From contig JANXYK010000011.1 in NCBI GenBank assembly GCA_025350055.1, positions 62,001-126,000 on the forward strand: a stretch of DNA of 64,000 nucleotides, written 5' to 3'. The position numbers were made by a program, and so were the translations under genes. Origin of the DNA: Gammaproteobacteria bacterium (lineage in GTDB: Bacteria > Pseudomonadota > Gammaproteobacteria > Steroidobacterales > Steroidobacteraceae). Below the pieces are notes generated by a model. It was not told where the DNA came from. It ran no database searches and saw only the letters and a list, made by a program, of their open reading frames with translations. Shown here in pieces: positions 1-64,000 of the stretch. How positions within the stretch are numbered: position 1 is the first letter of the stretch; each line of letters opens with the position of its first letter.

Positions 1-1
1 C

Positions 2-292
2 TTCCAGGGCAAGCCGGCCTGCGTGCGCATCGACATGGGTCGCGGTGTCTGCGGCACGGCCGCCGCAAGCCGGCAATCGGTACGGGTTGCCGACGTGCAT
101 GAATTCCCGGGCCACATCGCCTGCGATGCGGCATCGCGCTCTGAGCTGGTAGTGCCGGCGATGCGCGCCGACGGGGGCCTGCTCGGCGTCTTCGATCTCG
201 ACAGCCCCTTGCTGTCGCGATTCACGGCCGTTGACCAGCAGGGCATCGAGAGCGCCGTGCGGGCACTGCTCCTCGCCAGCGACTGCGGTTGA
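2..292 (+). CDS. msrC: Free methionine-(R)-sulfoxide reductase, 5'-truncated by the window edge
   Basis: GAF-domain enzyme that reduces free methionine-R-sulfoxide with thioredoxin. Only the C-terminal 96 residues are in the window, read in frame from base 2. The fragment carries PACVRI, GRGVCG and HIACDAAS. Its three cysteines (fragment residues 7, 17, 41) have the same 10- and 24-residue spacing as the catalytic and resolving cysteines Cys84, Cys94 and Cys118 of the E. coli enzyme, as I recall that family. The GVFDLDSPL and RFT segments near the end are also typical. The stop is TGA at 290-292. Confidence 0.93.
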   Translation, partial: FQGKPACVRIDMGRGVCGTAAASRQSVRVADVHEFPGHIACDAASRSELVVPAMRADGGLLGVFDLDSPLLSRFTAVDQQGIESAVRALLLASDCG

Positions 293-479
293 ATCAATCG
301 CCGACGGTCAAATCCACCGGCAGCGGTTAAATCGTGCGCCAAGCTGCGGGCTTTATCCGGGCATAATCGCCGCGCTTATTCCATAACGCTGCGGCGCGCA
401 TTGCGTTGACAGACTTCTGCGCGATTTGCGTGAGCGCCATCATGGAAAGCCGGGGCACGCAGACGGCATGCTGTAACCC

Positions 480-572
480 ATGGAAACCAAAGACACGTTC
501 ATGCGTTTTGTCGTCATCGGCTCGATCGTCGTGGTAGGCGCGCTCGCGTTTATCGTACGCATGCATGCCTGA
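480..572 (+). CDS. Possible 30-aa single-pass membrane protein
   Basis: ATG at 480 opens a 30-codon frame ending in TGA at 570-572. The product has a charged start (METKDTF), one hydrophobic run of about 16 residues (VVIGSIVVVGALAFIV) and a short basic end (RMHA), the usual look of a small bitopic membrane protein. No convincing Shine-Dalgarno sequence lies upstream, so expression is uncertain. It is the only coding candidate I see in the 380-base gap between the methionine sulfoxide reductase gene and the DUF4136 lipoprotein gene; the rest of that gap holds nothing I can name. Confidence 0.3.
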   Translation: METKDTFMRFVVIGSIVVVGALAFIVRMHA

Positions 573-672
573 TGAGAGTGGGCCGCGCCGCCAAAGAACT
601 TTTCCAGCGGCCCCGGACTCTATACTAGGATAGAAGACCAGACCCGGGCTGTCGTCCGGGCAGGAGGGGTCA

Positions 673-1281
673 ATGTCAGCGTATAGAAATCTCGGAATCC
701 TGGCCGCCACCGCTGCTGTAGCGCTCAGCGGTTGTGCCTTGCAGGCGCGCACCGATAGCGATGCCAAAGCTTCCGTGGGCATGTGCCACACTTACACATT
801 TGGCGATACCGAGCAGAAGCATCCCGACTCTGCGCCGGCCTTCGGCAATCCCTTGAATGAAAAGCGCCTGCGCGAAGCGATCCAGGCGAAGCTGAACGAG
901 CGCGGCATGCAACCCGCCACGGAATCGGCGGCCGATTGCGCCGTGGGTTATGCGATCGGCTCGCGCCTCGCACTCGATGATGCCTATCCGCGCGCCGGTT
1001 GGGGCTGGAGCTGGGGCATGGGTTGGGGCTGGGGCCGTCGCGGCAGTTTCGGTTCGCTGGCCTGGGATTCCGGTCCGCGTGACTACCGTGAAGGCCGGGT
1101 ATCGGTGAATCTCTACAACGCCCACAGCCACGAAGCCCTCTGGCATGCCTATGTCGATGTGGACGTCACACGCCTGACTGGCGCCGAAGCCGAAAAGCGC
1201 ATCAATGAAGCGGTCGCGGCCATCTTTGCCAAGTTTCCCGCTGCTGCGGTAGCTACGGCAACCCCGGCGGTGAAGAGCTGA
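673..1281 (+). CDS. DUF4136-family lipoprotein
   Basis: Predicted envelope lipoprotein of 202 residues with unknown biochemical role. The N-terminus is a signal peptide ending in a lipobox (ALSGC, lipidated Cys about 21). The body fits the DUF4136 pattern: a YTFGD strand near the start, a central Trp/Gly-rich stretch (about residues 99-117), and a C-terminal segment of the type EALWHAYVDVDV followed by a helix KRINEAVAAIFAKFP. GAGGG lies just upstream of the ATG and fixes the start. The gene is followed by a 12-bp perfect hairpin at 1295-1326. Confidence 0.8.
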   Translation: MSAYRNLGILAATAAVALSGCALQARTDSDAKASVGMCHTYTFGDTEQKHPDSAPAFGNPLNEKRLREAIQAKLNERGMQPATESAADCAVGYAIGSRLALDDAYPRAGWGWSWGMGWGWGRRGSFGSLAWDSGPRDYREGRVSVNLYNAHSHEALWHAYVDVDVTRLTGAEAEKRINEAVAAIFAKFPAAAVATATPAVKS

Positions 1282-1294
1282 GGTAAGGCTTACG

Positions 1295-1326
1295 CATGAC
1301 GGCGCCACGATTACGGCGCCGTCATG
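1295..1326. terminator. 12-bp perfect inverted repeat downstream of the DUF4136 gene
   Basis: CATGACGGCGCC (1295-1306) and GGCGCCGTCATG (1315-1326) pair perfectly around an 8-base loop. There is no T-tract on either strand, so it may be a weak terminator or an mRNA 3'-end stabiliser. Confidence 0.5.
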
Positions 1327-1412
1327 ATTAAGCGCATGTCACGAACGGATTGCTCCTGGCAGGTAATACTCTGAGCCGCCCGCAAGGGTTCAATCAATTC
1401 AGGAGCAATGCA

Positions 1413-1649
1413 ATGAAATCCCAGATCGCCGTTGTCGCAGCTGCCGTGGCTGCGCTGTCCGCCGCCCCCATGTTCGCCCTGGCCGCTGATGCCGCGGCGC
1501 CGGCTGCCGCTCCGGCTGCAACGGCTCCTGCCGCCAAGCCTGCCGCTTCGGCCGATGCCAAGAAGAGTGGCCACAAGGGGCACCACCACCACCACGCGCA
1601 TGCCAAGGGTAGTGATGCCAGCGCGGCACCGGCCAGCCCGACCAAGTAA
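1413..1649 (+). CDS. Small exported Ala/Pro-rich protein with a histidine cluster
   Basis: A 78-residue protein with a clear Sec signal peptide (cleavage likely after the Ala run at about residue 25). It continues as a low-complexity Ala/Pro/Lys chain and holds His54, His57-61 and His63 near the C-terminus. AGGAGC seven bases before the ATG at 1413 supports this start over the GTG/ATG-type starts further upstream. The gene is followed by a strong intrinsic terminator. The His cluster suggests periplasmic metal binding, but that is inference; I know of no named family for it. Confidence 0.7.
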   Translation: MKSQIAVVAAAVAALSAAPMFALAADAAAPAAAPAATAPAAKPAASADAKKSGHKGHHHHHAHAKGSDASAAPASPTK

Positions 1650-1676
1650 GACATCCCCTTACAGACTGGTTTGGAG

Positions 1677-1704
1677 CAGGGCGCCACGGGGCGCCCTGTT
1701 TTTT
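1677..1704 (+). terminator. Rho-independent terminator
   Basis: A 9-bp GC-rich stem, CAGGGCGCC (1677-1685) and GGCGCCCTG (1690-1698), with a 4-base loop is followed directly by six Ts. It ends the transcript of the His-rich small protein. Confidence 0.92.
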
Positions 1705-1799
1705 GCGGCACTATATGCGCGCCGAAGGATCACAATAGCGGTAAGCAATGCAGCGGCGAACAGCTTCGCCGGACGTTGCCGACTAGCGAGGGTATCAAG

Positions 1800-3674
1800 A
1801 TGGCACCTGCTGAACCGGCTGTAATTTCGCGGCCCACGCGCTTCCTGTTGCCGGCACTGCTGCTGTTGCTCGGCGCACTGCTGTACGCCGTGCGCGCGAG
1901 CGCCGATGTCGGTATCGGCGACGACCCGCCGGGTCGCGTGGCGCGCGTCAATCTGCTCGATGGCCACGGCTCGGTGCAACTCGCGGGCAGCGAGAGCTGG
2001 GTCGAAGACCTGGTGAACCGTCCGCTCACCGGCGGCGACAAATTGTGGATCGAATCGGGCGCGCGCGCCGAAGTGCATATCGGCTCCGCGGTATTGCGCC
2101 TGGGCGCCAGCACCGCGCTGCAGTTCATCACCATCGACGATCGCACCATCCGCCTGCGCGTAACCGCTGGCGCGCTGAGTGTGCGGCTGCGGCAGCTCGA
2201 TACCGACGAAGTGTTCAACATCGAAACGCCGGCCGGTGACATCGAACTGATGGAGCCGGGTGGTTATCGCCTCGATGTCGCCGATCGCGACGAGCGTGCG
2301 CGCATCGCCGTGTGGAGCGGACGTGCGCGCGTGCAGGGCGAGGGCGGCTTGCAGGTGCTGCATACCAACGAGAGCGCCGAGATTTTTGGCGGCGATCAAG
2401 CAGGCATCGAAGTGGCTGCAGCCGGTGGCACCGACAGCCTCGACCTGTGGGCCGAAGATCGCGACCGACGCGAAGATGAATCGCGCTCGGCGCGTTACGT
2501 CTCGCGCGATGTCGTGGGCTACGAGACCCTGGATGGCTATGGCGACTGGGTGGTCGATCCGATCTACGGTTCAGTGTGGGTGCCGCAGCACCTGGCTTAC
2601 GACTGGGCACCTTTCAGGTTCGGTTACTGGAGCTGGGTCGGCCCCTGGGGATGGACCTGGATCGACGACGCTCCCTGGGGTTTCGCGCCCTGTCATTACG
2701 GTCGCTGGATACATCGTGGCGAAGGCTGGGGCTGGGTGCCAGGCCCTGTGCACGGGCATCGGCCGATCTTTGCGCCGGCGCTGGTAGCCTGGGTCGGTGC
2801 GCGTCCCGAGCGTTACACCGATCCGCGTCATGCGCCGCGCGTGGGCTGGGTGCCGCTGGGCTACAACGAAGTGTACCGGCCGCCTTATCACGCGAGCCGC
2901 GACTACCTGCAGAACGCCAACGCCAGCAACACGCACCTGGAGCGCGGCGTACTGACGCGCACGCTGGACCAGATGCGTGACGATGATGCGCACGATGGCC
3001 AGCGCGGGCAACACCGTTACATGCATCAGGACGTGCCGGGCGCCGTGACCACCGTGTCGCGCGATACCTTCATCTCGGCGCGCCCGGTGGGGCGGAACCT
3101 GCTCAAGCCGAACGCCGACGAGTTGCGCGGCGCCAACGTGCACACCGGTGCGATCGACATCAAACCCGGCGCGCAGAGCTTCGGGCGCGAATTGCCGCGC
3201 GACCGGCCGGTCTCGCGCCCCGATCGCGCAATCTTCGAGCGACCAGTGATGTCGTCGAATCCGGAAGTGAGTCCGCGTGGCACGCCCGTGCGCGTGCCGG
3301 GCACAATGCCGCAGCGACGCCTGGAAGTACCGGATACGTCGGCGCGAGCGCCCGATCGCGCCGGTGCCTTCACGCTGCGCAATGCGCCCCCGCAGCAATC
3401 TTCGCCGCCCGTGCGGGAGGCGCCGGTGCGCGAGCCGCGCGGGCGTGAGCCGCGCGTGCGCGAAGTGCCGTCGGTACGCGACGTACCGCCAACGCGCGAA
3501 CTGCCGCCGCCGCCGCGCCCGGTGCAGGTGACGCCGCGTCCCACCCACACGCCGCCGGCGCCGCCCGTGCAACACACCGAGCGTCCGCCGCCACCGCCGC
3601 CACAGTCATCGCCGCCGCCTGCGCATACGCACCAGGATCACGCCGATCGCACCGATCACGGGCGCGGTCGCTAG
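1800..3674 (+). CDS. FecR-domain protein with DUF6600 module and proline/arginine-rich tail
   Basis: Envelope protein of 624 residues. A hydrophobic segment at about 14-36 acts as a signal anchor. It is followed by a FecR-like beta domain (about 45-220: VQLAGSESW, GARAEVHIGSAVLRLG, FNIETPAGDIEL). A Trp/Tyr-rich DUF6600 module (about 240-370) has YETLDGYGDWVVDPIYGSVW and repeated GRW/GWGWVP motifs. From about residue 490 the chain becomes a Pro/Arg low-complexity tail. GAGGG upstream of ATG 1800 supports the start; reading further upstream would run back through the preceding terminator. No sigma/FecI partner is adjacent, so this is probably not an iron-uptake regulator of the classical type. 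Confidence 0.82.
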   Translation: MAPAEPAVISRPTRFLLPALLLLLGALLYAVRASADVGIGDDPPGRVARVNLLDGHGSVQLAGSESWVEDLVNRPLTGGDKLWIESGARAEVHIGSAVLRLGASTALQFITIDDRTIRLRVTAGALSVRLRQLDTDEVFNIETPAGDIELMEPGGYRLDVADRDERARIAVWSGRARVQGEGGLQVLHTNESAEIFGGDQAGIEVAAAGGTDSLDLWAEDRDRREDESRSARYVSRDVVGYETLDGYGDWVVDPIYGSVWVPQHLAYDWAPFRFGYWSWVGPWGWTWIDDAPWGFAPCHYGRWIHRGEGWGWVPGPVHGHRPIFAPALVAWVGARPERYTDPRHAPRVGWVPLGYNEVYRPPYHASRDYLQNANASNTHLERGVLTRTLDQMRDDDAHDGQRGQHRYMHQDVPGAVTTVSRDTFISARPVGRNLLKPNADELRGANVHTGAIDIKPGAQSFGRELPRDRPVSRPDRAIFERPVMSSNPEVSPRGTPVRVPGTMPQRRLEVPDTSARAPDRAGAFTLRNAPPQQSSPPVREAPVREPRGREPRVREVPSVRDVPPTRELPPPPRPVQVTPRPTHTPPAPPVQHTERPPPPPPQSSPPPAHTHQDHADRTDHGRGR

Positions 3675-3692
3675 CGCGACTGATCGGCGCCC

Positions 3693-4241
3693 TTAGCGCG
3701 ACGGCCTGGCGGCGGCGCGCCACGCGTCGCGATCGATCGTGTAGATCACATTGATGTTGGCGGTCTCGCCGTAGTACGCGACCGGTGCCGAACCGATGTA
3801 CACACCGCCCAGGCGTTCCATCGCGATGCGCGAGCGCCGGTTGTTCTCGCCCACATGAAACACTACGCGCTGCAGCTGCCCGAAGACGTGATCGAGCATC
3901 AGCGACTTCATCGATCGGTTGCTGCCACCGCCCCAGTGGCTGCGCGCCAGGAAGGTGTAGCCGATCGCCACGGTGCCAGCGGTTTCATCGAGCTCGTAGT
4001 AGCGCGTGCTGCCAATCACTACGCCCGAGCTGGCGTCGCTGACCAGGAAAGCGCCGCCCGACTGCATGGCGCCCTGGAAATAAGTGCTGAACACTTCGTG
4101 ACGATAGCGATCGCGATTGGGGTGCTGCTCCCAGATCAAAGGATCGCTGGCGACGGCGTAGAGCGCGGGAAGATCTTTGGCCCGCAGGGGGCGCAGGCGC
4201 ACCAGCGAATCTGCCAGGCTGGGCTGCAGGTTGAAGGCCAC
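3693..4241 (-). CDS. GNAT-family N-acetyltransferase (RimJ/RimL-like)
   Basis: A 182-residue acetyl-CoA-dependent acyltransferase. It starts with the VRLRPLRAKDLPALY segment typical of RimJ/RimL-type GNATs and has the central strand pair VIGSTRYYELDET..TVAIGYTFL. The acetyl-CoA region is WGGGSNRSMKSLMLDHVF and the late FHVGENNRRSRIAMERLGG motif is present. It is convergent with the FecR gene. The substrate (protein N-terminus, small amine or other) cannot be told from sequence. Confidence 0.87.
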   Translation of the reverse strand: MAFNLQPSLADSLVRLRPLRAKDLPALYAVASDPLIWEQHPNRDRYRHEVFSTYFQGAMQSGGAFLVSDASSGVVIGSTRYYELDETAGTVAIGYTFLARSHWGGGSNRSMKSLMLDHVFGQLQRVVFHVGENNRRSRIAMERLGGVYIGSAPVAYYGETANINVIYTIDRDAWRAAARPSR

Positions 4242-4286
4242 GGTGCCGCTGAGGCTAGTGTGCGCTCGCGTCGGAGCGCGGCAGCG

Positions 4287-5096
4287 TCAGGGTTTGGCGG
4301 CAGCGCTGTACAGCGGCAGCACGCGCGGCAACAGCGCCTGCAGGTCCGCCTGGCGGGTGCTGCTGGAAGGGTGCGTGCTCAGGAACGCCGGCGTGCTGCC
4401 ACTGCCAGCCTGGGCCATCTTCTGCCACAGCGTCAGTGCAGCGTGCGGATCGTAGCCAGCGCGCGCCATCAATTCGAGGCCGACGCGATCAGCTTCGGAT
4501 TCCTGCACGCGACTGCGCGGCAGGCCGAAGGTGACCTGCGTGATCATGCCGGCAAGCTGCACGCCCGAATCGCCGATGCCCGCCAGTGCGCCGAGCGCGC
4601 CCAGACCAATCTGCTCGGCATAGGCGCGCGACACTGCTTCGCGGCTGTGCTCGCGCAAGGCATGCGCCATTTCGTGGCCGATGACGGTGGCGAGTTCGGC
4701 GTCGCTGAGTTTCAGTTTGTCGATCAGCCCGGAGTACACCATGATCTTGCCCCCCGGCATGCAGTAGGCGTTGAGCTCGCTGGTGGTCTGAACATTCACG
4801 TCCCAGGCCCAGTTGGCCGCATCGGGCCGGAACACCGTGGTCTGCTTGATCAACCGCTCGGAGATCGTACGCACGCGCTTGGCCTGCGCGGCATCGGTGT
4901 TGAGCTGGCCCTTTTCGCGCGCCTTGCCCAGCTCGTCGGCATAGGATTTCAGCGCGCCTTGTTCGACGTCGGCTTCGGAAACCAGCATCACCTGTTTGCG
5001 ATCCACGCCTACCGCGCCTGGCGCGGTGGTGTGCACCGTCTGGCAGCCGCCCAGCAGCAGGGCCGCGCAGGCCGTAGCAAAGATGAGGTATTTCAT
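4287..5096 (-). CDS. M48-family zinc metalloprotease lipoprotein
   Basis: Predicted membrane-anchored metalloprotease of 269 residues, related to LoiP/YcaL/YggG-type peptidases. I chose the ATG at 5096 because it gives a compact lipoprotein signal (LLLGGC, Cys 18); an ATG 36 bases upstream adds 12 residues and has AGAGG directly against it. The zinc motif HEMAH is at about 141-145, preceded by ELATVIG, and the third-ligand motif ESEADRVG is at about 199-206. Likely role is envelope protein quality control. Confidence 0.9.
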   Translation of the reverse strand: MKYLIFATACAALLLGGCQTVHTTAPGAVGVDRKQVMLVSEADVEQGALKSYADELGKAREKGQLNTDAAQAKRVRTISERLIKQTTVFRPDAANWAWDVNVQTTSELNAYCMPGGKIMVYSGLIDKLKLSDAELATVIGHEMAHALREHSREAVSRAYAEQIGLGALGALAGIGDSGVQLAGMITQVTFGLPRSRVQESEADRVGLELMARAGYDPHAALTLWQKMAQAGSGSTPAFLSTHPSSSTRQADLQALLPRVLPLYSAAAKP

Positions 5097-5223
5097 ACAG
5101 ACATCATAACTGCTGCATGACAGGAGTTTCATCCTCTGGAAGTCAGCGTCCGACTAGGATACCGGCCAGCCCGGCGGCCACGGTGGCGCGCCGGGATCGC
5201 AATCACTTTCAGGAGCAGAGGGT

Positions 5224-5748
5224 ATGAAGATGTACCGTACGATTTTCGGACTCGGCGTCGGCCTGCTGGCGGCGTTGGTAGTCCAGGCGCAAGCGCCCGC
5301 GGCGGCGCCGGCTGGTACGACCGGCATGTGCAAAGACGGCAGCTATTATTCCGGCGCCAGCAAGCAGGGCGCCTGTCGCGGGCACAAGGGCGTGAAGGAA
5401 TGGTACGGCGCGAACGGCGCTGCACCGGCAGCGGCTGCACCCGCGGCCCCGGCACCCACCACGTCCGCAGCGCATCGCGCCTCAAAGAAAGAGCGCGCCG
5501 CAGCTGAAGCTGCCGCAGCTCCTGCGGCAGCTGCCGCGACGGCGGCACCTGCTGCGCCACGTTACACGCCTCCGGCGACGGCTGCCCCTGGCGGCGGTGC
5601 GGGCCAGGTGTGGGTCAACACCAAGTCGAAGGTCTATCACTGCCAGAGTGACTTCAACTACGGCAAAACCAAGGAAGGCCAGTACATGACCGAAGCCGCT
5701 GCCAAAGCGTCCGGCGCGCGTCCGGCGCGCGGCAAGGCCTGCCAGTAA
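5224..5748 (+). CDS. Exported DUF3761-like protein
   Basis: A 174-residue secreted protein with a signal peptide in the first 22 residues. An N-terminal Cys-containing motif (MCKDGSYYSG..QGACRGHKGVKEWYG) resembles DUF3761. An Ala/Pro linker follows, then a C-terminal block (VWVNTKSKVYHC...YGKTKEGQYMTEAAA) that I recognise as a recurrent motif in small bacterial exported proteins. Four cysteines in the mature part may form disulfides. AGGAG and GAGGG precede the ATG. Function is unknown. Confidence 0.72.
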   Translation: MKMYRTIFGLGVGLLAALVVQAQAPAAAPAGTTGMCKDGSYYSGASKQGACRGHKGVKEWYGANGAAPAAAAPAAPAPTTSAAHRASKKERAAAEAAAAPAAAAATAAPAAPRYTPPATAAPGGGAGQVWVNTKSKVYHCQSDFNYGKTKEGQYMTEAAAKASGARPARGKACQ

Positions 5749-5761
5749 ACGGATGCGGCCT

Positions 5762-5791
5762 CGCCAGCACCGCCCTCAGGCGGTGCTGGCG
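5762..5791. terminator. Bidirectional hairpin terminator between convergent genes
   Basis: A perfect 13-bp stem, CGCCAGCACCGCC (5762-5774) and GGCGGTGCTGGCG (5779-5791), with a CTCA loop. It sits between the DUF3761-like gene and the reverse-strand GST gene; the loop contains the GST stop codon. There is no clear T-tract. Confidence 0.65.
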
Positions 5792-6420
5792 GGCGCCGTG
5801 AAGTCGAGGCGCGAGGCTGCGAATTCCGGCAAGGCCTCGCAGCGTTTCACCAGCGTCCTCAAGGCCGGATAGCGCTGCGGTTCCGCAGCCAGGGCCACCG
5901 CGCCATCGAGAAAGCCGAGCGCGCAGCTCACGCTGATGTCGGCCTGCGTCATGCGATCACCCACCAGCCATGGCCCGCTGCGAGCCGCGCAGCGTTGCTC
6001 GAGTTCCGTGAGCGCGCCGGCGACCTGGGTACGCAGCCGCGCCAGCCAGGGCTCATGTGCCTTGTCCGCAGGGCGAAACACGCGCTCGTAGACTTGCAGT
6101 GCGCCTTTCTCGGCCGCACCTGTGGCCAGCGCCATCAGGTGCAGTGCATTGCGCCGCGCCGTACCGCTGTGCGGCAGCAGCGCGCGCTCGGCTCCGGCCA
6201 GTTCATCCAGGTAATCGAGTATGGCCGCCGATTCGATCAGCGCGATGCCATCCTCGAGCAGCAGCACGGGCACCCGGCCCAGCGGATTGTGCGCACGGAT
6301 GCGCTCTAAGTCGCGTCCCACCGACCAGTCGCGATGCTCGAAGGGAATGCCGAGCAGACGCATGCTCACTGCCACGCGGCGCACGAAGGGCGAATCGAAC
6401 ATGCCAATCAGGATTTTCAT
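5776..6420 (-). CDS. Glutathione S-transferase family protein
   Basis: A 214-residue two-domain GST. The N-terminal thioredoxin fold has MFDSPFVRRV, the cis-Pro motif NPLGRVPVLLLEDG and the glutathione-contact ESAAILDYLDEL. The all-alpha C-terminal domain includes TQADISVSCALGFL (about 160-175). ATG 6420 gives the family-standard start (MKILIGMFDSPFVRRV); a longer frame to 6498 adds an unlikely 26-residue leader. The gene is divergent from the sulfurtransferase gene. Confidence 0.9.
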   Translation of the reverse strand: MKILIGMFDSPFVRRVAVSMRLLGIPFEHRDWSVGRDLERIRAHNPLGRVPVLLLEDGIALIESAAILDYLDELAGAERALLPHSGTARRNALHLMALATGAAEKGALQVYERVFRPADKAHEPWLARLRTQVAGALTELEQRCAARSGPWLVGDRMTQADISVSCALGFLDGAVALAAEPQRYPALRTLVKRCEALPEFAASRLDFTAPASTA

Positions 6421-6503
6421 CAGGTGATTATGGCAGAGCAGGATGCCGGCGGGTGCAGGGCGCTGTGCTTGCGCGCCTGCCGGGCTCGATTGCATCATGA
6501 GCC

Positions 6504-7373
6504 ATGGAACATCTGATCAGCACCGCCGCGCTGGCCACCGAATTGGGCGCGGGCGATCTCGTGGTCTGCGATGCCACGCTCTATCTGCCTGGCGATGCGC
6601 GCGTGGCGCGCACGCTGTATGAGGCCACGCACATTCCCGGCGCGCGTTTTTTCGATATTAACGCGATTGCCGATACCGACAGCAGCCTGCCCCACATGGT
6701 GCCAGCCGTGAGTCGCCTCGAGCGCATGGTCAGTGAACTCGGCATCACCAATGACAGCAGGCTGGTGTTCTACGACCAGCAGGGACTGTTCTCGGCGGCG
6801 CGCGCCTGGTGGCTGATGCGCCTGTTTGGCCATCGCCAGGTGGTGGTGCTCGATGGCGGGCTGCCGAAATGGCAGCGTGAAGGGCGCGCGCTGCAAGCTA
6901 CCGCTGCATCGGCAGGCACGCCGCCCGCGACAGCAACGCAGCATCCGGCGCGGCCGTGCTATCAGGCCACGCTGCACGCGCAACGCCTGCGTGGCATCGG
7001 CGACATGCTCGACAACCTGCACAGCCACCGCGAACTGGTGCTCGACGCACGCTCCGCGGATCGTTTCCACGCGCGCGCACCCGAGCCGCGCCCGGGACTG
7101 CGTTCAGGCCATATTCCAGGCGCGCGCAGCATTCCCTTTGGCGAGTTGCTGGCGCCCGACCAGACCCTGCTGCCGCGCGCCGCATTGCGCGAGCGTTTCG
7201 CCCGTGCCGGTGTCGGTGCGGATAGTGCGGTCGTGACCAGTTGCGGGTCGGGTGTTACCGCTGCGGTGTTGACGCTCGGACTAGCGGTTGCCGGATTGCC
7301 CGAGGGCGCGTTGTACGACGGCTCGTGGTCTGAATGGGGCGCGCGCACCGATACGCCAGTGCAGTCTTCCTGA
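6504..7373 (+). CDS. sseA: 3-mercaptopyruvate/thiosulfate sulfurtransferase
   Basis: A 289-residue tandem rhodanese. The N-terminal catalytically silent domain has HIPGARFFDI and DSSLPHMVP. The C-terminal domain has VLDARSADRFHARAPEPRPGLRSGHIPGA-type motifs. The active-site loop CGSGVTA (catalytic Cys about 247) is the form typical of 3-mercaptopyruvate sulfurtransferases rather than plain rhodaneses. It is followed after 11 bases by a second GST gene, so both may be co-transcribed for sulfur/thiol metabolism. Confidence 0.9.
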   Translation: MEHLISTAALATELGAGDLVVCDATLYLPGDARVARTLYEATHIPGARFFDINAIADTDSSLPHMVPAVSRLERMVSELGITNDSRLVFYDQQGLFSAARAWWLMRLFGHRQVVVLDGGLPKWQREGRALQATAASAGTPPATATQHPARPCYQATLHAQRLRGIGDMLDNLHSHRELVLDARSADRFHARAPEPRPGLRSGHIPGARSIPFGELLAPDQTLLPRAALRERFARAGVGADSAVVTSCGSGVTAAVLTLGLAVAGLPEGALYDGSWSEWGARTDTPVQSS

Positions 7374-7384
7374 GGAGTCGTGCG

Positions 7385-7999
7385 ATGATCACCCTGTATG
7401 ACTATCTTGATTCGGGCAACGGCTACAAGGCGCGACTGCTGCTCTCGCAGCTGGCGATGCCCTATCGCTACGTGGAGCTCGACATCCTGCAGGGTGCAGC
7501 GCGCACGCCGCAGTTCCTGGCGAAAAATCCTAATGGCACTATACCGGTGCTGGAGCTGGCAGACGGTCGCTGCCTGCCCGAGTCCGACGCTATATTGTGG
7601 TATCTGGCCGAGGGCAGCGCCTTCCTGCCAGCCGAGCGCTTCGATCGTGCGCAGGTGCTGCGCTGGCTGTGCTTCGAGCAGTACAGTCACGAGCCCTACG
7701 TGGCCACGCCGCGTTTCATCGTGCGTCACCTGCCGGCTGACAGTCCGCGCCGTGCTGAATTGCCGCAGCGCCTGACGCGCGGCCGCGCCGCACTGCAGGT
7801 GATGGAAAGGCATCTGGCGACGCGCGCGTTCTTCGTGGCCGAGCGTTACAGCATCGCCGACATCGCGCTCTACGCCTACACCCACGTGGCGCCCGATGGT
7901 GGATTGGAACTCGAAGCTTACCCCAGCGTGCGCAACTGGCTGGCGCGCGTGGCCGCGCAACCTGGTTACGTGCGCCTGCTTGATCGTCCGGGCGCCTAG
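7385..7999 (+). CDS. Glutathione S-transferase family protein
   Basis: A 204-residue GST. The N-terminal thioredoxin-like domain contains DSGNGYKARLLL, NPNGTIPVLEL (cis-Pro) and LPESDAILWYLAEG. The C-terminal helical domain ends with FFVAERYSIADIALYAYTH, the usual N-capping box, and a VRNWLARVAAQPGYV motif. GAGGAG upstream of ATG 7385 fixes the start. It lies directly downstream of the sulfurtransferase gene in the same direction. The substrate is unknown. Confidence 0.9.
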   Translation: MITLYDYLDSGNGYKARLLLSQLAMPYRYVELDILQGAARTPQFLAKNPNGTIPVLELADGRCLPESDAILWYLAEGSAFLPAERFDRAQVLRWLCFEQYSHEPYVATPRFIVRHLPADSPRRAELPQRLTRGRAALQVMERHLATRAFFVAERYSIADIALYAYTHVAPDGGLELEAYPSVRNWLARVAAQPGYVRLLDRPGA

Positions 8000-8016
8000 A
8001 GCGCGCGCAGCCGGCA

Positions 8017-8601
8017 TCAGAAACTGAACGGACCCTCGCAGATCGTCTGCGCCACCGGCCGCCTGTCGCTCGGCGTCTCGCGACGTCGCAGGTCTTCCGG
8101 CAGCACTTGCGGCGCTGCGGGCTTGCCGAGCACGATCATCGCCTCGACGGCAAATTGCGCGGGCACACGCAACACGCGCCGCGCGCGCTCATAGTCGAAG
8201 CCCTGGATGCCATGCGCCACGATGCCGTTGAGCGCAGCCTGCAGCGCCAGGCTCATCCAGGCAGCGCCGCTGTCATAGGAATGCGTGATGCAGAGCCGCT
8301 GCTCATCGAACTGTAATCGCGAGATCACCAGCACCAGTGCTCCCGCGCGCTCGGCCCAGATCCGATTGCCGGGCAAGAGCAGATCGAGGAACGCCGGCCA
8401 GAACTCGCTGTCGCGGCGCGCATACAGGAAGCGCCACGGCTGGAAGTTCATCGACGAGGGCGCCCAGCGGGCCGCTTCGAACAGCGTCAGCATTTCCGCT
8501 TCGCTCAGGGCTTCCCCGGAGAATGCGCGCCCCGACCAGCGGTCGGGAAACTGCGGATTCACGGCATGTTCGCTGCGCCGCTGACTGCTGCCCTTGATCA
8601 T
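8017..8601 (-). CDS. Nitroreductase-family oxidoreductase
   Basis: FMN-dependent NAD(P)H oxidoreductase of 194 residues. Family signs are the N-terminal RWSGRAFS and ARWAPSSMNFQPWRFLY motif (FMN binding), the central GAAWMSLALQAALNGIVAHGI segment, and EAMIVLGKPA near the end. ATG 8601 with AAGGA/AAGG upstream gives the family-typical length; a 24-residue upstream extension looks untranslated. It is convergent with the GST gene and divergent from dodecin. Confidence 0.9.
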   Translation of the reverse strand: MIKGSSQRRSEHAVNPQFPDRWSGRAFSGEALSEAEMLTLFEAARWAPSSMNFQPWRFLYARRDSEFWPAFLDLLLPGNRIWAERAGALVLVISRLQFDEQRLCITHSYDSGAAWMSLALQAALNGIVAHGIQGFDYERARRVLRVPAQFAVEAMIVLGKPAAPQVLPEDLRRRETPSDRRPVAQTICEGPFSF

Positions 8602-8694
8602 CTGCCTTGTCCTTGTGAGCCCTGGTGCAGACGCGTAACCTGCGTCGTGCCGTAATGACAATTCTATAAGCAAAACACCAGGAGTGATCGCACC

Positions 8695-8898
8695 ATGTCC
8701 GTAGCCAGAGTAACCGAGCTGACTTCTTCCTCGAAGAAGAGCTTTGACGATGCCATTACCAGCGGCCTAAAGCGCGCCACCAAGACCCTCAAGAACGTCG
8801 CCTCGGCCTGGATCGCCAGCCAGGAAGTCGTGCTGAAGGATGACAAGGTGGTGGAGTACCGGGTCCGCATGAAAGTGACCTTCGTACTGTCCAAATAG
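8695..8898 (+). CDS. Dodecin (flavin-binding dodecamer)
   Basis: A 67-residue protein matching the dodecin family over its full length: MSVARVTELTSSSKKSFDDAI, TLKNVASAWIASQEV (with the Trp that stacks on flavin), then VEYRVRMKVTFVL. Dodecins store or buffer flavins as hollow dodecamers in the cytoplasm. AGGAG lies upstream of the ATG, and an intrinsic terminator begins two bases after the stop. Confidence 0.92.
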   Translation: MSVARVTELTSSSKKSFDDAITSGLKRATKTLKNVASAWIASQEVVLKDDKVVEYRVRMKVTFVLSK

Positions 8899-8900
8899 TC

Positions 8901-8951
8901 AATGCTGTCCGGCCCGGGGCGTGCTCCACACCCGGGATGGACAGCATTTTG
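8901..8951 (+). terminator. Rho-independent terminator after dodecin
   Basis: An outer 10-bp stem, AATGCTGTCC (8901-8910) with GGACAGCATT (8939-8948), contains an inner CCCGGG-type stem. It is followed by a short T-run. Confidence 0.85.
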
Positions 8952-9021
8952 CGGATTATGAGGTTGCCAGCAGGCAAACTGCTTCGGATAATCCGCGCCC
9001 TTTGAATTTCGCGGAGCAATC

Positions 9022-9753
9022 ATGACTTTGAGCAGACCGATCATTGCCGGCGTTGTGTTGACGCTGGCTTCCATGGCCGTACACGCCGATCCCGCTGCTG
9101 CAGCACCGGCGCCGCCGGCTGGCTGGCAGGGCAAGGGCGAAGCCGGCATCGTGTTCGCACGCGGCAATACCGTCGCCGACACCATCAATCTCAAGCTCGG
9201 CATGAGCGAAGTGGTCGACCAGTGGAAGCATTCGCTGGAGATGGCCGCGCTGCGCGCCTCCAGCAATCACATCAAGAGCGCCGATCGCTACATGGCGGGC
9301 TGGCAGTCGGACTACAAGCTCAATGCGCGCAGCTTCTGGTTCGGCGCGCTGCGCTACGAGAACGACAAGTTCAGCGGCTTCGACTACCAGAGCAGTGCCA
9401 GCACCGGTTACGGCTACAAGTTCTATGACACCGATCGGGTCGAGCTCTCGGGCCAGGCGGGCGTCGGCTATCGCCGCTTCAAGGAAACGCCGACCGGCAA
9501 CTCAAAAGGTGATGCGGTATTCGTTGCCGGCATGGACTACGAGAACAAACTCACGGCCACGACCAAGGTGGTGGACAAGTTCCATGCCGAGGCGGGCTCG
9601 AACAATGTCCTGCTGGCCAACTTCCTGGGCCTCGAGGTCAAGATGAGCGATGCGCTGGCGCTCTCGGTCGGTTTCGACGTGCGTGACAACACCAAGAGCC
9701 CGAACAAGAAGGTCGACACGATCAGCACCGTGAATCTGGTGTTCGCGTTCTGA
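9022..9753 (+). CDS. DUF481 outer-membrane beta-barrel protein (YdiY-like)
   Basis: A 243-residue exported protein. A signal peptide ends at about residue 22 (VHADP). Alternating polar/aromatic beta strands follow, in the DUF481 pattern: GEAGIVFARGNT, ADRYMAGWQSDYKLNARSFWFG, YENDKFSGFDYQSS, GYGYKFYDTDRVELSGQAGVGYRR. It ends in VNLVFAF, a typical barrel-terminal aromatic strand. It probably sits in the outer membrane; function is unknown. Confidence 0.87.
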   Translation: MTLSRPIIAGVVLTLASMAVHADPAAAAPAPPAGWQGKGEAGIVFARGNTVADTINLKLGMSEVVDQWKHSLEMAALRASSNHIKSADRYMAGWQSDYKLNARSFWFGALRYENDKFSGFDYQSSASTGYGYKFYDTDRVELSGQAGVGYRRFKETPTGNSKGDAVFVAGMDYENKLTATTKVVDKFHAEAGSNNVLLANFLGLEVKMSDALALSVGFDVRDNTKSPNKKVDTISTVNLVFAF

Positions 9754-9766
9754 ACTGTCGCGTCTG

Positions 9767-9806
9767 AAAAAAAGGGGCCCGCACTACGCGGTGCGGGCCC
9801 CTGCTT
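9767..9806. terminator. Bidirectional terminator
   Basis: An 11-bp stem, GGGGCCCGCAC (9774-9784) and GTGCGGGCCCC (9791-9801), is flanked by seven As on the left (a T-tract for the reverse strand) and TGCTT on the right. It serves the convergent DUF481 and DUF4382 genes. Confidence 0.9.
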
Positions 9807-9837
9807 GCTGATCTCAGCGCGTCAGTGCTTCAACGCA

Positions 9838-11760
9838 TCAGTCGTTGAGCACCACCACCAGGTGCACGGCACTGAAGCTGTTGCCACCAGCGTCGTAGCT
9901 GCCCGCACCACTTAGGGCCAGCGCAGTGGTCGTGCCCTGCAGGTCGCCGGCCAGTGCCGCGATAAAATCACCGAAGTCCGCGTAGTTGTCGATCGCGCGA
10001 CTGTGCGCGTGGCCGATCGCGTACCAGTTGTCGGCTCCGCTCGCGGCCACGATCTGCGGCGTCGCGGCCAGCGACAGCAGGTTGATGTGGCCCGGACCGA
10101 CCTGCAGGAAATGCAGTGCGCCGACACCGGTGAGGTCGAGACTGAGCGCGCCTGATGACATGCTGAGGCCCGGGAACGCAGTGGCCGATCCGCCATGCGA
10201 CCAGTTCACTGCCAGCTCGCTGCCCACGTCGGCGTAGCTCACTACGCTCAGCGCACGAAAATCAGTGCTAGTGGCGCTGCCGAAAGGCAGGACGAAACCG
10301 AAGGCGCGCGCCGGTGCGCCGACCGACAGGCCCGTGAGCGGAATCGAGCCGGTATCTATTGCATAGGCGGCCGGATTGGCATCGCTGGCCGGGCTGGCGC
10401 CGGTGCCGCTGAAATCGAAGTGCGCGGGATCGCGGCCATCGATGGCCTGCAGGTTGAGCACCAGCGGGTTGGCGACGGCGCCCGTGACCATGCCCCACAG
10501 CGGTGTGATCTCGAGACGCACGCGACCGGCGCTGGCATCGAGCGTGGCTCCACCGCTGGCGGTATCGATCGTCACAGTGCCCGCGGCATTGATGTGCTGG
10601 CCGACGGAGATGTCGCCGATGCCAAAGTTCCCCATCTGGCCGACTTCGGTGACCTTCGTGGTGTCGGCCACCGTCACTGTCACGGGGCCACGCAGGAACA
10701 CGAAGCTGCCATCCTGTCGATCAAGCGTCGCACCGCGCACACTTAGCGAGTTGCCAGTGCGCGCGACCACCACACCGTGCACCCGATCGAGCAGGTTGCT
10801 CAGGCTGCTGCCCGCCAGCACGCGCTTGGCCGTGAAACTGAAGTCGCTGGTCGAGAGCGGGCCGAAGGCCGCGGTCAGTGTACCCGCGCTCATGCTGGCC
10901 AGCTGCGTGAGACCGGCAGCGCCGCTGTAGGCCACGCCATCGATCTCGTAGTGGGTGGCGCTGTCCGTGTGCACCACGACCTGGCCGACATCGCCCTGCT
11001 GCAGGTAGAAGGGCCGCACGTTCACCGTGTAGGTCGAGTTGACGGTATCGGTGCTGGCGAGCGCGCCGCGCACGCGGATATCCAGGTTTGCGGGCGGCAC
11101 CACGCTCGCCTGGATCACCGGCGATACCTGTACGGTGGCCGTGCCCAGATCGACGATGTTGGAGGCCGCGAGGTTGAAGTCGAAGGCCAGGCGAGAAGTG
11201 CGCGCCCGGGTGATCAGCAGGTGATGGCGATTGTCGAGTTGCACGGCGAGCTCCACCTGGCCGGTGAGCGCGTTACCCTGCGAATCGACCGGCGTCAGCG
11301 CAACGCTGCCGCCATTGCCATCATCGGCCGTGATGCTGGCATTGGCATAGTCGAGCGTGATGGTCGCGCCGACATACTCGCCGGAAGGAATCTGCCCGGC
11401 ACTGATCAGCTCGGAGAGCGATACCAGCTGTTCGAAGTCGACGCGCGTGGTGGCCGCTACGGTCTCGACCACCGCGCCGTTGGCCTTGCGCAGCTTCAAC
11501 GACAGTACATCGACGGTGTAGCTCTGGAAGTCGCCGGCGGCATCCTGCAGCGTGATGAGTGCAGTGCCACAGTCGCTGCCGCAAGTGCCGGAGCCTCCGC
11601 CACCGCCAGCGGACATGCCGGAGCCGCCGCCACAGGCGAGCAGCAGTGCGGTGCAGGTCGTGGCCAGCAGCGCGTTGCGCAGTGCCAGCAGGCTGGCCAT
11701 GAAACGGGTGATCCAGGCGCGCGGCGCGCTGGACAGGAGGCGTTGCGGGATCGTGTTCAT
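9838..11760 (-). CDS. DUF4382-domain lipoprotein
   Basis: A 640-residue predicted surface or periplasmic lipoprotein. The long signal ends in LLLACGG (Cys about 43), followed by a Gly/Ser-rich linker. A DUF4382-type beta domain follows (AAGDFQSYTVDVLSLKLRKA, TTRVDFEQLV, SGEYVGATITLDYA). Next come repeated beta units of the form VRGALASTDTVNSTYTV, which resemble DUF5666. ATG 11760 has GGAG at a proper distance, so it is preferred to starts 12 and 54 bases further upstream. No catalytic motif is visible. Confidence 0.8.
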   Translation of the reverse strand: MNTIPQRLLSSAPRAWITRFMASLLALRNALLATTCTALLLACGGGSGMSAGGGGGSGTCGSDCGTALITLQDAAGDFQSYTVDVLSLKLRKANGAVVETVAATTRVDFEQLVSLSELISAGQIPSGEYVGATITLDYANASITADDGNGGSVALTPVDSQGNALTGQVELAVQLDNRHHLLITRARTSRLAFDFNLAASNIVDLGTATVQVSPVIQASVVPPANLDIRVRGALASTDTVNSTYTVNVRPFYLQQGDVGQVVVHTDSATHYEIDGVAYSGAAGLTQLASMSAGTLTAAFGPLSTSDFSFTAKRVLAGSSLSNLLDRVHGVVVARTGNSLSVRGATLDRQDGSFVFLRGPVTVTVADTTKVTEVGQMGNFGIGDISVGQHINAAGTVTIDTASGGATLDASAGRVRLEITPLWGMVTGAVANPLVLNLQAIDGRDPAHFDFSGTGASPASDANPAAYAIDTGSIPLTGLSVGAPARAFGFVLPFGSATSTDFRALSVVSYADVGSELAVNWSHGGSATAFPGLSMSSGALSLDLTGVGALHFLQVGPGHINLLSLAATPQIVAASGADNWYAIGHAHSRAIDNYADFGDFIAALAGDLQGTTTALALSGAGSYDAGGNSFSAVHLVVVLND

Positions 11761-11884
11761 TGGGCACTCCATCGGGTCGGTTGCAGCGTGGGAGACAGTT
11801 CCTGCCTGCCACAACGTTGCCGGGGGAGTGGGGTTGACGGCCGCGACTGGCGCTGCGCGGCGACAATGACTATGTCACCCGCGC

Positions 11885-12667
11885 TTATGTCACCAGCACC
11901 AGCAGCACGATGCCGGCGACGATGCGGTACCACGCGAACACGGTGAAGCGATGACTCTGTATGTAGTGCAGTAGCCACTTCACGGCGGCGAATGCCACCA
12001 GGCCTGACACCACAAAGGCCACGGCCAGTGCAGTCCAGTCCTCGCGCGCGGCTTGCGCGTGGGGTTGCTTGATGAATTCGAAGGCGGTCGCGGCCAGCAT
12101 GGTCGGAATGCCGACCAGGAACGCAAATTCGGTCGCCGCGGCGCGCGCGGTCAGGCCGGCGAGCATGGCGGCGAAGATGGTCGCAGCCGAGCGCGACGTG
12201 CCGGGAAATACGGCGGCGAGTATCTGGCAGGCACCGACCCAGAAGGCCACCGACCAGGTGACATCGCTGCTGAGGCTCCGCCCTGCGACCAGCCACTCCA
12301 CGATCAAGATCGCGACGCCGCCGATAATCAGAGCCCACGCGACTGGATATATGGTGGCGGGCAGTGCCGCGCCCAGCTTCTTGGCCAGCAGACCGCCGAC
12401 ACTGGTGACAGCGAAGGCGAACAGGAGTTTGAGCAGGTAGTCGCGCTGCGCGGCAACACCCAAGCCCGTGGCCAGCTCGCGCACGCGGGGCCAGAAAACC
12501 AGCACGGCCGCGAAGATCGCACCGGCCTGGATAGCCACGTTGAACAGCTCCGAGCGCTGGCCCAGCCAGTGCTCGGCGATCAGCAGGTGCCCGGTACTCG
12601 AAACCGGAATGAACTCGGTCAGGCCCTCGATGATTCCGAGCAACACTGCCGGCAGTAGATCGTGCAC
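11885..12667 (-). CDS. uppP: Undecaprenyl-diphosphate phosphatase
   Basis: Integral membrane enzyme of 260 residues that recycles the lipid carrier by converting undecaprenyl diphosphate to the monophosphate for cell-wall synthesis; overproduction of the family gives bacitracin resistance. The signature EGLTEFIPVSSTGHL is at about 14-28 and PGTSRSAAT is in the second half, with about eight hydrophobic segments. Length is close to that of the E. coli protein (273 aa). Confidence 0.95.
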   Translation of the reverse strand: MHDLLPAVLLGIIEGLTEFIPVSSTGHLLIAEHWLGQRSELFNVAIQAGAIFAAVLVFWPRVRELATGLGVAAQRDYLLKLLFAFAVTSVGGLLAKKLGAALPATIYPVAWALIIGGVAILIVEWLVAGRSLSSDVTWSVAFWVGACQILAAVFPGTSRSAATIFAAMLAGLTARAAATEFAFLVGIPTMLAATAFEFIKQPHAQAAREDWTALAVAFVVSGLVAFAAVKWLLHYIQSHRFTVFAWYRIVAGIVLLVLVT

Positions 12668-12865
12668 TCCCGCTCCTCATTCCCTGGTTCAGTGGGCATA
12701 TTAGCCCGCCCGGGCACCGCAAACTGTGCCGCACAGCAGTCGCTAAGGGCTCGTTAAGGTAGAACCCCTTATAGCATGAGGGTTATGACTCGCGCGTTGC
12801 GCAGCCAGTGTGCAGCGCATTACTCTATGGCCCCGGACATATTTACCGAGAACGGAGACGCCAGG

Positions 12866-13093
12866 ATGGCAGAGATCCAGAAAACCGATCTGACCACCGT
12901 CAAGAAAGTGCTGACCAGTTTTGCGCTGGGTCGCACCCAGGATTCGACGGTACAGCTCGAAGCAGAGTTCGGCGACCTGTTGCTGTTCATGATCAACCTG
13001 GCCGACAAGCAGGGCATAGACCTGCTGCGCGCCGGCCAGCGCCAGGTCGAGCGCCGAGCCAAGACCATGCCACGCGCGGTGCGCAGCAGCTGA
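12866..13093 (+). CDS. 75-aa protein with a MazG-like C-terminal helix motif
   Basis: Short cytoplasmic protein. The segment EFGDLLLFMINLADKQGIDLLRAGQRQVERRAKTMP (positions about 36-70, written here only as the key pattern E-x-GDLL-x8-A-x3-GID-x2-RA) resembles the second helical half of MazG-type nucleotide pyrophosphohydrolases. The first half with the EExxE metal site is not present. ATG 12866 has GGAG about ten bases upstream. It is convergent with the MarR regulator gene. I do not know its function; compare the C-terminus of the protein encoded at 16028-16657. Confidence 0.6.
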   Translation: MAEIQKTDLTTVKKVLTSFALGRTQDSTVQLEAEFGDLLLFMINLADKQGIDLLRAGQRQVERRAKTMPRAVRSS

Positions 13094-13117
13094 AAGTTGC
13101 GCCCAGCCGGCGGGTGG

Positions 13118-13645
13118 TTACTTGACCACCTTCAGCGTGATCGGGCACTGCTTCTGCGGGCAGGCCGCTTCATCGCAATAACGGCACATTGCCTCGGCGT
13201 GCTCGCTGCAGGTGGTGATGTCGTACAGCAGTGTTTCGATCAGCGCGGTGAACTGCTGTTGCTGGCGCGTATCGAGTGACTGCAAAAGCCCATCGAGATA
13301 TTTGCTGCGGGCCCGCAGCACCACCTGCATGCGTCGCTGTCCGGCCGCTGAAAGGTGCAGCGCCACGACGCGCCGATCCTTGCCCTCGCGCCGCTGTACC
13401 AGGCCGGCCTGCTCCAGTTTGTCGACCACGCGTACGCAGCCGGAATGGCTGAGCTGCAGCGCGCCGCTCAGGAAGTCGACGCTGCGACCATGGTTGAAAC
13501 CGATCACCACCAGCGCCGCGGCGGCCTGACTACCCAGGCCCAGCTCGGACTCGATGCGTTCGAGCATCTGGTCGTGGACCGCAGTGACAAAAGCTCCAAG
13601 CAGGTTGGAACTCCGGGAAAATTGTGGTTTGGTGGCTGGCAGCAT
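13118..13645 (-). CDS. MarR-family transcriptional regulator with C-terminal cysteine cluster
   Basis: A 175-residue winged-helix regulator. The DNA-binding part (about 40-105) contains QAAAALVVIGF, LSGALQLSHSGCVRVVDKLEQAGLV and the wing RREGKDRRVVALHLSAAG, all standard MarR features. Helices 110-145 make the dimer. The tail (146-167) has five cysteines, with C-x2-C-x4-C-x4-C at 154-167, suggesting metal or thiol sensing. GAGG precedes ATG 13645; the 33-codon upstream extension is rejected. It diverges from the 13837 operon across a palindrome, so it probably regulates that operon and itself. Confidence 0.88.
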   Translation of the reverse strand: MLPATKPQFSRSSNLLGAFVTAVHDQMLERIESELGLGSQAAAALVVIGFNHGRSVDFLSGALQLSHSGCVRVVDKLEQAGLVQRREGKDRRVVALHLSAAGQRRMQVVLRARSKYLDGLLQSLDTRQQQQFTALIETLLYDITTCSEHAEAMCRYCDEAACPQKQCPITLKVVK

Positions 13646-13730
13646 CCGGCACCTCGCTACAGATAATACGGGATTCTCGCCTATTTCAGTTTCTGATTCT
13701 ATCTCGCCGCCCAGTCCAGCTAGTTTGACA

Positions 13731-13765
13731 TATGCATGCAGCATACAGTATATCGTTCATGCATA
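13731..13765. promoter_or_regulatory. Candidate MarR operator palindrome in the divergent intergenic region
   Basis: TATGCATG (13731-13738) and CATGCATA (13758-13765) form a perfect inverted repeat with a 19-base spacer, in an AT-rich island. A second nested repeat, TATGC-N5-GCATA, lies at 13731-13745. Location between the MarR gene and its divergent operon is what one expects for the regulator's binding site. Binding itself is inferred. Confidence 0.55.
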
Positions 13766-13836
13766 CATAATCCAACGGCGACGCCAGCGGCGGTGCCGGA
13801 AAATGCAGCATTAATCAGCTTAGTAGGAGGCAGGCC

Positions 13837-14847
13837 ATGATCAGCGCACACGAACCGGCAACGGCATTGGGAGCGTCGCGTTCGCGGCCGTTTGTGCCCG
13901 CCAAGAACCACCAGGTCAACTGCGGGCAGGCCACCAGCATCCTTAGCGACGACCTGCAGGCCTGGTTCCGGCATTCCCTGGGTTGCGTGGCCGGCCGGCG
14001 CGAGTTCGCCGCGGACCGCTATTTTGCCGTCGACGTCCACAGCCTCAGTGATGTGGTGATCGGCTGGCGCCGGTTCCTGGGCGCGCTCGAGCGCCGCGAG
14101 TCGATCGCCTGCATGTACGTGATCCGCGATCCGGCCCAGACCCTGGCTGCAACCTGCGTGCGCGCTCCACTGGTGGGAGTGCGCCCGGCGATCACGGCGC
14201 TGGCCGAAATCATGAGCACACTCTCGGAGGTGGCGCCGGGCGAGCTGGCCGCCGGTGGTGCGCTCAATTTTGTTATTAATCTGATATGTCCGGTGACTGC
14301 CTGTCGCACGGCCTTTTTTGACTTCGATGCGGTGGCCTTCGTGCCGGGAGCGGAAAACCTGGCCGACCCGCTCTATGACCCGCTGATGTCGGCCCCCGTG
14401 CCCCTGGTCAATATCACTTCTGATATCTACGCCTTCTCGATGTTCACCCGCGACCAGTGCCTCAGCCGCTTCGATTGCGAGATCACCCAGCTCACCCGTC
14501 GCGAGCGCCGCTACCTGTTCGAGCAGACGGGCGTGGCCTGGCAGGCCATGGCTGAAATGACCATCCGCAACTATGCCGCCCAGGTCGACCAGAACCGCTG
14601 CCCCACCCATCTCACGGAAGACCGGCGTTCCTGGGTGGCCAACCATCGTGACCCGGCCTTCGCGGAGATGGAAAAGCGTCCGTTCCTGCACGAAATGCCG
14701 GTGCAGTACACCGCCAGGATCGTGGCCACCTGGCAGCGCTATTTTGACTGTGGCACCTGGCCCAGCTATGGCGACATTGCCGCCGCTGGCGACAAACTGC
14801 GCGCGCACTGCCCGATGGGAGCCCAACTGTGCGTGTCGAACGCGTAG
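13837..14847 (+). CDS. Unrecognised 336-aa cytoplasmic protein, first gene of the MarR-linked operon
   Basis: I do not recognise the family. The protein has no signal peptide or membrane segment and is rich in Cys (11 or so) and aromatic residues. Notable stretches are NCGQATSILSDDLQAWFRHS near the N-terminus, LICPVTACRTAFFDFDAVAF in the middle and TWQRYFDCGTWPSYGDI near the end. AGGAGG precedes ATG 13837. Its stop overlaps the start of the MFS gene by 19 bases, so the two are translationally coupled. Context suggests a stress- or compound-responsive role controlled by the divergent MarR protein. Confidence 0.75.
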   Translation: MISAHEPATALGASRSRPFVPAKNHQVNCGQATSILSDDLQAWFRHSLGCVAGRREFAADRYFAVDVHSLSDVVIGWRRFLGALERRESIACMYVIRDPAQTLAATCVRAPLVGVRPAITALAEIMSTLSEVAPGELAAGGALNFVINLICPVTACRTAFFDFDAVAFVPGAENLADPLYDPLMSAPVPLVNITSDIYAFSMFTRDQCLSRFDCEITQLTRRERRYLFEQTGVAWQAMAEMTIRNYAAQVDQNRCPTHLTEDRRSWVANHRDPAFAEMEKRPFLHEMPVQYTARIVATWQRYFDCGTWPSYGDIAAAGDKLRAHCPMGAQLCVSNA

Positions 14848-16031
14848 CCACGCCACTGGGCCCACGGGTCCTGGGGCGCCTGGCGCGCATCAATGCCGTG
14901 TCGTTCCTGGCGCAGATCGTGCAGATCGGCACGGTCCCGGCGCTCATGGCGCTGCGACTCAACGCGGCCCATCACACACCGCTGGTCGTCGGCGCCGTCG
15001 CTGGCGCACCCTGGCTTGCGATCCTGCTGCTGGGCGGCTGGGTGCCAGCGCTGTTGCGCCGTTGCGGATTCGTGGCTACCAATCGTGTCGGTCTGGGCCT
15101 GTCGATACTGGCTCTGGCGAGCGCGCTGCCTGAGACCCGGCCACTCGCGCTGTTCATTTCGAACTTCGTGTTCGGCATCGGCCTGATCCTGCGCTGGGTG
15201 GCCTGCGACACCTGGATCGTCAGCGTGGCACCCGAATCCATCCGCGGACGTGCGATCGGCACCCACGAGACACTGATGGGCTGCGGTATTGCGGCCGGGC
15301 CGCTGCTGATACTGCTGACGGGCTTCGATGGCGCCTTGCCCTTGCTGGCTTGCATTGGCCTCCTGTTGGGCAGTGCAAGCGTGCTGTTCTTCCTCGGTGA
15401 TTGCGATGGACATCCGGAGGCGGCCAGCCGTTCGCAGCGGCTGGCGATGGTGCGCATCGTTCCCACGGCGCTGATGGCTGGCTTCGTGGCCGGTGCGGTC
15501 GAGACTTCCTCGATCTCCTTCCTGCCGGTGCTGAGCGAGCGGCACCTGTTCGCACTCGGTGTAACCGCGGTCCTCGGTGGCTTTGGTGCAGGTGGCACAC
15601 TGCTGCAGATACCGCTGGGCTGGCTGGCCGACCGGGCCGGTTTCCGTCGTGCGCAGCTGCTCACCGCGCTCACGATCGTCAGCTGCGTGCTGGTGTTGCC
15701 TTGGGTCGCTACGGTGCCGGCGCTGCTGTTTGCGCTGTTGTTCCTCTGGGGTGGCGCCGCCGGCGGCATGAATACACTGGCGGTCATCGAAGTCGGCCAG
15801 CGTATCAGCGGTGCCGGCATGTCGACAGGCCTGATGGCCGTGGCTTTGGCGTATACAATCGGCAGCGTGACAGGTCCCGTATTGACCGGATGGGCTACTG
15901 AAGTTTTCGACGGCCGCGGTTTGCCGGTCGTCGTGGCTGTCTCGGTGTCGGCATTCATTGCGGTGTGGGCTGCGACCGCGATGAGGTTTCCCCAACTACA
16001 TTTCAAGAGTGCGGCGGTGACACGACCATGA
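14829..16031 (+). CDS. MFS transporter
   Basis: A 400-residue major facilitator with about 12 hydrophobic segments in two halves. The loop after helix 2 is short and degenerate (VPALLRRCG). The second half has GWLADRAGFRRAQLL, the equivalent of MFS motif A. GTG 14829 is preceded by GGGAG at seven bases, giving a 19-base overlap with the upstream gene; the downstream gene begins in its stop codon (ATGA). Likely an exporter in the MarR-controlled operon; the substrate is unknown. Confidence 0.87.
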   Translation: MRVERVATPLGPRVLGRLARINAVSFLAQIVQIGTVPALMALRLNAAHHTPLVVGAVAGAPWLAILLLGGWVPALLRRCGFVATNRVGLGLSILALASALPETRPLALFISNFVFGIGLILRWVACDTWIVSVAPESIRGRAIGTHETLMGCGIAAGPLLILLTGFDGALPLLACIGLLLGSASVLFFLGDCDGHPEAASRSQRLAMVRIVPTALMAGFVAGAVETSSISFLPVLSERHLFALGVTAVLGGFGAGGTLLQIPLGWLADRAGFRRAQLLTALTIVSCVLVLPWVATVPALLFALLFLWGGAAGGMNTLAVIEVGQRISGAGMSTGLMAVALAYTIGSVTGPVLTGWATEVFDGRGLPVVVAVSVSAFIAVWAATAMRFPQLHFKSAAVTRP

Positions 16032-16657
16032 AAACTGCGATCGACCTGAAGTTCAACCGCGGTCTGGTGTGGGCGACGCTGCATTGTCCGGTGGCCCAGC
16101 CGGGCAGCGAGCCGCTCAACACGCGCGTACAGGCCTTCGCTCGCCTGGTTTCGTGTTGGCGCATCCTGATCGACTGTCGCAAGCTGGGCGTCACCGATGT
16201 CACCGAAGCACCCGACTGGCACCAGTCACTGCTCGGGCAGCTGCGCTTGCCGGAAGGCTCGCGCGCCGCACTGGTGTTCGACGATACCCTTGCCGTCAAC
16301 ATGAACCAGCTGCGCACCCAATTGGTACACGGACAAACCACCGCGGTATTCACCGAGCTGCGCGCTGCGGTGCGCTGGTTGCGCGCCCTCGACGCGCCGT
16401 TGACGCGGCGCCGCCAGCCTTTGCCACTCGGCGCGATCAAGGAGCTGCTGCATCAATTTGCACGCGGCCGGCGCGAGGGCGATCGTGCGCAACTGGCTGC
16501 CGATCTGGCCGAACTCTACCGCTTCCTGCTCGAGCAGGCTGACCAGATGGGCATCGATCCGCAGCGTGCCATCGAACTGAATCGTGCGCGTGCCGCGCGC
16601 TGGCGGCCGCGGCTGGTGCACTCGCGCGATCCGAAGAGCCGCAACACACGCCACTGA
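16028..16657 (+). CDS. 209-aa protein with MazG-like C-terminal segment, third gene of the operon
   Basis: ATG overlaps the MFS stop codon (ATGA at 16028-16031), so it is translated in coupling with the transporter. The N-terminal half (about 1-130) looks like a mixed alpha/beta domain (WRILIDCRKLGVTDVTE, RAALVFDD, TAVFTELRAAVRWL) of a kind I cannot place; the last two elements recall STAS- or SpoIIAA-like folds. The C-terminal helices (DLAELYRFLLEQADQMGID, about 165-195) resemble the end of MazG and the protein encoded at 12866. No metal-binding EExxE is visible. Confidence 0.7.
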   Translation: MKTAIDLKFNRGLVWATLHCPVAQPGSEPLNTRVQAFARLVSCWRILIDCRKLGVTDVTEAPDWHQSLLGQLRLPEGSRAALVFDDTLAVNMNQLRTQLVHGQTTAVFTELRAAVRWLRALDAPLTRRRQPLPLGAIKELLHQFARGRREGDRAQLAADLAELYRFLLEQADQMGIDPQRAIELNRARAARWRPRLVHSRDPKSRNTRH

Positions 16658-16764
16658 AACACACGCACCGGGATACTCGTGCCGAGTCCTTGCGATTGCG
16701 GCACTCGCGGCTGCAGCGCTCGCCGCGCTGACGGCGCCGATGCGGCTCAGTCTATACTTGTCTG

Positions 16765-17670
16765 ATGACTAGCAGAGCGTGGATGGCATTCGCGGCCCTC
16801 GGCCTGATCTGGGGCTTGCCGTACTTCTTCATCAAGGTGGCGTTGCAGGAGCTCTCGCCGCTCGTGGTCGCCTGGGGGCGATTGGCGCTGGCCGCGCTGA
16901 TCCTGCTGCCGGTGGCCTGGTGGCGCGGGGCGCTCGGCACCATCGGTGGTCATTGGGGCGCAATCACGGCATTCGCATTGGTGGAATTCGTATTCCCGTT
17001 CACAGCGATCTCCATCGGTGAACGCTGGATCAGTTCATCCGTGACCGGCATCCTGATCGCCCTGGTGCCACTGACCGTGGTGCTGATCTCGCGCTTCTTC
17101 GCCTTGCATGAGCCGCTAAGTTTCTGGCGCGGCGTCGGTCTGGCAACGGGTCTGCTGGGCGTGGTGTCGTTGCTGGGATTCGGCACTGTCTCCGGTCCGT
17201 GGGCCTGGGCCGGTGTGGCCTGCATGCTGTTGGCCACGGTCGGCTATGCCACCGGGCCGCTGATCGTGCAACGCTACATGACCGGGCTTGAATCGATTGG
17301 TCCGGTGGCGGCGAGCGTGGGTGTTGCCGCACTGGTGCTCACGCTGCCGGCGGCACTGAGCTTTCCGCGACACTGGCCCAGTACCCAGGTGCTGGTGGCG
17401 CTGCTGGTGCTCGGCGTCGTGTGTACCGCGGTGGCGATGTTGCTGATGGTCTACCTGATTCGCAGTGCCGGTGCGGCGCGCGCCTCGGTGATCACCTATA
17501 TCAATCCGGCAGTGGCGACACTGCTCGGCGTGATCGTATTGGATGAGCACCTGGGAGTCGGTGGCCTGCTGGCCTTCGCATTGATCCTGTTCGGCTCATG
17601 GCTGTCGACGCGCGGCAAGCCGCGCGCCGTGGGCGTAGTCACGAAGGAGTTGGCGCATGAGCACGGCTGA
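16765..17670 (+). CDS. EamA/DMT-family transporter
   Basis: A 301-residue inner-membrane protein with ten predicted hydrophobic helices in two EamA repeats. The first repeat opens with LIWGLPYFFIKVALQELSP and ends with SLLGFG; the second contains AGVACMLLATVGYATGPLI and ends VLDEHLGVGGLLAFALILFGSWL. Members export amino acids, nucleotides or other metabolites, but the substrate cannot be told here. It overlaps the next gene by 14 bases. Confidence 0.9.
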   Translation: MTSRAWMAFAALGLIWGLPYFFIKVALQELSPLVVAWGRLALAALILLPVAWWRGALGTIGGHWGAITAFALVEFVFPFTAISIGERWISSSVTGILIALVPLTVVLISRFFALHEPLSFWRGVGLATGLLGVVSLLGFGTVSGPWAWAGVACMLLATVGYATGPLIVQRYMTGLESIGPVAASVGVAALVLTLPAALSFPRHWPSTQVLVALLVLGVVCTAVAMLLMVYLIRSAGAARASVITYINPAVATLLGVIVLDEHLGVGGLLAFALILFGSWLSTRGKPRAVGVVTKELAHEHG

Positions 17671-18133
17671 TATCGAAGCGATGTGGCGCCTGCTGCTGGC
17701 GCTGGGCTGTGGTACCTGCCTGGGCCTGAATCGCGACCTGCACCACAAGCCCGCCGGTGTGCGCACTTTCAGCCTGGTAGGCGTCGGCGCCGCGATGGTG
17801 ACGCTGGCGGCGACTCAAATAGCGACGGCCGATGCCGGCACTGTCGGTCGCGTGATCCAGGGCGTGCTGACCGGTATTGGTTTTGTCGGCGCCGGCGTGA
17901 TCTTCCACAACGACAAGGGCAAGGGAGTGGCGGGGCTAACCACGGCTGCCGCGATCTGGTTCACCGCCGCACTGGGTGTGGCCTGCGGACTGGGCGACTA
18001 CGCGCTGGTGCTGATGGGACTGTTCGCGTCACTGTTGATACTGGTGATCGGTCGCCCGCTCGAGCGCCTGGCGGAAAAACTGACCCGGGATAAATTGCCG
18101 CCCGCCTCAGGCGAGGAACCACCTACTCAGTGA
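17657..18133 (+). CDS. MgtC/SapB-family membrane protein
   Basis: A 158-residue protein with four or five hydrophobic helices matching the MgtC/SapB domain: LLALGCGTCLGLNRDLHHKPAG, VRTFSLVGVGAAMVTL, GVLTGIGFVGAGVIF and GLTTAAAIWFTAALGVACGLG. It lacks the C-terminal regulatory domain of Salmonella MgtC. AAGGAG precedes the ATG, which lies inside the transporter gene. Its 3' end overlaps the convergent dsbA gene by seven bases. Confidence 0.9.
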   Translation: MSTADIEAMWRLLLALGCGTCLGLNRDLHHKPAGVRTFSLVGVGAAMVTLAATQIATADAGTVGRVIQGVLTGIGFVGAGVIFHNDKGKGVAGLTTAAAIWFTAALGVACGLGDYALVLMGLFASLLILVIGRPLERLAEKLTRDKLPPASGEEPPTQ

Positions 18134-18891
18134 TGCGTCGCCGGCTTGGCGGCACTCGCGGGCTGCGCCTTCTTCACCAGCCAGCTGGCCAGCGCAATGA
18201 ACTGTTCGTCGCTGCCCGCAGTAAGCGGTGAAAGCCGGTAGGTGCCGTTGATGATCACCGTGGGCGTCGAGTCGGCCTGATAGCCTTTGATCTGCTCGTC
18301 GGCCTGGCGCATCTTCGCATCGACACTGAATGACTGCGCGGCGGCCAGGAATTCCTCGGTCTTCACCGGCGTGATCTGCGCGTAGTAGCGCGCGATGTCG
18401 GCGATCGTGGGCATCAGCGCCTTGGGGCGGTTGGTCTCGGTGTCCATGGTGGCCAACGCGCCGTTCTTCCAGATCGCATCGAAGATCGCATCGTGGGTCT
18501 TCTCGACCAGGCCCAGGGTCTGCGCCGCAAAGAATGCACGCTGGAAATTCTTCCAGTCTTCTTCCGGATGCCAGGAGGCAGCCAGGTAGCGCAGCTTCGC
18601 TGTCGCTGGCAGGCTGGCCTTGAGCTTGTTGATCAGCGGGTAGCTGCGATAGCAGGCGGGGCAGGCGTAGGAGAAGACCTCGAGCACTTCCACCTTGCCG
18701 GCAGGCACTTCAACAGGCTTGGGTGGTTGCACCAGGAAATAGTGCTGGCCCTCGACCCAGGTGGTCTCGGCCGCCCGCACGACAAACGCCGCGCACAAGC
18801 CCAGCAGCAATAGCGCGCCGCGCACGATTGCACTGTGGCGCGGGATGGCCTCACGCCAGCCCGTAGCCACGCGTGCCGAGGCGCGACTCAT
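18127..18891 (-). CDS. dsbA: Thiol:disulfide interchange protein DsbA
   Basis: Periplasmic oxidant of 254 residues that introduces disulfides into exported proteins. After a signal anchor (about 20-40, cleavage near VVRAAE) come the thioredoxin-fold strand VEVLEVFSYACPAC, with the active site C77-P-A-C80, and the helical insert with ASWHPEEDWKNFQRAFFAAQ. The cis-Pro motif STPTVIINGTYRLSP follows. The active-site dipeptide PA differs from the PH of E. coli DsbA. ATG 18891 overlaps the stop of the upstream 67-aa gene as ATGA, which decides the start. Confidence 0.93.
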   Translation of the reverse strand: MSRASARVATGWREAIPRHSAIVRGALLLLGLCAAFVVRAAETTWVEGQHYFLVQPPKPVEVPAGKVEVLEVFSYACPACYRSYPLINKLKASLPATAKLRYLAASWHPEEDWKNFQRAFFAAQTLGLVEKTHDAIFDAIWKNGALATMDTETNRPKALMPTIADIARYYAQITPVKTEEFLAAAQSFSVDAKMRQADEQIKGYQADSTPTVIINGTYRLSPLTAGSDEQFIALASWLVKKAQPASAAKPATHH

Positions 18892-19091
18892 CCGGCCTTG
18901 GGTTCCTTGTTCTGCTGTATCCACAGCAAGGCCGCTTCCACGTCGGCCAGTTCACCCGCATTGAAGCCGGCCACGCGACCGCCACCGGCGGCTGCCTTGT
19001 TGCGCTCCAGTTCGGCGTTCGCCTGGGCATGCACCCAGACCAGTCCGCGTCGCACCTTGGAAGTGAATTTCTGCTGCTTGTCTTCAGTCAT
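18888..19091 (-). CDS. 67-aa protein translationally coupled to dsbA
   Basis: Small, charged, mostly helical cytoplasmic protein (KVRRGLVWVHAQANAELERN near the start, DVEAALLWIQQNKEP near the end) with no known motif. GAGG lies upstream of ATG 19091, and its stop codon overlaps the dsbA start. Codon use and the tight overlap argue that it is real. Function is unknown. Confidence 0.65.
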   Translation of the reverse strand: MTEDKQQKFTSKVRRGLVWVHAQANAELERNKAAAGGGRVAGFNAGELADVEAALLWIQQNKEPKAG

Positions 19092-19140
19092 GATCGTCCT
19101 CGTTGGCTGTTGCGTCGTCGGGGTCGGGAGCGAATAGGGC

Positions 19141-19163
19141 GGATCGCTACCAACTAGCGATCC
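19141..19163. repeat. 9-bp perfect hairpin upstream of the dsbA operon
   Basis: GGATCGCTA (19141-19149) and TAGCGATCC (19155-19163) pair around a 5-base loop. It lies 50 bases upstream of the reverse-strand 67-aa gene, and no T-tract follows on either strand. It may be an operator or a leader structure. It sits in a 578-base stretch (19092-19669) that otherwise holds only the SCO-like remnant. Confidence 0.4.
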
Positions 19164-19386
19164 GTCCCGAATTGCTCAATGAGCATGCCTCGGGTTCTAG
19201 ACGTCGAGGTCATCGACAGGCAACGCGGACTAACGGAAGCGCCGCCCATCTGCTTCAAGCGGGGCAAAGCCTACGCTGAAAAGGCGTTGTTCGGCAACCT
19301 CTTATTACAATATCGCTGTCGAGCTGCCGGTCGCGCTCTCGGCTTGTGCTGTCTAGAATTGACTGCGGTATTTGCAAGGCGCGCCA

Positions 19387-19626
19387 CGATTCGCCAGCAG
19401 ACTTGCAGCTGGCGTAGAACATGCCCACCAGCTGCGGCTTGCCGCGTCGTGTACTCAAGCTGAAGCGCTGCGCCGACTGATCGGTGAACCCCGCGGGCAG
19501 CACGGCCATCAGCAGCGCCGCATGCGCGTTGCGCGAATACCAGTCGACGATGCTGGTGTGCGTCGCGGCGGCATGCGCTGAATAGGTACTAGCCGCTGCG
19601 GCTGTCACGTACTGCGCAATTGGCAT
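19387..19626 (-). pseudogene. Possible remnant of a SCO1/SenC-like gene
   Basis: The reverse strand encodes a hydrophobic stretch followed by AGFTDQSAQRFSLSTRRGKP and QLVGMFYASC. This looks like the start of a SCO1/SenC copper-chaperone domain (FTLxDQxGxxxxLxxxRGKPxLLxFxYxxC). The similarity stops at the first Cys; the expected CPxxC-type continuation is absent in all three frames and the frame runs out into unrelated sequence. I read it as a decayed gene fragment; chance resemblance is possible. Confidence 0.3.
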
Positions 19627-19669
19627 AGCATTGTACGCCGCGTTGTGCGACAGACAGGGGGCGGGCGCC

Positions 19670-21013
19670 ATGAATGTCATGAATACAGTAAGGCAGCGGG
19701 GCAGGGGCCAGCTGGTGGCAGCGGCCGCGATGCTGCTGCTGTACGGTGCGAGCACGCCGGCGACGGCCGCAGCGCCAGCTCCGGTCACGATCATCAGTGC
19801 AGCCACGCTGATCGACGGCGTCTCGGATCAACCCCGACACAATGTGGCCGTGGTCATACGCGGCAATCGCATCGAGGCGATCCGCGATCGCGACAGCCGC
19901 GATCTGCCCGCGGATGCGCAGCGCATCGAGCTGGGTTCCGCCACGCTGCTGCCGGGCCTGATCGATACGCACACGCATATTTTCCTGCAGGGCGAGGTAC
20001 CCGCCGAGGGTGGTTACGATGTACAGCTGTTGAAGCACCCACTCTCGTACCGAGTGGCGCGTGCGGTGGTCGCGGCGAAGCGCGCCCTCGACCAGGGCTT
20101 CACGACCTTGCGCGATGTCGAGACCGAGGGCGCGGGCTATGGCGATGTGGGCATCAAACAGGCCATCGAGGCCGGCATCATCCCTGGGCCGCGTCTGTTC
20201 GTCTCCACGGTGTCGATTTCCAGCACTGGCGGCTATGCGCTCGAGGGCTATGCGCCGGAGCTGACCATGCCCAAGGGCTCGCAGCTGATCGATGGCCCGA
20301 TCGAAGCGCGCAAGGCCGCGCGCGAGCAGCTCGACAAGGGCGCCGACTGGATCAAGGTTTACATGACGCATCGTTCCTGGGTGGACCGCGCAGGCAAGCT
20401 GGTCTCGCAGCCCACGCTCACGACTGAAGAGCTCAAGGCGGTGGTCGATGAAACCCACGGCTGGGGCCGCAAGGTCGCCTGCCATGCCTACAACGGCATC
20501 GGCTTGCAGCGCGCACTCGATGGCGGCTGCGATTCCATCGAGCATGGCCTGGAAATCACGGACGAGCAGATTGCACAGATGCGTCGCCAGGGCACCTGGT
20601 ATGTGCCGACCATGGCGGTCTATTACAAGGACTGGGATCCGGCCGACACACCGGCGGGACAACGCGATCGTGCGCGCACCGTGGTGCACGGCATTTCCTT
20701 CGCCAAGGCGCTGAAAGCTGGCATACACATGGCTTTCGGCACCGATGTCGGCGGCTTTCCCTGGAGCGAGCCGATCGCGCAGGAATTCGCGCGCGAAGTG
20801 GAGTTCGGCATGACGCCGCTCCAGGCGATCCGCTCGGCAACCGTGAATGCGGCCGAGTTGCTGGGCATGTCAGGACAGATCGGCGCGGTGGTGCCTGGCG
20901 CGTATGCCGACCTGATGGCGGTGCGCGGCGATCCTCTGGCCGATGTGTCGGTGCTAGAGCAGGTGCAGTTCGTGATGAAGGATGGCGTGGTCTGCACGCC
21001 GGCTGCGCACTAG
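19670..21013 (+). CDS. Exported amidohydrolase (imidazolonepropionase/Xaa-Pro dipeptidase-like)
   Basis: A 447-residue metal-dependent hydrolase with an N-terminal signal peptide (about 1-37). Metal-site motifs of the amidohydrolase superfamily are in order: GLIDTHTHIF (HxH), the lysine region DWIKVYM, KVACHAYNG (His), DSIEHG (His) and FGTDVGGFP (Asp). The C-terminal beta domain ends with GAVVPGAYADLMAVRGDPL. AGGGGG lies upstream of ATG 19670. The likely substrate is a peptide or cyclic amide in the periplasm. Confidence 0.9.
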   Translation: MNVMNTVRQRGRGQLVAAAAMLLLYGASTPATAAAPAPVTIISAATLIDGVSDQPRHNVAVVIRGNRIEAIRDRDSRDLPADAQRIELGSATLLPGLIDTHTHIFLQGEVPAEGGYDVQLLKHPLSYRVARAVVAAKRALDQGFTTLRDVETEGAGYGDVGIKQAIEAGIIPGPRLFVSTVSISSTGGYALEGYAPELTMPKGSQLIDGPIEARKAAREQLDKGADWIKVYMTHRSWVDRAGKLVSQPTLTTEELKAVVDETHGWGRKVACHAYNGIGLQRALDGGCDSIEHGLEITDEQIAQMRRQGTWYVPTMAVYYKDWDPADTPAGQRDRARTVVHGISFAKALKAGIHMAFGTDVGGFPWSEPIAQEFAREVEFGMTPLQAIRSATVNAAELLGMSGQIGAVVPGAYADLMAVRGDPLADVSVLEQVQFVMKDGVVCTPAAH

Positions 21014-21047
21014 CGCAGCGGCCGCGAGGCAGTAGCGCGGCTGCGGC

Positions 21048-21533
21048 TCAGGCCTGGCCGAGCTCGCGTCGAGCGAAGCCGTCGAAGCGTGCACCCTGTC
21101 GGCCATAGGCGGGCTCGACCGAACCGCCGCGCAGCGTCGCGAGCAGTTGCTGCACCTGGCCGAGTTTCAGTGCCACGACTGCGCCGTTGCGATCGTTCAG
21201 ATCCTTGCAGCGGCCCGCGACCTCGAGGTTGCGTTGCCAGCGGGCACGGAGCTTCCGATCGGCATCGCACCAGGCCAGCAGCTTTTCGAAGCCCGTGCGT
21301 CCTTCGCCGAAGGACAGCATGCGGCAGGTGCTGGTGCGCTCGGCATCGAGGCGACCCAAATTGTCGACGCAGTGCTGGCGCGAGCCGCCGATGTTTTCGA
21401 TCGCGGTGGCGTCATCACCACGCACCACGTTGGACTCGAGCCCGAGGATCTGCTCGAGCTCAGCGAGCAGGCGCGCTTCATCACCCAGTATGCGATCCAG
21501 GTGCTGCCGGATATCGGCAGGCTGCACGCCCAT
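21048..21533 (-). CDS. flgN: Flagellar export chaperone FlgN
   Basis: A 161-residue, mostly helical cytoplasmic protein matching FlgN, the chaperone for hook-filament junction proteins FlgK and FlgL. The N-terminal helix LDRILGDEARLLAELEQIL and the C-terminal DLNDRNGAVVALKLGQVQQLLATLRG pattern, which carries the substrate-binding region, are typical. It lies three bases after flgM, in the usual flgAMN order read on the reverse strand. Confidence 0.9.
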   Translation of the reverse strand: MGVQPADIRQHLDRILGDEARLLAELEQILGLESNVVRGDDATAIENIGGSRQHCVDNLGRLDAERTSTCRMLSFGEGRTGFEKLLAWCDADRKLRARWQRNLEVAGRCKDLNDRNGAVVALKLGQVQQLLATLRGGSVEPAYGRQGARFDGFARRELGQA

Positions 21534-21536
21534 GGA

Positions 21537-21872
21537 TCAGGACTTGCGGCGCTGGCTCGCGTCCGCGAGGTCGCGCTCCAGCTGCATCAGCCGGTTGGCA
21601 ATCTTTTCCGGGTTGGCGTGATACTGGCCACGCTCAATCGCCTGGCGCAGCTCGGTCACGCGCGCGGCATCGACATCCGGCATGCCGGCGATGGTCTCCT
21701 GCAGTGCTGCGAGGCGCCGCGCGGTATCGGTGATGCTGATGCTCTCGGTCGTCGTGCCACTGGCCGTGTTGGTCGCAGAAGTCGCGGGCGCAGCGCTGCG
21801 CACGCGCTCGAGTGCGCGGCTGCTGCCAGTCTCGACGGCGCTGGTATCGCCGCCTTTGATACGGATGGTCAC
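21537..21872 (-). CDS. flgM: Anti-sigma-28 factor FlgM
   Basis: A 111-residue protein that holds FliA inactive until it is exported through the finished hook. The N-terminus is disordered and Ser/Thr/Ala-rich. The conserved C-terminal helices carry the FliA-binding signature (DVDAARVTELRQAIERGQYHANPEKIANRLM, abbreviated here to its core RVTELRQAI and YHANPEKIA). The start is GTG 21872 with AGGAGA eight bases upstream. A sigma-28 promoter lies just upstream, giving the usual feedback. Confidence 0.93.
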   Translation of the reverse strand: MTIRIKGGDTSAVETGSSRALERVRSAAPATSATNTASGTTTESISITDTARRLAALQETIAGMPDVDAARVTELRQAIERGQYHANPEKIANRLMQLERDLADASQRRKS

Positions 21873-21906
21873 GGGACTCTCCTGCCTGGGGTTCTCACAA
21901 CTCGCT

Positions 21907-21934
21907 GTAACGGCACGCTACGCCACAACTTGAA
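21907..21934 (-). promoter_or_regulatory. Sigma-28 (FliA) promoter of flgMN
   Basis: On the reverse strand TCAAG (21933-21929) and CCGTTA (21913-21908) are separated by 15 bases, against the FliA consensus TCAAG/TAAAG-N15-CCGATAA. It lies 35 bases before the flgM start. Confidence 0.7.
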
Positions 21935-21945
21935 TGCGGCGTTTG

Positions 21946-22668
21946 TCATAAGGATATCTCTACCAGCTGCGCGCTGCGCACGGTGGCTTCGACGATGCGC
22001 TGCGAGACCGGGTTCTGCACCTTGATCAGTTCGTCGGGGCGGCCATCCGCGAGTGCGACGACCGTCACACGCACATCCATGCCCTTGGTGTGGGCCAGCA
22101 GGGTGAGTTGCTGGCCGCGATGCACGATGGCTGCCGTCGCCAGAGCATCGGCCGTCAAGGCTTCGCCTTGAGCGAGCGGTCGGCGCAGGTGCTGACCCGC
22201 GAGCCGCTTGACGTCGCTGATGTAATTGCTCGAGAGGCCGGGCAGGCGGCGCGTCACTGTATCGAAATCGGTGGCGAGCGGCGCGGCGCCACGTGCCAGC
22301 GCGTGCTGTGCGACCAGCACCGGAAATTCACTGGCCAGCGCCGCCGAGAGATAGATCGCCCAGCGCGCACCGGCTTCGCAGCGCACGCCTACGGTAGTGC
22401 GATCGCGCAGCTGGCCGTCGCCGGCAATGCTGGCGCTGAGTGGCACCGGGCAGCTGGCCAGGCGCAGTCGGGCGTCGGGCATGCCCACATCGACCAGCAA
22501 TTGCGAGCCCGCTGCGCCGGCAGCATCGCGCACCGCATGCTCGGCTGCCGCACGGATACTGTTGAGATCGGTGTACGTGCTCTCGGCTGCATGCAGGGGC
22601 TTGAGCAACACCATCGCCACCGCGGTTGCGGCGTAACGGTAGAAGGCTCTATTGATCTTCGCGGACAT
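21946..22668 (-). CDS. flgA: P-ring assembly chaperone FlgA
   Basis: A 240-residue periplasmic protein that helps FlgI build the P ring. It has a signal peptide (residues about 1-27), then the SAF-type domain: LASEFPVLVAQHALARG, VTRRLPGLSSNYISDV and the C-terminal VTVVALADGRPDELIKVQNP..SQRIVEATV, which is diagnostic for FlgA. AGGAG upstream of ATG 22668 fixes the start. The gene diverges from flgB and has its own sigma-54 promoter. Confidence 0.94.
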   Translation of the reverse strand: MSAKINRAFYRYAATAVAMVLLKPLHAAESTYTDLNSIRAAAEHAVRDAAGAAGSQLLVDVGMPDARLRLASCPVPLSASIAGDGQLRDRTTVGVRCEAGARWAIYLSAALASEFPVLVAQHALARGAAPLATDFDTVTRRLPGLSSNYISDVKRLAGQHLRRPLAQGEALTADALATAAIVHRGQQLTLLAHTKGMDVRVTVVALADGRPDELIKVQNPVSQRIVEATVRSAQLVEISL

Positions 22669-22697
22669 GGGCAATCTCCTGCTGTACGAGCAGGAGG

Positions 22698-22713
22698 AGC
22701 AAGGCTCATGCCA
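22698..22713 (-). promoter_or_regulatory. Sigma-54 promoter of flgA
   Basis: The reverse strand reads TGGCATGAGCCTTGCT, with GG and GC spaced by exactly ten bases (consensus TGGCACG-N4-TTGCT). Only one core base (C to T) departs. Predicted transcription start is about 20 bases before the flgA ATG. Confidence 0.75.
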
Positions 22714-22863
22714 GCGGCAGCGCCAGAAGACTGACGCCCGCGGCGCCTGCAGCGGCCAGCCTGTGCCGATCGACGGCAAGCGCTTGCCGCTCGCAGCGCG
22801 CACCGCCGCAGGATTGCGACCTCGATCACGCTTTGCGGGCGCTTTTGCACGGGTACCGGCGCA

Positions 22864-22879
22864 TGGCACAGCACTTGCT
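22864..22879 (+). promoter_or_regulatory. Sigma-54 promoter of the flgB operon
   Basis: TGGCACAGCACTTGCT matches the -24/-12 consensus, with GG-N10-GC spacing. It lies about 47 bases upstream of flgB and is divergent from the flgA promoter. Confidence 0.9.
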
Positions 22880-22925
22880 CCTTCATCCCGCGAGCGAGGT
22901 GCTCATTGGCCCACCAGGAGGCCGC

Positions 22926-23333
22926 ATGGCAAGTGCAATAGACAATTTTCTAGGCGTACACGCGCAGGCGCTCGGTATCGAGTCGCGCCGCGCGCAGTTG
23001 CTGGCCGCGAATCTTGCCAACGCCGATACGCCGAACTTCAAGGCGCGCGATCTGGATTTCAAGGCCGCCCTGGCCGGTGCGGGTGAAACGCAGGGCGGCA
23101 CGCTGCCGCTGCAGTTGACGCAGAACGCACATCAGCAGGCCGCCGGGGGCGTGGCCGACAACGATCCCGCTCTCTTATACCGCGTGCCGCTGGCGCCCGC
23201 GCTGGATGGCAACACCGTGGATCCGCAGCTCGAGCAGGCCGCCTTTGCCGAGAACGCGGTGCGCTACCAGGCCACCCTCACGATGCTCAACTCCCGCCTG
23301 CGATCGCTGATGACGGCGATCACCGGGCAGTAA
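22926..23333 (+). CDS. flgB: Flagellar proximal rod protein FlgB
   Basis: A 135-residue rod subunit. The N-terminal signature RRAQLLAANLANADTPNFKARDLDF is the flagellar rod/hook consensus (core ANLANADTPNFKARD). The C-terminal helix QAAFAENAVRYQATLTMLNSRL assembles with the same helix of neighbours. AGGAGG precedes ATG 22926, so the in-frame upstream extension is rejected. First gene of the flgBCDEFGHIJKL run. Confidence 0.96.
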   Translation: MASAIDNFLGVHAQALGIESRRAQLLAANLANADTPNFKARDLDFKAALAGAGETQGGTLPLQLTQNAHQQAAGGVADNDPALLYRVPLAPALDGNTVDPQLEQAAFAENAVRYQATLTMLNSRLRSLMTAITGQ

Positions 23334-23353
23334 ACCGCGCGAGGGCAAACATC

Positions 23354-23767
23354 ATGTCCAGCTTCAGGATCTTCGATATCGCCGGCGCCGGCATGAGCGC
23401 GCAGTCGGTCCGCCTCAACACTGTGGCCAGCAATCTCGCCAACGCCGACAGCGTCAGCGGCAGTGCCGCCGGTGTGTATCGCGCGCGCCATCCGGTGTTC
23501 CAGGCCACGCAGGCTCCGGCCAGCGATCCTTCCGGTGCCGGCGTCGAAGTGCGCGGCATCATCGAGAGCCAGGCGACGCCCGAAAAACGCTACGACCCCG
23601 CGAGTCCGCTCGCGGACAGCAACGGCTATGTGTACGCGCCCAACGTCAATACCGTCGAGGAGATGGTGGACATGATCTCGGCCTCCCGCGCCTATCAGAA
23701 CAATGTCGAGGTGATGAATACCGCCCGCGGCATGATGCTGGCCACGCTCAAGCTCGGCCAGGGTTGA
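23354..23767 (+). CDS. flgC: Flagellar proximal rod protein FlgC
   Basis: A 137-residue rod subunit. It opens with IFDIAGAGMSAQSVRLNTVASNLANADSV and ends with the D0 helix VDMISASRAYQNNVEVMNTARGMMLATLKLGQG, of which the core VDMISASRAYQNNVEVMN is diagnostic. It also has the YVYAPNVNTVEEM segment. It follows flgB after 20 bases. Confidence 0.96.
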   Translation: MSSFRIFDIAGAGMSAQSVRLNTVASNLANADSVSGSAAGVYRARHPVFQATQAPASDPSGAGVEVRGIIESQATPEKRYDPASPLADSNGYVYAPNVNTVEEMVDMISASRAYQNNVEVMNTARGMMLATLKLGQG

Positions 23768-23793
23768 TCGCCCGCTTACTGGAGTAAATCACG

Positions 23794-24468
23794 ATGAGCA
23801 CTACTGATCCCGTATCACAGAACAACGCCAGTGCCGCGGCCAGCGCCGCGAGCAGCCCGCGCAAGAGCGCCAGCAGCCTCGGCGTCGCCGATTTCCTGAC
23901 GCTGATGACCACGCAGCTGAAGAACCAGGATCCTTTCAAACCGCTGGATGGCACCGAGATGGTGGCGCAGTTGGCGCAGTTCGGCACCGTGTCGGGCGTA
24001 CAGCAGATGAACACCACGCTCGGCACGCTCTCCGATTCCCTGCGCTCATCGCAGGCGCTCTCGGGCTCGACCATGGTCGGCCACGAGATCATCGCGCCGG
24101 CCAGCAGCGCGACCTACAGCGGTCAGTCGGCGCTGGTGGGTGCCGTGCAGGTGCCCGAGGGCACCAGCAGCGTCACCGCGACGATTACCGACAGCAGCGG
24201 GCAGGTGATCCGCCACATCAGCGTGGCGGCCGGCAGCGGTCAGCAGAGTTTCGTGTGGGACGGCAAGACCGACAGTGGTGCCCAGGCAGCTTCCGGCAAC
24301 TACGCCATTGCCGCGATCGCCAATACCGGCGGGAGCGGTGTATCTCTGCCCGTATCGATGGCGGCACGCGTCACCAGCGTCAGCCTCGATGCCACAGGCA
24401 CGGGCCTGACCCTGAATACACCGGAACTGGGCGCGGTCGCGCTCAGCAAAGTCACGCAGATTTACTGA
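23794..24468 (+). CDS. flgD: Flagellar hook capping protein FlgD
   Basis: A 224-residue scaffold that caps the growing hook and is later displaced by FlgK. The N-terminal FLTLMTTQLKNQDPFKPLDG and EMVAQLAQFGTVSGVQQMN motif is diagnostic. The C-terminal half holds the FlgD immunoglobulin/tudor-like domain with FVWDGKTDSGAQAASGNYA. Its position between flgC and flgE is canonical. Confidence 0.95.
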   Translation: MSTTDPVSQNNASAAASAASSPRKSASSLGVADFLTLMTTQLKNQDPFKPLDGTEMVAQLAQFGTVSGVQQMNTTLGTLSDSLRSSQALSGSTMVGHEIIAPASSATYSGQSALVGAVQVPEGTSSVTATITDSSGQVIRHISVAAGSGQQSFVWDGKTDSGAQAASGNYAIAAIANTGGSGVSLPVSMAARVTSVSLDATGTGLTLNTPELGAVALSKVTQIY

Positions 24469-24489
24469 TTTCAACGCAGGAGCAACACC

Positions 24490-25707
24490 ATGTCATTCGG
24501 CATCGCCCTCAGCGGCATCAACGCAGCCCAGAGTGACCTCAACGTCACGGCCAACAACATCGCCAATTCGAACACCAACGGCTTCAAGCAGTCGCGTTCG
24601 GAATTCGCCGAGCTGTTTGCGATCTCGCCGCAGGGCGTGAGCAAGGCGCAGACCGGCGCGGGCGTGAAGATCTCGGACGTGGCTACGCAGTTCACGCAGG
24701 GCAACATTCAAGCCACCAACAACAGCCTCGACCTGGCGCTCAGCGGCCAGGGCTTCTTCATTCTCAGCGACGGCGGTGCTTCGGCCTACACGCGTGCCGG
24801 TGCCTTCCAGACCGACAACGCCGGCTTTGTGACCAACGCCGAAGGTCAGCGTCTGCAGGTGTATTCACCGACGCTCGGCGGCACCTTCAACACCACCTCG
24901 CTCACCGACCTGCAGTTGGTGACCGGTGACAGTGCGCCACAAGCGACGGCCAACGCGAACATCGTCTTCAACCTGGCCTCGAATGCCACGCCACCGGCGG
25001 TCGGCGTGTTCGATCCGGCCAACAACAACAGCTACAACAGCTCCACCTCGCTCACGATCTATGACTCACTGGGCGCGGCGCATACCTCCAGCATGTATTT
25101 CGTGAAGACCGCGACCGCCAATACCTGGGACACCCATATGTATATAGATGGAGTGGCGGTGGGCGGTGCGCAGACGCTGCAGTACACCAGCACGGGTGCA
25201 CTGGCGGTACCGAACCCCGGCAAGATCACCTTCCCGGCTTATCCGCCCGGCACCGGCGCGCTCGATATCAACCTGACGGTCGACTACTCGAGCACCACGC
25301 AGTACGGTAACACCTTCGGCGTGACCGCTGTGTCGCAGGATGGTTTCACCACCGGCCGCCTGATCGGCATCAGCGTGGGCTCGACCGGTGTGGTGCAGGC
25401 GCGTTTCACCAATGGTCGCTCGGTGTCGCTCGGCCAGGTGGCGATCGCTAGCTTTGCGAATCCGCAGGGCCTGCAGCCGCTCGGCAACACCAACTGGTCA
25501 GAGACCTTCAACTCGGGCCAGGCGCTGCACGGCCAGGCCGGCAACTCGGGCTTCGGTCTGATCCAGTCCGGCTCGCTCGAACAGTCGAACGTCGACATCA
25601 CCGCGCAGCTGGTCAACATGATCACCGCGCAGCGCAACTTCCAGGCCAACGCGCAGATGATCTCGACCGAGAACCAGATCACCCAGACCATCATCAACAT
25701 CCGCTGA
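24490..25707 (+). CDS. flgE: Flagellar hook protein FlgE
   Basis: The 405-residue hook subunit. The N-terminal D0 helix is ALSGINAAQSDLNVTANNIANSNTNGFKQSRSEF (core NNIANSNTNGFK). The hook-specific ALSGQGFFILSDGGASAYTRAG strand and the central variable D1/D2 domain follow. The C-terminal helix is SNVDITAQLVNMITAQRNFQANAQMI. A RBS (AGGAGC) precedes the ATG. Confidence 0.96.
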   Translation: MSFGIALSGINAAQSDLNVTANNIANSNTNGFKQSRSEFAELFAISPQGVSKAQTGAGVKISDVATQFTQGNIQATNNSLDLALSGQGFFILSDGGASAYTRAGAFQTDNAGFVTNAEGQRLQVYSPTLGGTFNTTSLTDLQLVTGDSAPQATANANIVFNLASNATPPAVGVFDPANNNSYNSSTSLTIYDSLGAAHTSSMYFVKTATANTWDTHMYIDGVAVGGAQTLQYTSTGALAVPNPGKITFPAYPPGTGALDINLTVDYSSTTQYGNTFGVTAVSQDGFTTGRLIGISVGSTGVVQARFTNGRSVSLGQVAIASFANPQGLQPLGNTNWSETFNSGQALHGQAGNSGFGLIQSGSLEQSNVDITAQLVNMITAQRNFQANAQMISTENQITQTIINIR

Positions 25708-25727
25708 GCAAGGCTTAGGAATTCAAC

Positions 25728-26468
25728 ATGGATCGTCTGGTGTATGTGGCGATGTCGGGCGCAAAGGAAACGATGCGCGCCCAGGCCGCCAACAACCACA
25801 ACCTGGCCAATGCCAGCACGGTGGGCTTTCGCGCCGATCTCTCGGCGTTCCAGACCCAGGCCGTGCAGGGTGCCGGGCTTGCCACGCGCGTCTACGCCAC
25901 CGATCACTCGGTGGGCTGGAACGCGAGCAGCGGCGAGTTGCAGCAAACCGGGCGAGACCTCGATGTAGCCATCAACGGGCAGGGCTGGATCGCCGTGCAG
26001 GGGAGAGACGGGCGCGAGGCCTACACGCGCGCCGGCGATTTGCGCGTCGATGTCAACGGCCAGCTGGTCAATGGTGCCGGACTTGCGGTGCTGGGCGACG
26101 GCGGTCCGCTGGCGGTGCCGCCGCACTCTTCTATCAGCGTGGCGCGCGATGGTTCGGTGGCGATCGTGCCGCTGGGCCAGGCCGCGAACACCGTGGCCAC
26201 CATCGGTCGCATAAAACTCGTCAATCCACCGCCGGAGACTATCGATCGCGGCGCCGACGGTTTGTTCCGCCTGCGCAATGGCACCGATGCCCCGGCGGAT
26301 GCGGGCATGCAGCTCACCTCGGGCGCACTCGAAAGCAGCAATGTCAACGTGGCCGAAGCCATGACGCAGATGATCGAGCTGGCGCGCCAGTTCGACCTGC
26401 AGGTCAAGGCGATGCGCACCGCAGAGGAAGACGCCGCTTCGTCGGCGCGCCTGCTGCAGGCCGGCTGA
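25728..26468 (+). CDS. flgF: Flagellar proximal rod protein FlgF
   Basis: A 246-residue rod subunit. MDRLVYVAMSGAKETMRAQAANNHNLANASTVGFRADL at the N-terminus (core NNHNLANASTVGFRADL) and the C-terminal SSNVNVAEAMTQMIELARQFDLQVKAM helix identify FlgF rather than FlgG. The order flgE-flgF-flgG is standard. Confidence 0.95.
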   Translation: MDRLVYVAMSGAKETMRAQAANNHNLANASTVGFRADLSAFQTQAVQGAGLATRVYATDHSVGWNASSGELQQTGRDLDVAINGQGWIAVQGRDGREAYTRAGDLRVDVNGQLVNGAGLAVLGDGGPLAVPPHSSISVARDGSVAIVPLGQAANTVATIGRIKLVNPPPETIDRGADGLFRLRNGTDAPADAGMQLTSGALESSNVNVAEAMTQMIELARQFDLQVKAMRTAEEDAASSARLLQAG

Positions 26469-26495
26469 ACGCATTAATCATATTCAGGAGCAGTC

Positions 26496-27281
26496 ATGAA
26501 TCCAGCATTGTGGGCCGCGAAAACCGGACTCGACGCACAGCAGACCCGCATGGCTGTGGTCTCGAACAACCTCGCCAACGTCAACACCACCGGCTTCAAG
26601 AAGAGTCGTGCGGTGTTCGAGGATCTGCTGTACCAGAACGTACGCCAGGTCGGTGGCGCCACCTCGCAGGATACGCAGGCACCCAGCGGACTCTCGCTCG
26701 GCACTGGTGTGCGCGTGGTAGCGACCGAAAAGACTTATACCCAGGGCAATCTGAGCCAGACCGGCAACTCGCTCGATCTAGCGATCAGCGGCCGCGGCTT
26801 CTTCCAGGTGCTGATGCCCGATGGCACGCTCGGCTACACACGCGCGGGTGATTTCCAGCTCAACAGCCAGGGGCAGCTCGTGACCTCGAGTGGTTACGTC
26901 ATCCAGCCCGGCATCAACATCCCGCAGGGTGCGCAGACCGTGACCGTCGGCAGCGATGGCGTGGTCTCGGTGCTGCTGGCCGGACAGTCCGCACCCCAGC
27001 AGGTGGGCTCGCTCCAGCTGGTCGACTTCGTGAATCCCGCGGGCTTGCAGCCGCGCGGCGAGAACCTGCTGGTGGAATCAGCATCCAGCGGCACTGCGCA
27101 GTCAGGCAACCCTGGCCAGTCGGGCCTGGGCACCTTGCAGCAGGGTGCGGTCGAAAGTTCCAACGTCAACGTGGTCGAGGAAATGGTGAACATGATCGAG
27201 ACGCAACGCGCCTACGAGATGAACACCAAGGCCATCCAGACTGCCGACCAGATGCTGCAGTACCTCAGCAACAACGTCTGA
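26496..27281 (+). CDS. flgG: Flagellar distal rod protein FlgG
   Basis: The 261-residue distal rod subunit. The N-terminus [47 protein letters not shown] (core [16 protein letters not shown]) and the specific insert after it ([20 protein letters not shown]) identify FlgG. The C-terminal helix [23 protein letters not shown] is intact. The stop overlaps the upstream flgH start candidate (TGATG). Confidence 0.96.
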
Positions 27282-27292
27282 TGGGAGTCACC

Positions 27293-27961
27293 GTGAAGAA
27301 TCACTATTTGCTGTTGCTGCCCGTTGCGCTGCTGGCCGCCTGCGCCAGCACTCCCTCGCGCATCGACAATTTCGATGCGACCACGCCGCTCGCCGGTACG
27401 CCGCCACCCGCCACGGGTGGCGCGATCTACCAGGCGGGCTACGACGTACCGTTGTTCGAGAATTCCGTGGCGCATCGCGTCGGCGATGTGCTGACGATCC
27501 TGCTCGAGGAAAAGACCAACGCCAGCAAGAGCGCCAGCACCACCACGGCCAAGAAGACCAAGGCCGATCTGCCAGGGCCGACGATATTCGGCGCGCCGAT
27601 CACGATGCACGGCAAGGAAATATTTGCCGGCAGCATGAACAACGCCAGCAGCTTCGACGGCTCGGGCGACAGCAAGCAGAGCAATGTGCTCAACGGCAGC
27701 ATCTCGGTGACCATCGCCAGGCGCCTGGCCAATGGCAACCTGCTGGTGCGCGGCCAGAAGCTGATCAACATCAACCAGGGGAGCGAGTACGTGCGCCTGC
27801 AGGGCATCGTCCGCTCCATCGATATCGCACCGGACAACACCGTGTCCTCATCGCGGGTGGCCGATGCCTCCATCTCCTACGGATCGCAGGGTGTGCTCGC
27901 CTCGGCCAATTCCAAGGGCTGGCTGGCGCGCTTCTTCGATTCCAAATGGCTGCCGTTCTGA
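27293..27961 (+). CDS. flgH: Flagellar L-ring lipoprotein FlgH
   Basis: A 222-residue outer-membrane L-ring subunit. Lipobox LLAACAS is at about 13-19. The conserved block includes [48 protein letters not shown] and the end [28 protein letters not shown] (core [14 protein letters not shown]). I prefer GTG 27293, which has GGGAG five bases upstream and starts the signal peptide with basic residues. An ATG at 27281 overlapping the flgG stop is the alternative and adds four residues. Confidence 0.94.
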
Positions 27962-27971
27962 GGATTCCGTC

Positions 27972-29102
27972 ATGCTCAAGCATCGCTCCGCTGTCCTAAT
28001 GCCACCGCTCTGGGCCGCCCTGATCCTGGCTGCACTGCTGCTGCCGGGCTTGGTGATTGCTGAACGCGTCAAGGATCTGGCCGGCGTGGCCGGCGTGCGC
28101 GGCAACCAGTTGGTGGGCTACGGCCTCGTGGTCGGCCTCGATGGCACCGGCGATCAAACCAGCCAGGCGCCGTTCACCGTGCAGAGCATCATCAATATGC
28201 TGGCCAAGTTTGGCGTGACCATTCCGGCCGGCGTGAAGCCGCAGCTGAAGAACGTCGCCGCGGTCACCGTGACCGCCAACCTGCCGGCCTTCTCCAAGGC
28301 CGGCCAGACCATCGACGTGACCGTGGCGTCGATCGGCAATGCCAGCAGCTTGCGCGGTGGCGCGCTGCTGATGACGCCACTGCGTGGCGCCGATGGCGAG
28401 GTCTACGCGATGGCGCAGGGCAGTGTGATGGTCTCCGGCTTCGGCATCAGCGGCAAGGACGGCTCGCGCGTCAGCGTCAATGTGCCCAGCGGTGGCCGCG
28501 TGCCCAATGGCGCGACGGTCGAGCGCGAAGTGCACAGCGATTTCAATGCCACGGCATTCGTGGTGCTCAATCTGAACAGTCCGGATTTCACCACCGCGAC
28601 GCGCCTGACCAGCGGCATCAACGCGCTGCTGGGCGCGGGCACCGCGCAGGCGCTCGATGCGGTCTCGGTGCGGGTGGCTGCGCCAACCGCGGAGACTTCC
28701 CGCATCAGTTTCATATCGGCGCTCGAGGAAATGGAGATCGATCCCGGCGAGGCACCGGCGCGCGTGATCATCAACTCGCGCACCGGCACCGTGGTGATCG
28801 GCTCGCATGTGCGGGTGATGCCCGCTGCCGTGGCGCACGGCTCGCTGTCGGTGACTATCCGCGAGCGCGAGGAAGTCAGCCAACCCAATGCCTTTGCCTC
28901 GGGCACCACCGTGACCTCACCACGCAGCGATATTTCGATCGAGCAGCCTCCGGCGCGTATGTTCGTGTTCAGCGCCGGCGTCGATCTCAATGAGATCGTA
29001 CGTGCCGTCAATCAGGTGGGCGCGGCCCCTGGCGACCTGGTGGCGATACTCGAGGCCCTGAAGGAAGCTGGCGCATTGCGCGCCGAGCTGGTGGTCATCT
29101 GA
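27972..29102 (+). CDS. flgI: Flagellar P-ring protein FlgI
   Basis: A 376-residue periplasmic ring subunit with an N-terminal signal peptide. Signature segments: [73 protein letters not shown] and the end [28 protein letters not shown] 27972 has GAGG upstream; the in-frame extension into flgH is not used. Confidence 0.96.
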
Positions 29103-29135
29103 GCGGCGGATCGCATCCGCTGTGCAGTCACGCCC

Positions 29136-30080
29136 ATGAGCTCCGCGCCCGTCAACACCAGCTACTACGCCGACTTCGGGCGTATGGAAGCGTTGAAGAA
29201 GACGGCCCGCCAGGATCAGCCGGCGGCGATACGCGAGGCTGCGCGCCAGTTCGAGAGCCTGTTCACGCACATGCTGCTCAAGAGCATGCGCGAGGCGAAC
29301 CTCGGCGAAGGACTGGGCGACAGCGAGCAGACGCAGTTCTACCAGGACATGTTCGACCAGCAGCTGTCGGTGCAGATGTCGCAGGGCAAGGGCCTGGGGC
29401 TCGCCGAGCGCCTGGTGCAGCAGCTGCAACGCACCGGGTTGACGCCGCCCGCCGCGGCGGACCCGGCGTCCGCGAGTCCGGCAGCGGCCCCTGCCGCTAC
29501 CAGCAGTGGCAGCAGCAGTACGCCACCCACCGCGAATCTCACGCAAACGCAATTCATTGATGGCATCTGGCCTTACGCTGCGCAGGCGGCCAAGCGCATC
29601 GGCGTCGCCATTGAAACCGTGATTGCACATGCGGCGCTTGAAACGGGATGGGGCCGTCACCTGCCGGCGGTCAGCTCGGCGGCCGGCACCGCGGCTGCGG
29701 CTGCGGGCAGCAACAATCTCTTCGGTATCAAGGCAGGTGGTGGTTGGCGCGGTGCCTCGGCCGATACACATACCACGGAGTACGTTGGCGGCAACGCCAC
29801 CACGGTGCAGGCGCCGTTTCGAAGTTATAGCTCGATCGCCGCAGGCTTCAGCGACTACGTCGATCTGCTGACCGGCAATCCGCGCTTCGCGACGGCACTC
29901 AACCAGGGTGGCGATGCGGCAGCTTTCGCGCAGGGTCTGCAGCGCGGCGGTTACGCGACCGATCCGGCTTATGTACACAAGTTGGTGGCGACCGCGGCGG
30001 CGGTGCACGAACTGAGCGCGCAGTCCGCGCTCAAGAATGGCGTATCGGTGCCGACAACTGCCGGTACAGGATCAGTCTGA
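29136..30080 (+). CDS. flgJ: Flagellar rod-cap protein and peptidoglycan hydrolase FlgJ
   Basis: A 314-residue two-domain protein. The N-terminal rod-binding domain (about 25-105: AIREAARQFESLFTHMLLKSMREAN, YQDMFDQQLSVQMSQGKGLGLAERLV) caps the rod. After a Ser/Ala/Pro linker comes a glucosaminidase domain (about 130-300) with FIDGIWPYAAQAAKRIG, AHAALETGWGRH (catalytic Glu) and NNLFGIKAGGGW. This dual form is the usual one in gammaproteobacteria. Confidence 0.95.
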   Translation: MSSAPVNTSYYADFGRMEALKKTARQDQPAAIREAARQFESLFTHMLLKSMREANLGEGLGDSEQTQFYQDMFDQQLSVQMSQGKGLGLAERLVQQLQRTGLTPPAAADPASASPAAAPAATSSGSSSTPPTANLTQTQFIDGIWPYAAQAAKRIGVAIETVIAHAALETGWGRHLPAVSSAAGTAAAAAGSNNLFGIKAGGGWRGASADTHTTEYVGGNATTVQAPFRSYSSIAAGFSDYVDLLTGNPRFATALNQGGDAAAFAQGLQRGGYATDPAYVHKLVATAAAVHELSAQSALKNGVSVPTTAGTGSV

Positions 30081-30116
30081 TGATCGTTCGCAATCACCGC
30101 GCAGGCGGGAGTCACA

Positions 30117-32015
30117 ATGGCTGACATGCTTACAACGGGTGTCTCCGGGCTGCTGGCCTTCCAGCGCTCGCTTGACACCACCAGCCATAATATTGCCAAT
30201 GCCAGCACGCCTGGCTACAGCCGCCAGAGTGCCGAGCTCATGGCGCGGCCCGCCGATGCCTCTGGTAGCGGCTGGATCGGCAATGGCGTCGACATCACCA
30301 CGGTACGGCGGCTGTATGACGCGACGCTGGCAGGCCAGGCGCGCAGCGCCGGCAGCAACTTCCAGCAGCTCAATACCTTCAGCACCTATGCGGGGCGTAT
30401 CGACAACCTGTTCAGCGATACCAGCACCGGGCTTGCGACCACACTGCAAAATTTCATCAATTCCGTGCAGGCGGTCGCCGATGCGCCGGCCTCGATCACC
30501 TCGCGCCAGGTGCTGCTGAGCCAGGCGAGTGCGCTCGCCGACCGGCTCAAGACCTACAACACCAGTCTCGACAACATCAACAGCCAGGTGAGCTCCCAGC
30601 TTGCCAGCGAGGCCACCGCGGTCTCGACCATCGCCAGCAACATCGCCACGCTCAACCAGCGCATCGTTGCCGCGCAGGGCATCAACGAGCAACCACCGAA
30701 CGATCTGCTCGATCAGCGCGACAAGCTGGTGAGCGATCTGGCCACGCATCTGTCGGTCAGCACCGTGATGCAGAGCGATGGCTCGATGAACGTCTTCATG
30801 GGCAACGGCCAGGCGCTGGTGATGAACACCTCCGCGGCCAAGCTCGGCACCGGCGGCGATCAGTTCTCCGCCACACGCACGCGCCTGCTGGTGCAATCGC
30901 CGGCCGGCGCGATCGACGTCACCGACTCGATCAGCGGTGGCACGATCGGTGGCCTGCTGCAGTTTCGCAGTGAAATGCTCGATCCGACCCGCAATACCGT
31001 CGGCCAGGCGACGGTCACGCTCGCCAACCTGGTCAACACGCAGCAATCGGCGGGCCTGGACCTGCACGGCCAGATCGGTACCGACCTGTTCGCGGTCGGT
31101 GGCGTCGCGGTTAGCACCTCGAACCTGAATACCGGCAGCGCCACCGCCAGCGTCACGCGCAGCGATCCCACCGCGCTGACCACCGCCGACTATCAGTTGC
31201 TGTTTGACGGCAGCGCCTGGCACCTGTCCCGCACCGACACCGGCGCCGCAGTCGCGATGACGGGCACCGGCACCGCGCCAGATCCTTTCGTGGCCGATGG
31301 GCTGTCGATCACGGTCGGCGGCACGCCGCAGGCCGGCGATCGCCTGCTGATCGAGCCGACGCGCGCCGCGGTGGCGGGCCTGTCGGTGTTGATTTCGCAG
31401 CCGGAAAAAATTGCCGCTGCCGCCGCCGTGCTCACCAGTGATGCAGCGGCCAACACCGGAAACGCCAGGATCGATGCCGGCAGCGTGCCCAATACCGCGG
31501 CCTGGGTGCGCGGCGATTACACGCTCAGCTTCACTTCCGCCAACAGCTGGCAGGTCACCGACGCTGCCAGCACCATCGTGAGCAGCGGCGGCTACACCTC
31601 CGGGGCGCCAATCAGCTTCAAAGGCGTGCAGGTCACGCTCACAGGCACCCCGGCGAGTGGTGACAGCTTTTCAATCAAGGACAACGCCAACGGTAGCGGC
31701 GACAACCGCAATGCGCTGCAGATCGCCGCCCTACTCGGTAAACCGATACTCAACGGCGGCACGGTGTCGCTCAGTGACACCGTCGGTCGGCTGATCGGCA
31801 ACATCGGCGTGCAGACCAACCAGGCGCAGACCGGTCGCGATGCGCAGCAGCTGGTGATGAACGACGCCAATACCGCGATGAGCAATCTCTCCGGCGTGAA
31901 CCTCGATGAGGAGGCCGCCAACCTGATGCGCTACCAGCAGGCCTACCAGGCCGCCGCCAAGGTGATCAGTGTCGCCGACAGCCTGTTCCAGTCCCTGCTG
32001 AACGCCACCAAGTAG
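30117..32015 (+). CDS. flgK: Flagellar hook-associated protein 1 FlgK
   Basis: The 632-residue hook-filament junction protein. N-terminus: TGVSGLLAFQRSLDTTSHNIANASTPGYSRQ. Middle: NDLLDQRDKLVSDLATHLSVSTVMQSDGSMNVF. C-terminus: GVNLDEEAANLMRYQQAYQAAAKVISVADSLFQSLLNA (core NLDEEAANLMRYQQAYQAAA). The central beta modules (about 360-415 and 445-520) resemble a module in FlgL. Larger than Salmonella FlgK (553 aa) because of these inserts. Confidence 0.95.
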   Translation: MADMLTTGVSGLLAFQRSLDTTSHNIANASTPGYSRQSAELMARPADASGSGWIGNGVDITTVRRLYDATLAGQARSAGSNFQQLNTFSTYAGRIDNLFSDTSTGLATTLQNFINSVQAVADAPASITSRQVLLSQASALADRLKTYNTSLDNINSQVSSQLASEATAVSTIASNIATLNQRIVAAQGINEQPPNDLLDQRDKLVSDLATHLSVSTVMQSDGSMNVFMGNGQALVMNTSAAKLGTGGDQFSATRTRLLVQSPAGAIDVTDSISGGTIGGLLQFRSEMLDPTRNTVGQATVTLANLVNTQQSAGLDLHGQIGTDLFAVGGVAVSTSNLNTGSATASVTRSDPTALTTADYQLLFDGSAWHLSRTDTGAAVAMTGTGTAPDPFVADGLSITVGGTPQAGDRLLIEPTRAAVAGLSVLISQPEKIAAAAAVLTSDAAANTGNARIDAGSVPNTAAWVRGDYTLSFTSANSWQVTDAASTIVSSGGYTSGAPISFKGVQVTLTGTPASGDSFSIKDNANGSGDNRNALQIAALLGKPILNGGTVSLSDTVGRLIGNIGVQTNQAQTGRDAQQLVMNDANTAMSNLSGVNLDEEAANLMRYQQAYQAAAKVISVADSLFQSLLNATK

Positions 32016-32020
32016 CCACC

Positions 32021-33217
32021 ATGCGCATTGCAACTTCAACCCTGTACCAGCTTGCCACGCAGGCCCTGCTCAGCCAGCAGGCGGCGTTGGCGAAATCGCA
32101 GAACCAGATCGCGACCGGCAAGCGCGTGCAGACGCCCTCGGATGATCCCGTCGCCGCGGTGCAGCTGCACGAGCTGGCGCGTGCGCAGTCGCAATACGAG
32201 CAGTACGACAAGAACAGCACCGCGGTCACCGGTCGGCTGCAGCTCGAAGAGCAGGCGCTGGCCGATGCCGGCACGGTGCTGCAGCGTGCACGCGAGTTGG
32301 TGGTGCAGGCCAATACCGCCACCCTGAGCGATGGCGATCGCAAGTCCATCGCCACCGAGCTAAAGTCCAGGCTCGATGAGCTGATGAGCATCGGCAATCG
32401 CAAGGATGCCAACGGCGAATACCTGTTTTCCGGCTATTCAAGCGCTACGCAGCCTTTTGCGCGCGGCGCCAGCGGCAGCGTGCAGTACTTCGGCGACAGC
32501 GGCGCGCGCGGCGTGCAAGTGGATGCCGGCCTGCAGATCCAGGACAGCGATCCGGGCAGCCAGCTGTTCACGAACATTCCGGCCGGCAATGGCCTGTTCG
32601 TGAATGCCGCCGGCGCTGCCAACACGGGGAGCGGTGTCATCGATGCCGGCTCGATCACCAGCCGGGCGGCCTGGGTTCCCGATACCTATACCGTCAGTTT
32701 CACGACGCCCAACACCTGGCAGGTGACGGACAGCGGCGGTGCGACGGTGGCCAGCGGCAACTACAGCAGCGGCGGCGCGATCGCTTTCCGCGGCGTGCAG
32801 ATAGGGATCACGGGCGTGCCCGCAGCGGGCGATCGGTTCACCGTGAGCAGCGCTGGCACGCAGGATGTGTTCACCACGCTCGATGGCATTGTCAACGCGC
32901 TGCAGTCTGGTGCCAGCACCGATGCGCAGCGCGCGCAGTTCAATTCCGCGCTCAACGGCTCGCTCCAGCAGCTCGACCAGGCCACCAACCAGCTGCTCAA
33001 TATCCGCTCGCAGGTCGGCGCGCGGCTCTCGACGCTCGATGATGGCAACAGCTCCAGGGCGACGCAGCTCACTGATCTGCAGACCGCGGCCGGGCAGTTG
33101 GGCGATCTCGACTACGCCGCGGCGGTATCAAAGATGAGTCAGCAGTACGTGGGCCTGCAGGCCGCGCAGCAATCCTTCGCCAGCATTGGCAAATTGTCGC
33201 TATTTAACTATCTGTAG
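32021..33217 (+). CDS. flgL: Flagellar hook-associated protein 3 FlgL
   Basis: The 398-residue junction protein. N-terminus: RIATSTLYQLATQALLSQQAALAKSQNQIATGKRV. DANGEYLFSGYSS follows. C-terminal helix: QLGDLDYAAAVSKMSQQYVGLQAAQQSF. A central insert (about 200-285: WVPDTYTVSFTTPNTWQV, AIAFRGVQIGITGVPAAGD) is closely similar to one in FlgK. It starts six bases after the flgK stop. Confidence 0.95.
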   Translation: MRIATSTLYQLATQALLSQQAALAKSQNQIATGKRVQTPSDDPVAAVQLHELARAQSQYEQYDKNSTAVTGRLQLEEQALADAGTVLQRARELVVQANTATLSDGDRKSIATELKSRLDELMSIGNRKDANGEYLFSGYSSATQPFARGASGSVQYFGDSGARGVQVDAGLQIQDSDPGSQLFTNIPAGNGLFVNAAGAANTGSGVIDAGSITSRAAWVPDTYTVSFTTPNTWQVTDSGGATVASGNYSSGGAIAFRGVQIGITGVPAAGDRFTVSSAGTQDVFTTLDGIVNALQSGASTDAQRAQFNSALNGSLQQLDQATNQLLNIRSQVGARLSTLDDGNSSRATQLTDLQTAAGQLGDLDYAAAVSKMSQQYVGLQAAQQSFASIGKLSLFNYL

Positions 33218-33265
33218 GCCACTGTGACGCAATCGGCAATCTGTCCCGTTCGGGTCATTGGCGAC

Positions 33266-33292
33266 TCAAGTTTGCCGCCGCGGGCACCGATA
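33266..33292 (+). promoter_or_regulatory. Sigma-28 (FliA) promoter of the flagellin gene
   Basis: TCAAG (33266-33270), extended TCAAGTTT, and CCGATA (33287-33292) with 16 bases between match the FliA consensus, one base longer in the spacer than usual. It lies about 100 bases upstream of fliC in the 178-base gap after flgL. Confidence 0.78.
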
Positions 33293-33395
33293 CAAGCCCC
33301 GAACGGGATAGCGATCAGCGGATTGCGAATCACGACAAGCACAGCGCTAAGGGCAGAAGTCCGGGCGCCAGAGTAACCGAACAGGAGAAGTTTCA

Positions 33396-34922
33396 ATGGC
33401 ACTCATGATCAATACCAACGCGATGTCGCTGAACGCCCAGCGCAATCTGACGACCTCGCAGAGCAGTCTTAAGGAAGCCTTGCAGCGGCTGTCATCGGGC
33501 TTGCGCATCAACAGCGCCAAGGACGACGCAGCTGGCCTGGCCATTGCCTCGCGCATGACCACGCAGATCAACGGCCTCGACCAGGCGCAGCGCAATGCCA
33601 ACGACGGCATTTCGCTGGCGCAGACCACGGAAGGTGCCTTGCAGGAAGTCACCAACAACCTGCAGCGCATCCGCGAGCTGGCTGTGCAGTCGGCCAACGC
33701 GACCAACAGCTCCAGCGACCGCCAGGCGCTCGACCAGGAAGTGCAGCAGCGGCTCGCGGAAATCGACCGCATCGCCCTGCAGACCTCATTCAATGGCCAG
33801 AAGGTGCTCGACGGCTCCTTCGGCAATGCCACGTTCCAAATCGGCGCCAACGTCGGCGAGTCGATCGGTGTGAACCTCTCGACCAGCGTGCGCACCAGCG
33901 CCATCGGCCGCACGGCCGACTACGTCGGCAACGGCACGGTCTATGATGCGACCAAGCCAGTCGGTCAGCAGGGCGCCGGCGTCACCGCCAACCCCTTTAC
34001 CTCCGGTTCGCTGAAGATTGCGATCGGTTCAAACGCGGCGATCTCCGTCGGTGCGTCTTCCGCCGGATCTGGCGCGGGCCAGGCTGCGGGCAGTGCCTAT
34101 GCGAAGGCCGCCGCCATCAATTCGGCCGGTATCCCCAACCTGACCGCCAGCGCGCAGTCCAGCCTGCAAGTCGCCTGGGCCGATGTCACGACCGCCGGCT
34201 ACGGCATGTCGATCAACGGCGTGACGATTCAGTCAAACTACAACGGTGCGACCACTACCTTGACGGGCGATGCCGCCGCCGCCTCGATCAACGCCAACAC
34301 GGGCGCCACGGGCGTTACCGCAACCTTTGACACGGGTGTGCTGACGCTGTCGGCTTCCGACGGCAGCAACATCATTGTCGGTCAGACCTTGGGTGCGGGC
34401 ACCGCCAACATCGGTTTGCACGGTGCCGGCGCGGGTTCCAACAACACGGTCAATGCCGCGTTGAACTTCGATACCGCCGTAAGCTCTTCGCTCGCAACCA
34501 AGACGGCTGTCGGCACGTTGCACCTGGTGGCACTGGATACCGTCACGCTCAGTGGCGCCGGTGCGGCGGATGCCGGTTACACGGCCGCCACCCTGGCGCT
34601 GGGCAACGCCGCGCTCAACAGTGCCGCGGTCACCTCGGTCGCCAAGGCCAATGCCACGATCAACGCCATAGATGCAGCGCTGACCTCGGTCAGTTCATTG
34701 CGCAGCCTGCTGGGCGCCATGCAGAGTCGCTTCGAGTCGGTGGTCAGCAGCCTGCAGACCGCGTCGGAAAACCTCTCGACCTCGCGCAGCCGCATCCAGG
34801 ATGCGGACTTCGCCGCCGAGACGGCCAAGCTGACGCGCGCGCAGATCCTGCAGCAGGCGGGTACGGCAATTCTGGCGCAGGCCAATGCCTCACCGCAGAG
34901 CGTCCTGAAGCTCCTGCAGTAA
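33396..34922 (+). CDS. fliC: Flagellin FliC
   Basis: The 508-residue filament subunit. The conserved N-terminal D0/D1 is [51 protein letters not shown] and [19 protein letters not shown]. The C-terminal D1/D0 includes [21 protein letters not shown] and ends with [23 protein letters not shown]. The variable centre (about 170-410) is Gly/Ala/Ser/Thr-rich. It is the only flagellin in the window, driven by a sigma-28 promoter and followed by a hairpin terminator. Confidence 0.97.
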
Positions 34923-34977
34923 GATGATTAGCGAACGGTAAGGAGCGCATGATCAGGCTCGCAGGAGTCGGAAAGCG

Positions 34978-35009
34978 GACGGAGACCGGCGCAAGCCGGT
35001 CTCCGTCTT
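34978..35009 (+). terminator. Hairpin terminator after fliC
   Basis: A perfect 13-bp stem, GACGGAGACCGGC (34978-34990) and GCCGGTCTCCGTC (34995-35007), with a GCAA tetraloop, is followed by TT. The weak T-tract may allow read-through into flaG-fliD-fliS. Confidence 0.8.
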
Positions 35010-35048
35010 GCCGTGCTCCGCGAATTCGCAAGCGATGGAGGCGCCGCT

Positions 35049-35420
35049 ATGACTAGTGAGCTATCCCCGAGCCCGGTTAGCGCGCTGCCGACGGCGGCGC
35101 CAGCGACCCGCAACACGACCCCGCCGCTGCGCCTGCCCGGCACGACGCGCGAGAGTGCGCCGGCCGACCAGAGCCTGCCGCACGCCGCAGCGGCGGCTCC
35201 CGATGTGTTTGGTCGCGCCGCGCAACGCGTAGCCGACTCGCTTGGCAGCGGCAACAGCTTCAATTTTTCGGTCGACACCAAGACCGGCATGACCATCGTG
35301 AAGGTCATTAACAAGGCGACCGGCGAACTGGTGCGGCAGATTCCCAGCGAGGAAATCGTGCACATCGCCCAATTGCTCCAGCAGGAAGAACACCACCCGG
35401 TGTTCGACATACGGGTCTGA
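35049..35420 (+). CDS. flaG: FlaG-family flagellar protein
   Basis: A 123-residue protein. The N-terminal 60 residues are disordered (Pro/Ala/Thr-rich). The C-terminal FlaG domain has FNFSVDTKTGMTIVKVINKATGELVRQIPSEEIVHIAQLL (core VKVINKATGELVRQIPSEE). FlaG influences filament length in Pseudomonas and other genera. GGAGG precedes ATG 35049. It lies between fliC and fliD as in polar flagellates. Confidence 0.92.
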   Translation: MTSELSPSPVSALPTAAPATRNTTPPLRLPGTTRESAPADQSLPHAAAAAPDVFGRAAQRVADSLGSGNSFNFSVDTKTGMTIVKVINKATGELVRQIPSEEIVHIAQLLQQEEHHPVFDIRV

Positions 35421-35441
35421 TGGGCCCATCACAGGATTCTC

Positions 35442-36869
35442 ATGGCAGTGTCAACCGCAAGCAGCGCGACCAACAGCACCGGCGCAGGACTGATCCAGTC
35501 ACTGGGCATCGGCTCGGGACTGGATGTGCAGTCGCTGGTGACGCAGCTGGTGGCCGCCGATCGTGCGCCACTCGAGGCGCGCCTCACGCGCCAGGCTTCG
35601 AGCATTGCCACTTCGCTCTCGGCGATGGGCAGCCTCAAGGGCGCCATCTCGACCTTCCAGTCCGCGCTCAGTCCCCTGACCACCGTCAGTCAGTTTCAGG
35701 TGATGGCCACCAGCTCGGCAGACGAAACGGTGTTCACCGCCACGACCAGCAGCGGCGCCGTGGCCGGCAACTACGGCGTGGAGGTACGCCAGCTGGCCCA
35801 GCCCGAGCAGCTCATCTCCACGGCCTTTGCCGGCGGCGCCACCACGCCCATGGGCAGCGGCAATCTGCAGGTCTCGCTGGGGAGCGCCAGTTTCAGCGTG
35901 GCCGTCGCCGCGGACAAGGCCACGCTGGCCGATGTGCGCGATGGCATCAACGCTGCGGCCAATAACCCCGGCGTCAAGGCGACGCTGGTCTACGGCATCC
36001 ACGGCGCCCAGCTGGTACTCACCTCGGTGTCCACCGGCGCTGGCAACGGCATCACGCTTGCGGTGAGCAACGCTGCCGGCAGTCTGGCCCAGCTCAGTTA
36101 CACCGGCGCCGGCGATACCCACTACAGTGAGGCGCAGCAGCCGCAGGATGCCATCGTTGTCATCTCCGGCGTGGAACATCACAGTGCCGGCAACGTGGTG
36201 AGCGACGCCATCGACGGCGTGACGCTCAATCTGCACGCGGCAAAGCTGGGTACCACGCTCAACCTGGCGGTGAGCAATGACCAGAACGCGGTAATGGCTA
36301 ATGTGAGCAAGCTGGTCGAGGCCTACAACAGCATGCAGGGGCAGTTCAAGTCGCTCGGCAGCTACAACGCCGCTACCAAGACCGGCGGTCCGCTGCTGGG
36401 AGACTGGTTGCTCGGCAGCGCGCAGTTCCAGCTCAACCGTGGCATGACCGAGCAGGTCAGCGGCCTGGCGGGCAGCTACGCGTCGCTTGCAGCGCTCGGT
36501 GTCACCACTGGTGCCGACGGCTCCATGTCGGTCGACAGCACCAAGCTGCAGGCGGCCCTGAATTCTGACAGCGATAGCGTTGCCCGGCTGTTCAGCGGCC
36601 CGCAGGGTATTGCCACGCGGCTCGATGCGAGCATCACCAAGCTGCTGGAGTCCGGTGGCGCCATCGCCGCGCGCGACACCAACCTGGCCACCGCCCAAAA
36701 GGATATCAGTGATCAGGAAACGGCTTTGAACGCGCGCATGGCGGTGGTGCAGCAGCGCTACCTGAAGCAGTTCAATGCGCTCGATGCGCTGATGTCATCG
36801 CTGCAGTCGACTTCCAACTACCTGACGCAGCAGCTCGCCAGCACCGCCAAGATCGTCAGCGGCGGCTGA
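35442..36869 (+). CDS. fliD: Flagellar filament cap protein FliD
   Basis: A 475-residue cap that folds exported flagellin at the filament tip. The N-terminal GIGSGLDVQSLVTQLVAADRAPLEARL motif and the C-terminal coiled coil with QQRYLKQFNALDALMSSLQSTSNYLTQQL are diagnostic. The central domain includes a flagellin-hook IN-like stretch and YNSMQGQFKSLGSYNA. It follows flaG after 21 bases. Confidence 0.95.
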   Translation: MAVSTASSATNSTGAGLIQSLGIGSGLDVQSLVTQLVAADRAPLEARLTRQASSIATSLSAMGSLKGAISTFQSALSPLTTVSQFQVMATSSADETVFTATTSSGAVAGNYGVEVRQLAQPEQLISTAFAGGATTPMGSGNLQVSLGSASFSVAVAADKATLADVRDGINAAANNPGVKATLVYGIHGAQLVLTSVSTGAGNGITLAVSNAAGSLAQLSYTGAGDTHYSEAQQPQDAIVVISGVEHHSAGNVVSDAIDGVTLNLHAAKLGTTLNLAVSNDQNAVMANVSKLVEAYNSMQGQFKSLGSYNAATKTGGPLLGDWLLGSAQFQLNRGMTEQVSGLAGSYASLAALGVTTGADGSMSVDSTKLQAALNSDSDSVARLFSGPQGIATRLDASITKLLESGGAIAARDTNLATAQKDISDQETALNARMAVVQQRYLKQFNALDALMSSLQSTSNYLTQQLASTAKIVSGG

Positions 36870-36948
36870 CCCCCTGCAGGCACCCGGGTGCGGCGCTAAA
36901 GTCCGCGCAGCCACGGCCGTTATGTACTCCAACATTGTTGGAGCATTC

Positions 36949-37350
36949 ATGGCCGCCCACCACAGCAAGCTCGCCGCGTACCAGAGTGTCGCCATCCACG
37001 GCGGCATCGCCGCCGATGATCCGCATCAGCTGATCCTGATGCTGATGGATGGCGTCATGCAGCGAATCAGCGCCGCGCGCGGTTGCCTCGAACGGCGCGA
37101 CCTGGGCCAGAAAGCCCAGCTGCTGCAGCGCGCTGTGGCGCTGATTGCCGAATTGCGCGGTAGCCTCGATCACCAGAAAGGCGGCACGCTGGCGCACAAC
37201 CTCGACGAGCTGTACGACTACATGGCGCGCCAGCTGGTGCGCGCCAACGCGCAGAACCGCGTTGCGCTGCTCGATGAAGTGGCGAGCCTGCTCACCGAGA
37301 TCCGTCTCGCCTGGGTGGCGGTGCCGCTGGCGCTGCGTGCGCCGGCCTGA
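36949..37350 (+). CDS. fliS: Flagellin export chaperone FliS
   Basis: A 133-residue helical chaperone that binds flagellin before export. Signature: AAYQSVAIHGGIAADDPHQLILMLMDGVMQRISAARG (core DDPHQLILMLMDGVMQRI), then GGTLAHNLDELYDYMARQLVRANAQN. GGAG six bases before ATG 36949 favours it over an ATG 27 bases upstream that has no ribosome-binding site. A 12-bp palindrome (GCACCCGGGTGC, 36880-36891) lies in the gap before it. Confidence 0.93.
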   Translation: MAAHHSKLAAYQSVAIHGGIAADDPHQLILMLMDGVMQRISAARGCLERRDLGQKAQLLQRAVALIAELRGSLDHQKGGTLAHNLDELYDYMARQLVRANAQNRVALLDEVASLLTEIRLAWVAVPLALRAPA

Positions 37351-37451
37351 TGTGCCGGCGCCATTTGCCGCAGCGCTTCGACGCCGGCCGGCGATGGCAC
37401 TAGAATGTCGCTCGTTACGGGCGACACGCCCGGTGAGTGGTGGAGTGCGTC

Positions 37452-38018
37452 ATGTACGAAGGCGTAGACACGGTTGTACTGCAAAATGAGCTTGCCTACC
37501 ATGATGTGCTGCCGGTGGTCTGGGAGTCGCTCGAGCGGCCTCCCGACGCATTCCGCCTGGCGAGCCTCGAAGAAACCAATCTATTGCTGCTGCGCGCCTG
37601 CGTGGCGGTGGAAGAATACCCGGCGCGCGACAAGCACGAAGACCTGCATCCGTTAGCCCACGAGCTCGCGCGCCTGGATTTCAAACTCAACCTGGTGCTG
37701 CATCTGCTGGCGACGCTGGTCGAGCGCGATTCACCCGGCAATCCGCTGCCGGTGCAGTTCAATGCGCTCGGCGCCTCCTGGAAGGCCGCAGACAAGGTGC
37801 CGGCGCGCGGCAGCCGCGGCTTACTGCGCATCCGCCTGCGCGGCTCGCTGCCACAATCGTTGGCGCTGTATGCTGAAATCACCGAAAACCAGGGCGGCGG
37901 CATGAGTGCCAATTTCCTCAGCATGACATCGGCAGTGGCCGAGCTGATTCAGCAGCTTTGTTTCCTGAAACATCGCCAGCAGGTCGCCGTGACGCGTAAT
38001 GCCCGCAACAAGTCCTAG
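37452..38018 (+). CDS. Atypical PilZ-domain cyclic di-GMP receptor-like protein
   Basis: A 188-residue protein resembling the atypical PilZ proteins found next to fliS in Xanthomonas-type clusters. Features are the N-terminal helix LAYHDVLPVVWESLE, a long mid helix LDFKLNLVLHLLATLVER, and a late beta part LLRIRLRGSLPQSLALYAEIT. The classical PilZ RxxxR and (D/N)xSxxG ligand motifs are not evident, so c-di-GMP binding is uncertain. GGAG six bases before ATG 37452 fixes the start. Likely role is coupling second-messenger signalling to motility. Confidence 0.75.
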   Translation: MYEGVDTVVLQNELAYHDVLPVVWESLERPPDAFRLASLEETNLLLLRACVAVEEYPARDKHEDLHPLAHELARLDFKLNLVLHLLATLVERDSPGNPLPVQFNALGASWKAADKVPARGSRGLLRIRLRGSLPQSLALYAEITENQGGGMSANFLSMTSAVAELIQQLCFLKHRQQVAVTRNARNKS

Positions 38019-38033
38019 TTCTGCGACATAACG

Positions 38034-38077
38034 CACTCAATGAGTGTGACGTGGTGCCTAGTTTCCCCGCAGGCACC
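38034..38077. promoter_or_regulatory. Palindrome and stem-loop between the PilZ gene and fleQ
   Basis: CACTCA-A-TGAGTG (38034-38046) is a perfect palindrome. Right after it GGTGCCT (38053-38059) and AGGCACC (38071-38077) form a 7-bp hairpin followed by CCTTAA. The hairpin may terminate the flaG-fliD-fliS-PilZ transcript; the palindrome could be an operator for fleQ. No sigma-54 or clear sigma-70 promoter was found for fleQ. Confidence 0.4.
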
Positions 38078-38129
38078 CCTTAATATGTTTACACGACCTT
38101 GACAACGATCGCGTCGACAGGGGTGAGCG

Positions 38130-39293
<1,164 letters not shown>

Positions 39294-39300
39294 CGGCCGG

Positions 39301-39322
39301 CAGCGGCAAGCCACTGCCGCTG
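39301..39322. terminator. Hairpin after fleQ
   Basis: CAGCGGCA (39301-39308) and TGCCGCTG (39315-39322) form an 8-bp stem with a 6-base loop just after the fleQ stop. No T-tract follows. Confidence 0.45.
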
Positions 39323-39346
39323 AGACTTCGCTCACATCTTCGGACC

Positions 39347-39362
39347 CGGCACGCTACTTGCT
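39347..39362 (+). promoter_or_regulatory. Sigma-54 promoter of the fleR-like/fliEFGHIJK operon
   Basis: CGGCACGCTACTTGCT matches the -24/-12 consensus with GG-N10-GC spacing. Transcription would begin near 39373, so an in-frame TTG at 39363 cannot be the start of the next gene and ATG 39402 is preferred. Confidence 0.88.
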
Positions 39363-39401
39363 TTGATCATTGGCAACCGACCAGTGAACAGGCAAGGTTC
39401 C

Positions 39402-40499
39402 ATGCAAAACGCAGCACTTTCCGCGACTCTCGCCAGAACGCCGGCCAGCGCCTGCGCGCACGGCGATGATCCGGTCGCCTGCGACAGCGCATCGCTCCAG
39501 CTGCTGGACATCGCACGCCGCGTAGCCCGCAGCGATTGCACCGTGCTGATCGCGGGCGAATCAGGCACCGGCAAGGAAGTGGTCGCCCGTTTCCTGCACC
39601 GCCAGTCGCACCGCCATGGCGGTCCCTTCGTCGCGGTCAACTGCGCGGCGATTCCCGAGCACATGCTCGAGGCCATGCTGTTCGGCTGGGAGCGCGGCGC
39701 CTTCACCGGCGCGCACAGCGCGCACCAGGGAAAATTCGAACAGGCGCAGGGCGGCACGCTGCTGCTGGATGAAATCTCCGAGCTGCCGCTGGCACTGCAG
39801 GCGAAACTGCTGCGCGTGCTGCAGGAACACGAGGTAGAGCGCCTGGGTGCGCGCCTGCCGGTGTCGCTCGATGTGCGCCTGCTCGCGACCACCAATCGCC
39901 GCCTGCGCGAGGACGTCGCCGCCGGGCGCTTCCGCGAAGATCTCTATTACCGCCTGAATGTGTTTCCGCTGGCGATCAGCGCGCTGCGCACGCGCCGCGC
40001 CGACATCCTGCCGCTGGCGATGCGCCTGCTGACCAGCTACAGCTCACCGGGTGGCCGCATTCCGGCGCTCGCGGCCGATGCCGGCCAGAAGCTGCTGGAG
40101 CACAGCTGGCCCGGCAATGTGCGCGAACTCGAGAACGTGATGCAGCGTGCGCTGGTGCTGTGCGATGGCGGCATTATTCAGAGCGAACACATCTGCTTCG
40201 AAATCGCCGAGCCACCGCGTGCCGCCGTGCCCACGCTTGCGACGCCCGCGACAGCCGCGCCCTTGGATGTCACGAGTGCCAAAGCCGCCGGGGCCGGTGC
40301 GCCGATCGCCGGCTGCGATCTCGCGGGCACGCGCTGTGCCGCGGAGTATGAACTGATCCTCGAGACACTGCGGCACGATGGTTCCAGCCGCGAGCGCGTG
40401 GCCGAGCGCCTCGGCATCAGCCCGCGCACCTTGCGTTACAAGCTGGCGCGTATGCGTGCGGCCGGCATTGGCCTGGGCGTCATCGGGAGTGCGGCATGA
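39402..40499 (+). CDS. Second sigma-54-dependent activator, FleR/FlrC-like, without receiver domain
   Basis: A 365-residue AAA+ activator. Walker A GESGTGKE is at 52-59, RGAFTGAHS at 98-106, Walker B LLLDEISE, then [18 protein letters not shown] and [18 protein letters not shown]. The C-terminal HTH is RERVAERLGISPRTLRYKLARMRAAGI. Gene position just before fliE and the C-terminus fit FleR/FlrC, but the usual phosphoacceptor receiver domain (about 120 residues) is absent and there is no FleS kinase gene. AAGG lies four bases before ATG 39402. The gene overlaps fliE by four bases. Confidence 0.88.
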   Translation: MQNAALSATLARTPASACAHGDDPVACDSASLQLLDIARRVARSDCTVLIAGESGTGKEVVARFLHRQSHRHGGPFVAVNCAAIPEHMLEAMLFGWERGAFTGAHSAHQGKFEQAQGGTLLLDEISELPLALQAKLLRVLQEHEVERLGARLPVSLDVRLLATTNRRLREDVAAGRFREDLYYRLNVFPLAISALRTRRADILPLAMRLLTSYSSPGGRIPALAADAGQKLLEHSWPGNVRELENVMQRALVLCDGGIIQSEHICFEIAEPPRAAVPTLATPATAAPLDVTSAKAAGAGAPIAGCDLAGTRCAAEYELILETLRHDGSSRERVAERLGISPRTLRYKLARMRAAGIGLGVIGSAA

Positions 40500-40843
40500 G
40501 CCAGATGCAGATCAATCAGGTGCTGGCGCAGATCCGCACTCTCTCCAGCCATGGCTTGCAGCCGACGCGGCCGACCGCGCCAGGCGTCGAGGGTGCCGGT
40601 GCTACCGGCGGCGTCAACGGCGGCAGCTTTGGCCAGATGCTCAAGCAGGGCATCGATGCCGTGAACAAGAGCCAGCAGAGCGCAGCCTCGCTGGGCGATG
40701 CCTTTGAGCGCGGTGTCGCCGGCGTCGACCTCGCGCAGGTGATGCTCGAAACGCAGAAAGCTTCCGTGTCCTTTCGTGCGCTCGCTGAAGTGCGCAATCG
40801 CCTGGTGAACGTGTACCAGGAAATCATGAACATGCCGATCTAG
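40496..40843 (+). CDS. fliE: Flagellar MS-ring/rod adaptor FliE
   Basis: A 115-residue protein joining the MS ring to the proximal rod. The C-terminal half (GIDAVNKSQQSAASLGDAFERG and LAQVMLETQKASVSFRALAEVRNRLVNVYQEIMNMPI, core QKASVSFRALAEVRNRLV) is fully conserved. ATGA overlap with the upstream activator gene. Confidence 0.95.
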   Translation: MSQMQINQVLAQIRTLSSHGLQPTRPTAPGVEGAGATGGVNGGSFGQMLKQGIDAVNKSQQSAASLGDAFERGVAGVDLAQVMLETQKASVSFRALAEVRNRLVNVYQEIMNMPI

Positions 40844-40856
40844 GTGGATATGAATC

Positions 40857-42527
40857 ATGGCCAATGACCAGCTCGCGGGCGCCTTGCGCCCAGCCTTCAA
40901 TCTCCGACCCCTGCTGCTGCTGCTCGGCATTGCCGGTGCAGTAGCCGCTGGCGTGGCGGTGATGCTGTGGTGGCAGGGTCCGAACTGGAGCGTGCTGTAC
41001 GGCAACCTGGAGGCCAACGACGCCAGCCAGGTGGTGCAGGCGCTGCAGACCGCCGGCATCAAGTACAAGCTCAGCGATGCCACGGGTGCCGTGATGGTCA
41101 GCGCCAGTGAAGTGCGCGAGGCACGCCTCAAGCTCGCCTCCCAGGGCCTGCCGGAGAGCGGCAACAACGGCCTCGAGATGATCAACAAGGATTCGGGCAT
41201 CGGCGTCAGCCAGTTCATGGAGAACGCGCGCTACCAGTACGCGCTCGAGAACGAACTGGCACGCACGATCGCCACGATCAAGTCGGTAGTCGCCGCGCGC
41301 GTGCATCTGGCGATCTCGCAGCAATCGGCATTCATACGCGAGCGCCGCCCAGGCAGTGCCTCGGTGCTGCTGCAGCTGCGGCCCGGTGGTCGGCTGGAAG
41401 CCGAGCAGGTGCAGGCGATCGTGCATCTGGTGGCCTCCAGCATCCCGGATCTCAATGCCGAGCAGGTCACCGTGGTTGATCAGCAGGGCCGCCTGCTAAC
41501 GTCCAGCGTATCTCCGCAAGCGACGATCCAGAGCGAGCGCTTCGCCGCCGCGCAACGCGTCGAGGAGAGCTACGCCCAGCGTGTCGAGGGCCTGCTGGCG
41601 CCGCTGTTCGGCGCCGGTCGCGTGCAGGCGCAGGTCACCGTGGATCTGGACGCGATGGAGAATGAGGAATCACACGAACAATACAAGCCCGACAGCGCGG
41701 TGGTCCGCAGTGAGCAGACCGCCGAGCAGACTGCGCCTGTCGGTGGCGCTGCCAGCGGTGGCGTGCCTGGCGCGCTCACCAACCAGCCGCCGGCCGGTGG
41801 CACAGTCGCTGCCGTCGCGGCGCCGCAGAGCGGTAATGCAAATGCGCCAGCGGGCACCACGACGCCCGCGAGCGCGGCGGCGCCGGGTGCAGCAGGTGCT
41901 GCGGCTGCCGCGGCGGTGCCGGAGAGCGTCAGCAAGCAGGCGACGCGCAATTTTGAGATCGATCGCACGCTCAGCTACAAGCGTGAACCCGGTGGCCGCA
42001 TCAAGCGCCTGACCGTGGCCGTGCTGGTCGACAACCCGAGCAAGATGGCTGCCGATGGCAAGACCGTTGCAGCCCCCCTGAGCGCGACCCAGATCGATGA
42101 CATCACGAAGCTGGTGAAAAACGCGGTGGGCTTCGATGAAGCGCGCGGTGACAGCGTGAGCGTGGTCAACGAAGCTTTCCACAGCGAACAGACCGACATG
42201 AAGCCCGAGGACGTGCCGATCTGGCAGCGACCGATGGTGCAGGACATCGCGCGACTCGCACTCGGTGCGCTTGTGCTGCTGGCGATCGCGCTGGGCATCC
42301 TGCGGCCGATGATCCGCAGCCTCACGACCGCCACGCTGACGCCGGTGATGGTCGGTGCCGGGCAGGCCACGGCAGGTGCAGGTGGTGAACTACCGTCGGG
42401 CGGTGCGGGCGGCGAAGGGCAGGCTGCGCCACTGGCTTACGAACAGCAGATCGTGCAGGCCAAGAACCTGGTCGCACAGGATCCCAAGCGCGTGGCGCAG
42501 GTCGTGAAGACCTGGGTGGGTGAGTGA
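40857..42527 (+). CDS. fliF: Flagellar MS-ring protein FliF
   Basis: A 556-residue inner-membrane ring subunit. TM1 is at about 20-40; the ring-building motifs are VLYGNLEANDASQVVQAL, ALENELARTIATIKSVVAARVHLAI and VDLDAMENEESHEQYKPDSAV. TM2 is at about 465-485. The C-terminal FliG-binding tail ends with NLVAQDPKRVAQVVKTWVGE. An Ala/Gly-rich insert at about 295-355 is longer than in most relatives. It overlaps fliG by one base (TGATG). Confidence 0.95.
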   Translation: MANDQLAGALRPAFNLRPLLLLLGIAGAVAAGVAVMLWWQGPNWSVLYGNLEANDASQVVQALQTAGIKYKLSDATGAVMVSASEVREARLKLASQGLPESGNNGLEMINKDSGIGVSQFMENARYQYALENELARTIATIKSVVAARVHLAISQQSAFIRERRPGSASVLLQLRPGGRLEAEQVQAIVHLVASSIPDLNAEQVTVVDQQGRLLTSSVSPQATIQSERFAAAQRVEESYAQRVEGLLAPLFGAGRVQAQVTVDLDAMENEESHEQYKPDSAVVRSEQTAEQTAPVGGAASGGVPGALTNQPPAGGTVAAVAAPQSGNANAPAGTTTPASAAAPGAAGAAAAAAVPESVSKQATRNFEIDRTLSYKREPGGRIKRLTVAVLVDNPSKMAADGKTVAAPLSATQIDDITKLVKNAVGFDEARGDSVSVVNEAFHSEQTDMKPEDVPIWQRPMVQDIARLALGALVLLAIALGILRPMIRSLTTATLTPVMVGAGQATAGAGGELPSGGAGGEGQAAPLAYEQQIVQAKNLVAQDPKRVAQVVKTWVGE

Positions 42528-43540
42528 TGCCTGAGGCACAGACCAGTTCGCGTCCCGGGGTCGAGCAGGCGGCCATCCTGCTGCTGTCGCTCGGTGAACA
42601 GGATGCCGCGCAGGTGCTCAAGCACCTGGGCGCCAAGGAAGTCCAGAAGGTCGGCGCGGCGATGGCGCAGCTCGCGGGCATCTCGCGCGAGGAAGTCAGC
42701 AGCGTGCTCGGCAATTTCGCCACGCGTGTCGAGCAGCAGAGCTCGCTTGGCGTCGACTCCGATGAATATGTGCGCAAGGTGCTCAACGAAGCACTGGGCG
42801 CAGAGAAGGCCGGCGGCGTGATCGATCGCATCCTGCGCGGCCGCAGCAGTCGTGGTCTCGAAGCCGTGAAGTGGATGGAGCCCAAGGCCGTAGCTGCCAT
42901 GCTGCGCCAGGAGCATCCGCAGATCATCGCCATCGTGCTCTCGTACCTGGAGTCCGAGCAGGCCGGCGAGGTGCTGGCCGGGCTCCCCGAGGAGATACGG
43001 CCGGATGTGATCGTGCGCATCGCCACACTCGATGGCGTGCACCCCTCGGCGCTCAACGAACTCGATGAAGTACTGGAGAAGCAGTTCGCCGGCAGCAGCA
43101 CCGCCAAGACCGGTGGTTTCGGCGGGCCGAAAGTCGCGGCCGCGATCCTGAATCTTGTGGGGTCGGGCGCCGAGACGAAGATCATCGAAGAGATCGCCAG
43201 GGGCGATGCCACGCTCGGCCAGAAGCTACAGGACCTGATGTTCGTGTTCGAGGACCTGAAGAGCATCGACGATCGTGGCATGCAGGAACTGCTGCGCGAG
43301 GTGCCGGGCGACAAGCTCATCCTGGCCCTGAAGGCCACCGACGAGGAGCTGAAGCAGAAGTTCTTCAAGAACATGTCCGAGCGCGCATCCCAAATGCTCA
43401 AGGATGACCTCGAGGCCAAGGGCCCGGTCAAGCTGAGCGAAGTGGAGGAAGCGCAGAAGGAAATCCTGGTCACCGCGCGCCGCATGGCCGAGGAAGGTCG
43501 CGTGCAGCTCGGTGGCAAGGGCGGAGAAGAGTATGTCTGA
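42527..43540 (+). CDS. fliG: Flagellar motor switch protein FliG
   Basis: A 337-residue C-ring rotor protein that contacts FliF, FliM and the stators. N-terminal domain AAILLLSLGEQDAAQVLKHLGAKEVQKVG, middle LRQEHPQIIAIVLSYLE (with the EHPQ motif that binds FliM), C-terminal torque domain FVFEDLKSIDDRGMQELLREV with the charged helix. The EHPQ motif is intact although no fliM lies in this cluster. Confidence 0.95.
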   Translation: MPEAQTSSRPGVEQAAILLLSLGEQDAAQVLKHLGAKEVQKVGAAMAQLAGISREEVSSVLGNFATRVEQQSSLGVDSDEYVRKVLNEALGAEKAGGVIDRILRGRSSRGLEAVKWMEPKAVAAMLRQEHPQIIAIVLSYLESEQAGEVLAGLPEEIRPDVIVRIATLDGVHPSALNELDEVLEKQFAGSSTAKTGGFGGPKVAAAILNLVGSGAETKIIEEIARGDATLGQKLQDLMFVFEDLKSIDDRGMQELLREVPGDKLILALKATDEELKQKFFKNMSERASQMLKDDLEAKGPVKLSEVEEAQKEILVTARRMAEEGRVQLGGKGGEEYV

Positions 43541-44186
43541 GTCCGCCCAGCAGGCCGCCACATCATCCGGCCGCGCACAGGCGCAGGCCTGGACACCGCC
43601 GCAGGTGCAGGGACCCCTGGTGGGTCGCCGCCGCGTCGAGGAGCTGGGCGCACTCGAGCGCGAGGCCTGGGAACACGGTTTCGAGGAAGGGCGCCGCGCC
43701 GGCAACGCTGCCGCGCGCGCCGAACAGCAGGCGGCGCTGGACGAACAACATGACCAGGTCGATCGCCTCGGCGCCATATTGAATCTGCTGGCGCGCCCGC
43801 TCGCCGAGCTCGATGTAGGCATGCACCAGCAGCTTGCCGCATTGGCGGGCACCATTGCGCGGCAACTGGTGCGGCGCGAATTGCGCGCCCATCCCGAACA
43901 GATCATCGCGGTGATCCGCGAAACACTGGCGCTGCTGCCGGCCAATTCCCAGGTCGTGCGCATCGCGCTGCATCCGGACGATGCGGCCCTGGTGCGCGAG
44001 CGCCTCACCGAACCGAATGCCGAGCGCGCCTGGACGCTGAGTGAGGATCCGGTCATCAGTCGCGGCGGTTGCCGCATCAGCAGCGAGAATTCCTTCATCG
44101 ATGCCACGGTGGAGGCGCGCCTGGGCGCGGCCATCGCCGCGGCACTGGGCGATGAGCGCACACCGACACCAGGCGGCGCCACGTGA
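43533..44186 (+). CDS. fliH: Flagellar export ATPase regulator FliH
   Basis: A 217-residue peripheral stalk protein that regulates FliI. The central coiled-coil region has [24 protein letters not shown] with GxxxG-type spacing. The C-terminal domain includes [23 protein letters not shown]-like sequence (here [18 protein letters not shown]) and [23 protein letters not shown] 43533 overlaps the fliG stop; its own stop overlaps fliI (GTGA). Confidence 0.92.
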
Positions 44187-45538
44187 GCGCGCTGCGACAC
44201 CAGCGTCAGCAGTTGTGGCAGCAGTCGCTGGAGTGCGGCGCGCAGCGCGTGACGCAATTGCCACCGCCCCTGGTGGCCGGGCGACTCACACGCATGGTGG
44301 GCCTGACGCTCGAGGCCTCCGGCTGCCAAGCAGCCGTGGGCGATCGCTGCGAGATTGTCTCGACCGACAATTCACGCCTCGACGCCGAAGTGGTCGGCTT
44401 CGCGGGCGAGCGTCTGTTCCTGATGCCCACTGGTGATCTGCACGGCTTGAAGCCCAATGCCACGGTGCTGCCGCGTCCGCATGCGGGCAACGTGGGCGTG
44501 GGCCCGGCGCTGCTCGGCCGCGTGGTCGATGGCGCCTGTGAACCGCTCGACGGCCGCGGCCCCATCCAGGCAGAGCGGCGCGTGCGACTCACGGGAACAC
44601 CCATCAATCCACTGGCGCGCCGACGCATCACCGAGCCGCTGGATGTCGGCGTGCGCGCCATCAACGGTCTGCTGACCGTCGGCCGCGGCCAGCGCATTGG
44701 CCTGTTCGCCGGCAGCGGCGTCGGCAAGAGCGTGCTGCTCGGCATGATGGCGCGCTATACGCAGGCCGATGTGATCGTGGTCGGCCTGATCGGCGAGCGC
44801 GGCCGCGAAGTGAAGGAATTCATCGAACGCATCCTCGGCAGTGCCGGACTCGCGCGCGCCGTGGTGGTGGCGACACCGGCCGATCATCCGCCGTTGATGC
44901 GCCTGCATGGCGCCTGGCTCGCGACTTCGATTGCCGAATATTTCCGCGACCAGGGCCGCAGCGTGCTCTTGATCATGGATTCGCTGACGCGTTTCGCGCA
45001 GGCGCAGCGCGAGATCGCGCTCGCCATCGGCGAGGCGCCGGCGACCAAGGGCTATCCGCCTTCCGTGTTCGCGAGGCTTCCGCAGCTGGTGGAGCGCGCC
45101 GGGAACGGTGCCGGCACGCAGGGCTCGATCACGGCCTTCTACACCGTGCTGGTCGAGGGCGATGACCAGAACGATCCAATCGCCGATGCCGCGCGCGCGA
45201 TCCTCGATGGACACATCGTGCTGGCGCGTCGTATCGCCGACGGCGGCCGCTATCCCGCCATCGATGTCGAGGGCTCGGTCAGCCGTGTGATGCACGATAT
45301 CGCCGACCCCGAACACCAGGAGCTCGCGCGTCGCCTGCGCCAGTACTCCGCCCTTTACGAACACAATCGCGACCTGATCACCATCGGCGCCTACCAGCGC
45401 GGTAGCGATCCGCGCATCGACGAGGCGATCGCCCGCTGGCCACAGATCGAGGGTTACCTGCGCCAGGACATGTATACGCGCATGCCGCTGCAGGATTCCA
45501 TCGCGCAATTGCAACAGGTGCTGGCCGCCGCGCCATGA
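44183..45538 (+). CDS. fliI: Flagellum-specific ATPase FliI
   Basis: A 451-residue F1-beta-like ATPase of the flagellar type III export apparatus. Walker A is [13 protein letters not shown] (about residues 174-186), followed by [17 protein letters not shown] and Walker [34 protein letters not shown] and [14 protein letters not shown] follow. The start is GTG 44183, coupled to fliH. Confidence 0.96.
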
Positions 45539-45560
45539 ATGGGTAACGGAGTAGTCGTTG

Positions 45561-46001
45561 ATGAATAAAAGGGTAAAACGCCTGCAGCCGCTGAAGGAGC
45601 TGGCCGGCATGCGTGAACTGCGCGAGGCCAGTGCACTCGGCGAGGCCGAGCGACGCCTCACTGAAGCCGAGCGGCGCCTGGGTGACCTGCTGCGTTACCG
45701 CCAGGAATACGAAAAGATTTTCCAGCAGACCGCGAGCGCGGGCGCTGCGATGCGCGGCCTCCGTGATCAGCAGATTTTTATTGCCCGGCTCGGCGAGGCG
45801 GTGCGCGCCCAGCAGCTGGTGATTGAGCAGATCAACGACGAGTGCGCACAAGCGCGCACCCAGTGGCGCGAGGCGGCCACGCGCAAGCAAGTGGTCGGCA
45901 AGGTAGTGGACAGGGCCAAAGCGGAGGCGAACATGAAGGACGAACAGCGGTTGCAGGTGGAAAGCGACGAGCGTGCGATACAGACACGGGTGCGCTCATG
46001 A
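45561..46001 (+). CDS. fliJ: Flagellar export protein FliJ
   Basis: A 146-residue coiled-coil central stalk of the export ATPase. The chain is almost all charged helix: VKRLQPLKELAGMRELREAS, AERRLTEAERRLGDLLRYRQEYEKIF and AQQLVIEQINDECAQARTQWREA, which fit FliJ. Its position after fliI and ATGA overlap with fliK support the call. Confidence 0.9.
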   Translation: MNKRVKRLQPLKELAGMRELREASALGEAERRLTEAERRLGDLLRYRQEYEKIFQQTASAGAAMRGLRDQQIFIARLGEAVRAQQLVIEQINDECAQARTQWREAATRKQVVGKVVDRAKAEANMKDEQRLQVESDERAIQTRVRS

Positions 46002-47230
46002 CGCCCTCATCGGCATCGGCGCCAGCGGCAGCGGCGGGCACGCCGGCTGCGGCGACCATGGACTGCGGCAGCAGTGGCCTCGACCTGACGGGCGCATCCC
46101 TTTCGGACGCACTCACGGGCGGCGATGCCGCGCCGTTCTCCGCGGCGCTGGCCATACTGCAGGATCCGCTGCTGGCAGGGTCGAGCACGGGCAAACCGGC
46201 TGCGAAGCAGGACGAGGCCGCGCAGATCCAGTTGCCTGCCACGCCGCCGGATGCCGCGGCTGCGGCATTGGCCGCGGTGCTGCTGTGGTTGCGCCAGAGC
46301 ACTGCCAACCTGCCGCAAACCGGGCACGAGCAGCCGGCGGCCAAGGCTGCGACGGATGCGGCAACGGGCATCGGGGCGATTGCCGGTGGCAATGCCGCGG
46401 CCGCATCGGCACTGCCGGCATTGCTGGCTGCACAAATCAAATCGAATTCGAAAGCCAGCGATGGCAGCGCCGTCAACACGGCTGCGGGCCAGGGCACCCA
46501 TGCCGGCGTGAGCGATGCGAGCGCCAATGAGGCTGCCGCTGCCGTCGTCGGCAGGCCGCTGGCCGGGCTGGCAACGGGTATCAACAATCCGCTGCCACCG
46601 GAATTGCAGGCACTGGCGAGCGCGCTGGGCCAACCCATTGCAGACAACGGATCGCCAGGATCACAGGGCGAGCGCGCCAGCGATGCAAACATCAGCGCGC
46701 TCACCGCGACCGATGCGCCAGCGACAAGCTCCGACAACTCCAGCAGCACGGCCGCCACGGCTGCCGCCGGACTCGATCGCGGCGCAACTGCGCCTGCCGC
46801 TGTCACGACGGCGCCAGCTGAGCGCACGGTCAGCGTGCCGGTGCACGATCGTCACTGGTCGCAGGCCATCGCGGCGCAGGTACTGGTGCTGGCCGATCAT
46901 CGCATCGAAAGCGCCACGCTGCGGCTGACGCCCGAGCACTTGGGGCCAGTGGATGTGCATATCGATATCCAGGACAGCCAGGTCAACGTGAATTTTGGCG
47001 CCGCGCATGCCGATACCCGCAGCGCGCTCGAGCAGGCCTTGCCGCGCCTGCGTGAAGTGCTCGCAGGCGCCGGCCTGACGCTCGGTGACGCCAGCGTGCA
47101 GCAGCAGTTGCGACGTGGTTCACAGAATCGCAGCGATGGCACACGTGCCCCGGGCGAGTCGGCCGATGCACAGCCTGTGGCCCTGAGTGCCAGCTTGCGT
47201 GCGATCGGCATGATCGACGAATACGCCTGA
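45998..47230 (+). CDS. fliK: Flagellar hook-length control protein FliK
   Basis: A 410-residue exported ruler protein. The first 280 residues are Ala/Gly/Ser/Thr-rich low complexity. The conserved C-terminal switch domain (about 285-380) reads HDRHWSQAIAAQVLVLADHR, ATLRLTPEHLGPVDVHIDI and ALEQALPRLREVLAGAGLTLGD. ATG 45998 overlaps the fliJ stop. Last gene of the fleR-like/fliE operon; a sigma-54 promoter follows. Confidence 0.92.
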   Translation: MTPSSASAPAAAAGTPAAATMDCGSSGLDLTGASLSDALTGGDAAPFSAALAILQDPLLAGSSTGKPAAKQDEAAQIQLPATPPDAAAAALAAVLLWLRQSTANLPQTGHEQPAAKAATDAATGIGAIAGGNAAAASALPALLAAQIKSNSKASDGSAVNTAAGQGTHAGVSDASANEAAAAVVGRPLAGLATGINNPLPPELQALASALGQPIADNGSPGSQGERASDANISALTATDAPATSSDNSSSTAATAAAGLDRGATAPAAVTTAPAERTVSVPVHDRHWSQAIAAQVLVLADHRIESATLRLTPEHLGPVDVHIDIQDSQVNVNFGAAHADTRSALEQALPRLREVLAGAGLTLGDASVQQQLRRGSQNRSDGTRAPGESADAQPVALSASLRAIGMIDEYA

Positions 47231-47250
47231 GCTGGCGCCGGAAATTCGAC

Positions 47251-47266
47251 TGGCACGCAGCTTGCT
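47251..47266 (+). promoter_or_regulatory. Sigma-54 promoter of the fliL operon
   Basis: TGGCACGCAGCTTGCT is a full match to the sigma-54 consensus with GG-N10-GC spacing. It lies about 35 bases upstream of fliL and drives fliLNOPQR-flhB. Confidence 0.92.
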
Positions 47267-47299
47267 CTATCAACACCAGGAACAGTGAGGAATCAGGAC

Positions 47300-47809
47300 A
47301 TGTCCACCCCAGCTAAACCCGCCGCCGCTGGCGGCGCCGCACCGGTCGCCAAGAAAAGCAAACTGCCGCTGCTCATCATCGTGGCCGTCGTGGCACTCGG
47401 AGGCGGAGGTGCCGCGTTCTGGTTCCTGCGGCCACAGGCCGCGGCCGCCGACGCGAAGCCTGCGGCTGCCGAGACCAATACCAAGGCGGCGCCGATCTAC
47501 TACAAGTTCGAACCCGCTTTCGTCGTCAATTTTGGCGCCGAGGGCAACACCCGTTTCCTGCAGGTCACGCTCGAGGCGATGAGCCGCGATCCAAAGGTGG
47601 TCGAGGAGATCAAGAACAACGAGCCCGCGATCCGCAATGATCTGGTGCTGCTGTTCTCCGCGCAGCAGTACGACACGCTGATCGTGGCCGAAGGCAAGGA
47701 AAAGCTGCGCCAGCAGACACTCGAGACCGTGCGCAAGGCGGTCAGTGCCGAGGGCGGCAAGGCCGAGGCGGTCGAGGGCGTGTACTTCACCAGCTTCGTG
47801 ATTCAATGA
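47300..47809 (+). CDS. fliL: Flagellar basal body-associated protein FliL
   Basis: A 169-residue single-pass membrane protein that supports the stator. The short cytoplasmic N-terminus is followed by a TM segment LLIIVAVVALGGGGAAFWFL (about 25-45). The periplasmic domain has YKFEPAFVVNFG, RFLQVTLEAMSRDPKVVEEI and VYFTSFVIQ. GAGG lies nine bases before ATG 47300. Its stop overlaps the next start (ATGA), and that next gene is fliN rather than fliM. Confidence 0.93.
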   Translation: MSTPAKPAAAGGAAPVAKKSKLPLLIIVAVVALGGGGAAFWFLRPQAAAADAKPAAAETNTKAAPIYYKFEPAFVVNFGAEGNTRFLQVTLEAMSRDPKVVEEIKNNEPAIRNDLVLLFSAQQYDTLIVAEGKEKLRQQTLETVRKAVSAEGGKAEAVEGVYFTSFVIQ

Positions 47810-48174
47810 GTACCGAAGGCGCAGCAGCGGCCAGCGCTGGTGCAGCCCCTGCCGAAGCGCAGGCCACTGCATTCGCCAACCTGAGCGCCGACCCCGGCGC
47901 CGGCACTGGCGGCGACATCAATCTCGATGTCGTGCTCGACATACCGGTGACGCTGTCGATGGAAGTCGGGCGCAGCAAGCTCAGTATCCGCAATCTCCTG
48001 CAGCTGAACCAGGGATCGGTGGTCGAGCTGGACCGCGCAACCGGCGAGCCGCTGGATGTCTATGTGAATGGCACGCTCGTGGCGCATGGCGAAGTGGTCG
48101 TGGTCAACGAGAAATTCGGCATCCGCCTCACAGACGTCATCAGCCCTGCCGAGCGCATCCGCAAGCTGCGTTGA
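47806..48174 (+). CDS. fliN: Flagellar motor switch protein FliN
   Basis: A 122-residue C-ring protein. The N-terminal 40 residues are an Ala-rich linker. The SpoA domain (about 45-120) has VLDIPVTLSMEVGRSKLSIRNLLQLNQGSVVELDR, EPLDVYVNGTLVAHGEVVVVNEKFGIRLTDVIS (core LVAHGEVVVVNEKFGIRLTD). Length is normal for FliN, so it is not a FliM-FliN fusion. It directly follows fliL by a 4-base overlap. Confidence 0.95.
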   Translation: MSTEGAAAASAGAAPAEAQATAFANLSADPGAGTGGDINLDVVLDIPVTLSMEVGRSKLSIRNLLQLNQGSVVELDRATGEPLDVYVNGTLVAHGEVVVVNEKFGIRLTDVISPAERIRKLR

Positions 48175-48237
48175 TCCTTGCACCGCAGACGGGAATCCGT
48201 CAGCACCGCTGGCACGGCGGTTGCTTTGTCTACGGAC

Positions 48238-48756
48238 ATGCAAACCCAGTCAAAGAACGGTCGAGAATCCCGGGCGCGCTCCTGCGCCCGCCTGCTGTGC
48301 GGCGGCCTGCTGCTGACCCCCTTGCAGGCGCTGGCGGCAGCGCCAGCACATGGCAGTTTCGCTGCGCCCGCGCAGTTCTCGGGCGGCGGCACCAGCTTTG
48401 GCATGCTGCGCGTCTGCGTGGCACTCGCGCTGGTGCTGGCCAGTGTCTATGGCGTGGCCTGGCTGATGCGCCGCCTGCGTGGTGCCGCGGGTGTCAGCGC
48501 ACCGGGCATCGCCATCGTCTCGCAGGTATCGCTGGGCGCGCGCGAGCGCGCCGTGCTGCTGCGTGTGGGCGAACGGCATCTGCTGGTCGGTGTGGCCGCC
48601 GGCAGTGTGCGCCTGCTCCAGGAAGTGAATTTCGCAAGCCCGCCCGATGGCGCGCCGCTGACTACGGGTGGAGCCGCAGCAACAGGCGGGGCATCCGCGC
48701 CCGTTGCCGTGCCACCGAGTTTCCGCGAGTTGCTGCGCCGGAGCCTGGGCCGATGA
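48238..48756 (+). CDS. fliO: Flagellar biosynthetic protein FliO
   Basis: A 172-residue membrane protein helping FliP assemble. It has an N-terminal hydrophobic leader, one TM segment (LRVCVALALVLASVYGVAWLMRRL, core VALALVLASVYGVAWLM) and a cytoplasmic domain with VSLGARERAVLLRVGERHLLVGVAAGSVRLLQEV. The start is uncertain: ATG 48238 is chosen; an in-frame TTG at 48178 would add 20 residues. The stop overlaps fliP. Confidence 0.88.
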   Translation: MQTQSKNGRESRARSCARLLCGGLLLTPLQALAAAPAHGSFAAPAQFSGGGTSFGMLRVCVALALVLASVYGVAWLMRRLRGAAGVSAPGIAIVSQVSLGARERAVLLRVGERHLLVGVAAGSVRLLQEVNFASPPDGAPLTTGGAAATGGASAPVAVPPSFRELLRRSLGR

Positions 48757-49526
48757 AGCTGCGTACGCTCTGCAGTTGGCTGCTGTGCCTCGCGCCGCTG
48801 CTGCCGCTGGCCGCGCATGCCGCCGCGCCGGTGACGGCTGCGCTCGCGGCCCCGGGCATACCCGCACTCACCGTGCACAACGCCGGTGGTGGCCAGACTT
48901 ACACGCTGACGATCCAGCTGCTGGCGCTGATGACGGCGATCACGCTGCTGCCGGCGGCGCTGTTGATGATGACCGCCTTCACTCGCATCGTGATCGTGCT
49001 GGCGATCGTGCGCCAAGCGATCGGCGCGGGCCAGGCGCCGCCCAACCAGGTAATTGTCGGGCTGGCCCTGTTCCTGACGCTGTTCGTGATGTCGCCGGTG
49101 ATTGATCGCATCCGCACCGATGCCGTGAACCCCTACATGGCGGGCAGCATCGATGCCACGGTCGCGCTCGAGCGCGGGGTCGAGCCGCTGAAGACTTTCA
49201 TGCTGGAGCAGACGCGCGAGAACGACATCGCCACTTTCGTGCGCATCTCCGGTGGCAAGGGCTACGACAGCCCGAAGGATGTGCCGCTGATGGTACTGGC
49301 GCCGGCCTTCATGACCAGCGAGCTGAAGACCGCGTTCCAGATCGGCTTCCTCCTGTTCATCCCTTTCGTGATCATCGATCTCGTGGTGGCGAGCGTGCTG
49401 ATGTCGATGGGCATGATGATGCTCTCGCCGGTACTGATCTCGCTGCCCTTCAAGATCATGTTGTTCGTGCTGGTCGACGGCTGGGCCCTGCTGATGGGTT
49501 CGCTGGCGGCGAGTTTCTATCGATGA
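48753..49526 (+). CDS. fliP: Flagellar type III export protein FliP
   Basis: A 257-residue export-gate protein with a cleavable signal. Motifs: LQLLALMTAITLLPAALLMMTAFTRIVIVLA-type segment (core LLPAALLMMTAFTRIVIVL), QAIGAGQAPPNQVIVGLALFLT, and APAFMTSELKTAFQIGFL. The end is GMMMLSPVLISLPFKIMLFVLVDGW. ATGA overlap with fliO sets the start. Confidence 0.96.
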   Translation: MKLRTLCSWLLCLAPLLPLAAHAAAPVTAALAAPGIPALTVHNAGGGQTYTLTIQLLALMTAITLLPAALLMMTAFTRIVIVLAIVRQAIGAGQAPPNQVIVGLALFLTLFVMSPVIDRIRTDAVNPYMAGSIDATVALERGVEPLKTFMLEQTRENDIATFVRISGGKGYDSPKDVPLMVLAPAFMTSELKTAFQIGFLLFIPFVIIDLVVASVLMSMGMMMLSPVLISLPFKIMLFVLVDGWALLMGSLAASFYR

Positions 49527-49556
49527 GCGGCCAGGCTGCTGGCCGCGGAGTACGCA

Positions 49557-49826
49557 ATGACCCCTGAAACCGTGATGACCATCGGCCGCCAGGCGCTGGA
49601 GATGACCATGATGCTGGCCGCACCACTGCTGCTGGTGGCGCTCGCCATCGGCCTGCTGGTCGGCATTTTCCAGGCCGCGACACAGATCAACGAGATGACG
49701 CTGTCTTTCATTCCGAAGCTGATCGGCATGGCCGTGGCGCTGCTGGTGGCAGGGCCCTGGATGCTGCGCGAGCTGCTCACCTACACGCGCACCCTGATCG
49801 AAAGCATTCCCTCACTGGTGGGATGA
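49557..49826 (+). CDS. fliQ: Flagellar type III export protein FliQ
   Basis: An 89-residue, two-helix export-gate protein. It matches FliQ over its length: MTPETVMTIGRQALEMTMML, LLLVALAIGLLVGIFQAATQ and INEMTLSFIPKLIGMAVAL. GGAG is seven bases before the ATG. Confidence 0.95.
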   Translation: MTPETVMTIGRQALEMTMMLAAPLLLVALAIGLLVGIFQAATQINEMTLSFIPKLIGMAVALLVAGPWMLRELLTYTRTLIESIPSLVG

Positions 49827-49829
49827 GCC

Positions 49830-50603
49830 GTGCCAGTCATCGAGCTGGCGACGCTCCAGCACTGGCTGGGCCTGCTGTTCTGGCCTTTCGTGCGCATTGG
49901 CGCCTGCCTGATGGTGGCGCCGGTCTTCGGAGCGAGCTATGTGCCGCCGCGCCTGCGCCTGATCCTGGCAGGCGCGCTCACACTGGTGGTAGCGCCCTTG
50001 CTGCCAGCGATAACGGATGTGCCCCTGCTCTCGGCTGCCGGTGCACTGGTCACGCTGCAGCAGATGCTGATCGGCGCCGCACTGGGCTTCGCACTGCAGA
50101 TGGTGTTCGATGCGCTGGCGCTGGGCGGGCAACTGCTGGCCAATGGCATGGGTCTGGGCTTCGCCTTCAATCTCGATCCGCTGCGCGGCGTGACTACGCC
50201 AGCACTGGGCCAGCTCTATGTCGTGCTGGGCACGCTGACATTCCTGGCCCTTGACGGTCATCTGGCTCTGATCAGCACACTCATCGACAGCTTCAAGGGC
50301 CTGCCGATAGGCGAGAACGGGCTCGATCCCGCACGTCTGCGCGGCCTCGCTGACTGGGGCTCGATGCTGTTCAGCGGTGCACTGCGCATTGCGCTGCCGG
50401 GCGTGACCGCGCTGCTGGTGATCAACCTGGCTTTCGGCGTGATGAGTCGCGCGGCCCCGGCGCTCAATCTGTTCGCGGTGGGCCTGCCGGTGACCCTGAT
50501 CTTCGGCCTCAGCATTGTGATGTTCGGCATGCCGGCCATTGGCACCGCGTTCACGAGCCTGTTGAACGAGGCCTTCACTTTCATGCGCTCGCTGACCGGC
50601 TGA
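49830..50603 (+). CDS. fliR: Flagellar type III export protein FliR
   Basis: A 257-residue export-gate protein with about six hydrophobic segments. Motifs include FWPFVRIGACLMVAPVFGA, VPPRLRLILAGALTLVVAP and GGQLLANGMGLGFAFNLDP. The end has LLVINLAFGVMSRAAPALNLFAVGLP, which is typical. It starts with GTG 49830, just after the fliQ stop. Confidence 0.95.
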   Translation: MPVIELATLQHWLGLLFWPFVRIGACLMVAPVFGASYVPPRLRLILAGALTLVVAPLLPAITDVPLLSAAGALVTLQQMLIGAALGFALQMVFDALALGGQLLANGMGLGFAFNLDPLRGVTTPALGQLYVVLGTLTFLALDGHLALISTLIDSFKGLPIGENGLDPARLRGLADWGSMLFSGALRIALPGVTALLVINLAFGVMSRAAPALNLFAVGLPVTLIFGLSIVMFGMPAIGTAFTSLLNEAFTFMRSLTG

Positions 50604-50612
50604 GGCAGCGAC

Positions 50613-51728
50613 GTGGCTGAACACGACCAGCACGACCGGACCGAAAGCCCGACCGCCAAACGGCACGAGGATGCGCGCCGTCGTGGCCAGGTGCCGCGCT
50701 CGCGCGATCTGAGCGCCGCGGCCGTCACCCTCGCGGGTGGCTTCGGCCTCTACAACCTCGGTCAGCTGCTCGGCGGCGGCATGCTGCAGATGATGCACAG
50801 CAGCTTCGAGATCCGGAGCGAGCAGGCGATGGATAGCGACTACATGTTGGCGAGTCTGAGCAATGCAGCACTGCAGGCGGCGTTGGCCGCCGCGCCACTG
50901 CTGGGTTTGCTGCTCGCCGCCGCGGTGCTCGCACCGCTCGCCATCGGTGGTTGGAATTTCAGCACCGGAGCGCTGGTGCCGCAGTGGAGCCGGCTCGATC
51001 CGGTGGCCGGCATGCAGCGTGTGTTTTCATTGCTGGGCTTCATCGAACTGTTGAAGTCGCTGGCGCGCTTCCTGGTGGTGGCGCTGGTCGCGGTGCTGGT
51101 GCTGCGTCACCAGTACGGCCAGTTCGCGATGCTGAGCACCGAGCCGCTGGGCGCCGCGGTCACGCACGCGCTGCGGCTCGCCGGCACCGCACTGATCGCA
51201 CTCGGCGGCGCGCTCGCCGCCATCGCAGCGGTCGATGTGCCGCTGGCGCTTTGGCAACACAACCGCTCGCTGCGCATGACACGCGAGGAGATCCGCGAGG
51301 AAGCGCGCGACAGCGAGGGCAGTCCCGAAGTGCGCAATCGCATCCGTCGCATCCAGCAGGAACAGGCCCGCGGCCGCATGATGGCCGAGGTGCCACGTGC
51401 CGATGTGGTGATCACCAACCCGACCCACTACGCCGTGGCATTGCGTTACGACGAGGCGCGCATGCGCGCACCGATCGTGGTGGCCAAGGGCAAGGACCTG
51501 CTGGCACAGCGCATCCGCGAGCTGGCGCGCGAACACGCGGTACCGCTCATCGAGGCGCCGCCATTGGCGCGCGCGCTGCACGCCGGCTGCGAGCTCGGGG
51601 ACGAGATTCCGGCGCGACTCTATTCAGTGGTGGCGCAGGTGCTGACTTACGTCTACCAGCTGCGGGTCGCCCGACGTGGCGGCGGTGCGCTCCCGCCCGA
51701 ACCGCGCATCGACTCGCTGCCCACCTGA
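50613..51728 (+). CDS. flhB: Flagellar export switch protein FlhB
   Basis: A 371-residue protein with four TM helices and a self-cleaving cytoplasmic domain that switches export from hook to filament substrates. Signatures: DRTESPTAKRHEDARRRGQVPRSRDL at the N-terminus, LRMTREEIREEARDSEGSPEV, and the cleavage site NPTHYAVALRYDE with NPTH at about 269-272. The start is GTG 50613. Last gene of the fliL operon. Confidence 0.96.
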   Translation: MAEHDQHDRTESPTAKRHEDARRRGQVPRSRDLSAAAVTLAGGFGLYNLGQLLGGGMLQMMHSSFEIRSEQAMDSDYMLASLSNAALQAALAAAPLLGLLLAAAVLAPLAIGGWNFSTGALVPQWSRLDPVAGMQRVFSLLGFIELLKSLARFLVVALVAVLVLRHQYGQFAMLSTEPLGAAVTHALRLAGTALIALGGALAAIAAVDVPLALWQHNRSLRMTREEIREEARDSEGSPEVRNRIRRIQQEQARGRMMAEVPRADVVITNPTHYAVALRYDEARMRAPIVVAKGKDLLAQRIRELAREHAVPLIEAPPLARALHAGCELGDEIPARLYSVVAQVLTYVYQLRVARRGGGALPPEPRIDSLPT

Positions 51729-51841
51729 TTCGACGCGCTGCCGCGCTGGTTCGACGCGCGCCAGGCCTGATAAGGCTGGGCAAGTGTGACCTGGCGCACA
51801 ATTCCAGGCCCCATCGGCGACGGTAAGCCGACACCCGACCA

Positions 51842-51859
51842 GCGGCACGCAACTTGCTT
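51842..51859 (+). promoter_or_regulatory. Sigma-54 promoter of the flhA operon
   Basis: CGGCACGCAACTTGCT (GG 51844-51845, GC 51856-51857, ten bases between) matches the consensus. It lies in the 154-base gap between flhB and flhA, about 25 bases before flhA. Confidence 0.9.
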
Positions 51860-51882
51860 TCTTTCTAGACAAAGGAGCGGCA

Positions 51883-54012
51883 GTGCGCCAATTTTGCGCT
51901 GCCAACACATTGCCCATGGCCGAGCTGGCACTACCCCGCAGCCCAGAATCCCTGAACATCATGCAGCTGCTGCGGCGTGGCCTCGGCGCGCCTTTGCTGT
52001 TGCTCGCGGTGCTGGCGATGATCGTGCTGCCACTGCCGCCGATCGCGCTCGATGTGCTGTTCACCTTCAACATCGCGCTCTCGGTGCTGGTGGCGATGGC
52101 CGTGGTGAACGTATCACGGCCACTGGACTTCGCGATCTTCCCCACCGTGCTGCTGTTGGCCACCCTGTTGCGCCTGGCGCTCAACGTGGCCTCGACCCGC
52201 GTGGTGCTGCTGCACGGTCACGAGGGCACCAGTGCCGCGGGACGCGTGATCGAAGCCTTCGGCGAATTCGTGGTCGGTGGCAACTACGCCGTCGGCATCG
52301 TGGTGTTCGCGATCCTGACCATCATCAACTTCGTGGTGGTGACCAAGGGCGCGGGCCGCATCTCGGAAGTCAGCGCGCGCTTCACCCTCGATTCGATGCC
52401 CGGCAAGCAGATGGCGATCGATGCGGACCTGAACGCGGGCCTGATCACGCAGGACGAGGCGCGTGCGCGCCGCATCGAGGTGCGCTCGGAAGCCGACTTC
52501 TACGGTTCGATGGATGGTGCCAGCAAGTTCGTGCGCGGCGACGCCACGGCCGGAATCCTGATCCTGGTGATCAACATCGTCGGAGGACTTGCCATCGGTG
52601 TGATGAGCCACGGCATGGCCTTTGGCGACGCCGCGAGGGTGTACACGCTGCTGACAATCGGTGACGGCCTGGTGGCGCAGATTCCGGCGCTGCTGCTCTC
52701 GACCGCGGTCGCGATCATTGTTACGCGCATGTCGCGCGCCCAGGACCTGGGCGGCGAACTCGCGACCCAATTGTTCCGCCAGCCGCGCAGCCTCGCGGTG
52801 GCTGCTGCGCTGTTGGGAGTCATGGGATTGATTCCAGGCATGCCGAATGTGGCATTTCTGCTGTTCGCAGCGCTGCTGGGCGGCGGCGCCTGGATGCAGC
52901 AGCGTCGCAATCAGGCGGCCGCGGCCGCAGCCGCGGCGCCAGTCGTTGCCCCGGTGCCCGTGAGCAAAGAACCGCGCGAACTGTCCTGGGACGATGTGCA
53001 ACCGGCCGATCTGCTCGGGCTCGAAGTCGGCTTCCGTCTCGTGCCGCTGGTGGACAAGGCCAACGGCGGCGAACTGCTCTCGCGCATCCGCGGCGTGCGC
53101 CGCAAGCTTTCGCAGGAGCTCGGCTTCCTGGTGCCGGCGGTACACATCCGCGACAACCTCGAGCTCGCGCCCAACGCCTATCGCGTCAGCCTTGCGGGTG
53201 TGGCGGTGGGCGAGGGCACAGTCTATCCCGATCGTGAACTCGCGATCAATCCCGGTCGCGTGTTCGGCAAGCCGCCGGGCATCGAAGTGCGTGACCCGGC
53301 CTTCGGCATGGAGGCGATCTGGATCGATCCGGCGCGCCGTGAACACGCGCAGACTCTGGGTTACACCGTGGTCGATGCCAGCACCGTGATCGCCACGCAC
53401 ATCAGTCACGTGGTGCAGACGCATGGCCACGAGCTGCTGGGTCATGAGGAAACCCAGCAACTGTTGAACGGTCTCGCCAAGAGCGCACCGCGCCTGGTTG
53501 AAGACCTGGTGCCGAAGGTTCTGCCGCTGGGCACCGTGGTGCGCGTGCTGCAAGGTCTGCTCGCCGAGCGCGTGCCGATCCGCAATATCCGCACCATTGT
53601 TGAAACACTGGCCGAGCACGCGCCACGCACGCAGGATCCGGCGATATTGCAGGCGCAGGCGCGCATCGCGCTCTCGCGCCAGATCGTGCAGGACATCGCC
53701 GGCACCGGCACCGAGCTGCCCGTGGTGACGCTCGAACCCGACCTCGAACAACTGCTGCAGAGCTCATTGGGCAGTGGTGCAGGCAACGCGGCACTGGAAC
53801 CCGGGCTCGCCGAGCGGCTGGCCACGCGGCTCGCGGAATCCGCGCAGCGCCAGGAAGCCGCGGGCGAAGCCGCGGTATTGATGGTGGCACCGGCCTTGCG
53901 CGCCACACTGGCGCGCTTTGCGCGCGCCAGTGTGCCGGGCCTGCATGTGCTGGCCTGGAATGAGATTCCTGACAACCGGCGCGTGCGCATGATCGCCGCG
54001 ATCGGCCGCTAG
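51883..54012 (+). CDS. flhA: Flagellar export gate protein FlhA
   Basis: A 709-residue protein with eight TM helices (about 25-330) and a large cytoplasmic ring domain. The FHIPEP signature GRISEVSARFTLDSMPGKQM is intact, with DADLNAGLIT after it. The C-terminal domain shows VGFRLVPLVDK, RRKLSQELGFLVPAVHIRDN and HGHELLGHEETQQLL. GTG 51883 has AGGAG six bases upstream. Confidence 0.96.
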   Translation: MRQFCAANTLPMAELALPRSPESLNIMQLLRRGLGAPLLLLAVLAMIVLPLPPIALDVLFTFNIALSVLVAMAVVNVSRPLDFAIFPTVLLLATLLRLALNVASTRVVLLHGHEGTSAAGRVIEAFGEFVVGGNYAVGIVVFAILTIINFVVVTKGAGRISEVSARFTLDSMPGKQMAIDADLNAGLITQDEARARRIEVRSEADFYGSMDGASKFVRGDATAGILILVINIVGGLAIGVMSHGMAFGDAARVYTLLTIGDGLVAQIPALLLSTAVAIIVTRMSRAQDLGGELATQLFRQPRSLAVAAALLGVMGLIPGMPNVAFLLFAALLGGGAWMQQRRNQAAAAAAAAPVVAPVPVSKEPRELSWDDVQPADLLGLEVGFRLVPLVDKANGGELLSRIRGVRRKLSQELGFLVPAVHIRDNLELAPNAYRVSLAGVAVGEGTVYPDRELAINPGRVFGKPPGIEVRDPAFGMEAIWIDPARREHAQTLGYTVVDASTVIATHISHVVQTHGHELLGHEETQQLLNGLAKSAPRLVEDLVPKVLPLGTVVRVLQGLLAERVPIRNIRTIVETLAEHAPRTQDPAILQAQARIALSRQIVQDIAGTGTELPVVTLEPDLEQLLQSSLGSGAGNAALEPGLAERLATRLAESAQRQEAAGEAAVLMVAPALRATLARFARASVPGLHVLAWNEIPDNRRVRMIAAIGR

Positions 54013-54050
54013 GGCGATGGGCAACCCATGCAGCAAGGACTGACCAAGCC

Positions 54051-55199
54051 ATGAAGATCAGGCGCTACCTCGGTACCGACATGCGCGATGCGCTGCGCCA
54101 GATCCGCGCCGAGCTCGGCAACGATGCCGTGATACTCAGCACGCGGCCACTGGGCAACGGCGTGGAAGTGAGCGCGGCTGTCGATGCTGCGCAGTTGCAG
54201 GACAAGGCACTGGCGAGCGTTGCTGCGCCGGTCGCGCCGCCGATGGCCGCGGGCAGCGCCGTACCGACGCGCGAGCAGCAGGCCATGAGCGAAGAGCTGC
54301 GCACGCTGCGGCAATTGCTGGAGCGCCAGCTGGCTGCGCTGGCCTGGAATGATTTCACGCGTCGCGAACCCCTGCGTGCGCAGGCGCTCACTGAACTGAC
54401 TGAGCTTGGTGTGGCGCGCGATGTCGCGCTTAAAGTACTGGCACAGCTGCCAGCCGAGGCCGAGATTGCCGCACGCGGATCGGCGCATCTGGGTTTGCTG
54501 GCACAGGCCCTGTCGACCGCGGAATCCCCGCTCAACGACGGCGGCGCGCTAGCCGTGATCGGCGCTGCTGGCGCGGGTCGTACCACGGTGCTTGCCAAGC
54601 TTGCCCTGCGCTGGGTGCTCGATCAGGGCGCCGAGTCGCTGGCCATTGTCACGATCGATGACGAACACATTGGCGCCGCGGCACAGGCGCAGGCGCTGGG
54701 TCGCCTGCTCGGTGTCGCGAGCTACCGGTTTGCGGATGCCGCGGCCTGCCTGGCCGCGAGCGAGCGCATCGAAGGCTATGACTGCCTGTTGATCGATGCG
54801 CCCGCCTTGAGCGCGCGCGCGGAAGACAACGCCGCACTCGCCGCGACACTGCGCGCCGCCGTGCCGGGCCTGCGCAGCCTCCTGGTGCTGCCGGCGACCA
54901 GCCAGGCCGACGTGCTGGGTGAAACCCTGCGGCGTGCGAGCGCCTACGCACCGCACTGCTGTGCACTCACGCACTACGACGAAGCCATGAGCCTGGGCGG
55001 CGCTTGTTCGGCGCTGATCCGCGCGCAATTGCCACTTGCACTGCTGGGCAACGGACCGCAGCCCACCGACGAGCTGCATCCGGCGCGGGCACCCCAGATC
55101 ATCGCGCGCGCCGTGGAGCTCGCGCGGGTCAACGACATTCATGCCGACGAGGATTTGCTCGCGCGGCGCTACGGGAGAGAGATCAATGCGGCAGCGTAA
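54051..55199 (+). CDS. flhF: FlhF-like signal-recognition GTPase with degenerate nucleotide motifs
   Basis: A 382-residue SRP-type protein that normally sets polar flagellar placement. The B domain MKIRRYLGTDMRDALRQIRAELG and the N domain are clear. The G domain is altered: G1 is GAAGAGRTT (171-179, Lys to Arg 177) instead of G-x4-GKT; G3 reads DAPALSAR (249-256) instead of DTAGR-like; G4 is THYD (307-310) instead of TKxD, though EAMSLGG after it is kept. Length is a little short. GTP binding or hydrolysis is doubtful. It overlaps flhG by 14 bases. Confidence 0.88.
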   Translation: MKIRRYLGTDMRDALRQIRAELGNDAVILSTRPLGNGVEVSAAVDAAQLQDKALASVAAPVAPPMAAGSAVPTREQQAMSEELRTLRQLLERQLAALAWNDFTRREPLRAQALTELTELGVARDVALKVLAQLPAEAEIAARGSAHLGLLAQALSTAESPLNDGGALAVIGAAGAGRTTVLAKLALRWVLDQGAESLAIVTIDDEHIGAAAQAQALGRLLGVASYRFADAAACLAASERIEGYDCLLIDAPALSARAEDNAALAATLRAAVPGLRSLLVLPATSQADVLGETLRRASAYAPHCCALTHYDEAMSLGGACSALIRAQLPLALLGNGPQPTDELHPARAPQIIARAVELARVNDIHADEDLLARRYGREINAAA

Positions 55200-56052
55200 T
55201 GCGGTGCTGGGTGCCCGGCCCGCGCAGGGCATCCAGGTGATAGCAGTCAGCGGCGGGAAGGGCGGCACCGGCAAGACCACGGTGTCCGTCAATCTCGCCA
55301 CGGCCCTCGCGGCCGCGGGCCGCAGGGTGTTGCTGCTCGATGGCGACCTCGGGCTCGCCAACGTCGATGTGCTGCTGGGGCTTACGCCCGCGGGCACGCT
55401 CGAGCAGGTACTGCAGGGAAAACGCCGCCTCGAGGAGATCGTGGTGCGCAGCGCCGATGGCGTGAGCGTGATCCCGGCCGCTTCGGGCGTGGCGCGCATG
55501 GCCCAATTGCCGCCCAGGGAACTCGCGGCCATCGTGCAGGCTTTCAGCTCGCTCCCAGGCGACTACGACACGCTGTTGATCGATACCGCCGCGGGATTGG
55601 GCGATGCGGTGCTCGCCTTCTGTCAGGCCGCACAGCACCAGCTGCTGGTGATCCGCAATGAACCGGCGAGCCTCACCGATGCCTATGCACTGATCAAGAC
55701 CCTGAGCCAGGAGCGCAAGCTGCGCCGCTTTCGCGTGCTGGTGAACATGGCGCGCGCCGGCAGCGAGCCGCAGCAACTGTTCCGCCGTCTGCAACGCGTC
55801 GCCGATCGCTTCCTCGACGTGACGCTCGACTATGCCGGCGACATTCCCGACGACGAGAGCGTGGCGCGCGCAGTGCGCGCGCAGCGTTCGGTGCTGGCGG
55901 CCTTCCCCGGTGGCCCGGCTGCGCGCGCTTACCGTCAGCTCGCCAGTGCCACGCAGCACTGGCCGGTGCCGCCGGAGTCGGTCGCCGGCATGCAGTTCTT
56001 CATCGAGAGATTGCTGGCGCGTCCGCCAGCCCGATTGCAGGTGATCAAATGA
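55186..56052 (+). CDS. flhG: MinD-like ATPase FlhG/FleN (flagellar number regulator)
   Basis: A 288-residue P-loop ATPase limiting flagellar number and antagonising FleQ in Pseudomonas. Deviant Walker A GGKGGTGKTT (about 24-33), LLLDGDLGLANVDVLLGL (switch I/Walker A'), and DYDTLLIDTAAGLGDAV (switch II). ATG 55186 with GGGAGA six bases upstream lies inside flhF. The N-terminal DQAxxLR-type helix that activates FlhF in some species is not evident (here RQRNAVLGAR). Confidence 0.93.
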   Translation: MRQRNAVLGARPAQGIQVIAVSGGKGGTGKTTVSVNLATALAAAGRRVLLLDGDLGLANVDVLLGLTPAGTLEQVLQGKRRLEEIVVRSADGVSVIPAASGVARMAQLPPRELAAIVQAFSSLPGDYDTLLIDTAAGLGDAVLAFCQAAQHQLLVIRNEPASLTDAYALIKTLSQERKLRRFRVLVNMARAGSEPQQLFRRLQRVADRFLDVTLDYAGDIPDDESVARAVRAQRSVLAAFPGGPAARAYRQLASATQHWPVPPESVAGMQFFIERLLARPPARLQVIK

Positions 56053-56777
56053 ATGGTGCACAAGCCTATGCGAGCGTGGCGCCGGCCGGTGACGGAGACG
56101 CGTTGGTGCGTCGTCACGCCGACCTGGTCAAGCGAATTGCCTATCATCTGGCCGGTCGTTTGCCTCCCCAGGTGGAGGTGGATGATCTGGTGCAGTCGGG
56201 CATGATCGGCCTGCTCGAAGCCGCGCAGCATTTCACGGCCGGACGCGGCGCCAGTTTCGAAACCTACGCCGGCATCCGCATCCGCGGTGCCATGCTCGAT
56301 GCGCTGCGTAAGCTCGACTGGGCGCCGCGCTCCGTACATCGCAAGGCGCGCGCCGCGGCGGCCGCGATCCGCTCAGTGGAAGCCAACACCGGCCGCGAGG
56401 CCAGCGACAGCGATGTAGCCGCGCACATGGGTGTCTCGATCACCGACTACCACGGCATCATCCAGGATGCGCTCGGCTGCCAGCTGCTGCGCCTCAATGA
56501 CGCCGACGATGGCGAGGATTCGACACTTGATCGGCTCGCGCACGCGGGCCCCGATCCACAGACTGAAATCCTGGACGACGCGCGTCGTCAGGCCGTGATC
56601 GATGGCATCAATCGCCTGCCCGAGCGCGAGCGGCTGGTGCTGTCGCTCTATTACGAACAGGAACTCAACCTCAAAGAGATCGGTGCGGTGCTCAAGGTCA
56701 CCGAGTCGCGAGCCTGTCAGCTGCACGGCCAGGCGCTGGTGCGGTTGAAGGGTTTGCTGACCGAGTGGCGCGCTTAA
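56049..56777 (+). CDS. fliA: RNA polymerase sigma-28 factor FliA
   Basis: A 242-residue alternative sigma factor for late flagellar genes. Region 2: VKRIAYHLAGRLPPQVEVDDLVQSGMIGLLEAA and YAGIRIRGAMLDALRKLDWAPRSVHRKAR (core RIRGAMLDALRKLDWAPRSV). Region 3 lies in the middle, and region 4 is LPERERLVLSLYYEQELNLKEIGAVLKVTESRACQLH. ATGA overlap with flhG. Its targets in the window are the flgM and fliC promoters. Confidence 0.96.
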   Translation: MNGAQAYASVAPAGDGDALVRRHADLVKRIAYHLAGRLPPQVEVDDLVQSGMIGLLEAAQHFTAGRGASFETYAGIRIRGAMLDALRKLDWAPRSVHRKARAAAAAIRSVEANTGREASDSDVAAHMGVSITDYHGIIQDALGCQLLRLNDADDGEDSTLDRLAHAGPDPQTEILDDARRQAVIDGINRLPERERLVLSLYYEQELNLKEIGAVLKVTESRACQLHGQALVRLKGLLTEWRA

Positions 56778-56794
56778 GGAACTGAAACGCAGTC

Positions 56795-57535
56795 GTGGAC
56801 ATACTGAGTCTAGTTGGGCTGCTACTCGCGGGAGTAGCCATCATCGCTGGTGCCATCCTCAAGGGCGCCGGCGTAGAGGCGCTTTTGTCCTCGGCGGCCT
56901 TCATGATCGTGGTCGTCGGCACGATGGCGGCCACCTGCCTGCAGACACCGCTGAATGTGATGCGCCGTGCTTTCGTGATGCTGCCCTGGGTGTTTCGCCC
57001 GCCGGCGCGCGCGCCGGCCGCGCAGGTCGGCAAGCTGGTCGAGTGGAGCGGCATCGCGCGCAAGCAGGGCCTGCTCGGGCTTGAACCGATCCTGCGTCGT
57101 GAGCCCGACGCCTTCCTGCGCAAGGGCCTGCAGCTGGTGGTCGATGGCAGCGCGCCCGACACCATCCGCAGCACGCTGGAAGTCGACATGTACGCGCGCG
57201 AAACCGCGGACCTGCGCGCTGCCAAGGTATTCGAAGCCATGGGCGTGTACTCGCCGACGCTCGGCATCATCGGCGCGGTGCTGGGTTTGATGGCGGTGAT
57301 GCAGAACCTGGCCGATCCCTCCAAGCTCGGCCACGGCATAGCCGCGGCCTTCACCGCCACGGTGTATGGCATCGGTCTCGCCAACCTGCTGTTCCTGCCG
57401 ATGGCCAACAAGCTCAAGGGCGCGGTGCAGAGTCACGCGCACGAACACGAGATGCTGATCGAAGGACTGATCTGCATTGCCCAGGGCGACAACCCGCGCG
57501 TGATCGAGGGCCGGCTGCGCGGTTACCTGCAATAA
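56795..57535 (+). CDS. motC: Flagellar stator protein MotC (MotA family)
   Basis: A 246-residue MotA-type ion channel subunit with four TM helices. N-terminal VGLLLAGVAIIAGAILKG; the cytoplasmic loop has the charged rotor-contact region; EAMGVYSPTLGIIGAVLGLM and AAFTATVYGIGLANLLFLPMANKL carry the conserved prolines and ion-path threonines. It starts with GTG 56795, 17 bases after fliA. The MotC/MotD naming follows the Pseudomonas/Xanthomonas locus order. Confidence 0.93.
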   Translation: MDILSLVGLLLAGVAIIAGAILKGAGVEALLSSAAFMIVVVGTMAATCLQTPLNVMRRAFVMLPWVFRPPARAPAAQVGKLVEWSGIARKQGLLGLEPILRREPDAFLRKGLQLVVDGSAPDTIRSTLEVDMYARETADLRAAKVFEAMGVYSPTLGIIGAVLGLMAVMQNLADPSKLGHGIAAAFTATVYGIGLANLLFLPMANKLKGAVQSHAHEHEMLIEGLICIAQGDNPRVIEGRLRGYLQ

Positions 57536-57556
57536 CGACCACTGGAAGAGACTGTC

Positions 57557-58435
57557 ATGAGACGCCGCAAGCGACACGAGGAGCACGACAACCACGAGGC
57601 CTGGGCGATTCCCTATGGCGACCTGGTCACGCTGCTGCTGGGCTTCTTCGTGGTGATGTATTCGATCTCGTCGGTGAATTCCGGCAAATATCGCGTGCTC
57701 TCGAATGCGCTCTCGGCCGCATTTCGTGGCACGCCGCTCTCACCGCAGCCGATTTCGATCGGCGAGCCGCCCACCAGTGTCAGCGAGCAGATGCCGATCA
57801 GCCAGGTGAACCGCATGTTCGCCGCCGGCATGCCAGCCTACATGCACATGCCGCTGCCGCAGGCGCGCGGCACGGTGCGCGACGGTGCCGCGTACCCGGG
57901 TTCCGCCGATCCGCGCCAGGCGCAGAACGCGGCGCTGGCCGAGGCCGAAGCCGCGCGCCAGCGCGAGCTCGACTCGATCGCCACCGATGTCAGTGGCGTG
58001 ATGAGCAACCTGATCAAGAGCAATGCCGTGCAGGTGCACAAGCTCGGCGATGCGGTCGAAGTGCAGATCAGCGCCGACATCCTCTTTGGCAGCGGCGTGG
58101 CCGAGCCCGCGCCCGCGGCGATCCCGGTGCTGGCGAATCTGGCCGAGGCGCTCAAGCCCTGGCCGAATGCCGTACAGGTCGAAGGTCATACCGACGACGT
58201 GGCGGTACGCAGCGGTGCCTTCCGCTCGAACTGGGAACTCTCCGGTGCACGCGCCGGCAGCGTGGTGCGGCTGTTCACGGAACATGGTGTGAACCCGCAG
58301 CGCCTGGCGGTGGTGGGCTATGGGCAATACCGCCCGCTGCAGCCCAATACCAGCGCCGCCGGACGCAATGCCAACCGGCGTGTCGCAATCATCATTCTGG
58401 GCTCGAAGCACGCCGGCAGCGCGTTGCGATCCTGA
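57557..58435 (+). CDS. motD: Flagellar stator protein MotD (MotB family)
   Basis: A 292-residue MotB-type subunit that anchors the stator. N-terminal PYGDLVTLLLGFFVVMYSIS holds the proton-carrying Asp22. The plug/linker has an Ala/Glu helix. The OmpA-like peptidoglycan-binding domain (about 170-285) shows VQISADILFGSGVAEPAPAA, VEGHTDDVAVRSGAFRSNWELSGARA-type sequence (core VEGHTDDVAV) and NRRVAIIILG. It forms the stator with the upstream MotC. Confidence 0.94.
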   Translation: MRRRKRHEEHDNHEAWAIPYGDLVTLLLGFFVVMYSISSVNSGKYRVLSNALSAAFRGTPLSPQPISIGEPPTSVSEQMPISQVNRMFAAGMPAYMHMPLPQARGTVRDGAAYPGSADPRQAQNAALAEAEAARQRELDSIATDVSGVMSNLIKSNAVQVHKLGDAVEVQISADILFGSGVAEPAPAAIPVLANLAEALKPWPNAVQVEGHTDDVAVRSGAFRSNWELSGARAGSVVRLFTEHGVNPQRLAVVGYGQYRPLQPNTSAAGRNANRRVAIIILGSKHAGSALRS

Positions 58436-58479
58436 CGCTGGCATGAATGCTGCTTCACAGTAGTTACAAGGAAACGGAC

Positions 58480-58935
58480 ATGCAATTTCTGACCGACACA
58501 CTGCAACAGCTGCGCATCGACTGGGTCGCCGTCAACACGGCGCTGGTGATCATCGCCCTGGCGATGGTGACAGTGCTGCTGCAGGCCCAGTTGCGGCGCC
58601 TGCGCCGGCAATCGAGCTGCGATCTGCAGCGCGTGTTCGAGCTGCTGGACCTGATGCGCCTCGATTCGCAGGAGCAGTTGGCGATGGCACCTACTGTCAA
58701 CTCGCCGGCCGAGGCGCACTACGCCATTGCGTCCGCGGCGCCGCCGCCGGAGCGTCCGAGCCCTGCAGTCGTGCGCGGGATCAATGAAGACGTGGATTAC
58801 CGCGCCGCGGCGCGCCTGGCCGAGCGCGGCACTTCGATGCGCGAGATTGCCGAACGCTGCGGCCTGGCGAGCGGCGAAGCGCGCGTGCTGATCGCGCTAC
58901 ACCAGGCGCGTGCCAAACGCGCGGTGCATGCATGA
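58480..58935 (+). CDS. DUF2802-domain membrane protein
   Basis: A 151-residue protein with an N-terminal TM segment (VNTALVIIALAMVTVLLQA, about 15-33), then a charged coil. The C-terminal DUF2802 motif is DYRAAARLAERGTSMREIAERCGLASGEARVLIALHQA, a HTH-like repeat. In Pseudomonas and Xanthomonas DUF2802 genes sit at the end of motility/chemotaxis operons. Function is unknown. The stop overlaps the HDOD gene. Confidence 0.85.
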   Translation: MQFLTDTLQQLRIDWVAVNTALVIIALAMVTVLLQAQLRRLRRQSSCDLQRVFELLDLMRLDSQEQLAMAPTVNSPAEAHYAIASAAPPPERPSPAVVRGINEDVDYRAAARLAERGTSMREIAERCGLASGEARVLIALHQARAKRAVHA

Positions 58936-59825
58936 GTAACGGAACTACCAGCGCGGGCGCAGCCGGCAATCCGGACCTGCAGGACAATCAGCTGGCGGAG
59001 TTCATGAGCACGCTCGAGCGCGAGCTGGCGGCGGGCATCGTGAGCCTGCCTTCGTGGTCGAATGTCACGGAGCGAGCACGCACGGCGCTGGCCGCGCCCG
59101 ATTTCGATATCAATGAGCTGGCGCGCCTGCTGGGCGCCGAAGCGGGTCTCGCGGTGCGCGTACTGACCCTGGCCAATTCGGCCATGTTCATGCGTGGCGG
59201 CCGGCCGCTCTCTGATCTGAAGCTGGCGATCCTGCGCGTCGGTCACGACATGCTGCGCAGCGCCGTGTATGCCCATGCGCTGGTGCAACTGCGCCAGGCG
59301 CCGAAACTGCAGCGGCTGCGGGCCATCCTGCAGCAGTTGTGGCGCGAGAGTACGCAGGTGGCTGCGTTGGCGCGGCTGGTTGCCTCGCGCACGGCGAGCG
59401 CCGATCCGGATGCCGCACTGCTCGCCGGGCTGCTGCACAACATCGGCAAACTCTATCTGCACGTGCGACTCGATAGTCGCGAAGACCTGACGGTCAACGC
59501 GCCGCTGTCGGTGACGCTGCTCACCGGCTGGCACGCGCGCATCGGTGCGGCCGTGGCGCGCAACTGGCAGATGCCCGAATCGATATGCCAGGCGCTGGCC
59601 GACCAGGATGTCATGGAGACCATGGGCGCACAGGGCGACCTGTCAGCCGTGTTGAGTGTGGCCGTGATCGGTGCCTACGCCTCGGCGGATCCGGCGCAAC
59701 TCGAGGATACCGCTGCGCACCTGGCGGAATTCACGCGCTTTGGTCTCAACGCGGCCTCATGGCTTGAGCTGCTCGGTCGCGCGCAGGCCGAGAGCATCGC
59801 ACTGCGCGTGACCTTCGGCGACTGA
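58932..59825 (+). CDS. HDOD-domain signalling protein
   Basis: A 297-residue protein made almost entirely of an HDOD domain (about 30-250): SLPSWSNVTERARTAL, LARLLGAEAGLAVRVLTLANSAMF, SDLKLAILRVGHDMLRSAVYAHAL and ALLAGLLHNIGKLYLHV. The usual HD pair is HN here, as in most non-catalytic HDOD proteins, so it is probably a regulatory scaffold. ATGA overlap with the DUF2802 gene makes it the last gene of the flhA-mot operon. The gene ends one base before the convergent 599-aa gene. Confidence 0.87.
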   Translation: MSNGTTSAGAAGNPDLQDNQLAEFMSTLERELAAGIVSLPSWSNVTERARTALAAPDFDINELARLLGAEAGLAVRVLTLANSAMFMRGGRPLSDLKLAILRVGHDMLRSAVYAHALVQLRQAPKLQRLRAILQQLWRESTQVAALARLVASRTASADPDAALLAGLLHNIGKLYLHVRLDSREDLTVNAPLSVTLLTGWHARIGAAVARNWQMPESICQALADQDVMETMGAQGDLSAVLSVAVIGAYASADPAQLEDTAAHLAEFTRFGLNAASWLELLGRAQAESIALRVTFGD

Positions 59826-59826
59826 C

Positions 59827-61626
59827 TCAGTTCGGTTCGCCGCCGTAGCCGAAAGGGTCGTAGCGATCCGCCACCATCAGGGCCCAGGCCGTCGCGCAGG
59901 TGCTCGGCAGCGGATTCGCGTACCAGCCAAAGGGAATGAAATAGCGCCGGCTGGCATACAGGTAGGGTAGCGGCGTGCTCGTGCCTGCGAAGGCCGCGCC
60001 CGCATGGCGATCAGCGCGCAGAGTCTGCATGCCCTCGAGCATCGCGCTTTCGTCCTGACGCAACGATTGCAGCATCTGCTGGGCCGGCGCGTAGTCGGGC
60101 GCTGCAGGCGGCAACGCCTGATAGTGGTGAATCATGTTGCGCACGGCGGTGATCGCGCCCGCCGTCCACTCGGCCGACAGTACGCCCTGACGATAGCTGC
60201 CATCGGCGGCGATGCCATTGCCGTCCTGGTCCGAGTAGCCCACGCCCCAGAGTGTGTTGGCTACACCGTAGGCGCCCCAATGCTTCACTGACTGCCAGTT
60301 GCTGTAGGCCGCGCCGAAACCAAACCATTCATCGAGCCGCTGCGCCCCCAGCGCGGCGATGCCCCAGGTATTGACATCGATCGCCCTGGGTTCAAGCGTC
60401 GGCAGCCATGCGCTGGGCGCTGCCGGCACATCCGCACGACCGCCTTGTACGAATTCGCCGTTGAGCCACGCCGAAGTCCGGAAGAACGACAGCAATCCCC
60501 GCGTCTGCAGGCCCCGGGCGTTGCGCCCGCCATTCACCAGCGTGTCGACGCTCGCGAGCGCGCCTTGGAGGCTGGCGCGATCAGCAGCGCTCAGCGCCGG
60601 CTCATGCGCGAGCTGCGCTTGCAGCGTCTGCTGCAGGATGCGCAGGCTCGCGTACAGCGAGAGGTTGTTCTCTACCGATACCTCGTGCGGGTCAACCATC
60701 GTGCTGCCCTGGTTGGCCAGCGTGCCCGCCGGCGCGTAATACACGGCGCCGATCGCGGACTGCATGGCCGCTATTGTCGGCAGCACCGCCAGCGCATTTT
60801 GCACCGCGAGCTCGGCGTGCGGCACATGATCCTGGTGCCCATCACGCTGGTAGTGCAGAAAGGCGGCCTGCAGCGGACCCAGCAGCAAGGCCCAGGCAGT
60901 CTCGCCCGTCACCGGTTTCCAGTCGCTCCAGCTGACCATGCCGGGCTTGTAGTCGGCATTGCCCGCGGGCAGCGCCTTGGCGGTAACGAGCGCCGCTTGC
61001 GCGCTGCCCAGCAGCGGATCGGCATTCAGCCAGCTGGTCGACACCATTCGATAGGCAAATGCACTGCGCGGCTCAGCGATGTTCTGGCCGTTGTAGACGA
61101 ACACCGCGCCGCGCGTGGTGGCGCGCAGTTCCGACTTGCCGGTGTAGCCCTGCGAGAGCAGGCGATTCTCGCCGCTCACGAGCGCATAGGCGTCGTGATT
61201 GGCGATCGCGCCCAGCATCACTGCGATCTGCCAGGTGGCGGCATCGTAGATGTTGCTGCCGTTGTGCACATCGACGCGCTCGATCTGCAGCGCACCTGCG
61301 GCTGTGGGCGGCGGGCTCAAGCTGTAGTCGGCAGCATTGTAGACATCAGTGACCGCACAGGCATTGCCCGGCAGCGCGCACACGTACTCGCTCCAGTAAC
61401 CGGCGTCGTCCAGGTAGCTCAGTGGCAGACTGGTGTTCTTCAGGGGGCCTGCAGGGCCCGCGCGCAGGACGCCGCCACTGCTGCGCGCACTGACCAGGAA
61501 GCGGTAGCTGGCTTCGAGCGCGGCGCGCTCATCTTGCACCACCTCGCCCGCCAGCGCCGACAGTCCCAACGACAGCAGGCCCAGCACTACCGGTGCGTGT
61601 GCTGCCAGTGCTCTCAGCGCCTGCAT
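59827..61626 (-). CDS. Exported 599-aa protein of unknown function
   Basis: A signal peptide (about 1-27, LSALAGEV) precedes a 570-residue chain rich in Ala, Trp and Tyr, with repeated helical hairpin-like stretches (ETAWALLLGPLQAAFLH, VENNLSLYASLRILQQTLQ, NTWGIAALGAQRLDEWFGFG, TCATAWALMVADRYDPFGY). This recalls the (alpha/alpha)6 toroid of six-hairpin glycosidases and related enzymes, but I see no confirmed catalytic signature. It is 13 bases downstream of the M24 peptidase gene on the same strand, so the two are probably co-transcribed. I do not recognise the family. Confidence 0.75.
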   Translation of the reverse strand: MQALRALAAHAPVVLGLLSLGLSALAGEVVQDERAALEASYRFLVSARSSGGVLRAGPAGPLKNTSLPLSYLDDAGYWSEYVCALPGNACAVTDVYNAADYSLSPPPTAAGALQIERVDVHNGSNIYDAATWQIAVMLGAIANHDAYALVSGENRLLSQGYTGKSELRATTRGAVFVYNGQNIAEPRSAFAYRMVSTSWLNADPLLGSAQAALVTAKALPAGNADYKPGMVSWSDWKPVTGETAWALLLGPLQAAFLHYQRDGHQDHVPHAELAVQNALAVLPTIAAMQSAIGAVYYAPAGTLANQGSTMVDPHEVSVENNLSLYASLRILQQTLQAQLAHEPALSAADRASLQGALASVDTLVNGGRNARGLQTRGLLSFFRTSAWLNGEFVQGGRADVPAAPSAWLPTLEPRAIDVNTWGIAALGAQRLDEWFGFGAAYSNWQSVKHWGAYGVANTLWGVGYSDQDGNGIAADGSYRQGVLSAEWTAGAITAVRNMIHHYQALPPAAPDYAPAQQMLQSLRQDESAMLEGMQTLRADRHAGAAFAGTSTPLPYLYASRRYFIPFGWYANPLPSTCATAWALMVADRYDPFGYGGEPN

Positions 61627-61639
61627 CGCCGCCCAGTGT

Positions 61640-62905
61640 TCACACCGGATCGTCGATGGACTTCGCCAGCGGCGTGAACAGTTTCGGGCCCGCCTCGGTC
61701 ATGTACCAGCAATCCTCGAGGCGGATGCCGAACTCCCCAGGAACATAGATGCCGGGCTCGTCAGAGAAGCACATGCCAGCCTGGAGCGGCGTTGTGTCAC
61801 TGCGCACAAGGTAGGGCGGCTCGTGTCCGTCCATGCCGATGCCGTGTCCGGTGCGATGCGAAGTGCCCGGCAATCCATAGTCCTTGCTCCAGCCCAGGCC
61901 TTCGTAGTACGCGCGCACGGCCTTGTCGATCGCACCGACCGGTACGCCGAGCTTTGCTGTTTCGAGTGCGAGTTCCTGTCCGCGCTTCACCGTGTTCCAG
62001 ATTTCGCGTTGCCGCGCCGTGGGTGTGCCATGGATCCAGCTTCTCGAGATATCCGAGGAGTAGCCATGCACCGTGCAGCCCGAATCGACCAGCACCACGG
62101 AACCCTGGCGTACCGACTGCGGTTTGTCTGAACCATGCGGAAAGGCGCTGGCCTCGTTGAGCAGCACCAGCGAGAACTCGTGGTTGCCGCCCAGCGCTTC
62201 GGTCGCATCCACCAGCAGTCGCATGAGGTCGGAGGCGCTCATGCCGGCGGCAGTATGGGCATGCACCTGGCGGATCGCCGCGATCGTGATATTGTTGGCC
62301 GCCTGCATCAGCGCCAGTTCCGCGGGCGACTTGATCAGCCTGCAGGCGCGCACCATTTCGTCGCCCGGCACCACCTGCACACCCGCGCCCAGCGACTTCG
62401 ACACCTGATCGACTATGAAAAAGCGGAGCGTAGCCTCGACCGCAAAGGTATTCGCGTACTTCGGCAGCTCGCGCAATGCGCCCGCCAGCAGCTCGAAGGG
62501 GCTCTGGTCTTCCTTCCAGGGACGCACGTCGGCCGCGATTTTCAGGTTCTCGCGCACCGAAGGCTCTTCGAAGAACGGTGTGATGACGACCACATTGCCC
62601 TCGGCCGGAATCACCGCGGCGGTGGTGCGCTCCGAGCGCCACCAGCGGATGCCGGTGAAATACTGCAACGCCGATCCGGCCTCGACCAGCAGCGCGCCGA
62701 TCTGCCGCTGTTGCAGCAGTGACTGCAGCTTCGCGATGCGCGCGGCATGTTCCGCACTGGTGATGGGCTGGGTGTCCCGGGTCAGCGAACGGAGCGGTGT
62801 GGCATGGGCAGCCGCAGCCTTCGCCGTTGCGGCCTGCAAGCCGCTGCTGGCCGCGAGCGCGGCGCCGCTGATGCCAAAGAAGCTGCGTCTGGAAACTGTG
62901 CTCAT
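61640..62905 (-). CDS. Tat-exported M24-family metallopeptidase (Xaa-Pro aminopeptidase-like)
   Basis: A 421-residue dimetal peptidase. The N-terminus carries a twin-arginine signal (SRRSFFGISGAALAAS). The creatinase-like N domain (about 45-170) is followed by the pita-bread fold with all ligands visible: VVLVDSGC and YSSDISRSW (two Asp), HRTGHGIGMDGHEPP (His), SDEPGIY (Glu) and GIRLEDCWYMTE (Glu). AGGAG lies seven bases before ATG 62905. It likely works in the periplasm on N-terminal Xaa-Pro or related peptides. Confidence 0.92.
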   Translation of the reverse strand: MSTVSRRSFFGISGAALAASSGLQAATAKAAAAHATPLRSLTRDTQPITSAEHAARIAKLQSLLQQRQIGALLVEAGSALQYFTGIRWWRSERTTAAVIPAEGNVVVITPFFEEPSVRENLKIAADVRPWKEDQSPFELLAGALRELPKYANTFAVEATLRFFIVDQVSKSLGAGVQVVPGDEMVRACRLIKSPAELALMQAANNITIAAIRQVHAHTAAGMSASDLMRLLVDATEALGGNHEFSLVLLNEASAFPHGSDKPQSVRQGSVVLVDSGCTVHGYSSDISRSWIHGTPTARQREIWNTVKRGQELALETAKLGVPVGAIDKAVRAYYEGLGWSKDYGLPGTSHRTGHGIGMDGHEPPYLVRSDTTPLQAGMCFSDEPGIYVPGEFGIRLEDCWYMTEAGPKLFTPLAKSIDDPV

Positions 62906-62995
62906 GAAAATCTCCTGAAGGATGCAACACAGGTTACACCGAACTTCCGGCGAGCGGCACGGTCGCAGCAGAGTGCCATAAGAAGACACCCGCCG

Positions 62996-63739
62996 ATGGA
63001 ACAAGCACAGTCCCGGGAGTTGCGCGCGGCAGCGGTCTGGGCCGTGGCCGTCTCCGGTCACCTGCTGCTGGTGATGGCGTTCTTGTCCGCCAATCGCAGT
63101 GCTTTACGGATGCTGGCTGCCACGCCCAGCGGACCACTGCTCGTGCTGATCGACATCGCACCCAGGCCCTGGATTCCGCAACAGTCGTTGACGACAGACG
63201 AAGGCGATGCGCGGGCGCGTCGCCTGGCGCGGCAAGCCGCAAGCACAGGGCCCGCTGTGTCCAATCCGGTGCCCCCGAGTGCCGTCGTGCCCGTCAGCGT
63301 CGAGACACCAGCTGTGCAGCCGCGAGCCGCTGTGCACGTCGACTGGCAGCGCGAATCCGAGCTGGTCGGCAAGCGCGTCGGCGCTGCTGCTGCCACGCCC
63401 AGCGTCGGCAGCTTCACGCCGCCGCCGGCGCCAGCCACTCATGTGTGTGAGAAACCGAAGCAGCACTCGCCGTGGAACCGCGAACTCAAGCGAGCCGGTT
63501 TCATCGGCGCTCTGCCCTACGTGCGGGTGGGCAAGCGCTGCCTGGTCGGCCTGCCATTCTTCGGCTGCGCCATCGGCCACTTGCCGGAGCCCGACGGTGC
63601 GCTGTTCACTGACATGGGCGCCGTTGATCGCAGCCGCAGTTCCGTGCCCGATATTCCCGATTGCGTGTCGCCTCCGGCAGCTATCGAACTGGCTGACCCG
63701 GCCGCTGTGCCAGCGCCCGCGTCGGCGGCGCCGCGCTGA
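62996..63739 (+). CDS. Single-pass membrane protein of unknown function
   Basis: A 247-residue protein with one N-terminal hydrophobic helix (AAAVWAVAVSGHLLLVMAFL, about 10-30), followed by a Pro/Ala/Val-rich periplasmic linker. A compact C-terminal part has three cysteines (HVCEKPK, GKRCLVGLPFFGCAIGHLPEPDG) and a FTDMG motif. The N-terminal arrangement resembles TonB-like anchors, but the C-terminal TonB fold is not evident. The ATG at 62996 lacks a strong ribosome-binding site. It diverges from the M24 gene. Confidence 0.6.
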   Translation: MEQAQSRELRAAAVWAVAVSGHLLLVMAFLSANRSALRMLAATPSGPLLVLIDIAPRPWIPQQSLTTDEGDARARRLARQAASTGPAVSNPVPPSAVVPVSVETPAVQPRAAVHVDWQRESELVGKRVGAAAATPSVGSFTPPPAPATHVCEKPKQHSPWNRELKRAGFIGALPYVRVGKRCLVGLPFFGCAIGHLPEPDGALFTDMGAVDRSRSSVPDIPDCVSPPAAIELADPAAVPAPASAAPR

Positions 63740-63772
63740 GCGGGCAGCCGTGCTGTGTTCCAGCGCAGTGGC

Positions 63773-64000
63773 CTAGCGCAGCAGCGAGTCGTAGCGTGCT
63801 TTCTGCTGGGCGAGCAGCACTGACAACTCCGCGGCGCTGCGCCAGCGACCCGCGCTCATCACGCCCAGTGGCGCCTGCAGTGCTTCCGCAGCCTGCATGG
63901 GATTCGCGCCGACCAGCAGCAGATCGGCCTTCATGCCCACCTTCACCACGCCGAAGGGCTCGGCACCTGGCACCGTGTGCGCGATGAATTCACCGGGCGT
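63773..64000 (-). CDS. Amidohydrolase-family protein, 5' part outside the window
   Basis: The C-terminal 75 residues of a protein that runs off the right edge (reverse strand). FGVVKVGMKADLLLVGANPMQAAEAL is the small beta domain that ends amidohydrolase/imidazolonepropionase-like proteins, followed by a short helix with LLAQQKARYDSLLR. The metal-binding barrel lies beyond the window, so substrate class cannot be judged. Confidence 0.82.
   Translation of the reverse strand, partial: TPGEFIAHTVPGAEPFGVVKVGMKADLLLVGANPMQAAEALQAPLGVMSAGRWRSAAELSVLLAQQKARYDSLLR

Follow-up and report, generated by a model that had tools for sequence, protein, structure and literature searches.

The flagellar switch gene fliM, missing from the fliL-fliN operon of this gammaproteobacterium, has been relocated and not lost. 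An intact fliM, the only one in the assembly, lies on a different contig (C63) and is directly followed by a second fliN, here called fliN2; in terms of sequence, the FliM of this motor is ordinary. The original prediction offered two options, a fliM encoded elsewhere or a motor with an unusual switch lacking FliM, and it is the first that holds. It had also anticipated that a fliM found elsewhere would make this a simple relocation, and here it was only partly right: the gene has moved, but a second, divergent fliN travels along with it. We consider it probable that the fliM-fliN2 pair is the remnant of a chemotaxis-linked switch module that displaced the native fliM, with FliN2 joining the FliM/FliG/FliN ring.

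In the window (the whole 64,000-nucleotide stretch analysed, on contig C10), fliL is the first gene of the fliL-fliN operon and runs on the plus strand from 47285 (GTG) or 47300 (ATG) to 47809 (Pfam FliL PF03748, 88 bits). Where relatives have fliM, the window fliN (47806 to 48174, plus strand) overlaps fliL by the four bases ATGA, and the junction reads ATTCA-ATGA-GTACC. These coordinates and letters agree with the claim that the overlap leaves neither room nor scar for fliM: no fliM-like sequence or fliM scar was found between the two genes, and the genome-wide FliM search gave no match on contig C10. The accompanying claims about the neighbouring switch proteins were also borne out, as FliN is intact and of normal, canonical length (122 aa; FliMN_C, 90 bits; C-terminal tail ERIRKLR) and the intact FliG (fliG, 42524 to 43540, plus strand) keeps its EHPQ motif. 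The junction is flanked by fliK upstream and by fliO (48178 to 48756, plus strand), fliP, fliQ, fliR and flhB downstream. The window thus has the same genes, the same fliK-fliL...fliN-fliO-fliP-fliQ-fliR-flhB order and the same sigma-54-type promoters as the canonical polar-flagellum operon of Gammaproteobacteria, but the canonical operon keeps fliM in the middle, whereas here it has been removed and is encoded elsewhere.

The genome-wide search for FliM proposed with the original prediction returned one full-length protein with an EIDALL motif, a CheC-like middle domain and a SpoA domain. Its gene occupies positions 52212-53225 of C63 (10213-11226 of stretch L002), encodes 337 aa without interruption and is preceded by the ribosome site GAGGAGGG. 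The middle domain (PF02154) scores 208 bits against a curated cut-off of 27 and covers positions 1-190 of 192, and the C-terminal SpoA domain (PF01052, FliMN_C) scores 55 bits against a cut-off of 23.8. The N-terminal LAQEEIDALL is of the CheY-binding EIDALL type and GGTG is present; the alignment shows LAQEEIDALLKG and FFGGTGR. There are three SpoA domains in the genome: those of the window FliN, of FliM and of FliN2. The fliN2 gene (L002 11223-11516) has an intact frame that starts inside the fliM stop, again as an ATGA overlap, and its short product (97 aa) carries a SpoA domain of 84 bits, over the curated cut-off. The surrounding genes are non-flagellar, with an FMN reductase upstream on the opposite strand and PAP2, carbonic anhydrase, OsmC and sucA downstream (the last three named from their sequences), and there is no fliG beside fliM on C63. 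The upstream neighbours of sucA differ in most congeners, and an aflagellate congener (G014) has the FMN reductase near sucA with other genes in between and no fliM-fliN2, which suggests that the C63 site is variable.

Sigma-54-type promoters occur at both loci. The window contains five such sites against 0.39 expected, a number reached by none of 100 shuffles: TGGCACGCAGCTTGCT (47251 to 47266, plus strand) lies 18 bases upstream of fliL, one lies inside the start of fliO (48210-48225), and others precede the second fleQ-like gene and flhA. A further site at 22864-22879 is far upstream, away from obvious operon starts. On C63, CGGCACGCGCTTTGCA stands 63 bases upstream of fliM, the single match in 20 kb where 0.08 would be expected. 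Based on its resemblance to the sites before the fleQ-like gene, fliL and flhA, fliM-fliN2 is probably expressed alongside the other flagellar genes.

The departure of fliM from fliL is rare in the order. Among 216 genomes, nearly all draft assemblies and some of them MAGs, 102 have FliM and form the flagellated set, in which adjacency was read by eye from listings. fliM adjoins fliL in 95 of the 102; the primary fliM is unlinked in six (the window genome G000, G006, G029, G034, G186 and G240), and linkage is undecidable in one (G171), where a contig end cuts the region. Since eight congeners also keep fliM beside fliL, its absence from the window junction is not due to chance. In total, ten genomes with unlinked fliM came to light, spread over three genera of a single family, and in each of them a sigma-54-type site lies within 350 bases of the unlinked fliM operon. 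Comparison of the same locus in relatives, likewise part of the original proposal, showed that eight genomes of the window's genus (g1) retain fliL-fliM-fliN and six do not (G000, G001, G002, G012, G013 and G006). In G001, G002, G012 and G013 the fliL-fliN junction is TAA, a short gap and ATG, as opposed to the ATGA overlap of the window, and fliM stands alone at one common locus without a second fliN. Because their FliM also belongs to a different lineage in the tree, displacement has probably occurred on more than one occasion, and not in every case together with fliN. The idea that all unlinked FliM share one fused history had to be discarded, as a clade of G000 and the G001 group gave a p-AU of 0.012 and the two loci have no neighbours in common. 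G006, in which no main-cluster fliL-fliN was found, has a divergent second flagellar system; the unlinked fliM of this genome stands alone behind a sigma-54-type promoter and may be a switch gene left over. In G004 (72% complete), flhB and sucA on contig C23 look frameshifted or broken, probably through assembly errors, and the N-terminal region of fliM contains N bases. We found no published report of the relocated fliM-fliN2 arrangement in open-licence papers.

The closest counterparts of the C63 locus occur in related genera. In G029 and G240 (g16) and in G034 and G186 (g21), the unlinked fliM lies within a fliG-fliM-fliN module beside cheY/cheZ/cheA. The main clusters of all four lack fliM and have fliN; the main-cluster fliG is missing in G034 and G240, kept in G029 and not seen in G186, whose contig begins near fliH. 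G146 (g18) has an extra fliG-fliM-fliN-cheY-cheZ-cheA block besides a normal fliL-fliM-fliN, about 70 kb apart on contig C14, and with both sets it likely represents an intermediate state of fliM displacement. G029 has two FliG genes: the main cluster keeps the native one, and the chemotaxis-linked module carries another of g1 type. The g16 module FliG nests inside g1 beside the window's subclade (support 94/93), which suggests transfer between these genera. FliN2 groups with the module FliN of G029 and G240 (100/98), although its branches are so long that this grouping could partly reflect long-branch attraction, and the C63 FliM groups weakly with the FliM of the same modules (73/67).

Like the modules of all five genomes, C63 has an unlinked fliM followed by a divergent, tail-less fliN, and like four of the five it has a sigma-54-type promoter. 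The promoters of the G240 and G029 modules read CGGCACG[CG]CATTTGCA. The five modules keep fliG and che genes beside fliM, whereas C63 has neither an adjacent fliG nor cheY/cheZ/cheA, and we therefore call fliM-fliN2 a module remnant and not a member. The window genome also has no flagellar CheA or CheZ, unlike the module genomes with their cheY/cheZ/cheA.

Under the explanation we favour, the pair would be what remains of a fliG-fliM-fliN2 module that once stood beside cheY/cheZ/cheA, as in g16 now. By supplying a FliM, the module would have made the native gene between fliL and fliN dispensable and so allowed its clean deletion. The subclade would later have lost its flagellar chemotaxis genes and the window genome its module fliG, leaving fliM-fliN2 behind its sigma-54-type promoter. 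The motor would then assemble a normal FliG-FliM-FliN ring from the C63 FliM and the window's FliG and FliN, and FliN2 may fill, or compete for, the FliN position paired with the FliM SpoA domain. No congener contains a complete module, so that the loss of its fliG and che genes is reconstructed rather than observed.

A less probable explanation, which nevertheless deserves weight, is that only fliM matters at C63 and that FliN2 is a redundant, decaying copy without a role. The four congeners of the G001 group manage without a second fliN, and FliN2 has evolved many times faster than FliN. Against decay, the frame of fliN2 is intact and overlaps fliM, and every one of the five module genomes has retained such a FliN copy. 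A comparison of G034 with G186 moreover shows purifying selection on the module FliN (dN 0.023, dS 0.156; dN/dS about 0.15, compared with about 0.01 for the main FliN). Where such a FliN occurs, the FliM SpoA domain has also diverged further, at 40-50% identity to out-of-genus FliM in modules against mostly 52-66% in others, but there are exceptions, namely G006 (42%, no FliN2) and G057 (39%, fliM linked). Measured against g1 FliM, the SpoA domain of G029 is 64% identical, compared with 65-67% for in-place copies, and identity is equally low in the G001 group, where FliN2 is absent, and in the window genome. Co-divergence of the FliM SpoA domain with FliN2 is thus suggestive only.

It is rather unlikely that the native fliM and a copy of fliN simply moved in one rearrangement, with no module involved and FliN2 a fast-evolving duplicate. 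The C63 FliM does fall within the g1 FliM group with the in-place copies of G004 and G007, and a tree joining the g1 FliN, FliN2 and the g16 module FliN in one clade is compatible with the data (p-AU 0.45). However, LLQLTAGSV and FDVLVNG occur in both FliN2 and the g16 module FliN, both have lost the C-terminal tail, and the promoters of C63 and the g16 modules are near-identical over 16 bases. An artefact of assembly or binning, with C63 stemming from another organism or fliM dropped from C10, is very improbable. The genome is a draft (3.29 Mb, 76 contigs, 96% complete), but estimated contamination is 0.1%, the fliL-fliN junction lies inside one continuous contig, and fliM is just as cleanly missing from four congeners, in which the junction reads differently. 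In addition, the sucA about 2 kb past fliN2 shares 79-80% identity with the sucA of congeners G001 and G002, which places C63 in the window's genus. A motor that lacks FliM or runs on a substitute switch has nothing in its favour beyond the gap in the cluster and can practically be dismissed, as the intact fliM on C63 refutes it at the sequence level.

The relocated pair and the modules of relatives raise the possibility of a switch with two types of FliN. An ER(I/L/V)xxL-type C-terminal tail, a feature observed in the present comparison and not a published family criterion, is found in every complete main-cluster FliN examined, module genomes included; neither FliN2 nor any of the five module FliN has it. 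In trees of FliG and FliM, the window genome with g16, the g21 genomes and G146 look like separate module groups, which makes repeated loss of the tail probable. A topology test that grouped the g21 and G146 module FliM was left out of account, since it had taken in a second-system FliM of G034. The solved C ring contains one FliN paired with the SpoA domain of FliM and two further FliN that form a pair with each other (PMC11528121), and we infer that a FliN2 serving as dedicated FliM partner, with the window FliN as homodimer, would fit this structure. A more far-reaching proposal, which we regard as tentative, is that the switch genes of this family form a portable module in which FliM and FliN2 become an exclusive pair wherever fliM moves with a fliN copy of its own, and the unaltered main-cluster FliN provides the homodimer and export dock. 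FliN2 would then fill the FliN1 position of PMC11528121 by dimerising with the FliM SpoA domain, and if so, a C ring with FliM:FliN2:FliN at 1:1:2 would replace one with FliM:FliN at 1:3. Two FliN-like proteins, FliY and FliN, also occur in the C ring of Campylobacter and Helicobacter, for which divergence after duplication has been proposed (PMC6946799). There too, one SpoA protein gene (fliY) is in an operon with fliM and the other lies apart, as in the window genome. FliN2, in contrast, is a plain 97-aa FliN that arose separately and consists of a SpoA domain without the CheC-like domain by which FliY is recognised.

Pseudomonas-type clusters carry a cheY-cheZ-cheA-cheB block. There is no such block in the window between fliA (56049 to 56777, plus strand) and motC (56795 to 57535, plus strand), which follows closely behind, and a genome-wide search found neither CheZ nor a flagellar-type CheA. 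A 1842-aa ChpA-type kinase on C17 (L109 7350-12878) is the only protein resembling CheA, and its neighbours are an MCP and a CheW-like protein. This is, apparently, a flagellated bacterium without a flagellar chemotaxis kinase. Within g1, a flagellar-type CheA occurs in G003, G005, G008, G009, G010 and G011, all with fliM in place, and CheZ was detected in five of these six. In G000, G001, G002, G006, G007, G012 and G013 the only kinase is ChpA-like, of the type IV pilus class, and CheZ is absent; fliM is displaced in all of them except G007. In G004, at 72% completeness, neither kinase nor CheZ was seen, and fliM is in place. Flagellar CheA and CheZ are both gone from the window's subclade. 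As pilus-type PilG has been reported to bind FliN in Xanthomonas (PMC7029496), a pilus-type CheY could, as a lead only, still reach the motor of this genome.

This loss goes together with divergence of FliM. In comparisons that ignore relatedness (no phylogenetic correction), FliM of the CheA-less g1 genomes shares 46-53% identity with outgroup FliM, compared with 58-62% for the remaining g1 genomes, the middle domain falling to about 50-52% from 67% while SpoA changes little; across family f1, FliM scores have a median of 241 bits with CheZ (n=20; range 212-247) and 178 without (n=15; range 120-239), separating the two groups with an area under the curve of 0.97, against 0.57 for FliL scores. 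FliG, FliN, FliI, FlhA and FlhB hardly differ between CheA-less and other g1 genomes, and CheA-less FliM keeps EIDALL (EINALL in G006). CheY docks between FliM middle domains in the solved C-ring structure (PMC11528121).

The gene order fliL-fliM-fliN is very stable in this bacterial order, and the interest of the present case extends beyond relocation to the history of the module and the second FliN. A family in which fliM has repeatedly left its place, sometimes with fliG, fliN and che genes, offers a natural test of co-evolving switch contacts. Moreover, loss of flagellar chemotaxis is linked here to the divergence of one FliM domain while neighbouring flagellar proteins are unchanged, and the constraint that CheY docking places on FliM could therefore be measurable from genomes.

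Follow-up and report, generated by a model that had tools for sequence, protein, structure and literature searches.

The flhF gene in the window (the whole stretch of 64,000 nucleotides that was analysed) encodes the genuine FlhF orthologue of this genome, but the protein lacks most of the residues on which GTP binding and hydrolysis by FlhF depend. The gene (54051-55199, + strand; 382 amino acids) was recognized from its open reading frame and translation and from NCBIfam and Pfam matches as a degenerate homologue of the SRP-type GTPases. Sequence comparisons document the motif losses, the outline of their order, purifying selection on the gene and conserved synteny. As a GTPase fold that has lost motif residues and is retained under selection, this FlhF can be classed as a pseudoGTPase, and we hold with moderate confidence that it links FliG to FimV/FipA as a tether that operates without a GTPase cycle. 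For polar placement of the flagellum, GTP binding by FlhF is regarded as essential, its exact role being debated and species-dependent. A lineage that keeps FlhF while losing its motifs in order is a natural evolutionary experiment: in it, the scaffold role (FliG to FimV/FipA) can be told apart from the switch role, and the residues that can be lost first become visible. The host group consists of uncultured soil and water bacteria, in which FlhF may serve as a static scaffold and not as a switch; we know of no cultured member of the genus. In the literature searched, of which our coverage is incomplete, we found neither a naturally degraded FlhF nor an FlhF counterpart of the known pseudoGTPases. 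Septin and p190RhoGAP pseudoGTPases (PMC10731463, PMC5593906) are likewise GTPase folds without catalytic or binding residues that serve assembly or regulation, but they are eukaryotic and lie outside the SRP-GTPase family.

Motifs, locus and domains of the window FlhF

The motif positions were set by aligning the protein with the FlhF structures of S. putrefaciens and B. subtilis. On the + strand, the G1/P-loop (GAAGAGRTT, 54561-54587) carries Arg177 (codon CGT, 54579-54581) at the place of the Lys; G3 reads DAPAL (54795-54809; DAPALSAR when extended) instead of DTxGx, with A250 for Thr and A252 for Gly; and G4 is THYD (54969-54980) instead of TKxD, with H308 for Lys and the Asp kept. These three changes had been pointed out in the initial annotation, and both the translation and the structure-based alignment confirm them. 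Two more were found in addition: His206 replaces the catalytic Arg of G2 (DDEHIG, 54657-54674), and Pro336 replaces the Gln of the closing loop (GNGP for xxGQ, 55047-55058). Thus, the P-loop Lys and the canonical residues of G2 to G5 are missing (R177, H206, A250, A252, H308 and P336). The residues kept among those contacting the nucleotide are the P-loop glycines, Thr178, Asp249 of G3, Asp310 of G4 and Glu311. The alignments are colinear, which rules out motifs shifted within the protein, and they revealed no intact motif copy elsewhere in the window FlhF.

The FlhF proteins of S. putrefaciens and Vibrio (PDB 8r9r, 9en1) share with that of the window the B domain, the NG fold, the flhA-flhF-flhG-fliA order and the presence of FipA-like and FimV genes. 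In contrast to them, the window FlhF has the G1 Lys, G2 Arg, G3 Thr/Gly, G4 Lys and closing-loop Gln replaced, and the adjacent FlhG lacks the DQAxxLR motif. In V. alginolyticus FlhF, the residue offset would place R334 opposite His206 and position 305 opposite Arg177 (numbering of PMC6092412). The V. alginolyticus mutant R334A, lacking this same catalytic Arg, still places its flagella (PMC6092412), showing that hydrolysis can be dispensable. However, the mutant keeps the other motifs and presumably binds GTP, whereas the window FlhF has lost the P-loop Lys and others as well.

The protein is identified as FlhF by its B domain, its SRP-type NG fold and its gene order. Its best family matches are FlhF models (NCBIfam PRK14721, E 2e-57; Pfam SRP54, 4e-16). 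It scores 157.5 bits against TIGR03499, under the curated FlhF cut-off of 174.15, which is consistent with eroded motifs. A genome-wide search found no second FlhF, intact or otherwise, so that flhF is a single-copy gene; the remaining TIGR03499 matches in the genome are far weaker, partial and of SRP-GTPase type. The gene lies inside a flagellar cluster that spans about 23.8 to 59 kb of the window, in the order flhA-flhF-flhG-fliA-motA-motB-fipA. Its 5' neighbour is flhA (51883-54012, + strand; Pfam FHIPEP, 4e-266), and it is followed by flhG (55183-56052, + strand) and fliA (56049-56777, + strand; NCBIfam FliA). Two sigma-54 activators in the same cluster (38130-39293 and 39363-40499) are without a FleQ-type N-terminal domain according to Pfam.

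The B domain, which interacts with FliG (residues 1-46; 54051-54188, + strand), matches the FlhF B-domain structure 9en1 in phmmer (E 1.7e-6). It is followed by the N domain (residues 74-158; 54270-54524, + strand), seen as helices in an AlphaFold model, and by the G domain (residues 159-346; 54525-55088, + strand), in which the fold is predicted to be kept and the motifs are eroded. Of the positions at which 121 canonical FlhFs are conserved, the window FlhF lacks the conserved residue at 17 of 48 in the G domain, at one of 12 in the B domain and at none of five in the N domain. The initial annotation had called the B and N domains recognizable. The loss is not limited to motif residues: within the G domain of the window species, the excess of losses at motif positions over other conserved positions is not significant (Fisher p 0.13). 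Constraint has thus relaxed over the whole G domain while the B domain is held. The AlphaFold model (42 sequences; mean pLDDT 84.5) has a complete NG fold, and its best PDB match is 8r9r, the FlhF of S. putrefaciens with GDP bound (TM 0.89 by target length). This model is ligand-free and carries no information on nucleotide binding.

Graded loss of motif residues among relatives

The relatives compared came from two sources, namely whole genomes belonging to the genus and family, and GTDB genome contigs that were scanned. Among named organisms, Steroidobacteraceae (Steroidobacter, Peristeroidobacter) are nearest, and most records are MAGs. Within the genus, the losses form a gradient. Neither the G4 Lys (G4 being TRID, TRCD, TRFD or THYD) nor the closing-loop Gln remains in any sampled member of the genus clade with a readable G4. 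In a subclade of seven, the G2 Arg and the G3 Gly are gone too. The P-loop Arg is limited to the window species, L047 and L048, with Lys in L049-L052. The three Arg codons (CGT in the window sequence and CGG in both L047 and L048) come from three separate MAGs and stand against AAG in the sister species L049-L052, so K177R is not a sequencing error. A single clade for the three P-loop Arg sequences was not rejected as a constraint (AU p 0.32), and the substitution may have arisen once or twice. A second related lineage (L083, L096, L097 and L098) likewise has a G4 with TR or TH. One of its members, L097 (CAMCBU010000010.1), belongs to a MAG titled Klebsiella pneumoniae; its flagellar locus groups with this order, and the title is probably wrong.

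The P-loop Arg is not ordinary variation among the FlhFs of the wider class sample. Of 77 rows, 75 have the P-loop Lys (five of these 75 being Ffh/FtsY-like controls), and a single gene that is broken across two frames accounts for the other two rows. An FlhF in two frames with the break near the P-loop (L181 and L193, G387:C30) may reflect a frameshift or an assembly error. No further P-loop substitution was found in the wider sampling of about 70 FlhFs. Four FlhFs from other families of the class (L178, L183, L186 and L188) have eroded G2/G3 motifs with the P-loop Lys kept, apparently independently of the window lineage.

flhF is under purifying selection. In simple NG86 estimates, its dN/dS is 0.13-0.20 between subclade members and 0.17 between L047 and L048, both of which have the P-loop Arg (pN 0.095 against pS 0.43 in the G domain). 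Comparing the window species with L050 or L052 gives about 0.3, dS being near saturation for window pairs. The corresponding flhA values are 0.05-0.13, with 0.12 in the window comparison. The initial annotation had argued from the open frame and the overlapping neighbours that flhF is not a pseudogene. This holds: the frame is open over all 382 codons, its 3' end overlaps the flhG start at 55183, dN/dS is low, and the P-loop Arg recurs in three MAGs.

The FlhG activator helix and FlhF erosion

The N-terminus of the window FlhG (MRQRNAVLGARPAQGIQVIAV) has no DQAxxLR activator helix, as first noted in the initial annotation, whereas the Walker A motif (KGGTGKTT) and the C-terminal membrane-targeting-like segment (FFIERLL) are intact. 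The absence is real, but it is not specific to the window species, because relatives with a canonical FlhF also have an FlhG without this helix. Pseudomonas offers a similar case: its FleN is reported to lack DQAxxLR like the window FlhG, but its FlhF is a measured GTPase (PMC12713375), unlike the window FlhF with its eroded motifs. Helix loss alone is therefore no proof of GTPase loss.

Nevertheless, the two characters are associated. Among 141 FlhF/FlhG pairs, 74 combine the helix with a canonical FlhF, 42 have no helix and a canonical FlhF, 25 have no helix and a degraded FlhF, and none has the helix together with a degraded FlhF. In an FlhF tree built without the motif columns, all seven inferred motif losses fall on helix-lacking branches, whose share of the tree length at risk is 34% (binomial P 0.0005). 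This P value of about 5e-4 is rough, since it rests on a gene tree, parsimony states, uneven sampling and a simple helix pattern applied under a strict rule (MQTPEL was not counted). The helix loss is a trait at the family level and appears to have preceded the FlhF losses. Such a link between the FlhG helix and FlhF erosion is a prediction that can be tested in any genome.

Possible function of the eroded FlhF

The initial annotation had proposed a nucleotide-independent FlhF that places flagella without a GTPase cycle. The absence of a cycle is well supported, as the losses are old, shared and confined to the G domain of a gene under selection. Nucleotide independence is a different matter: with Asp249, Asp310, Thr178 and the P-loop glycines in place, weak, GDP-only or otherwise altered binding is possible. 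Judging from the residues, the window FlhF has likely lost GTP hydrolysis, and a loss of all nucleotide binding is plausible. That it continues to place the flagellum at the pole is inferred from three features: the synteny, the conservation of the B domain, and a genome that encodes FliG, FimV and FipA.

In the mechanism that we propose, the B domain would grip FliG and the intact NG fold would bind FimV/HubP and FipA as landmarks of the pole. With the residues for GTP hydrolysis gone, and most of those for tight GTP binding too, FlhF would hold FliG-FliF at the cell pole constitutively, as a tether that lacks a GTP-driven dimer/monomer switch. The contacts that this requires have precedents: the NG-HubP contact of FlhF is independent of nucleotide, the B domain binds FliG (PMC11236974), and FipA is a second polar partner of FlhF (PMC11620751). 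The switch appears to have been dismantled stepwise, beginning with the FlhG activator helix, followed by the G4 Lys and closing-loop Gln of FlhF; the G2 Arg and G3 Gly went next, and the P-loop Lys last. The fuller scenario, in which this dismantling ends in a nucleotide-free scaffold that places flagella and in which similar partial losses occurred several times, always after helix loss, is more tentative, and we would not put it quite at even chances. In Vibrio, hydrolysis is dispensable, but GTP binding is held to be needed and GTP-binding mutants of FlhF lose function (PMC6092412, PMC7226244); in P. aeruginosa, GDP weakens the FlhF-FliG binding (PMC12713375). A nucleotide-free FlhF would therefore need rewiring. 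Moreover, GTP hydrolysis frees FliG for FliM/FliN in the published model, so a different way of releasing FliG would be needed in this lineage.

The nucleotide-contacting residues that are retained (the P-loop glycines, T178, D249, D310 and E311) speak against the tether. They could instead belong to a hydrolysis-dead FlhF with permanently bound GTP or GDP as a structural cofactor, as in some septins, the dimer/monomer state thereby being fixed. Septin pseudoGTPases are a precedent for hydrolysis-dead nucleotide binding (PMC10731463), and the eroded FlhFs outside the window clade retain the P-loop Lys. For L049-L052, which keep this Lys, a bound cofactor is as likely as the tether. For the window species we consider it rather unlikely, though a serious candidate: the P-loop Arg, the loss of the G3 Gly and the G4 His together are expected to weaken the contacts to the triphosphate and the base.

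A slow decay of an FlhF that is turning dispensable, with the flagellum placed by another route or not placed, would account for flhF evolving faster than flhA and fliA in the window comparisons and for a fliM outside the flagellar operon. The faster rate of the window flhF (dN/dS about 0.3 against 0.12 for flhA) also fits a partial relaxation. Decay is nonetheless improbable in view of the open frame, the flhG overlap, the almost fully conserved B domain and a dN/dS well below 1, which extends to the G domain of species with the P-loop Arg. An FlhF still active as a GTPase through Arg177 and other substitutes is very improbable even with a positively charged Arg common to three MAGs, as the G2 Arg, G3 Gly, closing-loop Gln and the co-catalytic helix of FlhG are all gone.

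The partners that the proposed tether would use are encoded in the genome. The window contains fliG, the proposed B-domain partner (42524-43540, + strand; Pfam FliG_N, FliG_M and FliG_C), and a fipA-like gene (58480-58935, + strand; Pfam DUF2802, 8.9e-10, above the cut-off) for a known FlhF partner, and a FimV gene is present elsewhere in the genome. The residues reported to be invariant in FipA include G110 and E126, whose counterparts are present here, and L129, whose counterpart is apparently Val. The flagellar operon has no fliM between fliL and fliN (47285-48174). This does not mean an incomplete C-ring; fliM is found on a different contig, next to a second copy of fliN (L131 4210-5495, G000:C63). 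The displaced fliM-fliN pair is suggestive only as a hint of an altered release step. The fliM of G001 is likewise on another contig, and G004 has the usual fliL-fliM-fliN order.
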